A stretch of 64,000 nucleotides of DNA from Psychrobacter sp. ANT_WB68 (GTDB taxonomy: Bacteria > Pseudomonadota > Gammaproteobacteria > Pseudomonadales > Moraxellaceae): the NCBI RefSeq assembly GCF_008369115.1, contig NZ_VOAZ01000002.1, positions 372,001 through 436,000 of the forward strand, given 5' to 3'. The notes under the pieces were generated by a model. It saw only the letters and a program-made list of their open reading frames with translations, was not told the DNA's origin and did not search any database. Within the stretch, counting starts at the first letter, position 1. Every line of letters starts with the position of its first letter. The position numbers were made by a program, and so were the translations under genes. This document shows positions 1-64,000 of the stretch, piece after piece.

Positions 1-73
1 GTTACTATTACTACCTTATCTAGTATTTCTCATATTTTATACTTTGTATTAAGACCTTAAAAAAGGACACGTT

Positions 74-1321
74 ATGCGCTATGAAGTGATCGTTATCGGT
101 GCAGGGATGGTCGGCACCTCAGTTGCTTGGCATCTACAAAAAAATAACGCTCAAGTTTTACTATTAGACAAAAAACTACCGGGCTCTGAGACTTCATACG
201 GCAATGCAGGTTTGATTCAACGCGAGGCGATTCATACGCATCCGTTTCCACGCCAGTTAACTGAAATGATACGCGTATTGCCAAATCAAGGAACCGATAT
301 TCGCTATCGCATTCCAGCGATTTTGCGTTATCATCAGGCGCTATTGCAGTATTGGAAATACTCTACACCCGCTTCAGTTAAAAAAATCGAAGCGGAATGG
401 CAGACACTGATTGAGCATTGCACCAGTGAACACCAAACCATGATTAGCGCCTCTGGTGCTGACGAACTGATTACGCGTGACGGTTGGTTGCAGCTGCATC
501 GCTCTGAAGAGACTTTTCAAGAAGCCATTGCTTCCGCTATTGATGCACGCAATCAAGGTGTTGAGCATAATGTATTGACGGTAGATGAATTAAAAGTAAT
601 GGAGCCTAGTGCCAATTTTGACGAGTTCGTAGGCGCGATTCATTGGCTCAACTCTTGGCAGGTTTCAAACCCAAGCTCGCTCGTAAAGGCTTATGCCAAA
701 AACTTCCAAGAGATGAATGGCACCATTAAAGAAAGCAGTGTCAAAGAAATTGTGCAAGAGGAAAGTGGCTGGAAAGTCATTACCGACAATGACACTTATT
801 ACAGTGACAAGTTAGTCATAGCCGCTGGACCTTGGTCTAATGATTTAATCAAACCGCTTGGCTATGATTTGCCGTTGTTCCCGATGCGCGGCTATCATCA
901 GCACTTTAAAGTGAATGAAAAAAATACCATTCATCATAGTATGTTTGATATGGATAAAGGCTTCGTGATGGGGCCAATGCAACAAGGTATCCGCATTACT
1001 ACCGGCGCTGAGATGACGACGATGAATGCGCCAAAGAACTTTGGCCAATTAAATACCGTATTAAAACTTGCTCGAAAAATCCTGCCTTTAGAAGATGCCG
1101 TTGAGAGTGAAGCATGGGCAGGCTCACGTCCTTGTATGCCAGATATGAAGCCAGTTATTGGCCCTGCGCCTAATCACGATAAATTATGGTTTGCTTTTGG
1201 TCATAGCCATCAGGGCTTCACTTTAGGACCGATGACCGGTCGTCTGGTTGAAGAGATGATTCATGACAAACCAACACTCGTTGATATTAAACCCTTTGGC
1301 GCTGATCGTTTTTCTCGCTAA
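74..1321 (+). CDS. FAD-dependent D-amino-acid dehydrogenase-like oxidoreductase (DadA/DAO family)
   Basis: The protein is 415 aa. Residues 5-21 carry a dinucleotide-binding glycine motif (VIGAGMVG) and the C-terminal third has the family signatures GSRPCMPDMKPVIGPAP and GHSHQGFTLGP, both near the FAD and substrate site. The family oxidatively deaminates D-amino acids or related amines to imino acids and passes electrons to the respiratory chain. The start follows an AAGGAC ribosome-binding site. A RidA-family gene lies 75 bp downstream in the same direction, which fits because RidA hydrolyses the reactive imine products. The exact substrate (D-Ala, sarcosine, hydroxyproline epimers) cannot be read from the sequence. 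Confidence 0.85.
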   Translation: MRYEVIVIGAGMVGTSVAWHLQKNNAQVLLLDKKLPGSETSYGNAGLIQREAIHTHPFPRQLTEMIRVLPNQGTDIRYRIPAILRYHQALLQYWKYSTPASVKKIEAEWQTLIEHCTSEHQTMISASGADELITRDGWLQLHRSEETFQEAIASAIDARNQGVEHNVLTVDELKVMEPSANFDEFVGAIHWLNSWQVSNPSSLVKAYAKNFQEMNGTIKESSVKEIVQEESGWKVITDNDTYYSDKLVIAAGPWSNDLIKPLGYDLPLFPMRGYHQHFKVNEKNTIHHSMFDMDKGFVMGPMQQGIRITTGAEMTTMNAPKNFGQLNTVLKLARKILPLEDAVESEAWAGSRPCMPDMKPVIGPAPNHDKLWFAFGHSHQGFTLGPMTGRLVEEMIHDKPTLVDIKPFGADRFSR

Positions 1322-1396
1322 GCAAGGTTTAAATAAAACGTGATTTATTTATATGCTCATCTATTTGAAAGTATTAAAAATTAAGGATAATAATCC

Positions 1397-1735
1397 ATGC
1401 AAAAGCTTCATAGTAACCAACGGATGAGTCAAGTTGTGATTCATAACCAAACTATTTATTTATCAGGTCAAGTTGGCAATAGCGATGATGATATCAAAGC
1501 CCAGACTTTAACTTGCCTAGAAAAAGTCGAAAAACTACTGCAAGAAGTGGGTAGTGATAAATCGAAACTGCTATCAGCAACCGTCTGGTTAAAAAGTATG
1601 TCAGATTTTGCAGCAATGAATGAGGTGTGGGATAAATGGTTTGAAGGTTTACAGCCGCCCGCACGCGCATGCGGCGAGTCTGCGCTGGCTCGTCCTGAGT
1701 TATTGGTCGAAATTACCGTTATCGCTGCTGAATAA
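1397..1735 (+). CDS. RidA/YjgF family enamine/imine deaminase
   Basis: At 112 aa the length is normal for this trimeric cytosolic family. The C-terminal block PPARACGESALARPELLVEI contains the Arg and Glu positions conserved in RidA proteins, and the N-terminal part has the typical LSGQVGN turn. The family hydrolyses 2-aminoacrylate and other enamine/imine intermediates to ketoacids plus ammonia. It follows the DadA-like gene, whose oxidation chemistry yields imines, so I infer that the two form one catabolic or detoxification unit. A weak hairpin terminator follows. Confidence 0.88.
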   Translation: MQKLHSNQRMSQVVIHNQTIYLSGQVGNSDDDIKAQTLTCLEKVEKLLQEVGSDKSKLLSATVWLKSMSDFAAMNEVWDKWFEGLQPPARACGESALARPELLVEITVIAAE

Positions 1736-1762
1736 ACGCTTAGTTTGATATTCAAAAGAAGT

Positions 1763-1793
1763 GGACAAGGTAGCTATTACTTTGTCCTTTTCT
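1763..1793 (+). terminator. Probable Rho-independent terminator after ridA
   Basis: The arms GGACAA at 1763-1768 and TTGTCC at 1782-1787 can pair, and a T-rich stretch (TTTTCT) follows. It lies 27 bp past the stop of the RidA-like gene and separates it from the convergent glycosyltransferase gene. The stem is short, so confidence is moderate. Confidence 0.5.
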
Positions 1794-1858
1794 ATAAAAT
1801 AAACCCTACTCTTAAACTCTTAGCCCGATCTGTTTTCTAGTCTTATAAAGTTTTTGAT

Positions 1859-3046
1859 TTACTCATTTATCAGTTCATCTAATAGCTTTGTATTATTAAG
1901 ACGATGTAAATTTAGCGTTAATAACCTTATATTATCAAAACTATCGTTTAAAATTAAATCTTGATAGTCTTTTATTTGATGAGCTACTCTGTTCAGTAAG
2001 TCTTCAGTGCAATGAAGTGTTAGCTTTTTAAAAGCTTGATAGGATTCTTCAATCTTGCCAAGTTTATAAGCGTTTAAACACCATTCGTAATAGCACCAGT
2101 ATTGATAGATGTTATTTATAATAAATAAGCGATTACCTTGAGGTATAGTTAGTTCACTAGCTTGTTTGGCATAGCAATACGCTAATGCTGCATTCTTGTT
2201 CCAACTGTGTCTTCTAGATAAGTGGTACCAGCACTCTGCCCTCATTGGGTCGAGCTCTACCCCTAAGCGCCAGTAATATAGAGCTTCTTTATAGTTTTCT
2301 TTCCTTTCGAACAGCAAGCCTAGCTCTGTGTAGCTACAATACACCTCGTCTTTCCATCCTTCATTTTCTAATATCACTCTTTCTTTATACCATTCAATGG
2401 ATTGATCAATCAATCCTGAGTCTCTATAAGATTGAGCGCAATAAAAAGCATAGCGTGGTAGTAAGTCAGTATCTTCTCCAGAAAAATAAGCTTGTTTAAG
2501 CATCTCAGCGTCATCTGAATATTTGTTTTTATTCAAACTTCTATTACCTTTTCTACCTGATATAACACGATAGTCACCATTAATTTCCTCTCGTGTTTTT
2601 TCATCATTACTTTTAAGAAACTCATGCAAAACTCCGTGCCACTTATATGTACCATTATTTTTTATAATCAACTTTCGGTAATATGTAAGAGTGTTTGACT
2701 CATCTGACATCTGGAAATAGTAAGCATCTTTCTTTAGTTCTGGTAAGTTCAAATCACCACATACAGAATCATCGGCATCAAAAATCAAAACATAATCTCC
2801 TTTGCCTTTGCATTCATATAAAGCAGCGTTTCTATTGTGGCTGAAGTTTTTCCAAGGTTCTTTATGTATATGACCTTTTATACCTTTATTTTTAAAAAAA
2901 TTCTTGATAATAGCAATGGTAGCATCACTAGATCCAGTATCAGAAACAACCCAGTAAGTAAGTGGAAAGTAGGAGCAAATATTCTCTAACGTATCTTCAA
3001 TGATATGACTTTCATTTTTTACAATCATATTAAGGCAAAGTGACAT
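1859..3046 (-). CDS. Family 2 glycosyltransferase with C-terminal TPR-like repeats
   Basis: The protein is 395 aa. The N-terminus (SLCLNMIVKNESHIIEDTL) is typical of the GT2 subgroup whose members start with a MIVKNE motif. SDTGSSDAT near residue 36 and FDADD near residue 90 are the nucleotide-sugar and metal-binding signatures of a GT-A fold. Residues from about 195 on contain repeated helical units (YAFYCAQSYRDSG, CSYTELGLLFERKENYKEALYYW) that look like TPRs. It is probably cytoplasmic and involved in glycan or surface-polysaccharide synthesis; acceptor and sugar are unknown. The gene is distinctly more AT-rich than its neighbours and stands alone, which suggests horizontal acquisition. Confidence 0.8.
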   Translation of the reverse strand: MSLCLNMIVKNESHIIEDTLENICSYFPLTYWVVSDTGSSDATIAIIKNFFKNKGIKGHIHKEPWKNFSHNRNAALYECKGKGDYVLIFDADDSVCGDLNLPELKKDAYYFQMSDESNTLTYYRKLIIKNNGTYKWHGVLHEFLKSNDEKTREEINGDYRVISGRKGNRSLNKNKYSDDAEMLKQAYFSGEDTDLLPRYAFYCAQSYRDSGLIDQSIEWYKERVILENEGWKDEVYCSYTELGLLFERKENYKEALYYWRLGVELDPMRAECWYHLSRRHSWNKNAALAYCYAKQASELTIPQGNRLFIINNIYQYWCYYEWCLNAYKLGKIEESYQAFKKLTLHCTEDLLNRVAHQIKDYQDLILNDSFDNIRLLTLNLHRLNNTKLLDELINE

Positions 3047-3498
3047 AATTACTCTCTTATTCTACTATTGCATACCGACTTTCTTCCTTGAAACAGCTTC
3101 ATAAAAGACAGTTGATATATTAGGTAATGGGCAATGATTGTTTTGATATCGGACTTAGCGTTTAATCTAAGCTAATAAAGGGCATTAGTATCGTAAACCA
3201 TATTAGCTATATCTAAAATATTGTTCAATTATAGATATGGTGCTAAATCTTATCAACTTTAGTTTTAAGTTTTTTATTTCTGTCAACCTTGCTGATAGAA
3301 GTAACCACTGTCATTCAACATTTGCCATTACTCATATCCATTACTAAAATTTAGGCTATAATCCTCTTCAAATAAAATCCTTAAAATTTTATTCCTACAT
3401 TAATAATTCAATTATGAGTCGCTCAGCTGTTCAAAGAACGATGCCATCATTAATGCTATGAATACCATCAAAACCGTTAAACGACTTAGCGCTGTTAA
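3047..3498. other. Intergenic region between two divergent genes
   Basis: This is 450 bp of AT-rich DNA between the glycosyltransferase (leftward) and the TPR protein (rightward). A TATAAT hexamer at 3357-3362 could be a -10 element for the rightward gene, but no good -35 is spaced from it. I see no RNA gene or strong repeat. Confidence 0.4.
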
Positions 3499-3528
3499 TT
3501 GACGCGCAACCAAACAGGGCCACCAATC

Positions 3529-3951
3529 ATGATTAATACCAAAATATATAAATCTATTTATGTTTTAGCAGAAAAACTGCTAGAAGCTGACAGTAAAAAC
3601 GATCAAAAAACCTTTGATGTGCTGTATGCGCAGCTAAAGGATCTCTGTATTGAAAACGAAAAGAGCGATAAAGACCATCCTGAACAGTGGGAGACATTGG
3701 CTGACTTTACCGAGGATTTGGATGAAGCGCTGGTTATCTACCAAAAAGCATTAGATAAAGCCGCTGCGATTAATTCAAAAGATCATTTAGCATCGATAGC
3801 CTTTTCTATGGCTGAGCTGCAAATCGAATTGGGTCAGACAGATGCTGCTATCGAAAACCTACAAAATGCTAAAATTAGTGCCAATAAAATCGAAGACAGA
3901 GAATTTAAAGTTGAGATAAATGAATTGTTGACCAAGCTCTTGGCACAGTAA
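3529..3951 (+). CDS. Small TPR-like helical protein
   Basis: The protein is 140 aa from the ATG at 3529, which I prefer to an in-frame TTG 30 bp upstream. It is acidic, wholly alpha-helical in character and lacks a signal peptide or membrane segment. The stretches DFTEDLDEALVIYQKALDKA and LASIAFSMAELQIELGQTDAA resemble two tandem TPR units, implying a cytoplasmic protein-protein interaction role. No enzyme motif is visible. The gene stands alone, divergent from the glycosyltransferase, and its specific function is unknown. Confidence 0.65.
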   Translation: MINTKIYKSIYVLAEKLLEADSKNDQKTFDVLYAQLKDLCIENEKSDKDHPEQWETLADFTEDLDEALVIYQKALDKAAAINSKDHLASIAFSMAELQIELGQTDAAIENLQNAKISANKIEDREFKVEINELLTKLLAQ

Positions 3952-4056
3952 TTTTAGCTATTGCTATTTGTTATTGAGAAAAGCGCCTTTTATTATTTAA
4001 AGAAGCGCATGTAGGCCGACAGCATTATTTTACGTTATAAAATGCTGATATGGTTA

Positions 4057-4881
4057 TTAACGTCCAGTCCAGACCGCATGGCGCTTTTCAATAAAGGCGT
4101 CAATGCCCTCACTTACATCATCCGCCATCATGTTGCAGGTCATTACCTCGCTGGCATACTCATAAGCATCCGCCAACTCCATATCCAATTGCTTATAAAA
4201 CATCGTTTTGCCAGTGGTCACAGCAACTGAAGATTTGGCAGTAATGGCGTCTATCAAAGATTGGAGAATCGAGTCTAATTGTTCAGCGCTTGCCACACGA
4301 TTGATGAGTCCTTGCAGCAGTGCAGTATGGGCATCGATAAATTCACCGGTAATCAGCAACTCAAATGCCTGCTTACGAGATAGGTTGCGACTGACTGCTA
4401 CCGCAGGGGTAGAGCAGAACAATCCTACATTTATGCCAGAGGTTGCAAATTTGGCATTGTCCGAAGCAACCGCTAAATCACAAGCTGCGACCAGCTGACA
4501 GCCAGCAGCAGTTGCTATGCCTTGCACTTTGGCAATGACCACTTGTGGCATGCGATTGATGGTGAGCATCATCTGGCTACATTGCTCAAATAAGGCGCGC
4601 TGAAAAGCCTCATCTGGGTTGGCACGCATCTCTTTTAGATTATGTCCGGCACAAAATGCCTTGCCATTTGCAGCAATCACCAATACTTGTATATTTGTGT
4701 CTTGCGCAATATTGTCCAGCTCCGCTTGCATAACGGCCAGCAACTCAACCGATAAAGCATTAAATTGTTTAGGACTGTTAAGGGTTAAAGTCACAACGCT
4801 GCCTGAGTTTTCTCTGATAACCAAAGGCTCGTTAGAGTCTATAGAGGAAGAGTGTGATTGAATGGGGTTAAATTGGGTCAT
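4057..4881 (-). CDS. Enoyl-CoA hydratase/isomerase family protein lacking both catalytic glutamates
   Basis: The protein is 274 aa with a crotonase fold. The oxyanion-hole and CoA-binding segments are present (FCAGHNLKEM near residue 76; ATAAGCQLVAACDLA near 126). At the two positions where classical hydratases carry Glu (in GGGCE and PE..G) this protein has Gln (GCQL) and no acid (SGINVGLF). That pattern matches the ECHDC3-like branch, so hydratase activity should not be assumed. An AAGGACG ribosome-binding site precedes the start. It is monocistronic and convergent with the TPR gene. Its in vivo acyl-CoA substrate is unknown. Confidence 0.82.
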   Translation of the reverse strand: MTQFNPIQSHSSSIDSNEPLVIRENSGSVVTLTLNSPKQFNALSVELLAVMQAELDNIAQDTNIQVLVIAANGKAFCAGHNLKEMRANPDEAFQRALFEQCSQMMLTINRMPQVVIAKVQGIATAAGCQLVAACDLAVASDNAKFATSGINVGLFCSTPAVAVSRNLSRKQAFELLITGEFIDAHTALLQGLINRVASAEQLDSILQSLIDAITAKSSVAVTTGKTMFYKQLDMELADAYEYASEVMTCNMMADDVSEGIDAFIEKRHAVWTGR

Positions 4882-5005
4882 TTATCGTCCTTGATAATAT
4901 GTTTATAAACTTAGCATAAAGTATAAAAGCGATTTAAATCATCACTCAAATAGTAGCATGCTTAATCAGTTAAGCAATAGCTCAGTGACATGGATACAGC
5001 TGATA

Positions 5006-5040
5006 TAAAAATAGCGCTCTTATATGCTAAGAGCGCTATT
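5006..5040 (-). terminator. Rho-independent terminator of the gntP-glycerate kinase operon
   Basis: A perfect 13-bp stem (arms 5010-5022 and 5028-5040, core TAGCGCTCTTA) with a 5-nt loop is followed on the minus strand by a run of T. It lies about 70 bp beyond the glycerate kinase stop codon. Confidence 0.85.
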
Positions 5041-5107
5041 GCAGTAAGAAATTATTTTTTTATAAAAAGCTGTATTCAAATGGTGCGCTTACTACAAAGT
5101 ATTATGT

Positions 5108-6244
5108 TTATTTTATACTTTGACCTAGTTTTATCGCCGCAGCAATATTGGCAGCGGTTATTTCAATATTGTGATAAGCGTTTTTAAAGACATTATCAAT
5201 CGTATCTAGTTTTTGGATACTGGGCATAATGACATCGAATTGACTGGTCTGAGCCGATTCTAGACCATCAACACTACCGCAAATAGCAATCACTGGCGTC
5301 TGGCTCATTTTAGCAATTTGGCTGATGCCGCCAGCTACCTTACCCATCGCAGTTTGGGCATCAAGTTTACCTTCGCCAGTGATGACTAAGTCTGCATCAG
5401 AGATATGCTGTAATAAGTTGGCAACTTCTGCAACTGTATCAAAACCCGACTTCAACTCAGCTTGGCAAAAGCTCATTAACGCATAGCCAAGTCCACCTGC
5501 TGCGCCAGCGCCCTCTATCTCTTGGTAATTCTGATAGCCTTGCTGCTCGCAGATAGCGGCAAAATGACTTAACGCTTGATCCAAATCATTGACTTGTTGC
5601 GAGCTAGCGCCTTTTTGAGGGCCAAATATTGCACTCGCACCTAACGTGCCACATAGAGGATTGGTTACATCACAAGCCACCTCAAACACTGTCTCTAATA
5701 CGCTGGTATGGAAGCTTGTCGCATCTAATCGTTGCAAACTCGCAAGCGCGCCACCGCCTTGGGCTAACGTAGTATCATCACTATCATGAAACGTCATGCC
5801 AAGCGCCGTTAGCATACCAACACCCGCGTCATTGGTAGCACTACCACCAAGACCAATGATGATACGTTTGACCCCTTCTTCTAAAGCATCTGCAATCAGC
5901 TCGCCAACCCCATAGCTGCTCGCGATGACTGGATTGCGCTCTGCTACAGTCAATAGATGTAAGCCGCAAGCTTGGGCGACTTCGATCACCGCAGTCGCAT
6001 CAGGCAGTAATAAATATTTTGCGCTAATAGGCCGCATCAAGGGGTCATGGACGCGCACTTCTTTCCAGCGCCCACCTAACACATAAGATAATACCGCAGA
6101 GGTGCCTTCGCCACCATCTGCCATAGGCAATAGCTTATAGTCCGCATTAGGAAATACTTGACTGAATCCAGCTTGGATAGCATGGCAAACATCTAGTGCC
6201 TCTAAGCTTTCTTTAAACGAGTCGGGGGCGATTAAGATTTTCAT
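5108..6244 (-). CDS. Glycerate kinase
   Basis: The protein is 378 aa, the normal length for the GarK/GlxK family. The N-terminal signature MKILIAPDSFKESL and the internal LGGSATNDAGVGML and TGEGKLDAQTAMGKVAGG motifs identify it. It phosphorylates D-glycerate, generally to 2-phosphoglycerate in this family, feeding lower glycolysis. It is cytosolic. It sits 37 bp downstream of a GntP-family permease gene on the same strand, so the pair probably imports and phosphorylates glycerate or a related sugar acid. A strong terminator follows. Confidence 0.93.
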   Translation of the reverse strand: MKILIAPDSFKESLEALDVCHAIQAGFSQVFPNADYKLLPMADGGEGTSAVLSYVLGGRWKEVRVHDPLMRPISAKYLLLPDATAVIEVAQACGLHLLTVAERNPVIASSYGVGELIADALEEGVKRIIIGLGGSATNDAGVGMLTALGMTFHDSDDTTLAQGGGALASLQRLDATSFHTSVLETVFEVACDVTNPLCGTLGASAIFGPQKGASSQQVNDLDQALSHFAAICEQQGYQNYQEIEGAGAAGGLGYALMSFCQAELKSGFDTVAEVANLLQHISDADLVITGEGKLDAQTAMGKVAGGISQIAKMSQTPVIAICGSVDGLESAQTSQFDVIMPSIQKLDTIDNVFKNAYHNIEITAANIAAAIKLGQSIK

Positions 6245-6281
6245 GAAATGCTCTTATATTTTTGATGAGTCAACTAAGGCG

Positions 6282-7640
6282 TTAGATAAATACCAAGGTC
6301 AATAGCCAGATAAAGATGATACTGGTCACGCCTTGAATACCAGTTGCTACTGAATGAGCTTTATAAGCCTGCGCCACACTCATACGGCTAAATTGGCTAA
6401 CAATCCAAAAAAAGCTGTCATTAGCATGTGAGATAGTCATCGCGCCTGCACCAATAGCCATCACACAAAATACGCGACCAAGCTCACTGTCGAGACCTAT
6501 TTGACCCAATAATGGTGCAACCATTGCTGAGGTAGTCACCAAAGCAACCGTGGTCGAGCCTTGCGCTGTTTTGAGTGCAGCAGAGACAATAAACGGCATA
6601 AAGACACCAAGCCCCAGGGCGGATAAAGTCGTCCCCAAATAATCACCTATTGGTGTGACTTTGAGCATAGCACCAAACGCGCCGCCAGCACCGGTGATTA
6701 AGAGAATAGGCGCTGCGACGACCAAGCCTTGAGAGATGCTATCACTGATTTGCTGTGTTTTCTGTTCAGTATTGATCAGTAAAAATGATAAAAACAAACC
6801 AATCAGTAGGGCAGTTAGTGGATTACCAATAAATACTAAAATATCTGTTATGGTGCCAGTACCAAATGGTGCGCTTGGTAAATTGGCAACAGACGATAAG
6901 CAAATCAATACAATAGGCACAATAATAGGTAAAAATGCCATGGTCGCTGACGGCAGCTTGCTATATTCGTCGCGAGTTTTCATATTGTCTGGCACAGTCG
7001 CGGCTGGCGCGTCGAGTGCATCGATATTGTCAGGAGTGACATCAAGAAAGCGATTAGACCATAGCCAACCGGCAAGTACCGCAACGATAGTGACGACGAT
7101 ACCGACCATGATGACCAAACCCAAATTTGACTCAAGTCCCAAGTTTCCTGCTGCCGCAATCGGACCGGGTGTTGGCGGTACAAAGGTATGAGTGGCATAT
7201 AAGCCAGTTGCTAAGGCAATACTCATCGCCACACTTGAGACTTTTAAGCGCTCAGCTAATGACTCTTTTAACGAGTTTAAAATAATATAGCCTGAGTCAC
7301 AGAATACCGGTACAGACACTACAGCACCTACGATAGACATGGTCAAAGTAGGGAAGCGTGGTCCCAAGACTTTGATGACTGTTTCCGCCATTACAATAGC
7401 AGCGCCCGTTTTTTCAAGGATTAAACCGATAATGGTACCGAAGACAATCACCAAGCCGATATATCCTAAAATACCGCCAAAGCCATCAGAGATGGTTTTG
7501 GCGACTGTATTAAGCGGTACTTGATAAAACAGTGCGACCAAAAAGGCAGATAGTATCAACACTAAAAAAGGATGCCACTTGAGTTTTGCCGTGGCAAAAA
7601 TAATAAAAAGAATGGTCAGCACCAGCCAAAATACGATCAT
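6282..7640 (-). CDS. GntP-family sugar-acid:H+ symporter
   Basis: The protein is about 452 aa and highly hydrophobic, with roughly 12-14 predicted membrane helices. Family motifs include THTFVPPTPGPIAAAGNLG around residue 150 and AMTISHANDSFFWIVSQFS near the C-terminus. The family imports gluconate and related hydroxy-acids by proton symport across the inner membrane. Because the next gene encodes glycerate kinase, D-glycerate is a plausible substrate; this is inferred from context only. I take the ATG at 7638-7640, preceded by AGAGACAG, rather than the adjacent GTG. Confidence 0.9.
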   Translation of the reverse strand: MIVFWLVLTILFIIFATAKLKWHPFLVLILSAFLVALFYQVPLNTVAKTISDGFGGILGYIGLVIVFGTIIGLILEKTGAAIVMAETVIKVLGPRFPTLTMSIVGAVVSVPVFCDSGYIILNSLKESLAERLKVSSVAMSIALATGLYATHTFVPPTPGPIAAAGNLGLESNLGLVIMVGIVVTIVAVLAGWLWSNRFLDVTPDNIDALDAPAATVPDNMKTRDEYSKLPSATMAFLPIIVPIVLICLSSVANLPSAPFGTGTITDILVFIGNPLTALLIGLFLSFLLINTEQKTQQISDSISQGLVVAAPILLITGAGGAFGAMLKVTPIGDYLGTTLSALGLGVFMPFIVSAALKTAQGSTTVALVTTSAMVAPLLGQIGLDSELGRVFCVMAIGAGAMTISHANDSFFWIVSQFSRMSVAQAYKAHSVATGIQGVTSIIFIWLLTLVFI

Positions 7641-7732
7641 CACTGTCTCTATATAGTTGTTAATGTCTTATGACAAATTATGAAAATTATGCAGCATGCT
7701 CTTAGCTGAATCTCAATAGTCATATGAATTTT

Positions 7733-7850
7733 TAAAGGGGCATATTCTATAGTAAATCCATGCTACTAGGGAATCTATTCGGCTCATCTTCAATTTTATT
7801 CATGGTAAAGCCGAGATACTCTGCTAGTATGTGGTTTTCGTTTGACACGT
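7733..7850 (+). promoter_or_regulatory. Probable cobalamin (B12) riboswitch upstream of cobT
   Basis: Pieces of the cobalamin riboswitch consensus occur in the right order. An AAAGGGG block lies at about 7734-7740, GTAAATCC at about 7752-7759, GCTACTAGGGAAT at about 7762-7774 (compare GCCACT...GGGAAG), and a B12-box-like AAGCCGAGATACTCTGC at about 7807-7823, followed by a CGTTTGACACG tail. It lies directly before cobT-cobS-cobC, as expected for repression by adenosylcobalamin. Several elements are degenerate and the distances are short, so this needs a covariance-model test (Rfam RF00174). Confidence 0.55.
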
Positions 7851-7862
7851 ACTAGATTTAGG

Positions 7863-8930
7863 ATGCTTCCTTTGACCATATTTACCGCTCCAGTAATTCC
7901 CAATATTGAAAATAATGAGCTACGCCAGCAGCTACAGCAAGTTATTGATTTAAAGACCAAGCCGCTTGGCGCACTTGGGCGCTTAGAGAGCCTTGCGCTG
8001 CAGTTGGGCATGATTCAAGGGACGCTCACGCCAAAGATTGAGCAGCCACAAATTCGAGTATTTGCTGCCGATCATGGTTTGACCAAGCATGGGACATCCG
8101 CATTTCCTAGTGCCGTGACCGCGCAAATGGTTTACAACTTTCTGCAAGGCGGCGCTGCCATCAATGTATTGGCACGCCAGCATAATATCGAGCTGAAAGT
8201 AGTTGATGCTGGGGTAGATGCTGACTTTGCCAATTCTCCTTTTAAAGACCATCCGCAACTACTCGATTATAAAATTCGCCATGGTAGCCGTGACGCCCTG
8301 ACAGAAGCTGCGATGACAGAAGCGGAATGTTTAGCTGCATTAGAAAGCGGTATGAACGTGGTTAAGAACATGGCAGGCAATCTATTGATTGTCGGTGAAA
8401 TGGGCATCGGTAATACTTCAGCTGCGAGTCTATTGCTGGCGAGACTGGGCAACTTATCCATCGCTGATTGTATTGGTCGCGGCACAGGACTTGATGATGC
8501 AGGATTAGAGCACAAAGCGAGCATTCTAACGCAAGTTTTAAAGCGTCATAGTGAAGCACAAGCGCCATTGGAAGTACTTGCTGCATTTGGCGGGCTTGAG
8601 GTTGCTATGATGGCAGGTGCACTGATTCAGGCTGCCAGTGAGCGCCGTATTTTATTAATTGATGGTTTTATCGCCAGTAGCGCATTATTGGTTGCTGAAT
8701 GCTTAACACCGGGTGTGGCGCAGTATGCTATCTTTGCGCATCATTCAGTCGAGCCGGGCCATGTGCATTTATTAAAACTGCTAAATGCTGAGCCATTACT
8801 CAATATGGGTATGCGCTTAGGTGAGGGTAGCGGTGCGGCATTAGCGTATCCACTATTACAATCTGCCTGTGCCATTATCAATGAGATGGCAAGTTTTAGT
8901 GATGCTGGTATCAGTGAGCAAAGCAAGTGA
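7863..8930 (+). CDS. cobT: Nicotinate-nucleotide--dimethylbenzimidazole phosphoribosyltransferase
   Basis: About 355 aa, normal for CobT. The conserved C-terminal GMRLGEGSGAALAYPLL contains the catalytic glutamate (about residue 321). AADHGLTKHGTSAFPSAVTAQMV and GEMGIGNTSAASLL are also diagnostic. It makes alpha-ribazole phosphate from nicotinate mononucleotide and dimethylbenzimidazole for the lower ligand of B12. The start is uncertain: ATG at 7863 has poor spacing to any ribosome-binding site, whereas a TTG at 7872 has AGGA 8 bp upstream. It is the first gene of cobT-cobS-cobC and its stop overlaps the cobS start. Confidence 0.95.
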   Translation: MLPLTIFTAPVIPNIENNELRQQLQQVIDLKTKPLGALGRLESLALQLGMIQGTLTPKIEQPQIRVFAADHGLTKHGTSAFPSAVTAQMVYNFLQGGAAINVLARQHNIELKVVDAGVDADFANSPFKDHPQLLDYKIRHGSRDALTEAAMTEAECLAALESGMNVVKNMAGNLLIVGEMGIGNTSAASLLLARLGNLSIADCIGRGTGLDDAGLEHKASILTQVLKRHSEAQAPLEVLAAFGGLEVAMMAGALIQAASERRILLIDGFIASSALLVAECLTPGVAQYAIFAHHSVEPGHVHLLKLLNAEPLLNMGMRLGEGSGAALAYPLLQSACAIINEMASFSDAGISEQSK

Positions 8931-9763
8931 TGCCAAGCTCATCATCAAAGCTGTCTATATTGCAGCGACTTCGTTATGAAGCTCGATTGGTATTGGTAGC
9001 TATACAGTTTTTAACCCGCCTACCTATACCGTCTTTTAGTCATTATGATCCGCAATGGCTACATCAAAGCAGCCGTTATTTTCCAGCAGTTGGCTTATTG
9101 GTTGGTGTCCTTTGTGCTGGGGTATTTTGGCTTACTAGTCTCTTATTTACGCCATTGGTTGCAGCAGTGATGAGCACGGCTTTTGGCATTAAGCTGACGG
9201 GTGCTTTTCATGAAGATGGTCTTGCTGACAGCTGCGATGGGCTGGGCGGTGGGCTAACTCGCGAGCGCACCTTAGAGATTATGAAAGACTCACGCTTAGG
9301 TACTTATGGTGTTTTGGGTTTGGTGTCAGCGCTATTACTTAAGATTAGCTTGCTTGCTGCGATGCCAGTATCCGTTGCTATCGTTGCACTCATTATTGGA
9401 CATACTGCGTCGCGCTTATTTTGCATTAGCTTACTGACGCTATTGCCTTATGGCGGTGAGATTGAACATGCTAAGGCAAAACCGATGGCGCAGCAGCTTA
9501 CGCCATTACAAGGGCTCTATAGCAGCGGTTGGCTCATATTGGCGATTATTTTGGTCACACTTATATTTCCCAATAGGATGCAGCAGATTGGTGTTGTTCA
9601 GTGGTTGTTAGCGCTGGTGTTAGCGCTAGTAGCCACTGACTATATGCGGCGCTTATTACACAGGCGGCTTGATGGCTATACAGGCGATGGACTCGGTGCG
9701 ACGCAGCAGCTTAGTGAGATTGCCATTTATGTAGGGCTTGCTGCTTCATTACCATTGATATAG
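8930..9763 (+). CDS. cobS: Adenosylcobinamide-GDP ribazoletransferase (cobalamin synthase)
   Basis: About 277 aa, an integral inner-membrane protein with several hydrophobic helices. The family hallmark GAFHEDGLADSCDGLGGG lies around residue 90, followed by MKDSRLGTYG. It joins adenosylcobinamide-GDP with alpha-ribazole (phosphate), the final assembly step of cobalamin. Its ATG overlaps the TGA of cobT by one base (TGATG), indicating translational coupling; a GTG lies one codon upstream. With cobT and cobC it makes up the nucleotide-loop assembly branch. No corrin-ring synthesis genes are visible here, so this could be a cobinamide salvage pathway. Confidence 0.95.
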   Translation: MPSSSSKLSILQRLRYEARLVLVAIQFLTRLPIPSFSHYDPQWLHQSSRYFPAVGLLVGVLCAGVFWLTSLLFTPLVAAVMSTAFGIKLTGAFHEDGLADSCDGLGGGLTRERTLEIMKDSRLGTYGVLGLVSALLLKISLLAAMPVSVAIVALIIGHTASRLFCISLLTLLPYGGEIEHAKAKPMAQQLTPLQGLYSSGWLILAIILVTLIFPNRMQQIGVVQWLLALVLALVATDYMRRLLHRRLDGYTGDGLGATQQLSEIAIYVGLAASLPLI

Positions 9764-9796
9764 GATTTACCAATCACATATAGGAAATAATCATTA

Positions 9797-10372
9797 ATGA
9801 TTCTTTATATTTGGCGTCACCCCAAACCTATGGCGGCTAATGGTTTCTGTATCGGGCAGACAGATATAAAGGTCGATAGACGCAAAATTAAACGTTTGGC
9901 TAATAAAATACAGCGTTTTGTCCGTCTGCATCAATTACCAAAAGTGATTTGGGTCAGCCCGTTACAGCGCTCATTAAAAGTTGGTGAGATACTGGCGCAG
10001 CAAGGGTTTCAATGTAAGGTTATGCCTGAGCTTGCTGAAATTAATTTTGGTAAATGGGATGGTCAGGCTTGGGCACAAATACCGAAACAAGAAATCGATG
10101 ATTGGTGTAATGACTTTGCTGACTTTGCACCCAAGGGCGGCGAAAGTCTACAGCGATTATTCAATCGTGTTGAAAGCTGGATAAATGAAATGACTATTGA
10201 AAACAGCGAAAGACCGTTATTAGCAGTCGGTCATGCAGGCTGGATTAATGCTGCTAGTATGATAGTCGCTGGGCAAGAGGTACCGAAGATAGCCGCTGAA
10301 TGGCCACGACCTATGAACTATCTAGAGCATCGTCAACTAGATTTTTATCCAAAAAAAACTGACCTTTCATAA
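9797..10372 (+). CDS. cobC: Alpha-ribazole phosphatase (histidine phosphatase family)
   Basis: The protein is 191 aa. The N-terminal LYIWRHPKP is the phosphatase RH motif in its RHP variant, common in CobC-like proteins (most relatives have RHG). Later come VSPLQRSLKVGEIL and GHAGWI, with the second catalytic His. The family removes the 5'-phosphate from alpha-ribazole phosphate or adenosylcobalamin phosphate. It is 33 bp downstream of cobS and ends the operon; its stop codon lies inside the loop of a terminator hairpin. Assignment to cobC rather than another phosphoglycerate-mutase-like phosphatase rests mainly on operon context. Confidence 0.87.
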   Translation: MILYIWRHPKPMAANGFCIGQTDIKVDRRKIKRLANKIQRFVRLHQLPKVIWVSPLQRSLKVGEILAQQGFQCKVMPELAEINFGKWDGQAWAQIPKQEIDDWCNDFADFAPKGGESLQRLFNRVESWINEMTIENSERPLLAVGHAGWINAASMIVAGQEVPKIAAEWPRPMNYLEHRQLDFYPKKTDLS

Positions 10373-10385
10373 GGGCCAGTTTTTT
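10352..10385 (+). terminator. Rho-independent terminator of cobTSC
   Basis: Arms AACTGACC (10357-10364) and GGCCAGTT (10374-10381) pair with one mismatch and a T-run follows. The cobC stop codon at 10370-10372 sits in the loop. The A-run before the stem could also let it act on the minus strand. Confidence 0.85.
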
Positions 10386-10456
10386 GGATAGTAGCTATCT
10401 TAACAACTTATCTTTCTTAAGAACCTATCTTTCGCCAATTCATCAATAAAGACTTC

Positions 10457-10681
10457 CTAAACTATCTTATCAAACCAAGCTTTATTGTCTTTAGGACTCA
10501 TAGAATCAAAACTAATATAGATACCTTCGTCATCTAAAGTCGCGTACCAGTGATCATCGTTATTACCCGTCAGCACCTGAAAGTATTTATTATTAACAAT
10601 TCTACCAACGGTATATATCTCGCCTTTTGAATAAAACTCGTTACCTTGAATACATATTAATTTGTCATCAGTGTTTATCAT
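10457..10681 (-). CDS. Small hypothetical protein
   Basis: The protein is 74 aa from the ATG at 10679-10681, which has GGGATA upstream; an in-frame start 51 bp further upstream is less convincing. It is acidic and beta-rich (EFYSKGEIYTVGRIV, YFQVLTGNNDDHWYATLDDEGIYISF) with many aromatic residues, and has no signal peptide or membrane segment. The shape recalls small SH3-like proteins found in phage and accessory DNA, but I do not recognise a family. It stands alone between the cob operon terminator and the rplI terminator, on the opposite strand to cobC. Confidence 0.5.
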   Translation of the reverse strand: MINTDDKLICIQGNEFYSKGEIYTVGRIVNNKYFQVLTGNNDDHWYATLDDEGIYISFDSMSPKDNKAWFDKIV

Positions 10682-10883
10682 ATTATCCCATTTTGTCCAT
10701 AAGCATGTAAATATACGGATATAGGATAGCAACTGGGTTAATACTATTAAAGATGATTTAATAAGCAGTATTTTATTATTAAGTATGAGTTATACAGTTG
10801 TTTTATTACCAATTATTGCTCTTATATACCATTGTAACTTTTTATTAAAGATAGCTCATAAACCTTGGCGACGTTTAAGAAAT

Positions 10884-10918
10884 AAAAAAGCCAGCAACAT
10901 GACGTTACTGGCTTTTCT
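10884..10918 (-). terminator. Rho-independent terminator of rpsF-rpsR-rplI
   Basis: Arms AAAAGCCAG (10886-10894) and CTGGCTTTT (10908-10916), with an inner AAC/GTT extension, form a stem followed on the minus strand by a T-rich run. It lies about 20 bp past the rplI stop. Confidence 0.88.
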
Positions 10919-10936
10919 TTAGACTCGTACTAAATA

Positions 10937-11446
10937 TTACTCTTCAGAGTAATCTTCGTTCTCGTCTTCAACTTCTTCTGCTGAATCTTGGTTATCGCCA
11001 TCTTCTGAAAGAATGGTAACTAAAATAGTAGCAGTAACGTCGTGGTGTAGCTGAATATCAACATTATATTCGCCAACTTGACGTAAAGTGCCTTCAGGTA
11101 GCTTGATTTCAGCACGGTCAACTTCTAGACCTGAGTTAGTCAATGCTTCAGCGATATCGCGAGTACCGATAGAGCCGAATAGCTTGCCTTCGTCACCTGA
11201 TTTAGCGCGCATGATAACATTAACGTCCGTTAATGCGTCAGCACGTTCTTGAGCAACAGCTACTTCTTTTGCTTCTTCAGCTTCAAGCTCAGCACGACGT
11301 GCTTCGAACTTTTCAATGTTAGCTGCAGTAGCAGGTAGTGCTTTACCCAAAGGGATAAGAAAGTTACGTCCGTAACCTGGTTTCACATCGACAGTTTCAC
11401 CGAGTTTACCAAGGTTGACGATACGCTGTAACAAAATAATTTGCAT
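10937..11446 (-). CDS. rplI: 50S ribosomal protein L9
   Basis: The protein is 169 aa, slightly longer than the usual about 148 because of an acidic C-terminal tail ([22 protein letters not shown]). The N-terminal signature [32 protein letters not shown] is the classical L9 domain that binds 23S rRNA domain V near the L1 stalk. A long helix linker and the C-terminal domain follow. It is the last gene of rpsF-rpsR-rplI, 20 bp after rpsR. The acidic tail is a lineage extension of unknown role. Confidence 0.98.
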
Positions 11447-11466
11447 GAGTCATTCCTAGTTAACGG

Positions 11467-11697
11467 TTAACCCTGATGGTTATCAGTGTATGGAAGTAGC
11501 GATAAATAACGAGCTTGCTTGATAGCAGTCGCTAGTTGACGCTGATATTTAGTAGATGTACCGGTAATGCGGCTTGGTACGATCTTGCCATTATCACTAA
11601 TATACTGTTTTAGCAATTCAACATCTTTATAATCGATGTGAGTGATGCCTTCAGCAGTGAAACGGCAGAATTTGCGACGGCGATAGAAACGTGCCAT
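11467..11697 (-). CDS. rpsR: 30S ribosomal protein S18
   Basis: At 76 aa the length is normal. The motifs [34 protein letters not shown] and [20 protein letters not shown] are diagnostic. S18 forms a heterodimer with S6 on the 30S platform. It lies 16 bp after rpsF. In many bacteria the S6:S18 complex also represses its own mRNA through a leader hairpin, and such a structure is visible upstream of rpsF here. Confidence 0.99.
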
Positions 11698-11713
11698 GAG
11701 TATTCTCCTTTAA

Positions 11714-12118
11714 TTAGTCTTCACTGTGGTCGTTGTCGTCACTATCGTTTTCACGACTGTCAGGACGACGAGTAGTTGCTTTGCGTGCGCGTTTTTCATC
11801 GGCATTCTTGGCTAACTGCGACTCTTCAGTGACAGCATCGTCACGGCGCATAACTAGACTACGAATGATCGCGTCGTTATAACGGAATAATTCTTCAAGT
11901 TCAGCTAAAGTCTCGCCGTCAGTTTCGATGTTGAAAAGAACGTAATGAGCTTTGTGAATCTTGTTAATTGGGTAAGCCAGTTGACGACGACCCCAATCTT
12001 CTAGACGATGGATTGCACCGCCGTTATCTTGAACCAACTTGATATAGCGTTCAACCATGCCGACCACTTGGTCGCTTTGGTCTGGGTGTACAAGTAACAC
12101 CAGTTCGTAATGTCGCAT
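11714..12118 (-). CDS. rpsF: 30S ribosomal protein S6
   Basis: The protein is 134 aa. Residues 1-95 form the S6 ferredoxin-like domain ([40 protein letters not shown]). A charged C-terminal tail of about 35 residues rich in Arg, Asp and Glu follows, comparable to the glutamate-extended tails known for S6. The ribosome-binding site AAGGAG is five bases from the ATG and lies within the distal arm of a leader stem. First gene of rpsF-rpsR-rplI. Confidence 0.98.
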
Positions 12119-12123
12119 TATGA

Positions 12124-12169
12124 CTCCTTACGGATTAGTAGCTATTAACCCTATGTTAATAGCAAGGAG
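12124..12169 (-). promoter_or_regulatory. S6:S18-type ribosomal leader RNA in front of rpsF
   Basis: Read on the minus strand, an outer stem CTCCTT/AAGGAG (12169-12164 with 12129-12124) encloses a 9-bp hairpin GCTATTAAC/GTTAATAGC and an unpaired TACTAATCCG segment containing CCG. This matches the known S6:S18 leader architecture, which mimics the 16S rRNA binding site with a conserved CCG. The outer 3' arm is the rpsF Shine-Dalgarno sequence, so protein binding would block initiation. Regulation is inferred from this match and was not tested. Confidence 0.75.
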
Positions 12170-12419
12170 ATTTATAAGGTAAGCCCAAATTTTATCGAAT
12201 TTTACAGAAAAACAATAGGGGATAAGCTTAGTTTATAAAGCGCCGTATTATAACAGTAGTCAGTGCTTAACACAAAGGTTAATCACTGAGCGGCTGTCAA
12301 TAAGTTATAAAAGTAGTAAATGCTGCTTTATCAATAAAAAAGCAGCGTCTAAACACCACTTTTTAATATAACTTTATGATATTTCTATCAATAATTTTTA
12401 TAACAAGTTTATAAGCCTA
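12170..12419. other. Upstream region of rpsF operon
   Basis: About 250 bp between the RDD gene and the rpsF leader. It should hold the rpsF promoter on the minus strand, but I find no convincing -35/-10 pair. No other gene is visible. Confidence 0.35.
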
Positions 12420-13406
12420 TTATTTTACTTTTGGCTGTTTGACTAATTGACTGCTATCCGCTTTTACCACTAAGGTTTTAGCAAGTTTGTCATGCCAACC
12501 GATATTTTCAGGGCTTTTTGATGCCATATAATAATGAACGGCAATCACCACAAAACCTAAAAAGCTGGTAAAAGAAAATAATAAGTTATAAATAATGAAC
12601 AATAGCAACGTACGTATGCCGATAAGCTTGGTAAAAGATGGCAAGCGATGGGTCGTTTGATCAACGACGCGAATACCAGTAATCAGCTTACCGAGTGATT
12701 GTCCACGCAAAGTGATAAATACCAGCTGCAGCGCAAACAAACCAAATACCATTACTTGCGACACCATCAAGGTGGTGCTAGGAATACTTTCCATCAGTGT
12801 CATTGAGTACTGATAAGCGGCATCCATATTTTGGATATTTTGGAATTTAGTGTAATCCACGTCCATCTTGGTCAGTGCCATGACGAGCGGAAAAATCGCT
12901 AATATATACAGTAAGCCATTTAGCGCAGTCGCTAAGACCCGCGACATGATAGGTGCAAGGACAACATCACCGATGACTTTATCTGTGTCTGATATCTTTT
13001 TAGCGGCGCCGGATTTATTCAATGACACCTTATTATTTGGTGTGTATTGACGGTTGGTTGTCATGTCCACTTTGCTGTTTTTAGTGTTTTCTGCTGGACG
13101 CTCAGGCTTGCCATATAGGCGATCTAGCGATACCGATTTTTTGTCTTTATTAGAATCTGCGTCATTATCTTCTGGGAAGATAGTGACATTGTTAATAATA
13201 GAATCGTTAACCTCTTCCGTTGCTATAGGAGCAGGACGGTAGTAGGTTTGATTGTTGGTTAAGTTGCCAACACGCTGCCACTGATCTAATCCTTCATGCC
13301 ATATCAAATCATCTAATACGACTTCGCCAGAAGTGAGCATAATATTGAGCTGATCCAAGGTGTATGGACCGGCTTGTACGTTATTTCGAGCAAGGAAAAT
13401 CTGCAT
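12420..13406 (-). CDS. GYF_2 domain plus RDD family membrane protein
   Basis: The protein is 328 aa. Residues 1-50 (NVQAGPYTLDQLNIMLTSGEVVLDDLIWHEGLDQWQRV) form a GYF_2/DUF4339 domain of the type thought to bind short peptides. A polar linker rich in Asn, Asp and Lys runs to about residue 150. The C-terminal half is an RDD domain with three or four membrane helices and the GQSLGKLITGIRVVD motif. It is an inner-membrane protein of unknown biochemical function; some RDD proteins act in ion transport. It lies downstream of ppsA on the same strand but is separated by a strong hairpin. Confidence 0.8.
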   Translation of the reverse strand: MQIFLARNNVQAGPYTLDQLNIMLTSGEVVLDDLIWHEGLDQWQRVGNLTNNQTYYRPAPIATEEVNDSIINNVTIFPEDNDADSNKDKKSVSLDRLYGKPERPAENTKNSKVDMTTNRQYTPNNKVSLNKSGAAKKISDTDKVIGDVVLAPIMSRVLATALNGLLYILAIFPLVMALTKMDVDYTKFQNIQNMDAAYQYSMTLMESIPSTTLMVSQVMVFGLFALQLVFITLRGQSLGKLITGIRVVDQTTHRLPSFTKLIGIRTLLLFIIYNLLFSFTSFLGFVVIAVHYYMASKSPENIGWHDKLAKTLVVKADSSQLVKQPKVK

Positions 13407-13500
13407 AATTGCCTACATAGTTAGTCATATCTCAAGTCACTGTTTTTAAAAAGCTATCTTTAAAAAACGGCTTTTAAGTCACTTTTAGTAATACATTATA

Positions 13501-13535
13501 TTAGGGTCTATTTGAGAAAATCAAATAGACCCTAA
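13501..13535. repeat. Perfect 15-bp inverted repeat between ppsA and the RDD gene
   Basis: Arms TTAGGGTCTATTTGA (13501-13515) and its exact complement (13521-13535) are separated by 5 nt. No T-run follows on either strand, so it is not a canonical intrinsic terminator. It may attenuate, protect the ppsA mRNA 3' end, or be a repetitive extragenic palindrome. Confidence 0.7.
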
Positions 13536-13588
13536 TGGTTATATCTTAAATGACGGTGTGAATTAACGCTGTGACTTAACGTTACGGC

Positions 13589-15973
13589 TTACTTCGCTTC
13601 TTCACCCGCTAAGAAGAACCAAGTATCTAGCACTGAGTCAGGGTTTAATGACACTGAGCTGATACCTTGTTCCATGAGCCAGAAAGCTAGGTCTGGATGG
13701 TCTGATGGACCTTGACCACAAATACCAACGTATTTATTTTGCTTACGGCAAGCGTCGATCGCCATAGACAACAGCTTCTTAACGGCAGGATCACGCTCAT
13801 CAAACAGATGTGAGACGATGCCTGAGTCACGGTCTAGACCAAGGGTTAACTGGGTCAAGTCGTTAGAACCGATTGAGAAACCATCAAAGTGCTCTAGGAA
13901 CTCTTCTGCCAATAAAGCATTAGTTGGTAACTCACACATCATGATAACACGCAGGCCATTTTCGCCACGTTTTAGACCATTTTTCGCTAGCAACTCGATG
14001 ACTTCTTTGGCTTCGCCAACAGTACGTACGAATGGAATCATAATCTCGACGTTGGTCAAGCCCATTTCATCACGTACACGTTTAAGGGCTTTACACTCAA
14101 GCTCGAAGCAATCACGGAAGTTGTCAGATACATAACGACTGGCACCGCGGAAACCAAGCATTGGGTTTTCTTCAGATGGTTCGTACAGCTTACCACCTAA
14201 TAGATTGGCATATTCGTTTGATTTGAAATCAGACATACGAACGATCACTGGCTGATCCATAAAGGCAACGGCTAGGGTTGAGATACCTTCAACCAATTTG
14301 TCCACGTAGAAATCAACCGGTGAGGCATAACCTGCGATGCGCTCATTGATGGCTTGTGCAATTTCACGTGGCAAGCTGTTCATATTTAGCAATGCTTTTG
14401 GATGCACACCAATCATACGGTTGATAATGAACTCTAAACGCGCAAGACCGATGCCTTCGTTTGGCATTTGGGTAAATGAGAAGGCGCGATCTGGGTTACC
14501 AACGTTCATCATCACTTTAAAGGCAAGCTCTGGCATAGACTCAACAGAGTTGGTCTGTACTTCAAAATCAATCTGACCTTCATAAATAAAGCCAGTATCA
14601 CCTTCAGCACAAGAAACAGTCACGTCTTGACCATCAACCAATAATTCAGTGGCATTACCACAACCGACGATTGCTGGAACACCAAGCTCACGGGCGATAA
14701 TCGCCGCGTGACAGGTACGACCGCCACGGTTAGTGATGATAGCAGAGGCACGCTTCATGACTGGTTCCCAATCTGGATCCGTCATGTCTGATACCAATAC
14801 ATCGCCGTCTTGAACTTTGTCCATCTCGTTTAAGTTACTAACGATACGTACTTTACCAGCACCAATACGTTGACCGATTGAGCGACCTTCACATAGGATT
14901 TTAGCATCGCCAGTATTGATGACATAGCGCTCCATGACATTGCTGTCTTGGCGGCTCTTAACGGTTTCTGGACGTGCTTGAACAATAAAGATTTCATTGG
15001 TATCGCCGTCTTTTGCCCACTCGATATCCATGGCTTGACCGTAATGCTTTTCGATGGTCATTGCTTGTTTGGCAAGTGAGTTAAGCTCTTCAGTCGATAA
15101 AGAGAACTGCATGCGGTCTTGTTTTTCAACATCAACGGTTTTTACTGATTTCGTGGTACTACCTTCATCACCATAAATCATTTTCTTATGCTTGCTACCT
15201 AGGTTACGACGGATAATTGCAGGTTTACCGTTAGCAAGTAATTGTTTTGACACATAGAATTCATCAGGGTTAACTGCGCCCTGTACGACCATTTCACCCA
15301 GACCGTAGCTTGAGGTGATGAATACGACTTGATCGAAACCACTTTCTGTATCTAGAGTGAACATGACACCAGCAGCGCCGGTTTCTGAACGTACCATGCG
15401 TTGAACAGCAGCAGATAACGCCACGCCTTCGTGCTCAAAACCTTTATGAACACGGTAAGAGATAGCACGGTCATTATATAATGAAGCAAATACTTCTTTA
15501 ATGGCAATTAGGACGTTATCAATGCCGCGAATGTTCAAGAAAGTTTCTTGCTGACCGGCAAATGAGGCATCTGGCAAATCTTCAGCAGTTGCAGAAGAAC
15601 GTACAGCAACCGCAATTTCTTTACCGTCGCTCATTGCTTCGAATGATTCACGCACAGCTTGCTCAAGATCTTTTGGCAGCTCTTGTTCAATAATCCAAGT
15701 ACGGATTTTTTTACCTGTTTCAGCAAGCTTGTTTACATCATTAACGTCAAGTGTTTTAAGCTCGTTATTAATTTTGTCTAGTAAGCCTGTTTCTGTCAAA
15801 AAGCGGTTGAACGCATTTGAAGTGGTCGCAAAGCCACCTGGAACGCTGACACCCAAATCAGATAGATGGCTGATCATCTCGCCGAGCGAGGCATTCTTGC
15901 CACCAACCATATCAATGTCGTCTTTTCCTAGCTGATCAAGATTGATTACAAGTGCTGTAGATTGCGCTGCCAT
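13589..15973 (-). CDS. ppsA: Phosphoenolpyruvate synthase
   Basis: The protein is 794 aa, full length. An N-terminal ATP-grasp domain ([34 protein letters not shown]) is followed by the swivelling phosphohistidine domain with catalytic His near residue 421 ([21 protein letters not shown]). The C-terminal TIM barrel ends with [33 protein letters not shown]. It converts pyruvate, ATP and water to PEP, AMP and phosphate for gluconeogenesis. The ribosome-binding site is GGAG. The regulator gene ppsR is divergently transcribed 670 bp away, a common arrangement. Confidence 0.98.
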
Positions 15974-16641
15974 GATAACTCCAGAAAATAAGGTTATTTA
16001 GTAAAGATTATAACGGTCGATTATACCTCTATATTTGGATAATTTCGATACCTAGAACCAAAAAATTCGTCAAAAAGATACAAATTGTGGGGATTGCTAC
16101 ATATTTGAGCCCATAGAACGTAATATATGGATGATAGAATATAGTGATAATACAAAGGTGGCTTGTTTTATTACTTTATAAATAATAGCTATATACTACG
16201 TAAAGAAGGCAGAATCGCCATGGAACAGCCTTAAAATTTGCGCTTCTCTTTTGTGTCTCTATATATAGGTAACAATATCATTATCATTGAACCAACTATT
16301 CATAATCATACGTTTGATGATTTGCTTAAGTTTTAAGGTTATTTCAATGCTCACTTTATATGGAATAGCTTTTATATATAAAACTTTTGTACATATACAA
16401 AAGCTGTGAAGTGTACGCCTGTAACATTCATTTCTATTAGACGGGTATTATGCGTATAATATAGAGCATAAATAGGATCTGGACGCGACCGTGCTATTTA
16501 ACAGCAAATGACCATAAGTAGCATGGCGACATTATGATAATAAGTTGTCATAAACAGCTATTAAGAGCCGATCGAAGATTTTTCAGCGCTATGCAAAAGC
16601 GATTATTGAGGTTTTAACGTTTTAACAAAGGTGTTCACGTT
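15974..16641. promoter_or_regulatory. Divergent control region between ppsA and ppsR
   Basis: 668 bp of AT-rich DNA without a convincing open reading frame. It must contain the promoters of both divergent genes. A palindrome CTTTTGTA-CATA-TACAAAAG lies at 16384-16403, within a longer imperfect repeat beginning with AGCTTTT; it could be an operator or a hairpin. I identify no known regulator site. Confidence 0.45.
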
Positions 16642-17538
16642 ATGTTCGCAAACAATCCGCCCGAATCAGCCAATCCGACCATCCAAAACGAACAAGCATT
16701 ACAGGTAGATAACGCCCAAAATATAAGAACAGCCTTTTTTATCTCTGACGGTACGGCTATTACCGCAGAAACCCTTGGACGCGCTATTTTAAGTCAGTTT
16801 GCCTCTGTACCTTTTGAAACCCGAGTCTTGCCCTATGTTGATAGCTTAGAGCGTGCCGAAGATGCCGTTGAACAAATCAACACTGCTTATCAACGTGATG
16901 GTTTATTGCCATTGGTATTTGATACGATTGTAAGTCCTGATATTCGTGAAAAAATCAATTCGGCGCATAGCTGTAATCTGGATATGTATGAAGGTTTAAT
17001 CGGTCGGGTAGCGGAAGAAACCGGTGTCGAGCCAGACGGACATTCAGGCCATGCCCATGATGATGTCGACTCAGAAACTTATAAAGAACGTATTGATGCT
17101 GTGCATTTTGCTTTAGATAATGATGACGGCGCGCGCACCCGTCATTATCATGCGGCCGATATTATTCTAATCGGCGTTTCGCGTTCTGGAAAAACACCGA
17201 CCTCATTATATTTGGCGCTACAATTTGGTATTCGGGCGGCAAACTATCCTTTAACTGAAGAAGATTTAAACGACAATAAGCTGCCTAAAGCCTTACGTGA
17301 GCATAAGCATAAGTTATTTGGCTTATTAATCGATACTGATCGATTGGTAAAAATTCGCCAAGAACGTCGCGCGGGTAGCCGTTATGCTAGTTACCAGCAA
17401 TGTCAGCAAGAGCAGCGGGCAATACAGGGGATTTATATCTCGCAAGGGATTCCAAGCCTTGACGTGTCAGAAATGTCTGTTGAAGAGATTGCTACACGTA
17501 TCTTGCAGATGACGGGTCTTAAGCGCCGTATTGGTTAA
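16642..17538 (+). CDS. ppsR: PEP synthase regulatory protein (bifunctional kinase/pyrophosphorylase)
   Basis: The protein is 298 aa, DUF299 family. The start of the conserved domain (RTAFFISDGTAITAETLGRAILSQF) and the P-loop-like IGVSRSGKTPTSLYLA near residue 177 identify it. The family inactivates PEP synthase by ADP-dependent phosphorylation of a threonine near its catalytic histidine, and reactivates it by Pi-dependent dephosphorylation. The N-terminal 25 residues are a non-conserved extension. The ribosome-binding site is AAAGGTG. It is divergent from ppsA, its presumed target. Confidence 0.96.
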   Translation: MFANNPPESANPTIQNEQALQVDNAQNIRTAFFISDGTAITAETLGRAILSQFASVPFETRVLPYVDSLERAEDAVEQINTAYQRDGLLPLVFDTIVSPDIREKINSAHSCNLDMYEGLIGRVAEETGVEPDGHSGHAHDDVDSETYKERIDAVHFALDNDDGARTRHYHAADIILIGVSRSGKTPTSLYLALQFGIRAANYPLTEEDLNDNKLPKALREHKHKLFGLLIDTDRLVKIRQERRAGSRYASYQQCQQEQRAIQGIYISQGIPSLDVSEMSVEEIATRILQMTGLKRRIG

Positions 17539-17599
17539 AAAGACAATTTAACGTGAAATATAAACATTAAGATAAAATATAACTATTATAGAGAATGCT

Positions 17600-18004
17600 A
17601 TGAACCTATCTTATAAGTCTACTAAAAACTCTTTATTGCTAACGGGTCTGTTAGGTGCTGCTACTTTACTGAGTGCTTGTCAAACATCGCCATTTGCTCG
17701 TGAACCAATGCCTGAGCCACGCTATATTCCAACAATCGTATTGGGTGAAGCGCAGACTTTGACGATTATGCCAAATCGTGTTGCTTGTGCCTCAGCATTA
17801 CCTATGCAGTGCTTACTGGCTAAATCTAGCAAAGATGGTAGTGTTTTTCAGGTGCCTTACGATTGGATTGACGATTTCAAACCAAGCCTTGGTACAGAGT
17901 ATATTATTAGCGTACGACCACAAATTGATGAAGCTAAGAACAGTCTGACTGGGCATTGGACATTGCAAAATATCCTATCACAACGTATGGTAGGCAAACT
18001 TTAG
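17600..18004 (+). CDS. DUF4377 lipoprotein
   Basis: The protein is 134 aa. It has a lipoprotein signal peptide with lipobox LLSAC; Cys at residue 27 becomes the lipidated N-terminus. The mature domain has the DUF4377 pattern: CLLAKSSKDGSVFQVPYDWIDDF, then GTEYIISVR. Such domains often accompany HslJ/META-type heat-shock lipoproteins. It is probably anchored in the outer membrane facing the periplasm, with function unknown. It lies 61 bp after ppsR and before sthA in the same direction. Confidence 0.75.
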   Translation: MNLSYKSTKNSLLLTGLLGAATLLSACQTSPFAREPMPEPRYIPTIVLGEAQTLTIMPNRVACASALPMQCLLAKSSKDGSVFQVPYDWIDDFKPSLGTEYIISVRPQIDEAKNSLTGHWTLQNILSQRMVGKL

Positions 18005-18085
18005 CGCCATGACCCTAACTTCATTTATAACGGTAGACATTCATGGCCTAAAAAACAAATAGATTCATAAATTAATAAAGAGGAT

Positions 18086-19738
18086 ATGATGGGAAGCAAA
18101 CCTATAAGCGACGCGACCAACGATATTGGTAAAGATACTCACACCGAAGTGTCCAATAAAGAGAGTGGCCGCGCGCCAAACCCTGAGCATACTGAGGGTA
18201 AGAATAAAAAAGAAAGAATTGAGCAAACCCATGAGCAAGTCACCGACGATATCATGCATCACCCTGACTTGGTTAATCCACTAGATGATATCCGCATTGA
18301 TATTAAAACCCCTTTTACCAAAGACTCGCAGCGCATCAAAGGCGATAAACATAAGTATGAGTATGATGTTGTCGTCCTAGGTGCAGGGCCTGCTGGTGAA
18401 GCGGCTGCTATGAAGCTGACTAAGTCTGGCAAAAAGGTAGCGGTTATTGATCCGCGCGAACAGGTCGGCGGTAACTCTACGCATGTTGGCACCATTCCAA
18501 GTAAGGCATTACGTCAATCCGTTTTTAACTTGATTAACTTTCGCCGTGATCCTATGTTTACCAAGGCGATGGAGTATCAGCAAGTACCGCTAAACCGCGT
18601 GTTAGCCAACGCTCGTCAGGTAATACGCAATCAAGTGAGTACGCATACGCGCTTTTATGAGCGCAATCGTATTGAGGTGATTCACGGCTGGGCAAGCTTT
18701 ATTGATGAGCATACCTTAAGCGTCGAAAAAGACGAAGGTGTCTTTGAAACCGTCACCTTTAATAAAGCCATTATTACCGTTGGTAGTCGTCCTTATCGTC
18801 CTGATATTCTAGATTTTAACCATCCGCGTGTTTTTGACTCTGATAAAATCTTGCAAATGGATTATGTGGTCAAAAAAATCATTATTTATGGCGCAGGGGT
18901 GATTGGTTGTGAGTATGCATCTATCTTTACTGGTCTTGGCTATAAAGTTGACTTGATTAATAACCAAGATCAATTGCTCAATTACCTAGACAGCGAAATT
19001 AGTGATGCCATCGCTCATGATTTTAGACAATTTGGCGTACTTATTCGCAGCAATGAAGAGATTGATCATCTTGAAACGCATGATGATTATGTGGTCTTGC
19101 ACCTAAAAAGCGGCAAGCGCATTAAATCGGATGCCATTCTTTGGTCAAACGGGCGCTCAGGTAACACAGAAGGCTTGAACTTAGAAGCAATCGGGCTTGA
19201 AGCCAATAGCCGTGGTCAGCTCAAAGTTGATGATACCTATTGTACTGGTGTCGAAAACATCTATGCCGCTGGTGACGTTATCGGCTGGCCATCATTGGCT
19301 TCTGCCGCCTACGATCAAGGACGCTGTGCGGCGGCCTTCATGGTTGGCGATAGTGATGCAGAACCGGTATCGAGTGTGCCAACAGGTATTTACACCATTC
19401 CTGAGATTTCTTGTATCGGTAAAACTGAACAAGAGCTAACCGATGAAAAAGTTCCTTATGAAGTCGGGCAAGCATTTTTTAAACATCTGGCACGCGCGCA
19501 AATCATTGGTGAACGTTCAGGTGTGTTAAAGATTTTGTTCCATCGTGATACGCTTGAGATCTTAGGCATTCATTGTTACGGCAATCACGCGTCAGAGATT
19601 ATTCATATCGGTCAAGCAGTCATGAAGTGTAAGAGTAATAATACCCTTGAGTATTTCGTCAATACGACCTTTAACTACCCAACGATGGCAGAGGCTTATC
19701 GTGTGGCAGCCCTCAATGGTTTAAATCGCGTTTTTTAA
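18086..19738 (+). CDS. sthA: Soluble pyridine nucleotide transhydrogenase
   Basis: The protein is 550 aa, about 85 residues longer than typical SthA (about 465). The catalytic part starts near residue 92 with [16 protein letters not shown]. It has [16 protein letters not shown], where related disulfide reductases carry the redox Cys pair; the loss of the first Cys is normal for SthA. A second nucleotide-binding motif ([16 protein letters not shown]) follows. It re-equilibrates NADPH and NADH in the cytosol using FAD. The N-terminal extension is hydrophilic and Asp/Glu/Lys/His-rich, not a signal peptide; its role is unknown. Confidence 0.95.
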
Positions 19739-19780
19739 AGGTTAATTTTTTAACTGTTAAATCGTAAAGCAAGATACATA

Positions 19781-19816
19781 AAAAAGCGCCTGCTCAATGA
19801 GTAGGCGCTTTTTTTG
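19781..19816 (+). terminator. Strong bidirectional terminator after sthA
   Basis: A-run plus AGCGCCT (19785-19791) pairs with AGGCGCT (19803-19809) and a T-run follows. Because the stem is flanked by A- and T-runs, it can stop sthA transcripts and those of the convergent exporter operon. Confidence 0.9.
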
Positions 19817-19859
19817 TGGCATTTTTTAATATCATAAGTGCTATAAAGCTCTTTTTAAC

Positions 19860-21092
19860 TTAAAAAGCGGTTTTGCTTTGCGCGGTAAGCCAACGAAAAA
19901 GCAGCAGTAATATAAAGTAAAATAGCCACAATCCTGCCAATGCATAAAATCCCGTCGCGACTTGGGCTACACTGGCACCCATCTGATTGAGCTGAACAGA
20001 AGTATTGATGCCAGGTGTCGTCGGTATTAACCAGCGTATGATTTGTAAAAATTCTGGTAATTGATGGGCAGGCCATGGATAACCACTGACAAAAAACATC
20101 GGTAGTGAGCTGAAAATTAAAATTTGCATACTGCGCTCACGCTGGCGGAACCACAGCCCAAACACACAGCCGAGGGTGGCGACGGTCGGACAAAATAGCA
20201 GCAAAAATAACAAGCTGCCGAGCATGTTTTGTCCGCGCGGATAATGATGCAGCTCAAAGGTCCAGCCATAATAAAAGCAGCCGATGATAAAGCTGAACAT
20301 ACTGAGCGCTGCAATACGTCCGAGCCAGCCGCGAATACTGGTGGCATGACGACGCTGCTCATACCATGTACCAATCAACATCGCTGTAGACATCAAAAGG
20401 GTTTGCTGCAGAATAAGAATAGCTACCGCTGGCACCACATACGCGCCGTAGCCTTCGGTTTGGTTATATAAAGGAATAATTTTTAAGGGTACCGCTTGCG
20501 TGCTTGCCGCTGCGGTCGCAGAATACGCGCCTTGCGCCACGCTTTTTTTAATCTCAACCCCTGCTGATACCGTACTGACCGCTTGTAGAAACCCCATTTG
20601 GACGTTTTTATTTAGCAAGAAATAGCCGCCATTACCCAGTACGCTGACGCTTGCCGCTTTTCCAGACAGTACTTGCTGCTCAAGTCCGCTTGGAATAATC
20701 ATATAACCAGCGATGTCATCTGACCATATAGCCTCGATGGCATCTTGCTCATTGAGAAAGCGCTTGGTATCTAGCTGTGGGCTTGCACTGGCGTAACGGA
20801 CGATGGTTTTAGATAAGTTGCTGTTGTCTTGATCAATAATACCAACTGGCACATGGTTAATCACTTCCGCTGAATACGGCCAAGGATAAAAAAAGCCATA
20901 AATAATCGGTGCAATCATTAATAATAACAGCACGCCTTTATCAGAAAAGACGTCCTTAATAGTTTGCAAAAAACTGCCTAAAAAGCTTTGCGATGAAGAA
21001 CAGTCTTTTGAATCTGCTGCTGCGTTAGATAACTTGTCTTTTGCTGATACAGGCTCTTTTGGTGAGCCAGAATCTTTTTTTAACATAGACAT
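19860..21092 (-). CDS. ABC-2 type permease, exporter subunit (distal)
   Basis: The protein is 410 aa. An N-terminal membrane helix near residue 55 (GVLLLLMIAPIIYGFFYPWPYS) is followed by a large extracytoplasmic domain of about 150 residues. At least five C-terminal helices come next, with the family's PWPAHQLPEFLQIIRWLIPTTPGI motif. This matches the YhhJ/DUF3533-like ABC-2 permeases found with HlyD and TolC. Its start overlaps the stop of the preceding permease by one base. Substrate unknown; drugs or hydrophobic compounds are typical. Confidence 0.85.
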   Translation of the reverse strand: MSMLKKDSGSPKEPVSAKDKLSNAAADSKDCSSSQSFLGSFLQTIKDVFSDKGVLLLLMIAPIIYGFFYPWPYSAEVINHVPVGIIDQDNSNLSKTIVRYASASPQLDTKRFLNEQDAIEAIWSDDIAGYMIIPSGLEQQVLSGKAASVSVLGNGGYFLLNKNVQMGFLQAVSTVSAGVEIKKSVAQGAYSATAAASTQAVPLKIIPLYNQTEGYGAYVVPAVAILILQQTLLMSTAMLIGTWYEQRRHATSIRGWLGRIAALSMFSFIIGCFYYGWTFELHHYPRGQNMLGSLLFLLLFCPTVATLGCVFGLWFRQRERSMQILIFSSLPMFFVSGYPWPAHQLPEFLQIIRWLIPTTPGINTSVQLNQMGASVAQVATGFYALAGLWLFYFILLLLFRWLTAQSKTAF

Positions 21093-22429
21093 TAGCGTGC
21101 TCCCCAGCGTTCAGGATGTGCGAGCGCGCGTTTGCTCAATAAAGTGGTTAAGAACATAGCAATAAGGGTCGCTAACGTCAGTCCATAGACAATCGGGAGT
21201 GAGATGGCAACGGGTGCTTGCATCTGTAATTGCGCGATATGCAGCTTAAGATAATGGGTGAGTGGTAAGACGTCTGACCAATGCTGAGCACTGTCACTGA
21301 TGGCGATATAAGGAAATGTCACCCCTGCAAAAGCATAAGAAGGCGCTGAGATAAACCCCGTAGACGATAAGCCCATACGTAATGAAAATGAGGTTAAAGT
21401 AAATATTGCCCCAAGCCAAAATGACAACATCATAAGCAAGACAAGACCGATATAAGTCGCAATAATGGAACTAATAGCGAGCGCTTGTTGCGGAGCGGCC
21501 AGCCACAACGCCAGAACTGACCATAGGCTATAAGCTAGTATTGGCCAAAAGTACTTACCCAATAAACCAAAGAGTAAAACTAATACACTTGCTTTTCTAG
21601 GCTTACTATCTATAACAGAGGTGTTATTGTCTTCAGCAGAGGTCGAGGCTGCTATGATTTTGCTGTTTGCAATGTTAGTTTTAATATTGGTTAAGTCAGG
21701 ATGACCGCTTTCAATAAAGTCATACCAACGACCGATTTGCTTATCGCGTAGCTCGCGACCAATGGTGGTGGCACCGATTACCATGGCCAAGATATGTAGC
21801 AGCGCCGGGATAACGGTGGATGCTAAAAACTGCTGATAATCCGTTGCGGCATTAAATAAGCTAATACGCTGAATACTAATGGGCGAGTAAGCAATCGCTG
21901 CTTGTGACGGTGCCATGCCTTTTTTCACCAAGCGCTGTATCTCAACGCCTGCTGATAGCGTACCAATTACTGATTGTACACTGGTCTGGATGATGCCAGA
22001 GTGAGTACCGTATTGGGCGTTTACTTGCAATACAATCGGCGCAGGTTTACTGGATGAAATATTGCGCGAAAAATCTTCAGGAATAATAACTACCGCATAA
22101 ATATCACGTTGCAAGAGGGCAGCTTCTACCGCTGCTGGCGAGTGATAAAGCTGTCTGACCGTTAGGTTCGGGTTGGCTTCCAAATAACGCACGGCAGTAT
22201 TGGCAATAGGACCGCGGTCGTTATCCATTACACCGATGGGTAAATCGGTAATTTGTATTTGTGAAAATATCCACCAAATCAATAGCACAGTCGCAAGCGG
22301 TATCCAAAGCACCATGCTTAAATCCCATGGGTTTTTGGCTAAAAAACGTCGCTCGTAGCCAGCACTGCGTACAAAAGAGCCAATTAAACCCTTTTGCTCA
22401 CTTAACTTCTTTTGCTTAGTCAAGCGCAT
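21092..22429 (-). CDS. ABC-2 type permease, exporter subunit (proximal)
   Basis: The protein is 445 aa with the same architecture as its downstream neighbour: an early helix (WIPLATVLLIWWIF), a periplasmic domain (GVMDNDRGPIANTAVRYLEA), and a C-terminal helical bundle ending near LPLTHYLKLHIAQLQMQAP. The two permeases are distant paralogues and probably form a heterodimer. It lies 3 bp after the HlyD gene. No ATP-binding subunit is encoded within the operon, which is unusual for an ABC-2 system: either an ATPase is supplied from elsewhere or the pair works differently. Confidence 0.85.
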   Translation of the reverse strand: MRLTKQKKLSEQKGLIGSFVRSAGYERRFLAKNPWDLSMVLWIPLATVLLIWWIFSQIQITDLPIGVMDNDRGPIANTAVRYLEANPNLTVRQLYHSPAAVEAALLQRDIYAVVIIPEDFSRNISSSKPAPIVLQVNAQYGTHSGIIQTSVQSVIGTLSAGVEIQRLVKKGMAPSQAAIAYSPISIQRISLFNAATDYQQFLASTVIPALLHILAMVIGATTIGRELRDKQIGRWYDFIESGHPDLTNIKTNIANSKIIAASTSAEDNNTSVIDSKPRKASVLVLLFGLLGKYFWPILAYSLWSVLALWLAAPQQALAISSIIATYIGLVLLMMLSFWLGAIFTLTSFSLRMGLSSTGFISAPSYAFAGVTFPYIAISDSAQHWSDVLPLTHYLKLHIAQLQMQAPVAISLPIVYGLTLATLIAMFLTTLLSKRALAHPERWGAR

Positions 22430-22432
22430 GGT

Positions 22433-23659
22433 TTACTCTTGGCTCTGATTAGCAAGGGCTGGATTGATATTGACAACCACACTCATACCCGAACGAATAC
22501 GACGATCAGGAGCTGATGGACGCGCTTTAACCTCAAAGGTACGTACATCAAAACCATCGTTATTATTGGTTGGACGCCAAGTAGCAAAGTCAGATAATGT
22601 TGAGGTGGCATAAACGGTAAACTGCTTGGTATAAGGTTTTTCAGGCGATGACAAAGCGGGAATCGTACCCATAAAGCGCTGACCAATCGCAAACTGATTT
22701 AAATAGGTTTCGGTCACGTTGAGTACCACCCATTGATCATTGGTATTCACCAAAGTAAGTAGCGGCACGCCTTGACCAATGACTTCGCCAGCATTAACAA
22801 TGACATTATCCACGATACCAGCAATCGGGCTTCTTAGATTGGCTTCTTCTTTTGCGACCAACGCTTCTTCTAGTTGTGCATCGACTTGGGCAACTTGGGC
22901 GGACGCCGCTGTCTTATCTTCACTACGTGCGCCTTCCATTGCCAAGTCGTATTGTAAACGCGCCGCTTCAGTCTGGTCTTGAGTAGCCAAATATTGCGCG
23001 TAGGCTTCATCACGTTTTTGCCGTGCCATCAGTCCTTCTTCATACAGACGATTGACCCGCTGATAGGTGTTTTCTGCCAAATCAGACGCCGCTTTATTGG
23101 CTTGCCAAGCCGCTTTTGCTTGCGCAATTTCTTGTGGACGGGCGCCATTCTCTGCTTTATCGAGCTGACTCTGTGCCATTTGTTTACCAGCACGTGCTTG
23201 ATTTATCTTAGCGTTAATCTCAGGTGAGTCCATCTCAATCAATTGCTGACCGACCGTAACCGCATCCCCTTCTGTGACCATGATTTTCGCGATACGTCCT
23301 GGTACTTTTGCGGCGATGGACGTTTCCTGCATTTGCATCTGCCCTTGCAGGGTAATGACTTCAGGCTCGTTGTGCTCACTGCTTTTATACAGACCATAAG
23401 CAATTGCCGCTAAGACAAGCAGTACAAGAAGCCTCAAAATCACCTTTTTTATCATGGCAGCTTTATCCGCTTTTGCAGGCTCGCGCTTATAAGGTGGCGC
23501 TGCTTGCTCTTGATTAATATCAGCGGTATCGACCACAGATTCAGTCGGTTCAGTGGCATCGATGGGCGTTTGCTCATTATGACTGCTGCTTGATTCAGCG
23601 GATTGGTCTGAATCATTTAATTTGCGTGAGTCGCCTGATTCATTATTAGATTCAGTCAT
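22433..23659 (-). CDS. HlyD-family membrane fusion protein
   Basis: The protein is 408 aa. An unusually long acidic, Ser/Glu-rich cytoplasmic N-terminus (about 85 residues) precedes one membrane helix (LRLLVLLVLAAIAYGLY). The biotinyl-lipoyl-like half motifs (AAKVPGRIAKIMVTEGDAVTVGQQLIEMDSP and LRSPIAGIVDNVIVNAGEVIGQGVPLLTLV) flank an alpha-helical hairpin. It bridges the inner-membrane permeases and TolC across the periplasm. Order in the operon is tolC, hlyD, permease, permease, all on the minus strand. Confidence 0.92.
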   Translation of the reverse strand: MTESNNESGDSRKLNDSDQSAESSSSHNEQTPIDATEPTESVVDTADINQEQAAPPYKREPAKADKAAMIKKVILRLLVLLVLAAIAYGLYKSSEHNEPEVITLQGQMQMQETSIAAKVPGRIAKIMVTEGDAVTVGQQLIEMDSPEINAKINQARAGKQMAQSQLDKAENGARPQEIAQAKAAWQANKAASDLAENTYQRVNRLYEEGLMARQKRDEAYAQYLATQDQTEAARLQYDLAMEGARSEDKTAASAQVAQVDAQLEEALVAKEEANLRSPIAGIVDNVIVNAGEVIGQGVPLLTLVNTNDQWVVLNVTETYLNQFAIGQRFMGTIPALSSPEKPYTKQFTVYATSTLSDFATWRPTNNNDGFDVRTFEVKARPSAPDRRIRSGMSVVVNINPALANQSQE

Positions 23660-23786
23660 GACAGTGAGATTCCTAAAGCAATAAGGTCGGTAATAAGCAG
23701 AATAAGTCTGATTTTATTCAATCGTGTTATTTAATATGTCTTACTAGGTAGGCTATTGGCCATTTCATGCTATTTTCTGTGCCCTG

Positions 23787-25502
23787 TTATTTGCTATACA
23801 GGGTCGGTAGTCGAATATCAGCGGCGTTGAGATAAGCATTAAAGGCAAGGGGCGTCCCGCAGCTTTGCATCAGAGCGGCAAGAGACTGTACATAAGTATT
23901 CGCTGCTTGCGCCTGTTCTGTACGAGCTTTGAGTGATTGCGTCTGTGCTTGTACCACATCGATAGGTGTATTCACGCCTTCTTGCAACCCAAGTTGCCGC
24001 AAGCGTAATACCTCCGCTGCCAGATCCACATTACTTTGCAATGCCTGATACCGTGACTGGGCATTATTCACATCATGCCAGTTTTTTTCGACCAACAATA
24101 ATAGGTTGTCACTGACCTCAATCTCAGACAGATCGGCTTGGCGTATTTTGGCATTACTGGATGCTAGTGAAGCGGTTTTATCGAGCCCACCCCAGAGCTT
24201 CCAACTCGCTGAGATACCCGCGACCCAACTGGGGTCTTTTTCAAGTTGTCCGTAGCCATAAAGCATGACAGTAGGTTTGTAACCGGTATCAGATAGCGCA
24301 TGCAGTTGCTGAGCCTGTGCCCGTTTAGCGGCGACTTTTTGCAGACCTGGATGATTGCTCAGTGCCAAGTCTTGAAAATAGTTGACATCAGGTAAAGGAC
24401 GACTAGAGACAAATAGAGGCGTGGTCGGTTTGATGCGGTAATCGGTACGCAAGAGACGCTGCAGCGCCATCATCGCAAGACGCGCATCATTATTGGCATT
24501 GACCGATTCACTTTTTGCATCGGCAAGTGCCGATTGGGCTTCTAGGCGATCGACACGTGAGATAAAACCTTCTTCAAAAAGACGCTGCGCCATATGGTCA
24601 ACCTGCTGCACTGTATCATAAGCATCTTCGCGTAAATAGGCGGCAATAATGGCCAATTGTGCTTTAAAGTAACGTTCAATTAAGGTGTTATAAAGCTCAT
24701 TTTTATCTAGTAGGCTATCTGCTACAGCTTCTTGGGTACGAGCAGTGGAAGCGCCTGTCAATGCCGTAGTGCGTCCAGCAGTATAAATGGGCCATACTAC
24801 ACCGAGACCTGCGCCAGTCGTTGAACCTGAGCGCTTTAAGTTGTAATTATCTGGGATACGCTCGCCGACCAATTCACCAAAATCAGGCAAATTTGCTATG
24901 GGTGGAACAATGCTATCAACGCTACTATTTATATCGTTGATAATGCCGGTTTTAATCGTTGATAAATCAATATCTGCATCTAAGTTATACGCACTGGCAG
25001 AGACTCGCGCAAATACCAATGGATTGTCTATAGTTTTTAGGGCGTCAGTTTCATATTCGCTCGCAGCAATCGCTGCTTGATTGGCGGCAATTTTGGGCGA
25101 AACTTGCAATAAAATATTTTGCGCCTGCTCAAGACTAAGCAGGCTAGATACCTCTAAGGGATAGCTGTTATCAATGCTTTTATGGGTGATAGGATCGATA
25201 AGAGTGCTTAAGCCAGTTTTAGATTCAGCTTTATCCATCTCAATCTCTGTCATCGCCGCTCTATTTTGTACGCTACTTTTTTGAGTTTCGTTTTTATAAG
25301 TTTGAGTACGATTGGTTTGAAGACGGTTTTCTTCAATGCTGCCCGGATCGGCCGCATCAATAATTTGCGTCACTACAACTGGCGTTGGCTCATTTTGTGA
25401 TGTGATATTATCATCGTGAGCGTTTGCGGAGTTAGACGCGGCTAAGCTCATGAGCGTAACCGTCATCACAGCAGTAGACAGAGTCGATAAAGCAAATTTC
25501 AT
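23787..25502 (-). CDS. TolC-family outer membrane efflux protein
   Basis: The protein is 571 aa. A Sec signal peptide (about residues 1-28, ending SNSANA) precedes about 110 residues of low-complexity sequence. Two TolC/OEP repeats follow, with typical helical hairpins (LEAQSALADAKSESVNANNDARLAMMALQRLL, LRLRQLGLQEGVNTPIDVVQAQTQ). It should trimerise into an outer-membrane channel-tunnel serving the adjacent HlyD/permease pair. It is the first gene of the operon, 127 bp upstream of hlyD. Confidence 0.92.
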   Translation of the reverse strand: MKFALSTLSTAVMTVTLMSLAASNSANAHDDNITSQNEPTPVVVTQIIDAADPGSIEENRLQTNRTQTYKNETQKSSVQNRAAMTEIEMDKAESKTGLSTLIDPITHKSIDNSYPLEVSSLLSLEQAQNILLQVSPKIAANQAAIAASEYETDALKTIDNPLVFARVSASAYNLDADIDLSTIKTGIINDINSSVDSIVPPIANLPDFGELVGERIPDNYNLKRSGSTTGAGLGVVWPIYTAGRTTALTGASTARTQEAVADSLLDKNELYNTLIERYFKAQLAIIAAYLREDAYDTVQQVDHMAQRLFEEGFISRVDRLEAQSALADAKSESVNANNDARLAMMALQRLLRTDYRIKPTTPLFVSSRPLPDVNYFQDLALSNHPGLQKVAAKRAQAQQLHALSDTGYKPTVMLYGYGQLEKDPSWVAGISASWKLWGGLDKTASLASSNAKIRQADLSEIEVSDNLLLLVEKNWHDVNNAQSRYQALQSNVDLAAEVLRLRQLGLQEGVNTPIDVVQAQTQSLKARTEQAQAANTYVQSLAALMQSCGTPLAFNAYLNAADIRLPTLYSK

Positions 25503-25873
25503 AAGTCACATAAGCCATTAATTAGAATGCAAAGTGTTTAGAACGTGTTCATGCAGGGCAATATTATAGACTATTAAGAGAAAGTAAAAATTGGTTATTA
25601 ATAACAAAGCATACACTGTAGGGCCATAATGGCGACGGGTCAGTGCTCACTATTTGCTTATTTCACGTTGAATGAGCCCCTTTTTTATGTTAAGTGTCTC
25701 ATTCAAGGATAAGTGATAGCATTATCTATAGATATATCTATGATTTTTTGATAAAAAGTCGTTTAAATAGCAATAAAATCCATGCAATAAGTATTATTAG
25801 TAAATATATGGTTATAAAAATTAGCTGTTAAAAGTAAATAAAATAATATTATATTTAAAATAGGACGTGAGCA
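25503..25873. promoter_or_regulatory. Divergent control region between tolC-like gene and glpK
   Basis: About 370 bp, very AT-rich near glpK. A perfect 9-bp inverted repeat TTGAATGAG...CTCATTCAA lies at 25668-25676 and 25698-25706 with a T-rich spacer; it could be an operator or weak terminator. No GlpR-type site was recognised. No gene is visible. Confidence 0.4.
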
Positions 25874-27466
25874 ATGGCAGGATATATTTTAGCGCTAGAT
25901 CAAGGCACGACATCGAGTCGCGCGATTTTGTACGATGACCATGCCCGTCCGATTAAAATGGCGCAGCAGCCGACGACTTTAAAGACGCCGCAAGCAGGTT
26001 TCGTCGAGCAAGATGCACAACAGATTTGGCAAACACAGATTAGCTGTGCCCACGACGTGATTAATCAAGCAGGACTACTTGCAACCGATGTCACCAGTAT
26101 TGCGATTACCAATCAGCGTGAATCTATCGTGATGTGGGATAAGCAAACGGGTAAACCTTTAGCGCCTGCCATTATTTGGCAAGACCGCCGTACCGCAAGC
26201 TACTGTAAGACGCTTGCTGCAGAAAGCGCGAGCGGTAAGACAGATAATAACCATGATGATATGGCAAGCGAGATACAACGTATTACAGGGTTGCGTTTGG
26301 ACCCTTACTTTAGCGCCAGTAAAATTGCTTGGCTATTAGAAAACGATCCTAAATTAAGGGTACGCGCTAATAAAGGAGAGATTGCTGTTGGCACCATAGA
26401 CAGCTGGCTTATCTATAAATTAACGGGTGGCGAGCACGTCATTGAAGTGACCAATGCTTGTCGCACTCTGCTATATGATATTCATAAACTTGCGTGGTCA
26501 GAGGAGCTATGTGCCTGTTTCGCCATACCTATGAGTATATTGCCTAAAGTATTACCATCTGATGGGGATTTTGGCAAAACCAAAAAGGGACTATTTGCTA
26601 AACAAATTCCTATTCAGGCGGTATTAGGCGACCAACAAGCGGCGTTGTTTGGACAAGGCTGCCTTGATGCAGGCATGGCAAAAAACACCTATGGCACGGG
26701 CTGCTTTATGCTGATGAATATAGGTCAGACGCCAAAACTGAGTGAGCATAAGTTGCTAACGACCATCGCTTGGCAACGTAAATCAACGCCAATTCGTCCA
26801 GACAATTTATCATTTGATCAAATCGTCCAGTCTGGTAGACGTATGCTACAACCACCCAAAAAAGAAGTCACTTATGCCTTAGAAGGTAGTGTGTTTATGG
26901 CCGGTGCTATCGTGCAATGGTTGCGTGATAATCTGGGTATGATTCAACAAAGCGGTGAGGTTGAGAGTTTAGCGCGGCAAGTAGATAGCAGTGAAGATGT
27001 GGTTTTATTGCCGGCATTTACAGGGCTTGGCGCGCCTTACTGGCGCTCCGACATCAGTGCCAGTATTACCGGTATGAGCCGCGGTACGACCAAAGCTCAT
27101 ATCGCGCGTGCGGCATTGGAAGCGGTGGCGTATCAAACTTATGATGTACTCATCGCTATGCAGAAAGACAGTCCTCATCCATTGACTGAGCTAAGAGTCG
27201 ATGGCGGCGCTGCTAATAATGACTTACTCATGCAGTTTCAAGCTGACTTATTGGGAGTGCCTGTACTGCGCCCCAAAGACACAGAAATCACTGCCAAAGG
27301 TGCGGCTTTGTTAGCTGGATTAAAAACGGGTTTATATGATGAAGCAACGATGCAAACGTCATGGCAAGTCGACCGTATTTTTGAGCCTGAAATGTCCGCC
27401 GATACTCGTCAGCAGCATCTTAATAAATGGCAACAAGCTATTGATAGAGCGTTAAAAGTAATGTAA
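25874..27466 (+). CDS. glpK: Glycerol kinase
   Basis: The protein is 530 aa, slightly longer than the usual about 500. FGGY signatures are clear: LALDQGTTSSRAILYD at the N-terminus, QDRRTASYC near residue 115, GDQQAALFGQ, and the C-terminal ELRVDGGAANNDLLMQFQADLLGVPV. It phosphorylates glycerol to sn-glycerol-3-phosphate in the cytosol. Short insertions (for example around residue 120, SASGKTDNNHDD) account for the extra length. No glpF, glpD or glpR gene lies nearby, so it is a stand-alone gene. An AGGACGTGA ribosome-binding site precedes the ATG. Confidence 0.96.
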   Translation: MAGYILALDQGTTSSRAILYDDHARPIKMAQQPTTLKTPQAGFVEQDAQQIWQTQISCAHDVINQAGLLATDVTSIAITNQRESIVMWDKQTGKPLAPAIIWQDRRTASYCKTLAAESASGKTDNNHDDMASEIQRITGLRLDPYFSASKIAWLLENDPKLRVRANKGEIAVGTIDSWLIYKLTGGEHVIEVTNACRTLLYDIHKLAWSEELCACFAIPMSILPKVLPSDGDFGKTKKGLFAKQIPIQAVLGDQQAALFGQGCLDAGMAKNTYGTGCFMLMNIGQTPKLSEHKLLTTIAWQRKSTPIRPDNLSFDQIVQSGRRMLQPPKKEVTYALEGSVFMAGAIVQWLRDNLGMIQQSGEVESLARQVDSSEDVVLLPAFTGLGAPYWRSDISASITGMSRGTTKAHIARAALEAVAYQTYDVLIAMQKDSPHPLTELRVDGGAANNDLLMQFQADLLGVPVLRPKDTEITAKGAALLAGLKTGLYDEATMQTSWQVDRIFEPEMSADTRQQHLNKWQQAIDRALKVM

Positions 27467-27742
27467 TTGTTTAACTTGAGACATTTAAGCGTTATGACAA
27501 CTCAGTTAAAGATTACTTAAAGCGCTCCGGTAACCTACAAATTCGTGATAAAGATACAGGCTGTAACGCAAGGCAATCGCAATTTGGACAAAGTTTACAT
27601 AACCTGTCTATCTGTCGCTATTCATAAATCCCTATACTTTAGATGAGTTAATAAGCAATACCGCTGATATTTAATTTTCTATTGATTAATAAGTTAGCAA
27701 TTAATAAATCTAATATATAACAAATAATTTAAGGATAATATT

Positions 27743-28423
27743 ATGAATAACGATGGACGCATTACAGACCCTAACAACCGTGTAATCGCTGATGACTATC
27801 TTGAAGTCGGCGATAGAGAGCGCATAATCGATGACAATGAACGTCGATTAACTGGCACTGATCATGATATCCATGGCAATAAGATTATTAGACATGAAAA
27901 TGATAATATCATCGAAGAGCATGATGCTGTTGATCGTAATGCTGTCAAGCATATGTCAAAAGAGAGCAGAGAAGATTTGAATGCTGACCCAATCACAGGT
28001 GAGCCAGGCTCACATCCGCTAGGTACAGGTATCGGTGGTATCGGTGGGGCAGCAGCAGGTGCGGCTATTGGTACAATGGCAGGTCCGTTAGGAACCTTAA
28101 TCGGCGGTGCTATTGGTGCTATCGTTGGTGGCGGGGCTGGCCATGCAGCAGCAGAAGCGATTGATCCGACTCGCGAGGAAGCTTATTGGCGTGCAGCACA
28201 TGCCAATGCTGATTACTATCGCGAAGGTCATGACTTTGACCGTGACTTACATCCAGCGTACGCTGTCGGTTATGCCAATCGCGCTCGTTATCCAGCCGAT
28301 GCTCGTTTTGAAGATCACGAATCAGATTTAGAACGTTCATGGCATGAAGTAAAAGGTGAGTCGCGTTTAGAATGGAACGATGCGCGTCGCGCAACACGTG
28401 ATGCATGGAATCGCGTATCTTAA
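27743..28423 (+). CDS. Glycine-zipper protein of unknown function
   Basis: The protein is 226 aa. Residues about 1-90 are highly acidic and polar. Residues about 92-132 form a glycine zipper (GTGIGGIGGAAAGAAIGTMAGPLGTLIGGAIGAIVGGGAGHAAAEAID abbreviated: GxxxG repeats), typical of small bacterial stress proteins that insert into or associate with membranes. The C-terminus is charged and aromatic-rich (EEAYWRAAHANADYYREGHDFDRDLHPAY). There is no signal peptide. Many relatives are stress-induced, but its function is unknown. It stands alone with its own terminator. Confidence 0.75.
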   Translation: MNNDGRITDPNNRVIADDYLEVGDRERIIDDNERRLTGTDHDIHGNKIIRHENDNIIEEHDAVDRNAVKHMSKESREDLNADPITGEPGSHPLGTGIGGIGGAAAGAAIGTMAGPLGTLIGGAIGAIVGGGAGHAAAEAIDPTREEAYWRAAHANADYYREGHDFDRDLHPAYAVGYANRARYPADARFEDHESDLERSWHEVKGESRLEWNDARRATRDAWNRVS

Positions 28424-28615
28424 TAGTAGTGATATCCTTACCATGTAAGAATAAAAAGTAATGGTAAATGAGCTTTGACTTATTAAGCTTAACCAATAGG
28501 TTATTTGATATAAGTAAGTAAATAATACGAAAGCTTACTCTCTCATTACTAGAGTTATTCTGATTGTAGACTTTGCTCTACTAACAGACAAAATAAGACA
28601 ATTTTATGCTACTTT

Positions 28616-28648
28616 AAAGCCTCCAAAGGTTTCTTTGGAGGCTTTTTT
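28616..28648 (+). terminator. Rho-independent terminator
   Basis: Arms GCCTCCAAAG (28619-28628) and CTTTGGAGGC (28633-28642) pair perfectly and a T-run follows. It lies about 190 bp after the glycine-zipper gene; the spacer between the two has no gene I can recognise. Confidence 0.9.
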
Positions 28649-28746
28649 AGTGTATATTTTTATACATGAATATACTTAATGTTGTTATGTATAAATATAT
28701 TTAATGGTAAGACATAATTATCAAGAATAATAATAATAGGTAATTT

Positions 28747-29766
28747 ATGATTGAAGGCAATGATTCAAAGCAGTTTTATATAGCGACTGCTAATTTACTT
28801 AATTTTGCCAATCCTAACCGAGTTTATTACGAAAACGCGCCTGCTTATACCAATAAGGAATACGAGCATAAGCTGCGCGGCATTACCGATTTGTTGGTAA
28901 AAGCACATGCTGACATTATCGCTGTACAAGAGGTATGGGATAGTCATGCGCTCGAGGCATTGGCGATTTCACTGGGTTTTAAGCCTGAGCATGTGATCAG
29001 TCCGCTGGCCAGTAATGACAGTGCAAGCCCTTATACCCAAGGCAAGGGAGCACAGAATACACCCGCCGTTGGTATTATCACTCGCTTCGAGCAGTTAGAG
29101 AGCACGTTGCTACAAAAGGTAGAACCAAAAGCGGTCATTGATATTCCTGATATAGGACCTTATGAGCGCTTTACTCGCCCACCGCTTATATTACGAGTGA
29201 ACGCTTATGGGCAGCCGATAACGATTATTACTGCCCATCTTAAAAGCAAACGTGCTTTGTTCTTACGTGATGCAAACGGTAATCTGTTAGAGGATATGAA
29301 CGATCCCAATATTCGGGTTCGTGCCAAACTGCGTAGTTTATGTATACGCGCAGCAGAAGCTGCCTCTATTCGCATGTCTATTATTGAGCGCTTACATCAT
29401 ACTCGCGAGCCGCTGATTTTGTTAGGTGATATGAATGATGTCACCGGTAGTGTCACGACCCAATTGATGACCGAAACTGGTGAAGTCAATTATGATAAAA
29501 GTATGCGTGACGTGGCATTGTTTGATGCGGCTCGTATCCAAGCCCGTTACGGTTGGATGAAAGATGTTGCTTATACCCATATTTATCAGGGTATGCCAGA
29601 AGTTATTGATCAGTTATTTGTTTCTGAAGAGTTTTTATCTGATAGTAAGTTTTCGCTCGGTCAGGTTGAGCGAGTTGACTACTTTAATGACCACTTAAAG
29701 TGGGATTATGCTGATAGAGTTACTGATCATGGTATTATAAGAGCGAAAATAAAACTTCATAATTAA
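28747..29766 (+). CDS. Endonuclease/exonuclease/phosphatase (EEP) family protein
   Basis: The protein is 339 aa without a signal peptide. Characteristic EEP segments are present: IATANLLNFANP at the start, ADIIAVQEVWD (catalytic Glu near residue 62), LILLGDMNDV (Asp/Asn pair near 230) and a C-terminal DRVTDHGIIRAKI (catalytic His). These make up the metal-dependent phosphodiesterase active site. The substrate could be nucleic acid, a phospholipid or a small phosphoester. The gene is monocistronic, upstream of and co-directional with a TetR gene. Confidence 0.82.
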   Translation: MIEGNDSKQFYIATANLLNFANPNRVYYENAPAYTNKEYEHKLRGITDLLVKAHADIIAVQEVWDSHALEALAISLGFKPEHVISPLASNDSASPYTQGKGAQNTPAVGIITRFEQLESTLLQKVEPKAVIDIPDIGPYERFTRPPLILRVNAYGQPITIITAHLKSKRALFLRDANGNLLEDMNDPNIRVRAKLRSLCIRAAEAASIRMSIIERLHHTREPLILLGDMNDVTGSVTTQLMTETGEVNYDKSMRDVALFDAARIQARYGWMKDVAYTHIYQGMPEVIDQLFVSEEFLSDSKFSLGQVERVDYFNDHLKWDYADRVTDHGIIRAKIKLHN

Positions 29767-29905
29767 TCCTGTTTGACAGTTAATTGGTGAATTATTTTTT
29801 AACCTATTCATGTCCCTTGCTTCATAGTATACAAGCGTTTATCATGCCTCTTCGTTGAGTATAGTAGCGGTGCTATTAGCCCAAATTACCGGTTGATAGA
29901 ATGTG

Positions 29906-29922
29906 GTCCTTTAATTTAGGAC
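29906..29922. promoter_or_regulatory. Candidate operator upstream of the TetR gene
   Basis: An inverted repeat GTCCT-N7-AGGAC lies about 60 bp before the TetR start. TetR regulators often autoregulate through such short palindromes. This is a positional inference only. Confidence 0.3.
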
Positions 29923-29982
29923 AGATACTATCTGATGAAGACTATATTTATGAAGATAGGGCGTAACAATAAGAGATTTATA

Positions 29983-30675
29983 ATGAGCGAAAATAAAGAC
30001 GACAAAATTGAAGATGTGCTGGTAGATTCAGAGCTGGCAAAAAAACTGGTCCCTAATAAATTTAAATTTACCAGTCAGCAAGGTCGTGCACGCCGTCAAA
30101 AGCTACTGATGGGCGCGAAAAAACTGAGTGAAACTCAAGCGATTAATGATATTACTTTAGCGGCTGTCTGCGAAGAAGCAGGTATTCCAAGAGCTTCTGC
30201 TTATCATTTCTTTCCAAATATCGAAGCGATATTTTTAGCATTGCGTTTTTTGAACGCGATCGATATCTTAGAAGTATTAACAACCGTTGAAACGGGTGAC
30301 TATGATAGATGGCAAGCGTATTTGACCGCGTTGATTGAGCGCTGTGTAAAAATCTTTGATGAAGATCAAACCAAAGCCAAGTTGATTTATGACACCAATA
30401 CCCCTGATTTTGAAGGCGACAGTTTTGGTGAGCATATGGACAATCAAGTGGTGCAATTGGTATACAAACGCCTATCAGAGCGTTATGAAGTGCCCAAGTT
30501 TGAAGATATTCAAGATGTGTTGTTGATTACTTTTAGTATTATTAACGCCATCTTTACTGTCTCTTATCGCCGTCATCAGAGCATTACTGATAAGTATTTG
30601 CAAGAAGCCAATACCGCGTCTATCGCTTATCTGCGCTGCTATCTGCCAGAAAAATTACCACGTAAAAATCGTTAA
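29983..30675 (+). CDS. TetR-family transcriptional regulator
   Basis: About 230 aa from the ATG at 29983, with AAGAGA upstream; two upstream in-frame ATGs would lengthen it by up to 16 residues. The N-terminal HTH (INDITLAAVCEEAGIPRASAYHFFPNIEAIFLAL) is clearly TetR-like, and the helical C-terminal domain presumably binds a ligand. The first 30 residues form a charged extension. Its target is unknown; no efflux or metabolic gene is directly divergent from it. Confidence 0.85.
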   Translation: MSENKDDKIEDVLVDSELAKKLVPNKFKFTSQQGRARRQKLLMGAKKLSETQAINDITLAAVCEEAGIPRASAYHFFPNIEAIFLALRFLNAIDILEVLTTVETGDYDRWQAYLTALIERCVKIFDEDQTKAKLIYDTNTPDFEGDSFGEHMDNQVVQLVYKRLSERYEVPKFEDIQDVLLITFSIINAIFTVSYRRHQSITDKYLQEANTASIAYLRCYLPEKLPRKNR

Positions 30676-30720
30676 TATTTATGGAATTAGGCTAGAGTTT
30701 TAAGCTAAATAACAAACGTA

Positions 30721-30748
30721 AAAAAGCCGACATGATGTCGGCTTTTTT
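30721..30748 (+). terminator. Rho-independent terminator of the TetR gene
   Basis: GCCGAC (30726-30731) pairs with GTCGGC (30737-30742), flanked by A- and T-runs, so it may act on both strands. It separates the TetR gene from a convergent lipoprotein gene. Confidence 0.9.
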
Positions 30749-30823
30749 GTTGCGCGTTTTTAATAAACGTTTATTAAATATTGATTGAACTTTTATTGAA
30801 TATTGATTGTGCTGTCAATGCGC

Positions 30824-31615
30824 CTACTTTTTATCAATCGTTGCTAGCACTTGACCATTACAAGTATCATCGCTTGAGTCTAGAGGTGCGTATTCTTCAT
30901 AATAACGCACGATGAGCGCTTGTAAAGTAACGTTGGTTTTTGAATCATGGGCATTGACGAAAGCTTCGCGTGCTTGCTCAAGCCAGCGATCGGCCATCCG
31001 AAAATGACTGTTTGATGATTTTACGCCACGTTCACATTGGTCGGTAGCTGCCCATATTAATGCCACTTCACTAAAAGCTATTTCACGCGGCGCATTCACG
31101 ATACCGCCACTATCTTTAAGGGCGTTTAAAGTTGCCCATAAATCAGGTCGCATTAACGTTGAGGTCGATGGGATATCTTCAATAAGCTCAAGCGCCTGTT
31201 CTTGATTATTTTTTAATGCTTGTAGAATAGTCTCTGCAGCTTGGGCGGCTTGCACAGCAGTGTCTGAACGACTATTCATACTGTCTTTATGAGTAGCGTA
31301 GTTCAGCCAAGCTTGAGCTTTGTAAGCAAAATATTTCTGGCGGGTGGTCATGTCTTTTTGCTGATAAACTTGTAGTTCGTTCAGCATGCAATTCATGGCG
31401 CGCTGTTGTACACTTTGGGCTGTATAATCAGTCGCTTGGCTTGTAGTGTCAGTGTTTTTTCTGATAAGGCAGTAGTCTGTTGCATTTAGCGTAGCGTTTT
31501 TTGGCGAAATGCTTGTAGTCGATACACAGGAAATAGTTGACAGAAGCAGTACAGCTGATAGCGCAGCACATAGGGGTTTTTTGTAAGGAACTGCTGTAAA
31601 TGCAGAGTAAGGCAT
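30824..31615 (-). CDS. Putative exported lipoprotein, function unknown
   Basis: The protein is 263 aa. A hydrophobic leader ends in LLLSTISC, a somewhat atypical lipobox (Thr at -3), with Cys near residue 30. The mature part is mostly helical with two further Cys near the centre and end (ATDQCERG, SDDTCNG) that could form a disulfide. Segments such as AWLNYATHKDSMNSRSDTAVQAAQAAETIL look TPR-like. It is probably periplasmic or membrane-tethered. No enzyme motif is recognised. Confidence 0.65.
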   Translation of the reverse strand: MPYSAFTAVPYKKPLCAALSAVLLLSTISCVSTTSISPKNATLNATDYCLIRKNTDTTSQATDYTAQSVQQRAMNCMLNELQVYQQKDMTTRQKYFAYKAQAWLNYATHKDSMNSRSDTAVQAAQAAETILQALKNNQEQALELIEDIPSTSTLMRPDLWATLNALKDSGGIVNAPREIAFSEVALIWAATDQCERGVKSSNSHFRMADRWLEQAREAFVNAHDSKTNVTLQALIVRYYEEYAPLDSSDDTCNGQVLATIDKK

Positions 31616-31721
31616 AAGATAAACCTTATAATAAGGTAGTGGGTATTAGAAGGTTGTTTGGACGGAGTTTAAAGTAGGTATCTTCTATAGTGGTGTCGTC
31701 ATCGAGAGTATTTTAGAAAAT

Positions 31722-32186
31722 TTAATTAACTACGGTATTCAATGATACATCAGTAGATTTTTTTGCAGGTAATAGTTTGATGTTCCAACGAATATAACGG
31801 TATTCAACAAGAGGGGTTTTAGTGACTTTACCAGCTACTTGACGCATTAATGGTATGTCAGCATAGTTTTTTCCATCTATACTAGCTTGAGCACTAATAG
31901 GATATGCTTCACCAGTGAATGTCATGCTGGTGGGGATTGGCAGGGTAATAGTTAAGTCATTGATATCTTGTGCTAAGGTATTAGTGTAAGTGACTTTATA
32001 CTGAATAATAGTGCCAGCTGCTGCAGTTCGTACAGGTATGTAAGTTATTTTGCCTCGCTCATGGATAACTACTTTATTCGTTATCAGTTCCATTTTTAGT
32101 CCATTGTTAGCATAGGCCGTATTGTATAAAAATCCAGAGAATAGAGGTACTAATACTATAATCTGTAAAAGACTAAGGCGATTCAT
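31722..32186 (-). CDS. Exported DUF11-like protein
   Basis: The protein is 154 aa from the ATG at 32184-32186, which has GAGGAAG upstream; an in-frame TTG 18 bp further upstream overlaps that ribosome-binding site and is rejected. A signal peptide (about residues 1-26, ending NTAYA) precedes a beta-sandwich with the DUF11 pattern GTIIQYKVTYTNTLAQDINDLTITLPIPTSMTF. It is probably a secreted or periplasmic protein. Function unknown; the lipoprotein gene lies 106 bp downstream. Confidence 0.7.
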   Translation of the reverse strand: MNRLSLLQIIVLVPLFSGFLYNTAYANNGLKMELITNKVVIHERGKITYIPVRTAAAGTIIQYKVTYTNTLAQDINDLTITLPIPTSMTFTGEAYPISAQASIDGKNYADIPLMRQVAGKVTKTPLVEYRYIRWNIKLLPAKKSTDVSLNTVVN

Positions 32187-32204
32187 ATTATATTTCTTCC
32201 TCAA

Positions 32205-32970
32205 CTTATATCACTATCTGCTTGCGTATTAAGTATAAATTTGCTTATTGTCATTGGCTATTATGGACTGTGAATATTGCATCAAGATATAAACTAGATA
32301 GCGCCTCAAGATTTTAAGAATTATGATGTAATTCTAACGAATATGCTATTTAATTATGGAGTGTTAAATAGTGATGACTTTATCTTCAGATAACTAACTA
32401 TAAATATTACCTTGTTTTTATAGTCATGTTTGGATTATGAACTTTCCATAATTGAACCTCACTTAAATCTTTATTAATAACTAATCTTAGTATTATAGGT
32501 GGTTTATTTTTGATAAAGGATATGAGGTGTATAGACAGTATTAAACTTGCTAAAAATCCTTAAGTAAGTCATTGCAAGAATAGCGAATTATTATCGACTC
32601 TGTCTTCAAATATTCATCTAATAACTAATCACTATTTATTTCAGAAATACTTGTCATATTGGCATTTATTCATAGCTATAAACAAACCCTTAATAAGTAA
32701 CTATAATAGAGTGTCATTATCATTTGATAGTGAGTGTCAGATATAGGCTCTCGTCAGGTTTTACAACGATATCTATTTATCTCGCTATGCTAATAGACAG
32801 TGATATAAGTTGCTTAGATTTTTCTGTCATCACCATGAAATATAATGCAATGCTTAGATGCAGCAAGGAAGTCATCAAGTAATCGATTGCTCATTAGAAT
32901 ACGTACCACACTCTGATTTAATAACACCCTGTCATTGTGCAGGGCTGACTGATAAAAAGGATTAAGAAAG
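32205..32970. other. Long intergenic region upstream of aceE
   Basis: About 770 bp of AT-rich DNA between the DUF11 gene and aceE. It must contain the aceE promoter, but I see no recognisable PdhR-like or other site, no RNA gene and no ORF worth reporting. Its length suggests a long leader or lost gene. Confidence 0.4.
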
Positions 32971-35784
32971 ATGAATTATTATAAGGATGCTGATAGCACC
33001 GAAACCCAAGAATGGCTGGAAGCCTTTGAGTCCGTTATCAAACATGCTGACAAGGATCGGGCGCAGTTTTTATTAAAAGCGTTATACAACATGGCGGTAC
33101 AAGAAGGGCTGCCCTTTAACCGTCTCGATACGGCGTATATCAATACCATCGCAGTCGAAGATGAACCGATGTACCCAGGCGACTTGACGATTGAGCGTAA
33201 AATTCGCGCTTTGATTCGTTACAATGCGTTGGCAATGGTTATGCGTGCCAATAAAAATGACGATGATTTGGGTGGTCACTTAGCGACCTTCGCTTCAAGT
33301 GCGACTCTTTATGAAACAGGCTTTAACCATTTCTTCCGTGCTGCCAGTGATCATTTCGGCGGTGACATGATTTATTATCAAGGTCACTCAGCGCCTGGTA
33401 TTTATGCGCGCTCTTATTTAGAAGGTCGTCTGACCGAAGAGCAGTTAGAAAACTTCCGCCGTGAAGTGGGCGGCAAGGGTCTCTCAAGCTATCCGCATCC
33501 GTACTTAATGCCAGATTATTGGCAGTTCCCAACCGTGTCGATGGGCTTGGGTCCGATTATGTCCATTTACCATGCGCACGTGCATCGTTATATGGAAAAC
33601 CGCGGTTTGTTAGAGAAAGAGGATCGCAAGATTTGGACGTTCTTGGGTGATGGTGAGACCGATGAGCCAGAAAGCTTGGGTGCCATTTCGCTTGCCGGCC
33701 GTGAGAAATTGGACAATTTAATTTGGGTCGTCAACTGTAACTTACAGCGCCTTGATGGACCAGTGCGTGGTAACGGCAAGATTATTCAAGAGCTTGAGTC
33801 CGTATTCCGCGGTGCTGGCTGGCGTGTAATTAAGGTGATTTGGGGTGGTCAGTGGGATACCTTGTTAGATAAAGATACGACTGGTGTGCTTAAGTATCGC
33901 ATGGAAGAAGCGGTCGACGGTGAATATCAGTTGTATGAAGCCCGTACGCCTGAATTTACGCGTAAAGAGTTTTTCGGTAAATATCCAGAGCTAGAAGAGA
34001 TGGCAAACGAGCTATCTGACCATGATATCTCACGCTTAAACCGCGGTGGTCATGATCCGATGAAGGTGTATGCTGCTTTTAGTGAAGCCATGAAAACCAA
34101 AGGTCAACCGACCGTTGTCTTGGTCAAAACCGTTAAAGGTTATGGTTTGTCGACCCAAGCGCAAGCGGTAAATAAATCGCATCAAATCAAGAAATTGGAT
34201 CATGAAGCCCTGATGTATTTCCGTGATCGCTTTGATTTACCTTTTACCGATGAAGAGTTAGAGACGCTACCGTTTTATCGCCCGAAAGAAGATTCTTTGG
34301 AGATGAAGTACTTAAAAGGTCGTCGTGAAGCCTTAGGTGGTCATCTGCCCAATCGCCGTAGTGGTCATATTCCATTGAATATTCCAGATTTATCTATTTT
34401 TGATCGCATACTGAAAGGCAGTAATGGTAAAGAACAATCGACCACCATGGTGTTTGTACGCCTCTTATCTGCGATGTTAAAAAATAAAGACATTCAAGAC
34501 CGCGTTGTGCCTATCGTTCCTGATGAAGCGCGTACCTTTGGTTTAGAAGGTATGTTCCGTCAATTGGGGATTTACTCGGCTTCTGGACAAAAGTATACCC
34601 CAGAAGACAGTGAAGCTTTGATGGGTTATAAAGAAGCCATCGATGGTCATATGCTAGAGGAAGGTATCAACGAAGCGGGTGCGATGAGTACCTGGATTGC
34701 ACTGGCAACCAGTTATTCTGTCAATGCGTTACCGATGATTCCAATGTATATTTACTACTCGATGTTTGGTTTCCAACGTATTGGTGACCTTGCATGGGCG
34801 GCAGGTGACTGTCAGGCGCAAGGCTTCTTACTTGGCGCAACAGCAGGTCGTACTACGCTAAATGGCGAAGGCTTGCAGCATCAAGATGGCCATTCTCAGA
34901 TTCTATTTAACGTCGTACCAAACTGCGTGACTTACGATCCTTGCTTTGGTTATGAGCTGGCAGTGATTATGCATGATGGTCTACGCCGCATGTATGGCGA
35001 GGGCGAACGCGTTTATTATTACTTAACCTTAATGAATGAAAACTACGAACAACCTGCTATGCCAGAAGGCGTGGAAGAAGGTATTAAGCGTGGTATGTAC
35101 TTGCTAGAAGACAACGGCTCAAGCCAAGTTCAGCTACTCGGTTCTGGTGTTATTTTACGTGAAGTACAAAAAGCGGCACGAATATTACAAGACGAGTTTA
35201 ACATCAGCTCCAATGTATGGAGCGTGACCAGCTTTAACGAGCTGACTCGCGATGGCATGGCGTGTGATGACTATAACCGCCTGCATCCGATGGAAGAAGA
35301 GATAGTGCCTTGGGTTACTGAGCAGCTGGCTCCGCACGAAGGTATCGTGGTTGCCGCAACAGATTATATGCGTAACTACTCAGAGCAAATCCGCGCATGG
35401 TTACCGGACAATCGCCCTTATACGACTTTAGGTACTGATGGCTATGGTCGCTCAGACACCCGTGAGCAATTACGTAGCTTCTTCCATGTCGATGCCGCTC
35501 ACATTGTTGTAGCAACGCTTAAGCGCTTAGCCGATGAAGGTGAAGTTGAGATGCGTCTGGTAAAAGACGCTATTTCAAGCTTTGGTATCGAAGCGGATCA
35601 ACCGCCTGCATGGCAACAACAGCCTTATTATGATCATTTCCCAGACGCGCCAGCCCCTGATAATGTTAATCCGAGTCCTGTACCAGAGTTTGTCGATGAA
35701 GATGATGATGAAATAAGTAGCGAAGGTCGCGCAGAGGACCCAGCTGACGCCGCCTTACTCAATGATGATGACGTCAAAGAATAG
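32971..35784 (+). CDS. aceE: Pyruvate dehydrogenase E1 component (homodimeric type)
   Basis: The protein is 937 aa; the usual length is about 890, and the excess is an acidic C-terminal tail (DEDDDEISSEGRAEDPADAALLNDDDVKE). The thiamine-diphosphate motif GDGETDEPESLGAI...NCNLQRLDGP starts near residue 226, and YYQGHSAPGIYAR and GEGLQHQDGHSQ are also typical. It decarboxylates pyruvate and acetylates the lipoyl groups of E2. It precedes aceF by 39 bp. No lpd (E3) follows, so E3 is encoded elsewhere. Confidence 0.98.
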   Translation: MNYYKDADSTETQEWLEAFESVIKHADKDRAQFLLKALYNMAVQEGLPFNRLDTAYINTIAVEDEPMYPGDLTIERKIRALIRYNALAMVMRANKNDDDLGGHLATFASSATLYETGFNHFFRAASDHFGGDMIYYQGHSAPGIYARSYLEGRLTEEQLENFRREVGGKGLSSYPHPYLMPDYWQFPTVSMGLGPIMSIYHAHVHRYMENRGLLEKEDRKIWTFLGDGETDEPESLGAISLAGREKLDNLIWVVNCNLQRLDGPVRGNGKIIQELESVFRGAGWRVIKVIWGGQWDTLLDKDTTGVLKYRMEEAVDGEYQLYEARTPEFTRKEFFGKYPELEEMANELSDHDISRLNRGGHDPMKVYAAFSEAMKTKGQPTVVLVKTVKGYGLSTQAQAVNKSHQIKKLDHEALMYFRDRFDLPFTDEELETLPFYRPKEDSLEMKYLKGRREALGGHLPNRRSGHIPLNIPDLSIFDRILKGSNGKEQSTTMVFVRLLSAMLKNKDIQDRVVPIVPDEARTFGLEGMFRQLGIYSASGQKYTPEDSEALMGYKEAIDGHMLEEGINEAGAMSTWIALATSYSVNALPMIPMYIYYSMFGFQRIGDLAWAAGDCQAQGFLLGATAGRTTLNGEGLQHQDGHSQILFNVVPNCVTYDPCFGYELAVIMHDGLRRMYGEGERVYYYLTLMNENYEQPAMPEGVEEGIKRGMYLLEDNGSSQVQLLGSGVILREVQKAARILQDEFNISSNVWSVTSFNELTRDGMACDDYNRLHPMEEEIVPWVTEQLAPHEGIVVAATDYMRNYSEQIRAWLPDNRPYTTLGTDGYGRSDTREQLRSFFHVDAAHIVVATLKRLADEGEVEMRLVKDAISSFGIEADQPPAWQQQPYYDHFPDAPAPDNVNPSPVPEFVDEDDDEISSEGRAEDPADAALLNDDDVKE

Positions 35785-35823
35785 CCAAAAGACAAGGCAA
35801 TCATAATACAAGGAGAATTACGG

Positions 35824-37566
35824 ATGGACATTAAAGCCCCCGATTTGGGTGTTGATAGCGCCGAAGTCAGTGAGATTATGGTCGAAGTTGGCGACGTTAT
35901 TGCAAAAGACGACAATATCATTTTATTAGAATCTGACAAGGCGTCAGTAGAAGTACCGAGCTCGGCTGCCGGCAAAGTAACTAAAATTAGCGTGGCAGTT
36001 GGTGATCAAGTGAGCGAAGGTATGGTCCTCATTGAGATTGATAGCGAAGCTGATACTGACAGCCAAAACCATAGTCCAAGCACTGATACAGAAAATAAAG
36101 GAACGCCAATCGCTGATCAACAAAATGAAAATCAAGCAGACAGCAAAGCAGCTCAATCAAATACTTCTAAACCTGTCCAACAAACAGGTGAACAAGCAAG
36201 AAAAGCAACGACTCATGCCTTGCCGGACTTAGGAGTCGATGAAGCGCAAGTGTCTGAGATTATGGTCAGTGTCGGTGATATCGTCAGTGCTGATCAGTCG
36301 ATTTTGTTGATTGAATCTGATAAAGCGTCGGTTGAAGTGCCGGCGCCAGAAGCTGGAAAGGTTGAAAAAATATTAGTGCAAGCCGGTGATATGGTCGCAA
36401 ACGGTCAAGACTTTATTGTCATTATTGGTGAAAGCTCTGATAGCACCAGTAGTACGAATGAGACTAAAGCACATATTTCTCAGTCGCAAGAGTCAAAAGC
36501 TGCTGATTCAACCAATAAAGCTGAGTCGGCTGAGAAATCTCATCAGTCGCAGACAACAAGCGCGCCAAAACAAGCTACTAAATCTACGACTGATACTAGT
36601 GCTGCAAATGATAAGCTTACCGAAGCACAAGTCAATAAAAAAATGGTCGATATCCATGCCGGTCCTGCCGTGCGTAAGCTTGCGCGTCAGCTAGGAGTTG
36701 ATATCTCCCAAGTAACGGGTTCGGCGCTCAATGACCGTATTTTAAAAGAAGATTTATTTGCACATGTGAAAGATAGCCTGAATACTCAAAAAACGGTACC
36801 TGCTAGTGTTAATGGAGTCAGCTCAAGCCTACCAAGCTTACCTGATATGAGTAATACTGAAATATGGGGTGAGACAGAGGTACAAGACTTAAGCCGCCTC
36901 CAAAAAGTGTCAATACCGCAGCTTAATTATAATACCTTACTGCCGCAAGTGACGCAGTTTGACTTGTCTGATATCACTGACACTGAAAAGTTACGTGGTG
37001 AGCTCAAAGGCAGTATGAAAGCAGAAGGTATCGGTTTCACTATTTTAGCCTTTGTTGTTAAAGCAACTGCGTATGCTTTAACCCAGCATCCACGTTTTAA
37101 CAGTCATTTGAGTGACGATAATACCCAAGTTATCTTACGTAAGAGCGTCAATATGGGTATTGCGGTGGCGACTGACGACGGCTTGATTGTACCTGTCATC
37201 AAAAATGTGCAAGATAAAGGTCTGAAGCAGATTGCCATTGAAATTGGGGAACTTGCGGTCAAAGCCCGTGATAAGAAGCTAACGACCAAAGACTTGCAGG
37301 GCGCAAGCTTTACGATATCAAGTCAAGGTAATCTAGGTGGTACGGCATTTACGCCACTGGTAAATTGGCCACAAGTGGGCATTTTAGGGATATCAGAAGC
37401 AAGTATGCAGCCTCGTTGGAATGCAGCTAAGCAAACCTTTGAGCCGCGTTTGATGTTGCCACTATCGCTATCTTATGATCATCGCGTGATTAATGGCGCT
37501 GATGCAGCCGTATTTACCCGCTATATTGCAAGCTTATTGGCTGATCCACGCCGTATTTTGCTATAG
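35824..37566 (+). CDS. aceF: Dihydrolipoamide acetyltransferase, E2 of pyruvate dehydrogenase
   Basis: The protein is 580 aa. Two lipoyl domains carry ESDKASVEVP with lipoylated lysines near residues 39 and 167. Long Ala/Ser/Thr/Gln-rich linkers separate them from a peripheral-subunit-binding domain (AGPAVRKLARQLGVDISQVTG, about 278-315) and the catalytic domain, which ends SYDHRVINGADAAVF. Asn replaces Asp in the DHRxxDG motif, as is usual in Pseudomonas/Azotobacter-type E2p. A mobile element is integrated in the terminator just downstream, leaving the coding sequence intact. Confidence 0.98.
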   Translation: MDIKAPDLGVDSAEVSEIMVEVGDVIAKDDNIILLESDKASVEVPSSAAGKVTKISVAVGDQVSEGMVLIEIDSEADTDSQNHSPSTDTENKGTPIADQQNENQADSKAAQSNTSKPVQQTGEQARKATTHALPDLGVDEAQVSEIMVSVGDIVSADQSILLIESDKASVEVPAPEAGKVEKILVQAGDMVANGQDFIVIIGESSDSTSSTNETKAHISQSQESKAADSTNKAESAEKSHQSQTTSAPKQATKSTTDTSAANDKLTEAQVNKKMVDIHAGPAVRKLARQLGVDISQVTGSALNDRILKEDLFAHVKDSLNTQKTVPASVNGVSSSLPSLPDMSNTEIWGETEVQDLSRLQKVSIPQLNYNTLLPQVTQFDLSDITDTEKLRGELKGSMKAEGIGFTILAFVVKATAYALTQHPRFNSHLSDDNTQVILRKSVNMGIAVATDDGLIVPVIKNVQDKGLKQIAIEIGELAVKARDKKLTTKDLQGASFTISSQGNLGGTAFTPLVNWPQVGILGISEASMQPRWNAAKQTFEPRLMLPLSLSYDHRVINGADAAVFTRYIASLLADPRRILL

Positions 37567-37598
37567 GTTTTATGGTTAAGCAAAAGTAATATGATTTA

Positions 37599-37628
37599 TA
37601 AAAAGACTGTCTACGGATGGTCTTTTTT
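37599..37628 (+). terminator. aceF Rho-independent terminator, overlapping the left attachment site
   Basis: AAAAAGACTGTC (37600-37611 region) pairs with GATGGTCTTTTT around a TACG tetraloop, with two G-U wobble pairs in RNA, and a T-run follows. The 3' half of this terminator is the attL core of the integrated element. Confidence 0.85.
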
Positions 37629-37633
37629 ATTGT
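37610..37633 (+). repeat. attL core, 24-bp direct repeat
   Basis: It begins TCTACGGATGG and ends TTTATTGT, identical to 47383-47406. It lies inside the aceF terminator, so the chromosomal target is a terminator rather than a tRNA gene. Confidence 0.85.
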
Positions 37634-37680
37634 ATTAAGTAATTGTTTTAATTAACAATATTTTTATTTGAATTTGATTT

Positions 37681-37766
37681 GGTAGCCGTTTTGGTAGCCG
37701 TTTTGGTAGCCGTTTTGGTAGCCGTTTTGGTAGCCAGTAGCTTTAATTTTTGACTATTTGTAGCCA
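37681..37766 (+). repeat. Left-end 12-bp iterons (GGTAGCCGTTTT), candidate integrase arm sites
   Basis: Five head-to-tail copies start at 37681, 37693, 37705, 37717 and 37729 with a 12-bp period, the last one truncated. A degenerate GTAGCCA follows at about 37758. The same motif occurs twice at the right end (47243-47262), in the same orientation. Position and direct repetition suggest arm-type binding sites for the P4-type integrase. Confidence 0.6.
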
Positions 37767-37790
37767 TAGGAGAATTTAATTATTTATCTA

Positions 37791-37997
37791 TTAACTGTCA
37801 GGTTTACGAGCGTCAACGGTTCGGACAATTATATTTATCGGCCGCACCTCGTTATCATCAGTAACGCCCTTATCAAGTCCCAGTAGCTTTGCTTTTGACA
37901 TGGTAGCAGCAACCATAGCAGACGCCTGTCCATTGGCTTTGGCGGTCAATCTAGCATCGTCCAATTCTGTCATCAGGTCATCAATATTCATTTGCAT
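37791..37997 (-). CDS. Small element protein, KLLGLD family, paralogue 3
   Basis: The protein is 68 aa. The segment DDLMTELDDARLTAKANGQASAMVAATMSKAKLLGLDKG aligns with its two upstream neighbours. The pattern (helix, then S/A-M/I-V-A-T-M..AKLLGLDK) resembles the helical domain of small phage terminase-like or packaging-associated proteins; this is a weak family impression. GGGATA at the end of the previous gene could be its ribosome-binding site; an in-frame ATG two codons inside is an alternative start. Last gene of a four-gene operon. Confidence 0.6.
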   Translation of the reverse strand: MQMNIDDLMTELDDARLTAKANGQASAMVAATMSKAKLLGLDKGVTDDNEVRPINIIVRTVDARKPDS

Positions 37998-38000
37998 TCT

Positions 38001-38243
38001 TTATCCCATAATATTTTTATAGGCTTGGCTTGCGTCATTAGCTGATATTCCAGTGATATTAAATACTACTGGTTTGTTGTCTGCATAAACATCTTTCAGC
38101 ACTGGCTTATCTAACCCTATCAGCTTTGCCATAGTAGCAGTGGCTTGTATCATTGCAGACGGTTTGCGGTCGTCTATCGCTATCTGTCGAGCCTGTTCCA
38201 ACTGGTCAAGTAAGTCATCTAATGTTAATTTTCTAATAGTCAT
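38001..38243 (-). CDS. Small element protein, KLLGLD family, paralogue 2
   Basis: The protein is 80 aa. DDLLDQLEQARQIAIDDRKPSAMIQATATMAKLIGLDKP is clearly homologous to the genes on either side. The C-terminal part (VVFNITGISANDASQAYKNIMG) differs. Its start overlaps the stop of paralogue 1 by 4 bases (ATGA) and its stop lies 3 bp before paralogue 3, so the three are translationally coupled. Function is unknown; terminase-small-subunit-like or DNA-binding roles are possible. Confidence 0.6.
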   Translation of the reverse strand: MTIRKLTLDDLLDQLEQARQIAIDDRKPSAMIQATATMAKLIGLDKPVLKDVYADNKPVVFNITGISANDASQAYKNIMG

Positions 38244-38470
38244 GATTTTATAATCCGTTCGTTCTCATCAACTTTAGGCGCTACTAATCTTATCACTGTA
38301 GGTCTGTTTGCTATTGGCTCAACGTCTTTGAGCTGTGGCTTATCTAATCCTAGTAACTTGCTTTGGCTCATTGTGGCTGTGACTATGGCGTTTGGATTGC
38401 GGTCATCAATCGCTATCTGCTTTGCTAACTGTAAATCTTGGATCAAGTCGTTAATGTCAGGTAGTCGCAT
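38240..38470 (-). CDS. Small element protein, KLLGLD family, paralogue 1
   Basis: The protein is 76 aa. NDLIQDLQLAKQIAIDDRNPNAIVTATMSQSKLLGLDKPQ is the best match to the shared motif, and IAIDDR is identical in paralogue 2. The C-terminus carries VIRLVAPKVDENERI. It overlaps the zinc-ribbon gene upstream by one base (TAATG) and paralogue 2 downstream by four. The tandem set suggests repeated duplication inside the element. Confidence 0.6.
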   Translation of the reverse strand: MRLPDINDLIQDLQLAKQIAIDDRNPNAIVTATMSQSKLLGLDKPQLKDVEPIANRPTVIRLVAPKVDENERIIKS

Positions 38471-38937
38471 TAGTAGAATGTCCTTATCAGTTTGTTTGTC
38501 AGCTGCTCATACTCTACTAGCAGTCGCTCATATGTGCTGTGATGCATTCCTTTAGGACGTTCACCAATGCCATGAATAATCCCTACTTGCCAGCCTAAAC
38601 GCTCACGTAAGGCGTTCAGATTACTATAAATGCGGTCAATGGGTTGCTGTAACTGACTGCCATAATTTGCACCAATGCAATGACGGCAAACATATAAGCC
38701 AGCGCAATATAAGGTTGATGTTCTTTGATAACACTTAGGACAAAGCCACCAGTAACGATTACCGCCATAGTTGCATGATGTTTTTGTTAGCTGAATAGAG
38801 TATTGATAGGGTTTGCTGCGATGGGTGTAGCTTACTTCGATACTTTGAGCATTACCTTGTCTTAGCTGCTCACGATAGCGTGAGATAGGTAACTTTAAGT
38901 AGTCGTTTAGGCTGTGAGTAGTGGCAAGTGCTGGCAT
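38470..38937 (-). CDS. Zinc-ribbon phage/island protein
   Basis: The protein is 155 aa. A central treble of cysteines (RYWWLCPKCYQRTSTLYCAGLYVCRHC, about residues 65-92) forms a zinc ribbon followed by the GANYGSQ-type motif. This arrangement is common in small proteins of prophages and genomic islands. The N-terminus is basic and beta-rich (IEVSYTHRSKPYQYSIQLTKTSCNYGGNRYW). It is the first gene of the operon with the three KLLGLD paralogues. A nucleic-acid-binding or regulatory role is likely but unproven. Confidence 0.7.
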   Translation of the reverse strand: MPALATTHSLNDYLKLPISRYREQLRQGNAQSIEVSYTHRSKPYQYSIQLTKTSCNYGGNRYWWLCPKCYQRTSTLYCAGLYVCRHCIGANYGSQLQQPIDRIYSNLNALRERLGWQVGIIHGIGERPKGMHHSTYERLLVEYEQLTNKLIRTFY

Positions 38938-39129
38938 GTTATCTAAATCATTAACTAATTTGGTATATTATAACATTACAAATCAACTATGTGATTAAGA
39001 GCTATTGCATAAAACATAGTTATATCTATCGCATTGATTGCTAATTTGTGTACTTTAGTTGGTTTGTATAATACTATCTATAGTACAAATTAATTTAGTT
39101 ATCTTGACAAAATCACTAAGGTTTCATAT

Positions 39130-39363
39130 ATGAATAAATTCTTTATCATTAGTTCTTTATTAGTTCTTTATTAGTTCTTTATTAGTTTTTGCCTCAGTTC
39201 CTGCATCTGTATAATCAAGAAAGCTTATAGTTCGCAAAAATAAGAAATTTTCAGTGATCCGAAACTGAGTTAGAAGCTCATTACCAAAACCATTAAGTAT
39301 GCTGAACAAGAGATATCTAATCATTGGCTATGTACTGAAATGAACTTCAGTGAGCATGAGTAG
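39130..39363 (+). pseudogene. Decayed gene for a small secreted protein
   Basis: An ATG at 39130 with AAGG upstream encodes the start of a signal peptide (MNKFFIISSLL), but three 11-bp TTAGTTCTTTA repeats (39149-39187) shift the frame into a stop. Removing 22 bp restores MNKFFIISSLLVFASVPAS. Further on, coding-like sequence in frame with the TAG at 39361 reads KTIKYAEQEISNHWLCTEMN, resembling a mature exported domain. At least two lesions are present. Parent family not recognised. Confidence 0.5.
39149..39187 (+). repeat. 11-bp tandem repeat within a broken signal-peptide gene
   Basis: Three copies of TTAGTTCTTTA plus a partial fourth. Each unit changes the reading frame by two, so slippage can switch the frame. 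Confidence 0.8.
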
Positions 39364-39403
39364 CTAGTAAAATATTAACAATAAACATTAAAAAGGTTTC
39401 GCT

Positions 39404-39730
39404 ATGATCACTAACGTTATCCAAAAAGGCAGCAACATCTACATATATAACGAAAGAGGAGTGGTTCAAGCTCAGATTGGTTTAGGAATGGGGGAGAGGT
39501 CTGGTTTGAAAGGGTTCACTGCTCATTCAGTAAGTGTTCAGCAAGGTGATACGATTTGGAACTATGATGAACATGGTAGTCTTTACGGTCACGGAGTTTA
39601 TGTAGGCGATGGTGGATTGAGCTCTTCCAATTTTAGTTCTAATAGTTCATCAGAAGGTGGGAGTATTTGGGTTAGACTAATTGGTATTATCGGATTTATA
39701 GCTGCATATTACTTCTTTTTCCTAAAATAA
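39404..39730 (+). CDS. Small phage-type protein with duplicated motif and C-terminal membrane anchor
   Basis: The protein is 108 aa. Two related segments, KGSNIYIYNERGVVQAQI and QGDTIWNYDEHGSLYG, form an internal duplication with a pattern I associate with small prophage-encoded proteins in Moraxellaceae. A serine-rich linker leads to one C-terminal membrane helix (WVRLIGIIGFIAAYYFFFL). AAAAAGG precedes the ATG. It is isolated, next to the dead IS30 copy. Function unknown; it may be membrane-associated cargo. Confidence 0.6.
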   Translation: MITNVIQKGSNIYIYNERGVVQAQIGLGMGERSGLKGFTAHSVSVQQGDTIWNYDEHGSLYGHGVYVGDGGLSSSNFSSNSSSEGGSIWVRLIGIIGFIAAYYFFFLK

Positions 39731-39847
39731 CGATTTTATTAATACTTAGATTAACATATGAAGTGCAATTTCAAAGAGCAGGTGAAAAAGAGGCCTAGAT
39801 GCGCTAGCATCAAATCTACTATCCACCGCCAAAGTGACATTGCAACC

Positions 39848-40798
39848 ATGAGCTATACACATCTAAGCCTAGAGGAACGATATCAGATTTATGCCCTTAA
39901 AGGGGCACAACATAGTATTAAATTTATAGCAGGGGCGTTAGGCAGAAGTCCAAGCACCATATCAAGATAGCTTAGACGCAATAAAAGCCTACGAGGGTAC
40001 CGAGCAAAGCATGCAGACAACACAGCTAAAGCGAGGCGAGCAAATAATGCCTTCACCATCATTTTAAACGTCTGGGACTGGGTAGTGACTAAGCTTAAAC
40101 TGCAGTGGAGTCCTGAGCAAATAGCAGGCGTTCATAGTGGAGTCAGTCACATGAGTATCTATTGTTACTTATGGACTGATAAGAGGCAAGGCGGCACGCT
40201 ATGGCAATATTTAAGACGCAAAGCCAAACCCTATCGTCAAAGGCTTACCACTGAGACTCGTGGGCGTATTAATGACAGGATCTCAATTCATGAGCGCCCT
40301 CATGTAGTAAAAGAGCGATCCCGCATCGGTGATTGGGAAGCGGACACCATCATTGGTTAAAACCACAAACAAGCTATCTTGACAGTAGTAGAGCGAAAGA
40401 CAGGTTTGGTTAAGATGAAGCGAGTGACTAAAAAGAGTGCTCATCTGGTCGCGGATGCTATGGTAGTTATGCTAACTCCAGTGAGACTACACGTTAAGAC
40501 GATTACATCCGATAATGGCAAGGAATTTGAGGATCATAAAGCTATTAAGTAAAGACTCTATAGTGGGTTCTACTTTGCTGATGCTGATGCTGATGCTGAT
40601 GCTGATGCTGATGCCTCATGGCAACGAGGAACAAACGAAAATACCAATGGCTTGATTAGAGAGTACTTGCCTAAAGGATGTGACTTTAGACAAGTATCTG
40701 ATGATGAGGTACAAAATATTGAAGACAGATTAAACAACAGACCAAGAAAGCGTTTGGGGTTTAAAACGCCAAACCAGGTATTTTATTCCATTAATTAG
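39848..40798 (+). pseudogene. IS30-family transposase with three in-frame stop codons
   Basis: One continuous frame reads through the N-terminal HTH (LSLEERYQIYALKGAQHSIKFIAGALGRSPSTISR), the middle part (WSPEQIAG, IGDWEADTIIG) and the C-terminal DDE part (TSDNGKEFEDHKAI, ASWQRGTNENTNGLIREYLPKG). It is broken by TAG at 39968, TAA at 40358 and TAA at 40550. There is no frameshift: the expected residues (SRELRRN, IIGKNHK) suggest single G/A-to-T changes. A six-copy GCTGAT expansion (40577-40612) adds an Ala-Asp run before SWQRG. It cannot make active transposase. Confidence 0.9.
40577..40612 (+). repeat. GCTGAT hexanucleotide microsatellite in the dead transposase
   Basis: Six perfect copies encode (Ala-Asp)6 between the conserved YFA and SWQRG of the IS30 DDE region. 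Normal members have about one or two residues pairs here. Confidence 0.8.
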
Positions 40799-40843
40799 CG
40801 TTGCACTTGGTGTGTTAATCTAGGTTTATTTATATATCCATAG

Positions 40844-41075
40844 ATGGGGAAAATGGGGAAAATGGGGAAAGTAGGAAAGTGAGTTGCTAAAGCATTGGTA
40901 TATATGGGTTATAGTGTTTTCCCTTATAAATGCAAAAAGGCAAGTAAGGAAAGTTAGCAGCTGGTTAGCCGTTTACTTTCCCCACTTGCCTAGTGAGTCG
41001 ATAGGTAGGAAAGCTGGCTAGTGTATGCATAGCAAGCGTTCTAGCTGTTGTTTTCTCACTTTCCTAGTTTTCCCC
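40844..41075. other. Nested inverted repeats with GGGGAAA iterons, origin-like
   Basis: Three tandem ATGGGGAAA units (40844-40870) run into GTAGGAAAGTGAG. The complement of the resulting block recurs at 41055-41075 (CTCACTTTCC...TTTTCCCC), about 190 bp apart. Between them a second inverted repeat pairs GGCAAGTAAGGAAAGT (40939-40954) with 40975-40990. Further GGAAAG and TTTCC motifs are scattered through the segment. It directly follows the primase/helicase-like gene, as replication origins do in satellites. The origin function is inferred. Confidence 0.5.
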
Positions 41076-43184
41076 TTATCTAGCCGTTAATAGTTCAGGT
41101 CTTACTTGTATGGTTCTAGCCCTGCCATTGGTTATGATCTTAATATAACCCTCGCTTTCTAATACCTCAGCTATCAACTCAAAGTTATGCTTTTGCCGTA
41201 AATACTTAGGGGTAACCTTGCTTTGAGCCGTTGAATAAGCCAGTTCTTTAACGGACTGCCTATTGCAGTAATTCACTAGCCAGCTGATTAGCTTTTGAGC
41301 GTCATTATCACCAGATTGGGGCTTGTCAGTGTATCGCATACGCTCGCTTATCGAGTAGTCAGTCAATAGCGAGGCTCTATGTATATCTTCGGCTGATATA
41401 ACCCGTCTACCATCAAAGTAAGCAAGTATCGAGGCGATACGACTGGCATTTTCGTGTAAGCGTCTGGCATAGCTTGCATACTTCTCTAACTTACCGCCTT
41501 TGCATAACTGGCTTTCTTTATCGGTTTGATAATTGGCTAAAGCCTTTCTAGCCTGCCTATCTTTAAAGGGCATATTAAAGCGGATAATATTGCCCTCGTT
41601 ATCTCTCTCCACACTATCAGCAATGGGGTCTAGCAGCGTTTGGCATCGTTGCCAGTAAGCCTGCAATCTGGGGTCTTGTTCTGGTTTAGCGTCTAGCCTT
41701 TCATCAGTGTTATAAACTATTTGACCGTTCATATTGTCAGGAAAGGCAAACAGAAAACGAGGTAATAAGCCTTGACCGTTCATAGCCTCATCATTTAATG
41801 CTGGTGCGATTACTGGTGGCTGTCCTTGCAAGTCTAGGATAAACCTAACCCCATTCATGCTGTTTTGCTCTATGGTGTCATAACGAGGGGATAGTAGCCT
41901 ATCAAATGAGCCACTACTCCATATGTCACATATTTGGCTAATGTTACTTTTTGCGGTGTCACTGGTTAAGCTATGACCGCTTAGGAATAACGCTGCCTCA
42001 GCCGTTGACCATGCTATATCAGTAGTATTACCGATCAGCATATTGTCTAAAAAGCCTTGAATAGTGCCAGACTTGACTAAAAGTATAGATTGCTTAGGTT
42101 TGGGGTTTTCAAGTAACCATAGCTCTAAATCTTTTTTTGGTGTGCTGGCTTTTTGTGCAAGCCATTCATCTAGCAAGGTTCTGTATTCTTTGCGCTTGTC
42201 GTTTTGATAATTGAATAGCTCTTTATGGGTAAAATCTACCGTTCTACTTTTACCGCCTCCGCTTTCTGCCTCAGTGAGTAAAAATAGCGAGGCTGGCATA
42301 AACTTATCACCTAAAGCATAAGGGGCGTTTATGTATTGCTGAATAATAGTACCTAAAGCCCCTAGCATGCATTGCCCTGCCATTGCTGGCGGTACTTGTG
42401 CATGATAGGTAATTGCCGTTAAAGCATCTCTGAGTATCTCTCCATCGATGCCCCATGCCTCTACTGGGTAGGGTGTGGCTTTACTGTCTTGGTCTGCTAT
42501 ATCGCCTAACAGCCCCCACGCATCAGCTAACAAGTCTTTAATGATAGTTTCATGGTCATTTAAAACATCATCAAGCGTCTGGTAATTATCAAACCATAGC
42601 AGCAAGTCAAAAGTAGTTATTATCGCTTTGACGTTTACCCCTAGCAGTGGCTTGGTTAGCTGGTCTTTTTTATCTATGGTAGCAGTAATAATAACTCGCT
42701 TAACCTCTGCAAAATGCTTAACCATGTCATTAAAATGATAGGGGTTAATACTCACTAAAATAGTGACGTTTAGCCCTTGGCCTAATAGCTGCCTGTATAG
42801 CTCTATGCCTTCAGTAAGACTTTTTACTGCATACCAGTCACTATCTAAACTAAGATTACCAATAACAAAAGCACTGGGCTGGCTTGGGTCTGTTACCTCT
42901 ATGGGTTCATCACTATTAGGCGTATAAATGCCTATATTGGCTGGCTGGTGCAAGTTATTGCTTAATACTATAGCCACCTTGCCAGCGGTATCTACTATTT
43001 CACCTGATATGTAAAATTTAGCATTAAACTGTCGTATTTTATCGCCTTGACCTAGTGCTATAAGACTGGTTAATACTTCATCATTTGCTATAATCTTATC
43101 TGTAGTTTGCTTTGAAGTGCCTAGTAAAGTGTTAAGCCCCTTGTCATCAGCTTGGGGCTTTGCTTTGTCTGTATCATTCATCAT
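41076..43184 (-). CDS. DUF3987 (YfjI-like) primase/helicase-like protein
   Basis: The protein is 702 aa. The N-terminal about 220 residues look like a Toprim-type or bacterial-primase-associated domain (VTILVSINPYHFNDMVKHFAEVKRVIITATIDKKD). A P-loop TEAESGGGKSR lies near residue 308, followed by DUF3987 segments (STAEAALFLSGHSLTSD, ICDIWSSGSFDRLLSPRYDT, LDLQGQPPVIAPALND, LLPRFLFAFPD). The family is frequent in prophages and satellites as replication proteins. Its start overlaps the preceding 54-aa gene by four bases and the origin-like repeats lie immediately downstream. Confidence 0.8.
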   Translation of the reverse strand: MMNDTDKAKPQADDKGLNTLLGTSKQTTDKIIANDEVLTSLIALGQGDKIRQFNAKFYISGEIVDTAGKVAIVLSNNLHQPANIGIYTPNSDEPIEVTDPSQPSAFVIGNLSLDSDWYAVKSLTEGIELYRQLLGQGLNVTILVSINPYHFNDMVKHFAEVKRVIITATIDKKDQLTKPLLGVNVKAIITTFDLLLWFDNYQTLDDVLNDHETIIKDLLADAWGLLGDIADQDSKATPYPVEAWGIDGEILRDALTAITYHAQVPPAMAGQCMLGALGTIIQQYINAPYALGDKFMPASLFLLTEAESGGGKSRTVDFTHKELFNYQNDKRKEYRTLLDEWLAQKASTPKKDLELWLLENPKPKQSILLVKSGTIQGFLDNMLIGNTTDIAWSTAEAALFLSGHSLTSDTAKSNISQICDIWSSGSFDRLLSPRYDTIEQNSMNGVRFILDLQGQPPVIAPALNDEAMNGQGLLPRFLFAFPDNMNGQIVYNTDERLDAKPEQDPRLQAYWQRCQTLLDPIADSVERDNEGNIIRFNMPFKDRQARKALANYQTDKESQLCKGGKLEKYASYARRLHENASRIASILAYFDGRRVISAEDIHRASLLTDYSISERMRYTDKPQSGDNDAQKLISWLVNYCNRQSVKELAYSTAQSKVTPKYLRQKHNFELIAEVLESEGYIKIITNGRARTIQVRPELLTAR

Positions 43185-43345
43185 TGCCCCCCTTTATACT
43201 TGCCATGCTTTACCTGTGTTGCTGCCCGTTTGATTTGGTGGTAGCGTTGCATCTTTTTATCACGCCTTTTCTTTTCCCTGCCATGTATTGATTTAGCATA
43301 GGCAAGTTGAGCATCCATGAATGTTTTAGGGTTATCGCTGCTCAT
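43181..43345 (-). CDS. 54-aa basic protein, overlapping both neighbours
   Basis: It starts MSSDNPKTFMDAQLAYAK and ends KHGKYKGGQ, with a strongly basic middle (HGREKKRRDKKMQRYHQIKRA). The start overlaps the end of the 62-aa gene by 14 bases and the stop overlaps the DUF3987 start (ATGATGA). The overlaps at both ends and the lack of any other coding sequence here support it as a real gene. It may bind nucleic acid through its basic patch; family unknown. Confidence 0.6.
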   Translation of the reverse strand: MSSDNPKTFMDAQLAYAKSIHGREKKRRDKKMQRYHQIKRAATQVKHGKYKGGQ

Positions 43346-43520
43346 GACTTACCCCTTGCAATTGCGCTGGCTCGCAAGCGATCAATGCCAATGCTAAGCC
43401 AATGCCTATAACCCATGCCATAAAGATGATAAAGCTAAGTAGTAAGCCGCGTTTTTGCGGTTGGCTGGTGCTGTGTGGCCCGTGGCTGGATTTTGATTTG
43501 CTTTTGTTATCGTTGGTCAT
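43332..43520 (-). CDS. 62-aa single-pass membrane protein
   Basis: A polar, Ser/Lys-rich N-terminus (about 22 residues) is followed by one hydrophobic helix (GLLLSFIIFMAWVIGIGLALALIAC) and a short tail. The Cys after the helix is not a plausible lipobox because the N-terminus is too long and polar. It overlaps the preceding gene by 14 bases and the next by 14, inside the AlpA-DUF3987 operon. Function unknown. Confidence 0.55.
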   Translation of the reverse strand: MTNDNKSKSKSSHGPHSTSQPQKRGLLLSFIIFMAWVIGIGLALALIACEPAQLQGVSHEQR

Positions 43521-43785
43521 TTCTTACGTCCTCCACGTTAAAGGCTATTTCTGCTATGTTTTTCGATAACTCTTTGAGTGAACTTACTTGCCTATTAATT
43601 TTGGGTATCATTAACAGGTTTTGCATTTTGTTCTCAAGTTCTGCAATTTCTGTCATGGTGTTAATGATGGTTACATTGGCATGTAAGGTGATGATTAGCT
43701 GGTCGATGAAGTCATCAGGTATCATCAGCATGCCCTTATCTTTTAGCCCGTCCATCACTTGATTTATAAAGGTGTTATCACTCAT
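43507..43785 (-). CDS. 92-aa helical protein of the element operon
   Basis: It is almost entirely helical, with heptad-like hydrophobic spacing (VTIINTMTEIAELENKMQNLLMIP, INRQVSSLKELSKNIAEIAF) suggesting a coiled coil. There is no signal peptide and no recognisable motif. It overlaps its upstream neighbour by 8 bases and its downstream neighbour by 14. It shares composition and possibly ancestry with the preceding 91-aa protein. Function unknown. Confidence 0.55.
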   Translation of the reverse strand: MSDNTFINQVMDGLKDKGMLMIPDDFIDQLIITLHANVTIINTMTEIAELENKMQNLLMIPKINRQVSSLKELSKNIAEIAFNVEDVRNDQR

Positions 43786-44053
43786 GGCTTGTTACCTCCA
43801 CTGTTGGTAAGGTTATAAGCCCGTCCATCATTTCACTAACAATGCTTGCCAGCTCGCTATTAGCAAGTAAGGCGCTTCTAACTGCCACTATCACTCCCTT
43901 GCTTGCGTCATCATTGGTATTGATAGCACTAAGTGCCATTGCTAGGCTCTCCGCATCGTTTGATAGGTCTTGTATGCGGTCATTAATGACAGACAAGTAA
44001 TAACTATCTACTGCCACTAGGCGCGGTTCTAATATGTCGTTTGGCTGGCTCAT
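43778..44053 (-). CDS. 91-aa helical protein of the element operon
   Basis: It is acidic and helical (DRIQDLSNDAESLAMALSAINTNDDASKGVIVAVRSALLANSELASIVSEMMDGL). The pattern resembles small phage proteins that accompany replication modules, but I do not recognise a family. It overlaps the HTH_39 gene upstream by four bases and the 92-aa gene downstream by eight. Confidence 0.55.
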   Translation of the reverse strand: MSQPNDILEPRLVAVDSYYLSVINDRIQDLSNDAESLAMALSAINTNDDASKGVIVAVRSALLANSELASIVSEMMDGLITLPTVEVTSHE

Positions 44054-44286
44054 GATTGCACCCCACTAGCTAGATTATCGGCATCAATCCAATAAACATT
44101 CCAGTGCTTGCCGTCTTTATTTACTCGCTTGCGCTGTATGGTTAAGCCTGTATTTTCTAACTGATTAATGCGAGTGGGTAGCGTGGCTATTCTATAAAGT
44201 TCGATAGCTTGCCAGCGTGTGATTGATTGACCTGTCAAAAGATGATCTTTAATGATTTGGTTTTGGCTGCGTTTTAGCTTATCCAT
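44050..44286 (-). CDS. Winged-helix DNA-binding protein (HTH_39-like)
   Basis: The protein is 78 aa. IIKDHLLTGQSITRWQAIELYRIATLPTRINQLENTGLTIQRKRV fits the HTH_39 fold common in phage genomes (helix, S-I-T-x-x-x-A, recognition helix, then a wing). It is probably a regulator or replication accessory. It lies 2 bp after the alpA-like gene and overlaps the next gene by four bases. Confidence 0.72.
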   Translation of the reverse strand: MDKLKRSQNQIIKDHLLTGQSITRWQAIELYRIATLPTRINQLENTGLTIQRKRVNKDGKHWNVYWIDADNLASGVQS

Positions 44287-44288
44287 GA

Positions 44289-44543
44289 TTAAGCCCCCTC
44301 ACAATCTGATTGCTGACTTTCAATAAAGTGCAAAATATCGCTATTCCTAAACATAGGAATACCGTTTATATCAATTGGCTTAGGGAATTTGTCAGCTTTC
44401 CACCAGCGTCTTAGTGTTTGGTGGTGTAGTCCGATTAGTTCGGCTGTGGGCTGAATGCGTGAATAGCCTTGAGGGTTTAAAGGGGCTGGTTGCTCATCTT
44501 TAGCTTGATTGCTGTCATTGATTGTTGGATTGATATTGGTCAT
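44289..44543 (-). CDS. AlpA-like / MerR-type HTH regulator
   Basis: The protein is 84 aa. The first 28 residues are polar and disordered-looking. Then RIQPTAELIGLHHQTLRRWWKADKFPKPIDINGIPMFRNSDILHFIES forms an AlpA/excisionase-like winged helix. In P4-like satellites AlpA activates integrase or excision functions. It is the first gene of a seven-gene operon. Its AGGTGA ribosome-binding site lies inside a 9-bp inverted repeat, which may control translation or be an operator. Confidence 0.78.
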   Translation of the reverse strand: MTNINPTINDSNQAKDEQPAPLNPQGYSRIQPTAELIGLHHQTLRRWWKADKFPKPIDINGIPMFRNSDILHFIESQQSDCEGA

Positions 44544-44548
44544 AAGAT

Positions 44549-44578
44549 CACCTGTTAGTTAATGGTTAGTAACAGGTG
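44549..44578 (-). promoter_or_regulatory. Inverted repeat covering the alpA-like ribosome-binding site
   Basis: CACCTGTTA (44549-44557) and TAACAGGTG (44570-44578) are a perfect 9-bp inverted repeat with a 12-nt spacer. On the minus-strand mRNA the second arm contains AGGTG of the Shine-Dalgarno sequence, so a hairpin could hide it. Alternatively it is a protein operator. Confidence 0.5.
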
Positions 44579-44660
44579 TCATATTAGGTTTACGATAGGT
44601 AGGGCGGTAGCTGGGTATTCTAGCAATCAGGGGGCAATTCTAGAATTTAAGGGTCATTAC

Positions 44661-45752
44661 TTACAAATAATTTGAGTTTCCATTACTTAGCTCAACATAT
44701 ATCTTGTTCTTAATCTTTTCACGCTCAATAGTTTCATGCTTTTTATTGCCATAATCATTCCGAGCGCATCTATCAATGATTGCTTGTGGTACTGGATAAG
44801 AGTCTTTTAACCATTTATTAACTTGGTCCATCCTTAGTTCAAGATGGGGTAGTAGGTCAACTATCAACTTAGCTACTTGCTTACGCATTAACAAATTAGT
44901 GCCCTTATCGTAACTCCATATTTTTTCAGCTAAGGGGAATACAATATTTTGCATTTCAAGAGTGTATTTTTGAATAGGTGTTAATGTTAGTGGATATTCA
45001 TGTTTCACCAAGTTATCGGTTTCTTTATCCACAAGTATATTAGATGTTTGCATGTTTTCGAAAAAGCGCGCTAGTGCATCGCTATGCGTAGATGTGGAAT
45101 TATAAGCTTTTTCTTGTGCATCTAAATATTCGTATATTTTTATCATCGCTTGTTTTTGTATGCCATCAACGTCTTGTAGTCTTATCTTATTGTTAACTTC
45201 TACTTTTACGATCTGATTACAAGATATAATTTCATCGATTCTTTGTTGTGGTAAACCTGATACGAGATCACCTAACCTAAAAACACTACCGATAGAGCCT
45301 TGGCTGATATAGCAAAACCCTTTACCCATAGCCTCATGAGCTGCATATTTCTCTTTGAAACTAATTTGCTGTAAAGCTTGCGACTGGAATATCTCTAATA
45401 ATGAAAAGTAATAATCTTTATATTTTTCACGGGTTGAATAAGGAAACCCCATTATTATGCAAAAATCCGATGTTTTTGCTATATCGTTAAGGAAAATTTG
45501 AGTAGTTTCACATTCATTTTTATCATCACCTTTAGAACTAATATAACCCAAGTTTTTCTTATACATTACTGTGGTAGATGAAAATAAGCTTAGATTTAAA
45601 TAAGTTGTGATCTCTTCTAAATTTGACTGCTCAAAATCAACAAGCAGTTCTAGAAAATTACAAATATTTATGTACTGAGCTTCTGTATCTTCCTTATATG
45701 CTTTCAGGTATTCCTTAGCTGTCATTAAACTCACATTCACACCTTTACACAC
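44661..45752 (-). CDS. 363-aa orphan cargo protein of the element
   Basis: I recognise no family. It is cytosolic-looking with no signal or membrane helix. The N-terminal half is mixed (NICNFLELLVDFEQSNLEEITTYLN; FCIIMGFPYSTREKYKDYYF) and the middle has GKGFCYISQGSIGSVFRLGDLVSG. The C-terminus (LMRKQVAKLIVDLLPHLELRMDQVNKWLKDSYPVP) looks like a helix-turn-helix. The GTG start may be too early; an ATG at codon 10 is an alternative. It sits between integrase and alpA, the usual cargo position in P4-like satellites where phage-defence genes are found. More AT-rich than neighbours. Confidence 0.6.
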   Translation of the reverse strand: MCKGVNVSLMTAKEYLKAYKEDTEAQYINICNFLELLVDFEQSNLEEITTYLNLSLFSSTTVMYKKNLGYISSKGDDKNECETTQIFLNDIAKTSDFCIIMGFPYSTREKYKDYYFSLLEIFQSQALQQISFKEKYAAHEAMGKGFCYISQGSIGSVFRLGDLVSGLPQQRIDEIISCNQIVKVEVNNKIRLQDVDGIQKQAMIKIYEYLDAQEKAYNSTSTHSDALARFFENMQTSNILVDKETDNLVKHEYPLTLTPIQKYTLEMQNIVFPLAEKIWSYDKGTNLLMRKQVAKLIVDLLPHLELRMDQVNKWLKDSYPVPQAIIDRCARNDYGNKKHETIEREKIKNKIYVELSNGNSNYL

Positions 45753-45801
45753 CTTTTTATAAAATAAGGTGCAAGGCGCTGGCTGCTTTAAGGTGTGTAA
45801 A
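45744..45801. promoter_or_regulatory. 12-bp inverted repeat in front of the cargo gene
   Basis: TTTACACACCTT (45744-45755) and AAGGTGTGTAAA (45790-45801) are perfectly complementary, with further half-sites ACACCTTT at 45739 and AAGGTG at 45767. This clustering suggests an operator for an element regulator, or an attachment-related binding site. The first arm overlaps the 5' end of the cargo gene. Confidence 0.45.
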
Positions 45802-45893
45802 TCGCTGCCGTTCGGGTAATTAGTCCTAGCCTTGCAATTGGTACTGATAGCCCTTGAGCTGTCAAAACTGGTTCATCTGTTTATTATATGGCT

Positions 45894-47225
45894 TTAGCCG
45901 TGTTTTTGTTTGGCTGCTTTCTTAAAGTCTGCACGGATCACGTTATCAAACTTGCCAGCCTTAATATCGTCTAAGTAGTTGGCCCATGCTGTCATCATGT
46001 CCGCTCTTTGTTCTAAGCCTGTCATACGGTTGTATGCTGTACCATATGCGTTAAGCATGCGGTGGCCTAGTGCCAGTTCGGTTATCAGTTCATCATAGCC
46101 TAGTCGCTCCATTAGCATAGTTTTTGCGCTACTTCTAAAACCGTGTGGGCTGTGAATATCTTTATAGCCTTGTCCGTTATTCATTAGATCACTATTCAAT
46201 ACTTTGTTGATTGCTTGCGTATGGTGATAAGGCTCTTTTTTGCGTCTTGGGTTATGAAATACATAGTCGCTATCACCTGTAAGCGGCTTCATCTGCTCTA
46301 ATATGGCAATGGCTTGCGGTGCTAGGGGTATAACAATACTGGCTACCATGTCGGCCCTGTTACCTGCTTTCTTTGGCTTAAGTTCCCATTGTTTTTTAAA
46401 CCAATTAATATCTGTCCACTTCATAGCACACATGTCACCAACTCGAACAAACGTTAATGCTAATAGCTGCAATACGCGCTTATTGTGTAGCTGGCTTGCA
46501 TCGTCTAGCTGGTCAATGTCTTTTAGCAGTTCGGCAAATTCTTTAGGGTCTGTTAGTGCTGCATGATGTTTTACTTTGTGATTAATAAGTGTCCCTTGTA
46601 GGTCGCTGGCTGGGTTGTACTCAATAATCATATGAGCCTTAGCAATCTGTAGAATACTTTTTAATATAGTTTTGACCTGCAAGCCCTTATATGAATATGT
46701 CTTTTGTATGTCTTTAATAAACTTAATGACGATACTAGGGCTAATATCTGTCACTTTCATATTTCCTAGTTGTTGCTGGATAGGCTTTATTGCAATGTTA
46801 ATGTTTTTGATACTAGACGGTGATAAGTTTTTGCTGTGCTGTACTTCTAACCATTCATTGATGAAATTATTTAAGGTGTTTTGGCGGTCTGTTATGTCTT
46901 TTTGCTTGGTATCGGCTCTATGCTCTATTGGGTCTATGTCTTTGGCTAACAGTTGCATGTTATCGCTGTGATATTGACGGGCATCGGCAAGGCTTAACGC
47001 TGGGTATTGTCCTAGCGTCATGTAAGGGCGTTTGCTTGTGATGGGGTGTGTGTAACGGTGTCTAAAATCGGCTGTAGCGTCTGGGCTATCTTTGTGTGGT
47101 CTTATGCGTACCTCTAAGCCTTTATAGCCGGCTATAGGGTAACTGATAGTCTTGCCAGCTTTGATAGTGTCTTTGATTGCCCGTTTGATTTGGGTATCAG
47201 TTGTTAAGTCTATTTTGATTGTCAT
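45894..47225 (-). CDS. int: P4-type tyrosine integrase
   Basis: The protein is 443 aa from the ATG at 47223-47225, which has AGGTGATAAG upstream. An earlier in-frame start is rejected because its codons (NGYQNGYQ) are the arm-site repeats. An N-terminal DUF4102 arm-binding domain (GYKGLEVRIRPHKDSPDATADFRHRY, LGQYPALSLADAR) is followed by a SAM-like core-binding domain. The catalytic domain contains the Arg box (LLALTFVRVGDMCAMKW), HGFRSSAKTML and GHRMLNAYGTAYNR with the nucleophilic Tyr. It should integrate the element at the aceF terminator. Confidence 0.93.
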   Translation of the reverse strand: MTIKIDLTTDTQIKRAIKDTIKAGKTISYPIAGYKGLEVRIRPHKDSPDATADFRHRYTHPITSKRPYMTLGQYPALSLADARQYHSDNMQLLAKDIDPIEHRADTKQKDITDRQNTLNNFINEWLEVQHSKNLSPSSIKNINIAIKPIQQQLGNMKVTDISPSIVIKFIKDIQKTYSYKGLQVKTILKSILQIAKAHMIIEYNPASDLQGTLINHKVKHHAALTDPKEFAELLKDIDQLDDASQLHNKRVLQLLALTFVRVGDMCAMKWTDINWFKKQWELKPKKAGNRADMVASIVIPLAPQAIAILEQMKPLTGDSDYVFHNPRRKKEPYHHTQAINKVLNSDLMNNGQGYKDIHSPHGFRSSAKTMLMERLGYDELITELALGHRMLNAYGTAYNRMTGLEQRADMMTAWANYLDDIKAGKFDNVIRADFKKAAKQKHG

Positions 47226-47242
47226 CTTATCACCTGCAAACT

Positions 47243-47262
47243 GGTAGCCATTTTGGTAGCCG
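47243..47262 (+). repeat. Right-end copies of the GGTAGCC repeat, candidate integrase arm sites
   Basis: GGTAGCCA-TTTT-GGTAGCCG, two copies 12 bp apart in the same orientation as the left-end array. They lie 18 bp upstream of the integrase start, so integrase binding could also repress its own gene. Confidence 0.6.
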
Positions 47263-47382
47263 TTCAATTGGCTTTTTCACACTTGCACTAACGTTATCAC
47301 AAGTAACATATTAGCACTAAAGGTATGTAAAATAAAGGCTTTGAGATTATCAGGTTTTATCAGGCTTTATCAAAAAACGCCA

Positions 47383-47406
47383 TCTACGGATGGTCTTTTT
47401 TATTGT
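47383..47406 (+). repeat. attR core, 24-bp direct repeat
   Basis: Identical to 37610-37633. The preceding element-side bases (CGCCA) differ from the aceF side (GACTG), which places the crossover within the repeat. Confidence 0.85.
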
Positions 47407-47440
47407 CTTCTATTTAAAATAAAAGGTATTCACAAACATA

Positions 47441-47470
47441 AAGAAGCCAGCTATTAAGCTGGCTTCTTTT
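47441..47470 (-). terminator. Rho-independent terminator of ompW
   Basis: AAGAAGCCAGCT (47441-47452) pairs with AGCTGGCTTCTT (47457-47468) and T/A-runs flank it on both sides. It lies about 35 bp past the ompW stop codon. Confidence 0.9.
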
Positions 47471-47504
47471 ATTCATGGCGTTCAGTTTATAGCAATGGGC
47501 TATA

Positions 47505-48134
47505 TTAGAACTGTTTTACAAAAGCAACGCCATATACCCAAGGGCTGATATCAATCTCACCAATATCTACGCCATCTAAAGTAGCATCGGTTTTGATGTC
47601 CATATAACGGGCATCAATACGGAAGGATTCAGTAGGCGCAAATGGGATATCAAGACCGATATGACCAGCAACACCAACGCTATCATCAAGATCTAGATCA
47701 CCACCAGTAGAGATTCTTTCTTTAAAAAAAGTAGTATAATTTACACCAACACCAACAAAAGGCTTCACATTCATAGGCATGTTATAGCCATCGAAGTGAT
47801 ATTGTAATGAAAGAGTAGGTGGTAAATGTTGAGTCTTACCGGTTAAGGGAGCTGAACCATCTTTAGCATTTAGTGTAAAGTCATGATGAAATGGAATCGC
47901 TGCTAGTAGTTCAACACCAACGTTATTAGCGATAAAGTATTCACCACTGATGGTTGGACGTACATCGCCATCAATATCAACAGAGTATGTATCATTTAAT
48001 ACACTACCGTTATCGCTCTTAGGGTCCACATAGTGTGCGCCAGCAGCCACCGACCAAGTACCAGCAGGTACAGCGAAAGCAGTGGTCATAGTAAGTGCAG
48101 TTGCAGCAGCCAAAACTAGGGATTGTAGTTTCAT
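47505..48134 (-). CDS. ompW: OmpW-family outer membrane protein
   Basis: The protein is 209 aa from the ATG at 48132-48134, which has GAGGAA upstream. A signal peptide (LVLAAATALTMTTAFA) precedes an eight-stranded barrel with family motifs: GTWSVAAGAHYVDPKSDNG, PTISGEYFIANNVGVELLAA, PPTLSLQYHF, VGVGVNYTTFF and a C-terminal aromatic end (YGVAFVKQF). OmpW-type pores pass small hydrophobic molecules. It is adjacent to the right end of the integrated element but outside it. Confidence 0.92.
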   Translation of the reverse strand: MKLQSLVLAAATALTMTTAFAVPAGTWSVAAGAHYVDPKSDNGSVLNDTYSVDIDGDVRPTISGEYFIANNVGVELLAAIPFHHDFTLNAKDGSAPLTGKTQHLPPTLSLQYHFDGYNMPMNVKPFVGVGVNYTTFFKERISTGGDLDLDDSVGVAGHIGLDIPFAPTESFRIDARYMDIKTDATLDGVDIGEIDISPWVYGVAFVKQF

Positions 48135-48149
48135 CGTTTGATTCCTCAA

Positions 48150-48425
48150 CGTAATAGATGATTATTGGTCAATTTCTAATGAGGGATGACATTAGTGACC
48201 GATACACAATGTTATAGTTGTACTTAACTCGTAACATTATCTATCTATTATAATACAAAAGCCTTACCAGAAGTAAGGTTTTGAATAGAAAGAGGTAATA
48301 TTTATATTTTAAGTTACAGTTACGACTAAGTTGATAGGCTAAGTTAGGATTTGTTTTTTTAATGGCTTACGTTACTTCAATGAGGCATTTTTTTTGCTAT
48401 TTACTAAAGGATTTGGTTATATATT
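48150..48425. other. Upstream region of ompW
   Basis: About 275 bp that should contain the ompW promoter on the minus strand. It is AT-rich, with no clear repeat or RNA feature. Confidence 0.35.
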
Positions 48426-48653
48426 ATGCTCGGCTATTGTAGTAATTCTCCGCTTCGCTGTGAAAACGCCCGTTCCTTAAAGCTATTGAACCAAGTAGAC
48501 TCCTGTTGCCCTAACTGTGGTTTATTCTTATTACCTGCGCGAAACCTAAGTAATCAATTATAGGCTGATCAACAATTTTTACGCTTCGTTTTCTTAGCGA
48601 TTGCTATGCTATTGTTAGCAGTAACCTACATTTATTATCTAAATTTTGTATAA
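48426..48653 (+). pseudogene. Small zinc-ribbon/membrane protein gene split by an in-frame amber codon
   Basis: One frame encodes MLGYCSNSPLRCENARSLKL through CCPNCGLFLLPARNLSNQL, then TAG at 48561-48563, then ADQQFLRFVFLAIAMLLLAVTYIYYLNFV and a TAA at 48651. Cys at 5, 12, 27/28 and 31 form a zinc ribbon, and the part after TAG is one membrane helix. The continuity across the stop (probably CAG to TAG) implies a recent nonsense mutation or a readthrough site. Without readthrough a soluble 45-aa zinc ribbon would be made. Confidence 0.6.
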
Positions 48654-48890
48654 TAATGACTAGTGATGCGTAAATTAAAGACGCCTACCCATTTTTTTGG
48701 TTTGAATTTTGAAAAAGTTGCTATTCAAAATACTACTTATGAAATAAAGGTTTAAAAACAGCTCATCAAAAGCTTGCAAGCGAAACACTTTCTTATGGTA
48801 GATGAGTCATGACTCCCTTTACGGATATCTCATACCTAATTCTTTATTAATATAGGATCGGTGTTACCACGCACCGCATATAGGGACGCC

Positions 48891-49871
48891 ATGCTACTCC
48901 AATCTATACGGCGCTTGCGTCTTTTCGTCTATAATATTTTGCAAAACGATGAGCATGACACGCTCTTTAGTCGCTATGTTGACTACTTCCTCATTCTTTT
49001 GATCATGGCCAACGTCACGGCGGTCATTGCTGAGTCCGTTGACAGCTGGTATTATCCGTACCAAGATTATTTTACCTGGTTTGAAAACTTCTCGATTATC
49101 ATATTTTCTGTCGAGTATTTGCTCAGGTTATGGAGCGTCGCTGAAGCCAAACCGGACAATACGACTTGGCGCCAGCGCTGGGAATGGCTAAAAAGTCCGT
49201 CGGCGTTGATTGATATCATTGCGATTGCACCCGCATTTTTGAATTTCTTCGTCAGTATCGATTTACGTTTCTTACGTATTTTGCGTCTGTTTCGCATTCT
49301 TAAGCTCACCCGTTATTTTGCCTCATTACGTATTTTATTGGTGGTTCTCAGTAAAGAAAAAGGCTCGTTTCAAGCGGTTATTTTTATCTTAATCATTATG
49401 ATTGTGACCGCATCGAGTGGTATTTATTTGGTAGAAAATCACGCGCAGCCAGAGGAGTTTGAATCAATACCCAAAGCTATGTGGTGGGCGGTAGTCACCT
49501 TGACGACGGTCGGTTATGGGGATGTAACACCTATTACCAATGCAGGCAAGATCTTGGGTGCAATCATCACCATATTGGGCGTCGGTCTGGCGGCATTACC
49601 GGCCGGTATTTTGGCGACAGGGCTGGCAAATGAGCTCAGTCAGCGCCGTGAAGAGCTTGAACAAGATTTTCGAGGACAATTGGTTGATAGTGATTTTGAC
49701 TTGGTTCAGAATCAGATGATGATTGAAAAAATCCGCCGCGAGCTTGGATTGGATAAAGAGCAAGCACAAGAGATTGTGCTGCAAGTATTGCGTGAGCAAG
49801 AGCTGGAGCGCCGCGAAAGAGAAGTGCGCCAAAAGAATTTTTGCCCGCATTGCGGTGAGCCGTTAGAGTAA
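48891..49871 (+). CDS. Voltage-gated potassium channel family protein
   Basis: About 326 aa from the ATG at 48891, which has AGGGAC upstream; an in-frame GTG 30 bp upstream (TAGGATCG before it) is also plausible. It has six membrane helices with an Arg-rich S4 (LRFLRILRLFRILKLTRYF), a pore loop with TTVGYGD near residue 205, and a long cytoplasmic coiled-coil tail rich in Arg, Glu and Gln. It ends FCPHCGEPLE, a possible zinc site. It forms a tetrameric K+ channel in the inner membrane. A strong terminator follows. Confidence 0.9.
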   Translation: MLLQSIRRLRLFVYNILQNDEHDTLFSRYVDYFLILLIMANVTAVIAESVDSWYYPYQDYFTWFENFSIIIFSVEYLLRLWSVAEAKPDNTTWRQRWEWLKSPSALIDIIAIAPAFLNFFVSIDLRFLRILRLFRILKLTRYFASLRILLVVLSKEKGSFQAVIFILIIMIVTASSGIYLVENHAQPEEFESIPKAMWWAVVTLTTVGYGDVTPITNAGKILGAIITILGVGLAALPAGILATGLANELSQRREELEQDFRGQLVDSDFDLVQNQMMIEKIRRELGLDKEQAQEIVLQVLREQELERREREVRQKNFCPHCGEPLE

Positions 49872-49922
49872 AGCTGACGTTTGAAGTTTTTTCTTAAATT
49901 AAAATTTTTAGTATATAAAACG

Positions 49923-49963
49923 AAAAGGGTGAAACGCTATTTAATAACGTTTCACCCTTTTTT
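49923..49963 (+). terminator. Rho-independent terminator of the K+ channel gene
   Basis: AAAAGGGTGAAACG (49923-49936) pairs with CGTTTCACCCTTTT (49948-49961) and a T-run follows. The flanking runs allow bidirectional action toward the convergent TerD gene. Confidence 0.9.
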
Positions 49964-50004
49964 ATGGATAGGCAACAATCATTTCTATATTAAGGATAAA
50001 TGCC

Positions 50005-50655
50005 CTATGGAACAGGCAGGACGCGTGCCAGTTCATGTGCCACTTCTTGCGCGGCTGTTGATAAATCGGTCGCAGGCAGGGGTAGGTTTTGTAAAGTCAG
50101 ATGCCAATCATCCACCTCTCGGCGCAAGTGCGCCACCCAAAGGGTAATACAGTCACGCGGCAGCTGCTTTAAGTTGACTTCAAAAGAGCGGTTACCTTCA
50201 TCATCACTTAAATGAATTTCACCTTTTTTGACCCTGCTAAAAGGCTGTCCATGATAAGAGTTGGCCATTAAAGCAATATGAGTGATGTGAGCGGGAATTT
50301 TATCCAAATAAAGCCTGATTTGCTCTTGATCAAGAGGGGCAAGGTACATCGCTTGCTCACCGCGGTCTTTGCCATTGAGACTATCGCCTTGATGTTTGAC
50401 TGATTCCGCTTTATCACGTAACTGCTTAAACCAAACGATATCGCTGATGGTACAGTTGTCGTCATAGAGTACGCAGGCTAAATCGATATCAATGGCGCCT
50501 TCATTTTTTTTGAAGCGCTTCTTTAAGTTTTTAAATAATCCTTTTTGCTCAATCTTGGTAAATTCATAATTGAGCGCAAAAAATAACGTCCCCGCATCCA
50601 AACCCAGCCCTCTTAAACTGTCTGAAAGTAGTGATGATGGGATAGTGGTCGACAT
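50005..50655 (-). CDS. TerD-family stress protein
   Basis: The protein is 216 aa. DIDLACVLYDDNCTISDIVWF, HQGDSLNGKDRGEQ and ITHIALMANSYHGQPFSRVKKGEIHLSD are the characteristic blocks of TerD domains, which bind calcium through acidic residues. The first 50 residues are a lineage-specific N-terminus. TerD proteins are linked to tellurite, phage and envelope stress. There are no other ter genes in the window, so it acts alone or with distant partners. Confidence 0.82.
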   Translation of the reverse strand: MSTTIPSSLLSDSLRGLGLDAGTLFFALNYEFTKIEQKGLFKNLKKRFKKNEGAIDIDLACVLYDDNCTISDIVWFKQLRDKAESVKHQGDSLNGKDRGEQAMYLAPLDQEQIRLYLDKIPAHITHIALMANSYHGQPFSRVKKGEIHLSDDEGNRSFEVNLKQLPRDCITLWVAHLRREVDDWHLTLQNLPLPATDLSTAAQEVAHELARVLPVP

Positions 50656-50778
50656 AACATTCCTTTTGGATTTTTAATTTTAAAATGGTTTTTTAATAAT
50701 ATAAGCGTCAGTGTGTTTGAGAATGGCTATTAGATTTTCATAATCATTAATAATGATAGCGGTCTTTCTTTATTGTCG

Positions 50779-51918
50779 CTATTCATCATTTAATGGTTTG
50801 TCTAATACGGCTTGATAAAGCAGCGCGGGCTTGGCATCTAATAGACCGCTACCAAAGCCACGTAACCACCAAACCAGTTGCGAGGTTAAGTTAACGGTTC
50901 CTTGTATGGTCAGGGTTTCATCGCTATTGACGATGACTGTTTGGTCTTCACTCAGCTTACTTTCCGTTAAGCTTTTGCCCGCTTGTTTGGTAAATTGTAG
51001 CTCAACCACGGTATGTTTTCCATGATCAGGCAGCTGGCTAAATAGCGGATGACTAAAGCCCATGCCACCTGCATCTAAATAGTTATCCAGTTGAAAGTTG
51101 TCTGGTGTCTTAGCCGCGCTTTCTAGTATCTCGACGCTGGTAAATCGATGCAAAGCAAAGGTACGAATAATCACTTCTGGGTCATCGGTACGCGTTGTCA
51201 ATAGATAAATAATTACCCCACGCTGGATGATAGCGATAGGATTTAATATGTATTCGCTGGCTTGTGACTTATCACTACGGGTATAGCTGGCTTTTATTTG
51301 TAATTGATAAAATAAAGCATGATAAATATTGTCTTTACTTTCCAAGTCGATATGCGGTGCAATCAAGGGCTGAGTTGCAGGCTCGATACGCACTCTGTCA
51401 ATCCATGAGTGCGTGACTTTGCTGTTTTTAAGCTGCCTGCGTGCCAAATCAAACCAAGGGAATAGCTCATCTAAAATAACGGGCGGTAACAGCTGGCTTA
51501 GATTGGCTTCGACCATATTAAAGGCAACCGCTTGTGATAAGTTCATATGCGGTAAACTTTGGAGTGGCGCATCATCTTTCCAGCGCCAACCCTGCGGATT
51601 GGCATTGTTTTTTTCGATAGGAAAGCGTTTGGCAAGGGCATTTAAGTCGCGTTGTACCGTGCGCAAACTGATGTCAAAGCCTGCCAACATAAGCTGTTCG
51701 TAGACATGAGTGGTGCCTACCCAGCGATTGCGCTGCAATTGCGACAGTACTTGCCACTGCCGCGCCGTTGTCGCTGCTCCATGACGATTATCCACTGCCT
51801 CTTCAGACACTTTATTATCTGCAGCAGCTTCTGCAGTCACTAGAGCAGTCGCTGGCTCATCAACAGCTGCTTGAGCATGTAGACTCAGACTATCAGCGTC
51901 AGTAGAATGTACAGTCAT
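50779..51918 (-). CDS. WYL-domain transcriptional regulator
   Basis: The protein is 379 aa. A long Ala/Asp/Glu-rich N-terminus precedes a DeoR-like winged HTH (LSQLQRNRWVGTTHVYEQLMLAGFDISLRTVQRDLNALAKRFPI, about residues 57-100). The C-terminal WYL-type ligand-binding domain (ILNPIAIIQRGVIIYLLTTRTDDPEVIIRTFALHRFTSVEIL) follows. Such regulators often sense nucleic acid or nucleotides and sometimes control defence genes. It is 123 bp upstream of the TerD gene on the same strand, so they may be co-regulated. Confidence 0.85.
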   Translation of the reverse strand: MTVHSTDADSLSLHAQAAVDEPATALVTAEAAADNKVSEEAVDNRHGAATTARQWQVLSQLQRNRWVGTTHVYEQLMLAGFDISLRTVQRDLNALAKRFPIEKNNANPQGWRWKDDAPLQSLPHMNLSQAVAFNMVEANLSQLLPPVILDELFPWFDLARRQLKNSKVTHSWIDRVRIEPATQPLIAPHIDLESKDNIYHALFYQLQIKASYTRSDKSQASEYILNPIAIIQRGVIIYLLTTRTDDPEVIIRTFALHRFTSVEILESAAKTPDNFQLDNYLDAGGMGFSHPLFSQLPDHGKHTVVELQFTKQAGKSLTESKLSEDQTVIVNSDETLTIQGTVNLTSQLVWWLRGFGSGLLDAKPALLYQAVLDKPLNDE

Positions 51919-52031
51919 TAAGAGATAACCTTTATTCAGTCACGGGTTTGGTTGCTGGCTTCTATAAGTCGTTTGTCAATTAGTCAGGCGAATGACAAAA
52001 AACCAATCATCGCAGAAAAGCATGGCAACGT

Positions 52032-54914
52032 CTAGGGATGCTCTTCTGTATTTATATCTAAGTTTGCATCTGAGTTTGTATCTAACTTATCTTTTTCTTT
52101 CTTCAATTTTTTTTGTTTGTCTTGTTTTTTTTGACGCTTGGCTTGGCGCTTTTTCTTGGCTTTCTTTTTTGACTTTTTATTATCGACTTCGTCATCAGCG
52201 CTCTGATTCTCGTCCCACAGCATCAAACGGCTTAGTACTTTGCCAAATAAGGTTTCTTTACGGTATCGACTTTTTTTATTCATGGTATCGACTGGTAGAC
52301 CTGTCATTAAGGTCAAGGCTTCACTTAGGGTATGTACGCCATAAATATGAAATTGCTCTGCTTGAACGGCGGCAATGATGTCGTCACGTAGCATTAATTG
52401 TTTGACGTTGGCCATTGGAATGACCACGCCTTGTTGTCCCGTCAGCTCTTGCTCACGGCAAGCGTCAAAGAAACCAGCAATTTTAGAATTGATACCGCCA
52501 ACCGCTTGGACCTCGCCTAACTGATTCATCGAGCCGGTAATCGCAAAAGATTGATTGATAGGGACGTTTGCTAGAGCAGATAGCAATGCACAGCCTTCAC
52601 TGACCGTCGCACTATCACCATCGATATGGGCATAACTTTGCTCAAAAGCGAGCGAGGCACTAAAATTTAGTGCATGATGCTGACTAAATAAGGCGCGTAA
52701 ATAGCTGGTCATAATCAGCATGCCTTTGGCATGTAAGCTACCGCCTAAATCCACATCGCGCTCGATATCGAGGATTTCGCCCGCGCCGATATTTGGCTGA
52801 ATGACCGCTGTCAGACGAGCGGGCATGCCAAACTCGCTATCGGCATAGCTGACGACAGTGAGCGCGTTTACTTGTCCGACAGCATCGCCTTGGGTCTGAA
52901 TGAGCTGCTGGCCATTTTTTAGCTCATCCCAATAGAGGTCGCGCAAATATCCTGAGCGCTCATCCATATCGTCAATAGCATAAGTGACGTGAATGGCGCT
53001 AACGATGTTTTGACCGCTCAAACGCGCATGGCGGTTGGATTCATGTAAGAGCTTAATCAGTAAATCACTGTGCAAGCTTAAGCGGTCTTGGTCTTCTGCT
53101 TGTAAGCTTAAATGCTCAAGTAAAGCGGCTTGGGCGCTACTATCAAAAGGATAGAGGTTGGCATAATCAATGATGTCAGCCATTTTTGCCACCAATGCCA
53201 ATTCGTGCTCAGGGCTGCGAGTCACATCATCATGAAAATCGGCGCGTACTTTAAATACGGCATCAAACTCAGGCTCAAGCTCTAGTAATTCGTAATATAA
53301 ATCTGCTTCGCCAAGTAAAATGACTTTGATATCAAGGTCAATGGGTGCGGGCGCGAGCGATAGGCTACCCGTTAAGGTGAGCATCTGCTCAAGGCTTGAT
53401 AGCTTGATTTTACGTGATTGGAGCGCGCGCTTAAGACCTTGCCATGCATAAGGGTGCTCAAGTAAGTGACTGGCTTCTAACAATAGATAGCCGCCATTGG
53501 CACGGTGCAGGGCACCTGCTCGAATCATACTGACATCGGTGGTCACCGTGCCCAATTGGGTGATTTGCTCGACATGACCCAATAGGTTTAAATGCGTCGG
53601 CAAGTCTTCAAAGATGACAGGTGCCCCACTATCTGATGCGTGACTGACAATGACGTTCACTGCATAGCGGCTCGGCGTTGTAGCGAGGACTGCCGTCACA
53701 AATTCTTCGTCATCGCCATTGACGATACGCTCGACATGCGTGACCATATCGGCAAATACGGTTTTTAGATAGTCGATAACCAATGGATGGGCAGCGAACT
53801 GCTCATAGATAGGGGCAAATAAGGGCTGTAGTGCTCGACGTGCAATATTGCGATGTAGCGCTTCAATCGCATCATTGGCTTCGTCTTCTAATTGCTCTAA
53901 CGCGATGGTTAACTGACTTAAACGCTTTTGCATATGGTTCTTTTGCGCAAAATTATTTAGCTCAGCTTCATATTCGCTCTTGTCATACTCGTTGTTATGG
54001 TTGTCATCAGACTTATCATTACTGTGTTTGAGAGTGCTGTGTTCTAGAGTGCTGTGATTGAGATGGCCTTCGAGAGATTGCTCAGTTTTTTCTGTCGCTG
54101 TTTGATTTTTTTGACTGCTAGCAGTTTGTCGATTATTAATAACGGGACTGTTTTCTTCTGCCGACAATTTACTAGGGTGTACAAATACCGCTTTATTATC
54201 AAATGAGCGAAACGTCAATGCCAAATCGTACTGTTTGCCTTCCGTATTTAGAGCATCGTAGGCTTGACTCTCTTTTTGATGAGTATCATTTTTGATGGCT
54301 TCGATTTTGCTTTGATATTGATCGCTACGAAAACGCTGGCTGAGTCGTTTTTTGGCTTGCTGCCACAACTGATTGACCTGCTGTTGTAGTATTGTCGCTT
54401 GACCGGAAGGTAGACGCAATGCCTGCGGTGTACGTGGATCAGTAAAATTGTATACATAGACCCAATCATCGGGCGTCGGCGCATCAGCGGCAATTCGTTG
54501 CAATAAACGACTGATAACGGTGCGTTTACCCAAGCCGTTTTCACCAGCGGCAAACACATGATAGCCGCTGGCATGAATATCCAGTGCCGTGTGCAATGCT
54601 TTAAGGGCACGCTGTTGCCCAAAGCCGACATCTAAATCGGGGGCAGTGCGGGTATCGGTCGGTAGCTCATTGGTATCAGTATAGCGCTTAAGCTGCTCGG
54701 CGCTGAGAAGGCAGCGCTTATTAACCTCGATGAATACGGGATGAGGCGTGGTAGGTATGTCTAACGTGCTATCTGTCGGCTTTTTGCGTGCCGGGTTCGT
54801 TTTAGGTAGCTTAGTTCCTGATAACTTTGACTCTGCTGATTTTTTGGCAGCGGTTACCATAGGATTGGTGTCTGTTGGATCTAAATTCATAGGTGTTTTT
54901 TGCAGTTCGGTCAT
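52032..54914 (-). CDS. Lon-like ATP-dependent protease (LonB/YcbZ type)
   Basis: The protein is 960 aa. Walker A (AAGENGLGKRTV, about residues 120-131) starts the AAA region. A long Asn/Ser/His-rich insertion lies around residues 255-325. The Lon proteolytic domain has the Ser-Lys dyad: Ser near 767 (IDGDSATVSEGCALLSAL) and Lys near 809 (VGGINSKIAG). The C-terminus (about the last 60 residues) is a run of Lys/Arg then Asp/Glu, unlike typical relatives. It is probably a soluble cytosolic protease; substrates unknown. Confidence 0.92.
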   Translation of the reverse strand: MTELQKTPMNLDPTDTNPMVTAAKKSAESKLSGTKLPKTNPARKKPTDSTLDIPTTPHPVFIEVNKRCLLSAEQLKRYTDTNELPTDTRTAPDLDVGFGQQRALKALHTALDIHASGYHVFAAGENGLGKRTVISRLLQRIAADAPTPDDWVYVYNFTDPRTPQALRLPSGQATILQQQVNQLWQQAKKRLSQRFRSDQYQSKIEAIKNDTHQKESQAYDALNTEGKQYDLALTFRSFDNKAVFVHPSKLSAEENSPVINNRQTASSQKNQTATEKTEQSLEGHLNHSTLEHSTLKHSNDKSDDNHNNEYDKSEYEAELNNFAQKNHMQKRLSQLTIALEQLEDEANDAIEALHRNIARRALQPLFAPIYEQFAAHPLVIDYLKTVFADMVTHVERIVNGDDEEFVTAVLATTPSRYAVNVIVSHASDSGAPVIFEDLPTHLNLLGHVEQITQLGTVTTDVSMIRAGALHRANGGYLLLEASHLLEHPYAWQGLKRALQSRKIKLSSLEQMLTLTGSLSLAPAPIDLDIKVILLGEADLYYELLELEPEFDAVFKVRADFHDDVTRSPEHELALVAKMADIIDYANLYPFDSSAQAALLEHLSLQAEDQDRLSLHSDLLIKLLHESNRHARLSGQNIVSAIHVTYAIDDMDERSGYLRDLYWDELKNGQQLIQTQGDAVGQVNALTVVSYADSEFGMPARLTAVIQPNIGAGEILDIERDVDLGGSLHAKGMLIMTSYLRALFSQHHALNFSASLAFEQSYAHIDGDSATVSEGCALLSALANVPINQSFAITGSMNQLGEVQAVGGINSKIAGFFDACREQELTGQQGVVIPMANVKQLMLRDDIIAAVQAEQFHIYGVHTLSEALTLMTGLPVDTMNKKSRYRKETLFGKVLSRLMLWDENQSADDEVDNKKSKKKAKKKRQAKRQKKQDKQKKLKKEKDKLDTNSDANLDINTEEHP

Positions 54915-55246
54915 AGTTATATCGTAAGTCGTTTTAAGAGGGAGGAATGGTTATTGAGTTTTTGATATTTAAGCGCTAAGTTTAGGGATGTATTTTTAAC
55001 AATGGATAAACACATCTTACAAGATATAGTAGCGTTTTAGACAAGTGATTAGGCGCAGTTTTGTATCATAGTGCGATAAAATTTTTTACCGATTAAGTTG
55101 AAATAATAGGCATTTTGACGCGATAGCTTGATGACTGTCTAAGAAGATAAGCCTTCAATATAGTCGTAGATAGTATAAGATGGCGTACATTGGCGCAATC
55201 TGCAACTATTCAATGAGCAGCCTGCATGATAAAATAGACGGTTAAC
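54915..55246. other. Divergent intergenic region, Lon-like gene / rsmG
   Basis: 330 bp. A TAAAAT hexamer at about 55230 is a candidate -10 for rsmG. I looked for DnaA boxes and parS because rsmG-parAB often lies near oriC and found no convincing match. Confidence 0.4.
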
Positions 55247-55987
55247 ATGTCAAAACTGGATAATCCCCGTATGTCAGATTCTACTAAAACCTCATCATCA
55301 TCTGCTAGCATGGGTAAAATTCATATTGACCCGACAGGTTTCGTAAAGCTTGGTGGGCAATTGCCAACCTTAGCAAATATCTTGGCGCAAGCAATAAATG
55401 AGCTGGGCCTTACATTAAGTGAAACGCAGCAGCGCACGTTATTATTGTATTTAGACCAGCTTTTATTATGGAATAAAGCGTATAATCTGACCGCTATTAC
55501 CGATCCGGTCGAAGCGCTCATCAAACATATCATCGATTGTTTGGCTATTATAACGCATTTACCGCCAGGGTCTCTGCTTGATATTGGCACGGGAGCGGGC
55601 TTGCCTGCGGTTATTATCGCTATCTGTCAGCCTGAGCGCCAGTGTACCGCCCTTGATAGTAATCAGAAAAAAATTCGTTTTATTAAGCAAATCAGTAGCG
55701 AGCTTGGTTTGAGTAACATGCACCCAATCGCCTCGCGTATTGAAGCGCATGAAGCCAGCTACGAGGTGGTAACATCGAGAGCCTTTGCCAGTCTGATCGA
55801 TTTTGTCGAAGTCGCTCAGCCACGCTTGTCCGATAATGGTTATTTATGCGCGATGAAAGGTAAAGCCCCAAGCGATGAAGAATTACAGGCGCTAGATGGC
55901 GATTGGCAAATTAAGACGATTCAGTTAAAAGTGCCTCGTTTACAAGATAGTCGTCATTTAATTGAATTATCCTATAAAAATGTCTAA
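55247..55987 (+). CDS. rsmG: 16S rRNA (guanine527-N7)-methyltransferase
   Basis: The protein is 246 aa; an in-frame ATG at codon 9 is an alternative start. The GidB family motifs are present: YNLTAITDPVEALIKHIIDCLA, SLLDIGTGAGLPAVIIAI (SAM-binding), FIKQISSELGLSN and VVTSRAFASL. It methylates G527 in the 530 loop; loss gives low-level streptomycin resistance. It is followed by parA-parB, the classic gidB-parAB order. Confidence 0.97.
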   Translation: MSKLDNPRMSDSTKTSSSSASMGKIHIDPTGFVKLGGQLPTLANILAQAINELGLTLSETQQRTLLLYLDQLLLWNKAYNLTAITDPVEALIKHIIDCLAIITHLPPGSLLDIGTGAGLPAVIIAICQPERQCTALDSNQKKIRFIKQISSELGLSNMHPIASRIEAHEASYEVVTSRAFASLIDFVEVAQPRLSDNGYLCAMKGKAPSDEELQALDGDWQIKTIQLKVPRLQDSRHLIELSYKNV

Positions 55988-56179
55988 GCTATGAGCACGC
56001 AACGTACTGTAAGACAACAATTGTTCTATAGTAAGAAGTGAATGACCTGCTCACTTATACGCCAGTGTTTAAATAACCATATAGGTAGGCATCAGGTGTT
56101 TGAGTAAAATGATAAGCACTGGCAGCAAACATGCTTAAGTAAAAATCAGTAATAGATCCTAATTAAATTGAGTGAGTGT

Positions 56180-56959
56180 ATGGAAATCATAGCAATTGCG
56201 AATCAAAAAGGCGGCGTGGGTAAAACCACGACGGCAGTGAATTTGACCGCCAGCTTAGCGGCCAAGCGCAAGCATGTACTGCTGATTGACTTAGACCCAC
56301 AGGGTAATGCGACCAGTGGCACTGGCGTGGATAAGAATGAGTTAGAGCTGACCATCGCTGACGTGCTGCTTGATGGTGTTACACTGTCTGAGGCGATTGT
56401 GAGTAGCCCAGCAGGGTTTGATGTCATCGGTGCCAATCGTGATTTGGCAGGTATGGACATCACTTTAATGAGTAAGACCAACAGTCATGAGCTTTTTAAA
56501 ACGGCGATGGCGGAGCTGGTTAATGATCAAGTTGCGGCCCAAAAGCCTGCTTACGATTATGTGATTATCGATTGTGCGCCAAGCTTAAACTTGCTGACGA
56601 TTAATGCTTTGGTTGCCACCGACAGCGTTATTATTCCGATGCAGTGTGAATATTATGCGTTAGAAGGTTTGGCGGACTTGTCACAGACAATTGAGCGTCT
56701 CACTGAACTTAATCCTAAGCTGTATATTCGTGGCGTGGTCAGAACCTTGTTTGATGCGCGTAATACCTTGGCGCGTGATGTGTCTGCTGAATTAGAGGCG
56801 CACTTTGGCGAGATTATGTACCAGACTCATATTCCAAGAAATATTCGTCTAGCAGAAGCGCCGGCACATGGCTTACCAGTTATCGCGTACGAGAGATGGT
56901 CAAAAGGCGCACGCGCGTATCAAAAACTGGCGGCTGAAGTGATGAAACAGAGTCATTAA
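56180..56959 (+). CDS. parA: Chromosome-partitioning ATPase ParA (Soj)
   Basis: 259 aa from the ATG at 56180; an upstream in-frame TTG is less likely. Deviant Walker A QKGGVGKTTTAVNLTASL lies at the N-terminus, with DLDPQGNATSG, VIIDCAPSLNLLTINAL and PMQCEYYALEGLADLSQTI following. It forms ATP-dependent dimers on nucleoid DNA and moves ParB-parS complexes. It precedes parB by 143 bp. No plasmid replication gene is near, so this is the chromosomal system. Confidence 0.96.
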   Translation: MEIIAIANQKGGVGKTTTAVNLTASLAAKRKHVLLIDLDPQGNATSGTGVDKNELELTIADVLLDGVTLSEAIVSSPAGFDVIGANRDLAGMDITLMSKTNSHELFKTAMAELVNDQVAAQKPAYDYVIIDCAPSLNLLTINALVATDSVIIPMQCEYYALEGLADLSQTIERLTELNPKLYIRGVVRTLFDARNTLARDVSAELEAHFGEIMYQTHIPRNIRLAEAPAHGLPVIAYERWSKGARAYQKLAAEVMKQSH

Positions 56960-57102
56960 TCAAAATCACTAATCAAAAGTCATGAATCATCAGTTTGCTG
57001 GTTTAGCTCAAACATGCATTAAAAACATCAAACTATATTTATCAGTAAGCCGGCAGTAGCAATCATTTGGCTTTTTATTTTAGCGTTAGAGGATAGGTAA
57101 TC

Positions 57103-58242
57103 ATGGCAAAGAAAAGAGGGTTGGCTGCCAATCGAGGCTTAGATGCTTTATTAGGGTCGATCAAAAAAGAAAAACAAATTGCCGCCTCTGCCTTACAAGA
57201 TGATACGGTGGTGCGTGAGGCTACTGTGCCAGCTGAAATGTTGGAAAATGAAACGTTAGTATCTGACAAACAGCATGCCAGTGCAGCAGTCAAAACTGCT
57301 CAGAAACCTTCTGCCTCGCAAGTGACGGATCAATCTACTGAAAGTAATAATCGTAAAGCGCGGACCATTAAGAAAAGTCCTGCTAATAAAACTCGTGGAA
57401 ACGTGACAGAAAATAGCGCCCCTGAAGATCAAATCAGTTTGGTGCAAATCGATGTTATGCGTCTGCAAGCAGGTAAGTATCAACCACGCCGTGATATGAG
57501 TGAAACTGCGCTGGCAGAATTGGCCTCTTCTATTGAACAACATGGGGTGATGCAGCCGATCGTCATTCGTCCATTACTGGCGAACGAAGACAAAAGCGAG
57601 GCGTTGGTTACTCACGAGATTATTGCGGGTGAGCGACGCTGGCGTGCGGCAAAAATGGCGGGTAAATCTGTTATACCAGCGATTGAGCGTGCATTGTCCG
57701 ATGAGTTGGCCATTGCATTGGCATTGATTGAAAATATCCAGCGTGAAGACTTATCAGTGATTGAGCAGGCCGCCGCCTTACAACGTTTTCATACAGAGTT
57801 TGGTATGAGTCATGCCATGATTGCCGAAGTTGTTGGTAAGGCGCGTACCACGGTATCAAATCTGCTACGTCTCAATCAGCTTCATGATACGGTCAAAGAC
57901 CATTTGGCAAACAGTGCTTTAGATATGGGGCACGCCCGTACATTGTTAGCTTTATCATCAGAACAACAGCCTATCATTGCGCAAAAAATCATTGATGGTG
58001 GTATGACGGTGCGCGAAGCTGAAAAGTTGGTAAAATCCATTCTACAACCTGCTCCTAAAGTCAATCGCACTGAGCAAGTACAGTCTCGTGATGTTGAGCG
58101 TTTGACCCAACGTTTAACCGATATGTTAGGGGCGGAAGTAAAGCTCAAACATAAAAAAGACGGGCAGGGTAGTGTTGAGATATTCTTCCATAGCCAAGAT
58201 CAGTTAGCAGCCTTGATTAAGCATATAGAAGCGCAAGCTTAA
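57103..58242 (+). CDS. parB: Chromosome-partitioning protein ParB
   Basis: The protein is 379 aa, longer than many chromosomal ParBs (about 290) because of a low-complexity linker (about residues 40-115). The N-terminal RGLAANRGLDALLGS ParA-contact motif, the CTPase segment (ASSIEQHGVMQPIVIRP, GERRWRAAKMAG, ENIQREDLSVIEQA), the HTH (HAMIAEVVGKARTTVSNLLRL) and a C-terminal dimerisation domain are all visible. It loads on parS and slides as a CTP clamp. No parS was recognised in this window. Confidence 0.96.
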   Translation: MAKKRGLAANRGLDALLGSIKKEKQIAASALQDDTVVREATVPAEMLENETLVSDKQHASAAVKTAQKPSASQVTDQSTESNNRKARTIKKSPANKTRGNVTENSAPEDQISLVQIDVMRLQAGKYQPRRDMSETALAELASSIEQHGVMQPIVIRPLLANEDKSEALVTHEIIAGERRWRAAKMAGKSVIPAIERALSDELAIALALIENIQREDLSVIEQAAALQRFHTEFGMSHAMIAEVVGKARTTVSNLLRLNQLHDTVKDHLANSALDMGHARTLLALSSEQQPIIAQKIIDGGMTVREAEKLVKSILQPAPKVNRTEQVQSRDVERLTQRLTDMLGAEVKLKHKKDGQGSVEIFFHSQDQLAALIKHIEAQA

Positions 58243-58321
58243 TATGCTTTAAAAGCTTGAACTAACTATTCAAATGTAAACCATCTTTTAATAATTTATA
58301 AAAACATAGAAGAGAGTCAGT

Positions 58322-59062
58322 ATGTGGGAGCTGGTAAAAGCAGGTGGTTGGCTGATGACACCTATCGTGGTGTGCTCAATATTGGCATTGGTAATTATTA
58401 TCGAACGTAGCCACACTTTGCAATTTAATAAGATTGTGCCCAATAGATTGCGCGAACAGCTGATAACTCGCCTACGTGAAAACGGTGATATAGGTCGTAC
58501 GCAGTTGATGAATGTGAAAGAAAAGACCCCTTTGGGCGATATTCTAGCGACCGGTCTGCTTTACCGCCAATACGGCTTAGACTCCATGACCATGCATATG
58601 CAGAACCGCGCGAGTGTGCAAGTGCATCAGTTAGAAAAAAATATCAATATGCTTGGCACCATTGGTGCGATTGCGCCATTGCTTGGTCTGTTGGGCACGG
58701 TATTAGGTATTATCTCGTCGTTTTTGGCGATTACGGATGGTGCGATGCAAGACCCAACCATGCTTGCTGCTGGCGTGTCACAGGCATTGATTACTACTGC
58801 TGCTGGCATGATTGTCGCTATCCCAGCTTTGGTTGCCTATCGTTATTTTCAGCGCCGTATCATCGATATCAATGCGCAGTTCGAGACGCAAGCCGGGCTG
58901 ATGATTCAAGAGTTATATGATTATCAGTTGTTAGATAATATCAATAGTTCTGCTGCTATTCAGCCGACTACTCATGCAGCAGTAGATAGTAAAGCGAGTC
59001 ATGTAAGTAATGAGCTTTCAATTGACACCTCAGATTTAGATAATACGGTTGCGGCCACTTAA
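58322..59062 (+). CDS. exbB: ExbB/TolQ/MotA-type proton channel protein
   Basis: The protein is 246 aa with three membrane helices: near residues 10-28 (GGWLMTPIVVCSILALVIII), about 115-140 (LGTIGAIAPLLGLLGTVLGIISSFLAI), and about 155-175 (AGVSQALITTAAGMIVAIPALVAY). The GLLGTVLG and ALITTAAGM motifs are typical. A Ser/Thr-rich tail of about 40 residues is extra. With ExbD it converts the proton gradient into work at the envelope. No TonB gene is adjacent. Confidence 0.92.
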   Translation: MWELVKAGGWLMTPIVVCSILALVIIIERSHTLQFNKIVPNRLREQLITRLRENGDIGRTQLMNVKEKTPLGDILATGLLYRQYGLDSMTMHMQNRASVQVHQLEKNINMLGTIGAIAPLLGLLGTVLGIISSFLAITDGAMQDPTMLAAGVSQALITTAAGMIVAIPALVAYRYFQRRIIDINAQFETQAGLMIQELYDYQLLDNINSSAAIQPTTHAAVDSKASHVSNELSIDTSDLDNTVAAT

Positions 59063-59178
59063 TTCTATTGCGCCTATTAAGCTAACCCTACTAATTATTG
59101 CGATAGTAGTATCAAACATTAATGATATGAATTACTGCTTATTGAACCTGTACATTTAAGCACATTAAAGAGAGTGAT

Positions 59179-59610
59179 ATGCGCTTTAGAAAACCGACCG
59201 TTGAGCCGCTTGAAATCAATCTCACACCGATGATTGATTGTTTATTATTTTTAATCGTGTTTTTACTCCTTGCTACGTCGTTCAATCATTTTAGTCGCTT
59301 AAATATCATTCTTCCTGAAGCTGAGGGTGTGGCACTGACAGAAGAAAAGAACAGTATTGAAGTAGCTGTGCAAGAAGATGGCAGTTATCTGGTCAATGGA
59401 ATTACCCTTGCCAGTAGCAACGAGGCTGAATTGACCAGCATGCTACAGCAAGAGGCAGGAAGTAATCGTGATATGCTGTTTGTCATTGCCGCCGATGCGA
59501 ATGCCACGCATCAATCTGTAGTACGCGTCATGGATATCGCTGGTAAATTGGGTTTTTTAAATCTAAATATCAGTACGGTTGTGCCACTTGGTCAACCTTT
59601 ACCGCAATAG
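59179..59610 (+). CDS. exbD: ExbD/TolR-type biopolymer transport protein
   Basis: The protein is 143 aa. RKPTVEPLEINLTPMIDCLLFLIVFLLLATSF contains the short cytoplasmic N-terminus, the conserved Asp of the membrane helix (MIDCLLF) and the proton path. A periplasmic domain follows. It pairs with exbB, 116 bp upstream. exbBD directly before msbA-lpxK-kdsB is a gene order I know from other gammaproteobacteria. Confidence 0.94.
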   Translation: MRFRKPTVEPLEINLTPMIDCLLFLIVFLLLATSFNHFSRLNIILPEAEGVALTEEKNSIEVAVQEDGSYLVNGITLASSNEAELTSMLQQEAGSNRDMLFVIAADANATHQSVVRVMDIAGKLGFLNLNISTVVPLGQPLPQ

Positions 59611-59753
59611 ATTTTATGGTGTTTGATAAAGAGGTCAAGCTTATTAAGCGCTATTATTGTTACTCTTAAGCCTTTTACTGCTCTATCTGATAACCGTTCG
59701 CTACTTTTTCATCTGTGTCATTCATTCTTTTTTATACCTAAATTGAGGCTTTT

Positions 59754-61541
59754 ATGAGCCAAGCTAATCAACCTGACTCTAAAAAAACTTCCGCTAAAAA
59801 ACTGTCAGCAGCACCGTCCAGTACGCCTAAACATAAGACCTTATTACGTCTATTAAGCTACCTTAAACCATATTGGTGGGCATTATTACTGACAGTTATC
59901 GGCTTTGCTATTAATGCGGCAACAGAGATTTGGATTGCCAAATTATTGCAATATATCACTGATGCGATTAATCAAAACGATCAAAGTAAGCAGGACTTAT
60001 TTCCATTTATTATTGTGATGTTGTTTTTCGTTCGTGGCGTGGGAAGCTTTTTGGGTAACTATTATACGGCGTTAGTCTCGCGCAATCTTGTGTACGAATT
60101 ACGTGTACAGGTATTTAATAAGCTACTGCGTTTGCCAAGCTCTTTTTATTTAGCAAATCCAGCAGGAACAATTTCATCCAAGCTTATTTTCGATGTAGAG
60201 CAGGTGACCGCAGCCAGTACCGATTCGTTGAAGACTCTGTTACGCGACGGCTTGACAGTAGTGGCTTTGATAGGGTTTTTGCTTTATACCAACTGGCGCT
60301 TGACCTTAATTTTATTCGTCGTATTACCACCGATTTTATGGCTCATACGGGTGGCTTCAAAGCGTTATTTAAAGCTTTCTAAGGGTATTCAAGAAACCAT
60401 GGGTGATGTCAGTCATATTACCAATGAAGTCATTAATGGTTATCAAGTGGTGAAAAATTACGGCGGACAAGCCTATGAATCTAAACGTTTTGATACGACG
60501 TCGAAGAAAAACCTGCGCCAAGGGATGAAGGTCGTTGTGACCAATAGCATTAATACCCCTGCCGTACAGTTATTGATGGCGATGGCCATGGCGGTGGTGG
60601 TATGGCTCGCGCTGCGCCCTGCGGTGATAGATAATATTTCAGCAGGTGAGTTTATCTCTTACATTGCTGCAGCGGGGCTATTAAGTAAGCCTGTGCGTTC
60701 ATTGACTGATGTCAATCAACAGTTGCAAAGAGGGCTCGCGGCCGGCGAATCAATATTTGCTTTATTAGATGAGCCGGAAGAAGCAGATACTGGTGTACTT
60801 AGTCCTACTTTGGCAGGTGAAATTAAACTGGATAATGTCAGTTTGGTTTATCCTGATTCAACCGTGGCGCTACGTGACTTTACTTTAGATGTGCGTGCAG
60901 GAGAAACAGTGGCATTGGTTGGGCGTAGCGGCGCTGGTAAATCATCCTTAGTCAACTTGCTTACTCGTACCTTAGACACTTCTTCAGGGCAAATTACCCT
61001 TGATGGCATGCCGATTGAAGATATTAAACTTGAGAGCTTGCGTGCCCAGATTGCCATGGTCAATCAGCAAGTGGTGCTCTTTAATACTACGGTGTTTAAT
61101 AATATTGCTTATGGCAGTTTGGCGGATAAGACCCAAGCTGAGGTTGAGCAGGCTGCAAAAGATGCTTTTGCCCATGACTTCATTATGAAAATGCCTAATG
61201 GCTATCAAAGTGAAATTGGCGCTGAAGGTTTGCAGCTGTCTGGTGGTCAACGCCAGCGTATCTCTATTGCTCGAGCCTTATTAAAAGATGCACCGATTTT
61301 GATTTTAGATGAAGCGACTAGTGCTTTAGATAATGAATCAGAATACTACATTCAGCAAGCGCTGGATAATGTCATGAAAGACCGTACCACGCTAGTGATT
61401 GCACATCGTTTAACGACGATTGAGTCAGCGGATCGTATTGCTGTGCTAGATGGCGGTCAGATTGTCGAGCTCGGTACGCATGCAGAGCTGATGCAATTAA
61501 AGGGTCATTATGCGCAAATGTATGCTCGCGATTTTGAATAA
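59754..61541 (+). CDS. msbA: Lipid A/lipid flippase MsbA (ABC transporter)
   Basis: The protein is 595 aa, a half-transporter with six N-terminal membrane helices (WALLLTVIGFAINAATEIWIA, LVYELRVQVFNKLLRLPSSFY) and a C-terminal ATPase. Walker A ALVGRSGAGKSSLVNLL lies near residue 390, the signature LQLSGGQRQRISIARALL near 494, and Walker B ILILDEATSALDNESE near 515. It is a homodimer that flips lipid A-core across the inner membrane. lpxK follows, as is common. Confidence 0.96.
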   Translation: MSQANQPDSKKTSAKKLSAAPSSTPKHKTLLRLLSYLKPYWWALLLTVIGFAINAATEIWIAKLLQYITDAINQNDQSKQDLFPFIIVMLFFVRGVGSFLGNYYTALVSRNLVYELRVQVFNKLLRLPSSFYLANPAGTISSKLIFDVEQVTAASTDSLKTLLRDGLTVVALIGFLLYTNWRLTLILFVVLPPILWLIRVASKRYLKLSKGIQETMGDVSHITNEVINGYQVVKNYGGQAYESKRFDTTSKKNLRQGMKVVVTNSINTPAVQLLMAMAMAVVVWLALRPAVIDNISAGEFISYIAAAGLLSKPVRSLTDVNQQLQRGLAAGESIFALLDEPEEADTGVLSPTLAGEIKLDNVSLVYPDSTVALRDFTLDVRAGETVALVGRSGAGKSSLVNLLTRTLDTSSGQITLDGMPIEDIKLESLRAQIAMVNQQVVLFNTTVFNNIAYGSLADKTQAEVEQAAKDAFAHDFIMKMPNGYQSEIGAEGLQLSGGQRQRISIARALLKDAPILILDEATSALDNESEYYIQQALDNVMKDRTTLVIAHRLTTIESADRIAVLDGGQIVELGTHAELMQLKGHYAQMYARDFE

Positions 61542-61659
61542 ATGGACTGCAGCCGCTTTGGTTAATACTATCTTGTAGAATGCATTGTGCTCAGTAACTA
61601 GGGCAAATAGCGAGGCTAAACAAATAGGCTAAATAACTGAGGGTGAGTAACAAATCATC

Positions 61660-62766
61660 ATGAGTATTGAAACCACAATGATAGATGCATGGCAACGTCA
61701 GGCCGCTTGGCTCTGGCTACTGTTGCCTGTTAGTTGGTTGTATGGATTCATCACGTTGCTACGTCGTCAGGCTTATAAAGTAGGTCTGTTTGCAAGTTAT
61801 CGTGCGCCTATTCCGGTGTTGGTCATCGGCAATATTACAGTGGGTGGCAGTGGCAAGACACCGTTAATCATTGCGTTAGTGAGTCACTTGCAAAAGCAAG
61901 GAATAAAGGTAGGTATCATCAGTCGCGGTTATGGCGGTGATAGTAGTCAAATGCCAGCTTTGGTTCATACAGGCAGTTTACCGAGCATCGTAGGTGATGA
62001 GCCTTCTTTAATTGTCAATATAACTGGCGCTGCTATGGCAGTATGCCCTAATCGCGAACAGGCGATTACTGCCTTGTTAAAGGCTTATCCCGATTTACAA
62101 CTGATTATTGCCGATGATGGTTTGCAGCACTATGCATTGCAACGTGATATTGAATGGATTGTGGTCGATGCGTCACGTGGCTTTGGTAATCAGCAGCTGC
62201 TACCAACGGGTTTTTTACGTGAGCCTATATCACGCCTACAGGGCGCAAATGTGGTCTACCATGAAAAAGCCGATATGGCGGCCACGGATGACAATAAGAA
62301 GGCTCAATCTACTCGTTTAACCATGCATCTACAAGCTGAGAAGTTGCAGCCTTTATGGAGTTCTACTGCTGAACTAGATAGCTCAATTGTCACAGAAGCA
62401 AAAATGCCCGTGCCAAATAGTCGGGTACATGCGGTAAGCGGTATCGGCTATCCACAACGTTTTTTTGATACTTTACTATCGCTCGGTTTCGATGTCGTTG
62501 GGCATGCGTATCCCGATCATTATGACTTTAGTTTGTCTGAGCTTTTACAATATACCCAGCAGCCGATTATTGTGACCAGTAAAGACGCGGTTAAAATAAA
62601 AGCATTATTATTGAATGCGACTAGCCACCAAATACTTAGCGAGGAGTATCAAGAACTTGTTAATCGCTTATGGGTATTGCCAGTAACCGCGGTGTTATCG
62701 GACAGTTTTTATGCCAACTTACAGCAGCAATTAAAAGCTTTAAATATTGATATCACTACTGGCTGA
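61660..62766 (+). CDS. lpxK: Tetraacyldisaccharide 4'-kinase
   Basis: The protein is 368 aa. An N-terminal membrane-associated helix (AWLWLLLPVSWLYGFI) precedes the P-loop GNITVGGSGKTPLIIAL (about residues 57-73). SRGYGGDSSQMP, VGDEPSLI, IIADDGLQHYALQRDIEWIVVD and HAYPDHYDFSLSEL are the expected blocks. It phosphorylates the lipid A precursor to lipid IVA on the inner face of the membrane. It lies between msbA and kdsB. Confidence 0.96.
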   Translation: MSIETTMIDAWQRQAAWLWLLLPVSWLYGFITLLRRQAYKVGLFASYRAPIPVLVIGNITVGGSGKTPLIIALVSHLQKQGIKVGIISRGYGGDSSQMPALVHTGSLPSIVGDEPSLIVNITGAAMAVCPNREQAITALLKAYPDLQLIIADDGLQHYALQRDIEWIVVDASRGFGNQQLLPTGFLREPISRLQGANVVYHEKADMAATDDNKKAQSTRLTMHLQAEKLQPLWSSTAELDSSIVTEAKMPVPNSRVHAVSGIGYPQRFFDTLLSLGFDVVGHAYPDHYDFSLSELLQYTQQPIIVTSKDAVKIKALLLNATSHQILSEEYQELVNRLWVLPVTAVLSDSFYANLQQQLKALNIDITTG

Positions 62767-62804
62767 AGTCTAAAATTTTAAATAATTTTTTATAGGAATA
62801 CACC

Positions 62805-63632
62805 ATGTCGTCAGTCTTAATCTCAGCTGAAACAACGCCCGCCAAAACGCATATTGTCATTCCTGCACGCTTTAAAAGCACCCGTTTGCCTGGTAAGCCA
62901 TTGCTAACCATCCATGGTAAGCCGATGATACTTTGGGTGGCTGAAAAGGCAGAGTTGGCTGATTTTGCGGATGACATGTGTATTGCGACGGATGATGAAG
63001 CAATTGCCAAAGTTTGTATAGATGCAGGCTTTGATGTGGTGATGACGAGTAGCGCGCATGCCTCAGGCACTGACCGCTTAGCTGAGGTCGCGGCTATCAA
63101 AGGCTGGGCTGAGCATGATATCGTAGTCAATATGCAAGGCGATGAACCCTTGGTACCGGCGTTATTATTAGAGCAAGTCAAAGCATTGTTGGTGCAAGAT
63201 GCAGATAGCGTGATGGCGACTTTATGTGAACCTATCGAAGACTACGAAACTTTTATGCGTCCATCGGTCGTTAAAGTCGTCAGTCAGACATCTGACCACC
63301 TACAGAGAGCATTGTATTTTAGTCGCGCGCCAATCCCTTGTGACCGTGATGTAGTACTGGCAAATGACAGCGCTACACAGCAGCAAGCGCCAAAAAATGC
63401 TTATCGCCACTTGGGATTATATGCCTATCGCGTGAGCTTATTGCAGCAGTTTGTACACTGGCCGCAAACGCCACTCGAAACACTTGAAAGCCTAGAGCAA
63501 TTGCGGGTATTAGAAAATGGTGGCCATATTGCTATTGCCTCAGCAGCCTGTCATCTACCGGCAGGCGTCGATACCCAAGAAGATTTGGATCGTCTCAATG
63601 CCATGAGCTTAGTGGATTTTCAAAATTACTGA
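62805..63632 (+). CDS. kdsB: 3-deoxy-manno-octulosonate (Kdo) cytidylyltransferase
   Basis: The protein is 275 aa. [25 protein letters not shown] (CTP-binding), [36 protein letters not shown] and [20 protein letters not shown] identify it. It activates Kdo as CMP-Kdo for transfer to lipid A. It directly follows lpxK (38 bp), so the block covers consecutive needs of LPS inner-core assembly. The next gene is holB. Confidence 0.97.
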
Positions 63633-63764
63633 TATCAAATGATTTAAAATAGCCTAAGTAAAATAACTGGTATTTTTGATTAAAAATAGTCATTTTATTC
63701 GGTCTTTAAAGGTTTCGAATGTATAGCAGATTGAAGGTGTTCAACGTCTTAAAGGTATTGAGCG

Positions 63765-64000
63765 ATGACTATGGGTAAGATAACTGAAATGACAAGCACA
63801 GTGCCTTTAAACGATAGTATTTATTTTGCACCGCTGCTACCGTGGCAAAGTGAGGTATGGTCACAGCTGACAAAGCGGGTATTAATGCCGCAGCAATCTT
63901 TACCGCATGCACTTTTAGCGGCTGGCATGCAAGGAATGGGTAAGCGTGCTTTTGTCTGGCGATTGGTGGCATGGTTGTTATGCCGTGAGCGCGATAGCAA
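63765..64000 (+). CDS. holB: DNA polymerase III delta' subunit (partial)
   Basis: The frame starts at ATG 63765 with AAAGG upstream (another ATG is two codons later) and runs off the window. Visible: YFAPLLPWQSEVWSQLTKR, then LPHALLAAGMQGMGKRAFVWRLVAWLLC. The segment LPHALL..G..G.GK matches the N-terminal ATPase-like region of delta'. Only about 78 residues are visible, so the assignment rests on this motif and length cannot be checked. Confidence 0.75.
   Translation, partial: MTMGKITEMTSTVPLNDSIYFAPLLPWQSEVWSQLTKRVLMPQQSLPHALLAAGMQGMGKRAFVWRLVAWLLCRERDS

Follow-up and report, generated by a model that had tools for sequence, protein, structure and literature searches.

A putative Psychrobacter phage satellite encoding three headless TerS-derived proteins with different tails

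A 9,773-bp element in a Psychrobacter chromosome is, on our best reading, a satellite akin to PICIs and to the phage-inducible chromosomal minimalist islands (PICMIs) of Vibrionaceae, which may redirect packaging with a split, multi-tailed terminase small subunit (TerS). It lies in a 64,000-nt stretch of DNA, the whole of which is called the window here; coordinates are positions in this window. The element has no recognisable particle or conjugation genes, and it encodes three TerS-derived proteins (T1, T2 and T3) with differing tails; thus, it is likely a phage satellite. We put the probability at roughly 55% that it is a phage satellite in which these three proteins, which lack the HTH, dock onto the terminase large subunits (TerLs) of different helpers.

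The preliminary description of this DNA had taken two 24-bp direct repeats, spaced by the length of the element, as its boundaries. The repeats are exact, and the junction that they predict was found empty in related genomes: the convergent genes aceF and ompW lay less than 1 kb apart in 81 of 105 genomes of the genus. The spacing was 1-30 kb in three genomes, namely that of the element (9,945 bp), G101 (8,451 bp) and G010 (1,095 bp). In the remainder, the two genes were on separate contigs (9 genomes) or far apart (4), or there was no match to ompW (7) or aceF (1). G101 carries a related element at the same site, with an integrase that is 94% identical. Related integrases targeted an intrinsic terminator at 11 of 11 resolved loci. 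That the att sites belong to the aceF terminator (Table 1) had been missed in the preliminary description.

As proposed earlier, an integrase is located at one end of the element; it contains Arm-DNA-bind_3 and Phage_integrase domains (PF00589, 55.7 bits against a cut-off of 27.1). The replication-type gene was likewise confirmed as DUF3987 (E = 7.8e-40; PF13148, 137.6 bits against a cut-off of 27). The proposed AlpA-like regulator was supported by PHROG (excisionase/regulator, 1.7e-5) but fell below the Pfam cut-off (PF12728, HTH_17; 18.7 bits against 27), which the corresponding protein of one relative, L003, exceeded (35.4 bits). A degenerate insertion sequence (IS), perhaps of the IS30 family, had not been noticed before.

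Table 1. Positions of the element's features in the window.
Feature	Position	Strand	Basis or remark
att repeat, aceF side	37610..37633		Inside aceF intrinsic terminator, hairpin 37600-37627
Five copies of 12-bp repeat TTTTGGTAGCCG	37680..37735		Predicted integrase arm-type sites
T1, HTH-less TerS core + tail A (ends IIVRTVDARKPDS)	37791..37997	-	TerS homology
T2, HTH-less TerS core + tail B (KPVVFNITG type)	38001..38243	-	Resembles TerS of same genome's prophage
T3, HTH-less TerS core + tail D (PTVIRLV type)	38240..38470	-	Resembles ES18/phiAC-1/AP22 TerS
ZN, zinc-ribbon protein, 155 aa	38470..38937	-	Predicted partner for DNA binding; stop codon overlaps start of T3 (TAATG)
108-aa ORF, cargo	39404..39730	+	No family
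Degenerate IS	39744..40825		25-bp imperfect inverted ends; transposase frame split into several ORFs
DUF3987 primase/helicase-type replication protein, 702 aa	41076..43184	-	Pfam, PHROG
Four small overlapping genes (54, 62, 92, 91 aa)	43181..44053	-	Kept in many relatives
Winged-helix HTH_39 protein, 78 aa	44050..44286	-	Pfam, PHROG
AlpA-like HTH regulator/excisionase, 84 aa	44289..44543	-	PHROG; Pfam below cut-off
363-aa protein, variable slot between int and alpA	44661..45752	-	No significant family; no PADLOC match
Tyrosine integrase	45894..47267	-	True start perhaps ATG at 47225 (443 aa)
Two copies of 12-bp repeat TTTTGGTAGCCG, integrase end	47242..47263		Same 12-bp unit as at 37680..37735
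att repeat, ompW side	47383..47406		Replacement half-hairpin from element; hairpin about 47372-47401

The reported lack of capsid, tail, relaxase and type IV secretion genes held up: neither Pfam and PHROGs, run on 14 element proteins, nor NCBIfam, run on 10 of these, detected a family of capsid, tail, portal, relaxase or T4SS proteins. P4-like satellites carry sid, psu, delta and epsilon, genes for capsid size and regulation. Such families were not found among the 14 proteins either, but these libraries could miss genes that are small and diverged. Because relaxase and T4SS families were absent from the element scans, we rejected a conjugative or mobilisable island (ICE/IME), and the mobilizable island of the preliminary description finds no support for conjugative mobilisation in the gene content. 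PADLOC, applied to 10 proteins, mostly of cargo-slot genes, detected no defence family save a weak Csx1 match in a relative. For 14 related elements, 70 of the 92 further ORFs listed were scanned together with three window proteins, and Pfam found no structural families in these 70; the PHROG listing comprised 25 of 41 families. Some of these related elements may lie within a larger prophage or ICE.

By homology, T3, T2 and T1, at the far end of the element, are the C-terminal half of a phage TerS without its DNA-binding HTH. A search of phages with T3 (E <= 1) gave 52 records, 45 of which were named TerS; the other seven comprised four hypothetical proteins (two overlapping the start of TerL), a further hypothetical protein directly before TerL, one 'gp1' and one record without annotation. 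Similarly, 51 were named TerS among 60 listed of the 129 records matched by T1 (best, 6e-11). Profile comparison of T with six TerS gave a probability of 99.3%, as compared to 0.1% for a reversed control. Over 68 residues, T1 shares 62% identity with positions 69-136 of a phage TerS that is 137 aa long and encoded directly before TerL; Pfam Terminase_2 spans residues 5-88 of this TerS. In alignments, T begins where the HTH part of TerS ends; the N-terminal HTH was missing from 25 of 25 aligned T proteins, and the oligomerisation hairpin and C-terminal tail of TerS were both present. The AlphaFold model of T is a confident helical hairpin; it had no match at E <= 0.001 in a PDB fold search. The T profile found nothing useful among PDB sequences, and PHROG scans of 25 T members gave weak, scattered matches and nothing more. 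At E <= 0.01, the 105 genomes yielded no full-length Psychrobacter TerS whose core is of the T type. All three TerS-derived genes had been overlooked in the preliminary description.

In lambda and P22, it is the C-terminal region of TerS that binds TerL (PMC9611059). Tail A resembles the TerS of one Psychrobacter phage class and tail D that of ES18/phiAC-1-type phages; tail C was found in relatives. Tail B resembles the TerS of a resident prophage of this genome, which lies near position 1,069,094 of contig C1 and also has TerL, portal and a Mu-F-like head gene. We scored 57 unique tails, taken from the T genes of 33 ZN loci, against 300 control C-termini and 17 TerS C-termini, that of G035 being out of frame; this test was picked after the resemblance had been noticed by eye. 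TerS scored above every control for 49 of the 57 tails (A, 19/19; B, 4/4; C, 16/17; D, 5/5; unassigned, 5/12). In a previous comparison, which used 12 Psychrobacter TerS and had G035 in the right frame, 28 of 32 tails scored higher against a TerS than against the controls; the tail-B match of T2 was modest there (43 as against 40 for the best control). Tail class tracks TerL class, with TerL identities within a class of 62-68% for A, 88% for B, 79% for C (where 'TerL' was assigned by position and the protein of G009 matches no Pfam family) and 51-91% for D. The TerS with tail A differ in their bodies (L210 versus G077 and G035) and have similar TerLs. Of the 22 modules that carry at least two T genes, 21 repeat no tail type, a profile-based count that ignores shared ancestry.

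The CxxC motifs of ZN, previously described as a zinc-ribbon phage-type protein, were seen in alignment, whereas Pfam, PHROG and NCBIfam gave no significant match. Its AlphaFold model, which was weak, had no match at E <= 0.001 in a PDB fold search, no close relative was confirmed in IMG/VR, and a wider protein search added no function among 120 listed of 868 matches. In the phage collection, all 14 ZN relatives were streptococcal, 12 of them from named satellite phages and 2 from further phages. ZN was upstream of T, within 1.5 kb, at 54 of the 60 T places in the 105 genomes; of 41 ZN places, 15 had no T in the nearest 300 bp, and several of these 15 are fragments or contig ends. ZN relatives in Legionella, on rhodobacterial plasmids and in the inspected streptococcal satellites had no T annotated alongside, and so ZN may have another role. 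A search up to 600-700 bp from the ZN-T module revealed no cos/pac-like sequence common to islands and plasmids; the sole word that they have in common upstream of ZN is probably coding. Relatives keep the same gene order as the element. Many DUF3987 relatives are without both ZN and T, and the ZN-T module also occurs on Psychrobacter plasmids of 4.6-6.5 kb (pA22P3, pA25P1, pA19P1, p4 and others).

The TerS-derived genes, lying beside a ZN gene with relatives in streptococcal satellite phages, lend strong support to the helper-dependent satellite suggested in the preliminary description. Upon infection by a helper, or upon induction, the element would be excised by the AlpA-like protein together with the integrase and replicated by DUF3987. 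T1-T3 might then form their own ring or a mixed ring, their helical-hairpin cores corresponding to the TerS oligomerisation core, and ZN, encoded just upstream with overlapping stop and start, would provide the DNA recognition missing from T. Each tail would recruit the TerL of one helper class: tail A that of L210/G077/G035-type phages, tail B that of the prophage type in the same genome and tail D that of ES18/phiAC-1 types. A fuller version, which we propose tentatively and at somewhat less than even odds, is a split modular TerS in which ZN reads satellite DNA and interchangeable, tail-swapped cores read the motors of up to four phage classes, combined with an integrase clade specialised on intrinsic terminators, the terminator being rebuilt at both ends.

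Alternatively, the T proteins might be packaging blockers, i.e. headless TerS tails that compete for TerL, whether the phage is an invader or a resident, and confer multi-phage defence with a Ppi-like outcome, the element itself not being packaged by T. We consider this unlikely, yet it deserves the most weight among the alternatives. T without an HTH would on its own be dominant-negative, a set of several tails would allow more kinds of phage to be blocked, and small plasmids might retain the module as a defence; furthermore, the binding of helper TerS by Ppi and RppA indicates that satellites target the packaging step (PMC11921389). However, blocking gives no account of ZN, which usually accompanies T, fits the part of a substitute DNA-binding unit and has relatives in satellite phages, and pure blockers need not be tied to integrase and replication islands or to plasmids without other transfer genes. 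It is less probable still that a PICMI- or PICI-kind satellite is packaged otherwise, through its own pac or cos site or unselectively, with ZN-T acting in replication or regulation. The core kit of integrase, AlpA-like protein and DUF3987 equals the PICMI model, the word 'terminase' is absent from the main text of the PICMI paper (PMC10803314), and ZN comes next after a Gp2-like replication gene on 6 of 7 inspected Psychrobacter plasmids, but the homology to TerS and the TerL-class-specific tails would then be unexplained. A decayed or cell-bound genomic island that has lost its mobility is very improbable: a degenerate IS lies between the replication gene and ZN, and an element was seen at aceF-ompW in 2 of 105 genomes (contig breaks could hide others), but the reading frames of the integrase, DUF3987, AlpA, ZN and all T genes are open, the att repeats are exact, and close relatives occupy other sites in other species.

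An array of TerS-derived adaptors would bear on how one satellite keeps several helpers. If the adaptor reading is true, tails matched to TerL classes would form a code by which sequence alone suffices to name probable helpers, here indicating the resident prophage. A single satellite or small plasmid would gain a multi-helper ticket, and small 'non-mobilizable' plasmids would have a transfer route. There would also be natural evidence that the tail of TerS, not its body, specifies the motor, since different TerS bodies share a tail when TerL is similar.

The earlier view of a new type for Moraxellaceae requires division: the core kit of integrase, AlpA-like protein and DUF3987 is that of PICMIs, and it is the TerS-tail module that appears new. 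As described for PICMIs (PMC10803314), the element has an integrase, a putative AlpA-type regulator, a DUF3987-type primase, a small size and no capsid genes; PICMIs integrate next to fis rather than in the aceF terminator, and the element has more genes than the six-gene PICMI prototype, in addition to ZN and the TerS-derived genes. PICIs (SaPIs, and E. coli PICIs with Rpp) redirect helper packaging at the TerS step, as proposed here, and they too have int at one end and cargo slots, with AlpA in those of Gram-negative bacteria (PMC6092414, PMC11921389). Phage structural and lytic genes, which PICIs lack, were not found in the element (Pfam and PHROG, 14 proteins; NCBIfam, 10). In SaPIs, a TerS homologue recognises their own pac site, whereas the T proteins of the element family have no HTH and occur as one to four paralogues with differing tails. 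Streptococcus satellite phages (the Javan series and SA-TP1) have an integrase, a primase and then a ZN relative, similar to the kit of the element; their ZN is 27-33% identical to that of the element, and the annotation of SA-TP1 and of two Javan records includes no T-like gene. Gp1 of RcGTA (PMC6854486) is, like T, a short TerS that starts at the coiled-coil region, with a domain for TerL interaction at its C terminus, but it is the single gene of a gene transfer agent, in contrast to the array of T genes in a satellite. The small Psychrobacter plasmids (RepM, Gp2-like protein, ZN and T) share the ZN-T module and tail types of the element and have plasmid replication where the element has integrase and DUF3987.

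The element lies in a host that named relatives place in Psychrobacter, and is bounded by two exact direct repeats. Read from the integrase, its gene order is int, a 363-aa cargo protein, an AlpA-like HTH, a winged HTH_39, four small genes, DUF3987 (702 aa), a degenerate IS, a 108-aa ORF, the zinc-ribbon gene ZN, and T3, T2 and T1, three small genes derived from the phage terminase small subunit (TerS). The ends of ZN, T3 and T2 overlap (TAATG, ATGA), and T1 starts 3 nt past T2. No capsid, tail, portal, relaxase or T4SS families were found in the element. Convergent aceF and ompW genes lie less than 1 kb apart in 81 of the 105 genus genomes, and most of the empty junctions inspected have a single copy of an aceF terminator, versus two in the window. 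The genes, their homologies, their linkage and the empty site are matters of direct observation.

Coordinates of the element and of related features
Feature	Sequence	Positions	Remark
Window	G000 (this genome), contig C2	372001-436000	
24-bp repeat	window	37610-37633	with its exact copy, bounds the 9,773-bp element between aceF and ompW
24-bp repeat	window	47383-47406	
GATGCT hexamer repeat run	window	40576-40612	within degenerate IS transposase
TerS gene with B-like tail	G000, C1	1069094	prophage
Prophage packaging genes (L258)	G000, C1	1068800-1073800	TerS (Terminase_2) with B-type tail, Terminase_3 TerL, portal, Mu-F-like head protein
Second related element (L069)	G000, C5	68500-88400	at tRNA-Pro; 21-bp repeat; about 10.4 kb
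Doubled Gp2-ZN-T unit (within L101)	G048, C5	73736-80876	identical ZN proteins 3,688 bp apart
ZN relative, streptococcal satellite phage	L147	8312-8632	after primase
ZN relative, streptococcal satellite phage	L203	5213-5710	after primase

Several comparisons show that the T proteins are headless TerS, lacking the HTH. In alignment, the T start coincides with a 'TVDDLL' boundary past the TerS HTH, and 70 to 112 residues precede the T-matching part in 14 phage TerS frames taken stop to stop. A profile comparison of T with TerS gave 99.3%, and the reversed control 0.1%. Phage proteins matched by T3 were named TerS in 45 of 52 cases, and those matched by T1 in 51 of the 60 listed, of 129 matches; all 10 non-Psychrobacter plasmid records that T3 matches carry the annotation 'terminase small subunit'. 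The structure model of T3 is a helical hairpin (pLDDT about 85-92), which fits the oligomerisation core expected of TerS from PMC9611059. Phage Pmp4 has a TerS-like gene of 102 aa as annotated. Three small, non-mobilizable Arsenophonus nasoniae plasmids of 7.9-11.6 kb (NZ_CP123519, NZ_CP123517, NZ_CP123540) each carry a TerS gene and are possibly packaged plasmids; no TerL (terminase large subunit) is annotated on the 7.9-kb plasmid, the one opened.

Each T protein runs past this core into a tail; four or more tail types occur, and their resemblance to TerS C-termini was noticed by eye before it was tested. A first test, which left out T genes hidden by antisense ORFs, compared tails with the C-termini of 12 Psychrobacter TerS and of 300 controls (a single one from each ORF cluster of at least 100 aa). 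In it 28 of 32 tails favoured TerS, T2 of the window narrowly (43 vs 40); of the four that failed, three were D tails and the other came from locus L086. The second test covered all profile-found T genes of 33 ZN loci and 17 TerS, with non-Psychrobacter phage TerS added and one TerS in the wrong frame. Here 49 of 57 unique tails favoured TerS, in comparisons that rest on short peptides and count related sequences as independent.

Tail types, their TerS matches in the second test, and the parallel TerL classes
Tail	In window	Similar TerS	Favouring TerS	TerS vs control scores	TerL class	BLAST identity within class
A	T1	G077 and G035 prophages, IMG/VR phage L210	19/19	52-75 vs best controls 29-39	G077/G035/L210	62-68%
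B	T2	prophages in G000 and G091	4/4	43-50 vs 32-40	G000/G091	88%
C		G009 and G063	16/17	31-54 vs 31-41	G009/G063	79%
D	T3	phiAC-1, AP22 and ES18-type	5/5	42-47 vs 28-35	phiAC-1/AP22/Salmonella plasmid phage	51-91%
Unassigned			5/12			

The 33 ZN loci hold no T gene in 3 cases, one in 8, two in 12, three in 9 and four in 1. Tail types are all different in 21 of the 22 loci with at least two T genes, as compared to 13.2 expected by shuffling, and none of 5000 shuffles reached 21, a statistic that ignores shared ancestry and the fact that T1 comes last and nearly always has tail A. The lone exception has two tails that were left unassigned, and locus L100 holds B, C, D and A tails together. Tail D is found on T3 in the window and on T2 in L003; in L087 and L100 it belongs to the last core or the one before it. 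Its presence on different cores indicates that tails have been swapped.

The TerL groups, each TerL picked as the first ORF of at least 320 aa per stretch, parallel the tail types. Pfam confirmed the pick for G000, L210, G077 and G035; that of G009 had no Pfam match. In this comparison BLAST linked no A-class TerL to the B, C or D classes, Kintu TerL matched the A class at 44-47%, and B and D TerL showed a distant likeness to each other (32-37%). The TerS of L210 shares its tail with those of G077 and G035 (the latter without a Pfam match), and their TerL are similar, despite different TerS bodies; the tail thus follows the motor. The resident prophage to which the L258 packaging genes belong is a candidate helper. 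As far as searched, no prophage candidate of classes A, C or D was seen in G000.

Integrases at least 50% identical to that of the window occur in 15 loci, window included, and this clade appears to target terminators. Repeats were resolved in 11 loci, at about 6 distinct sites (L004 yielded none, and contig or stretch ends truncate three loci). At attL and attR alike, in all 11, the repeat lies within a terminator-like hairpin (scores 11.4-17.1), with at least 11.9 at both ends in 10, a score attained by 49 of 1,500 random positions. With other integrases, none of 11 att pairs attained 11.9 at both ends; in all 11 a single end did, as a site following a tRNA or tmRNA gene would lead one to expect. 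In 12/12 clade loci with both ends available, each end carries the word TGGTAGCC, directly or as its complement. No other integrase locus has this word at both ends, though two contain a lone copy at one of them. Its predicted role is that of the integrase's arm-type site. Listings and abstract openings yielded no paper on terminator targeting by such integrases.

A related element occupies the same aceF-ompW site in G101 (L087). Its integrase is 94% identical to that of the window and its DUF3987 protein just 37%, so an exchange of modules has taken place. DUF3987 relatives (E<=0.001) occur in 59 of 105 genomes, many matches being confined to the initial ~200 residues of other primases. They accompany varied integrases, at terminators and beside tmRNA, tRNA-Pro, tRNA-Arg, tRNA-Leu and tRNA-Met genes, where repeats were resolved for part of the loci. 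ZN is found in 28 genomes and T in 26, with both in 23. Of 92 further ORFs of 14 related elements, 70 were scanned: Pfam matched 14 families, all displayed, none of them structural; nor was any of the 25 PHROG families listed of 41, the others having one member each (E about 4e-5 to 1e-3, if sorted as appears). A PHROG 'terminase small subunit' match to an AlpA-type HTH, in the first member's table, is weak (8e-4).

In L069, whose DUF3987 protein is 41% identical to that of the window, ZN is truncated and no T gene was found. On 6 of 7 inspected Psychrobacter plasmids, the ZN-T module comes after genes for RepM and a Gp2 protein of inovirus type. The 6.5-kb plasmid pA32H2 (L205), with a 933-aa protein, ZN and T-like genes and neither RepM nor Gp2 annotated, is perhaps intermediate between the islands and the RepM plasmids. 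In the G048 pair, about 3 kb from an integrase, a small plasmid-like unit forms a tandem dimer, either integrated or an assembly effect. A Legionella plasmid region reads int, FRG, a hypothetical gene, AlpA, primase, ZN. The streptococcal ZN relative, which has no annotation in Javan538 and is labelled hypothetical in SA-TP1, has no clear Pfam family.

We infer that a T ring and ZN would act together as a split TerS. The T tails would dock on TerL, in the manner of the C-termini of lambda and P22 TerS as given in PMC9611059. The main rival holds that T proteins block TerL rather than serve as adaptors. No packaging site shared by islands and plasmids was found near the module. AlpA and Int would excise the element and DUF3987 would replicate it, by analogy with PICMI and PICI as described in PMC10803314 and PMC6092414. 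In listings of open papers, the sole case of an HTH-less or satellite TerS that we found is that of RcGTA, which starts at its own coiled coil.
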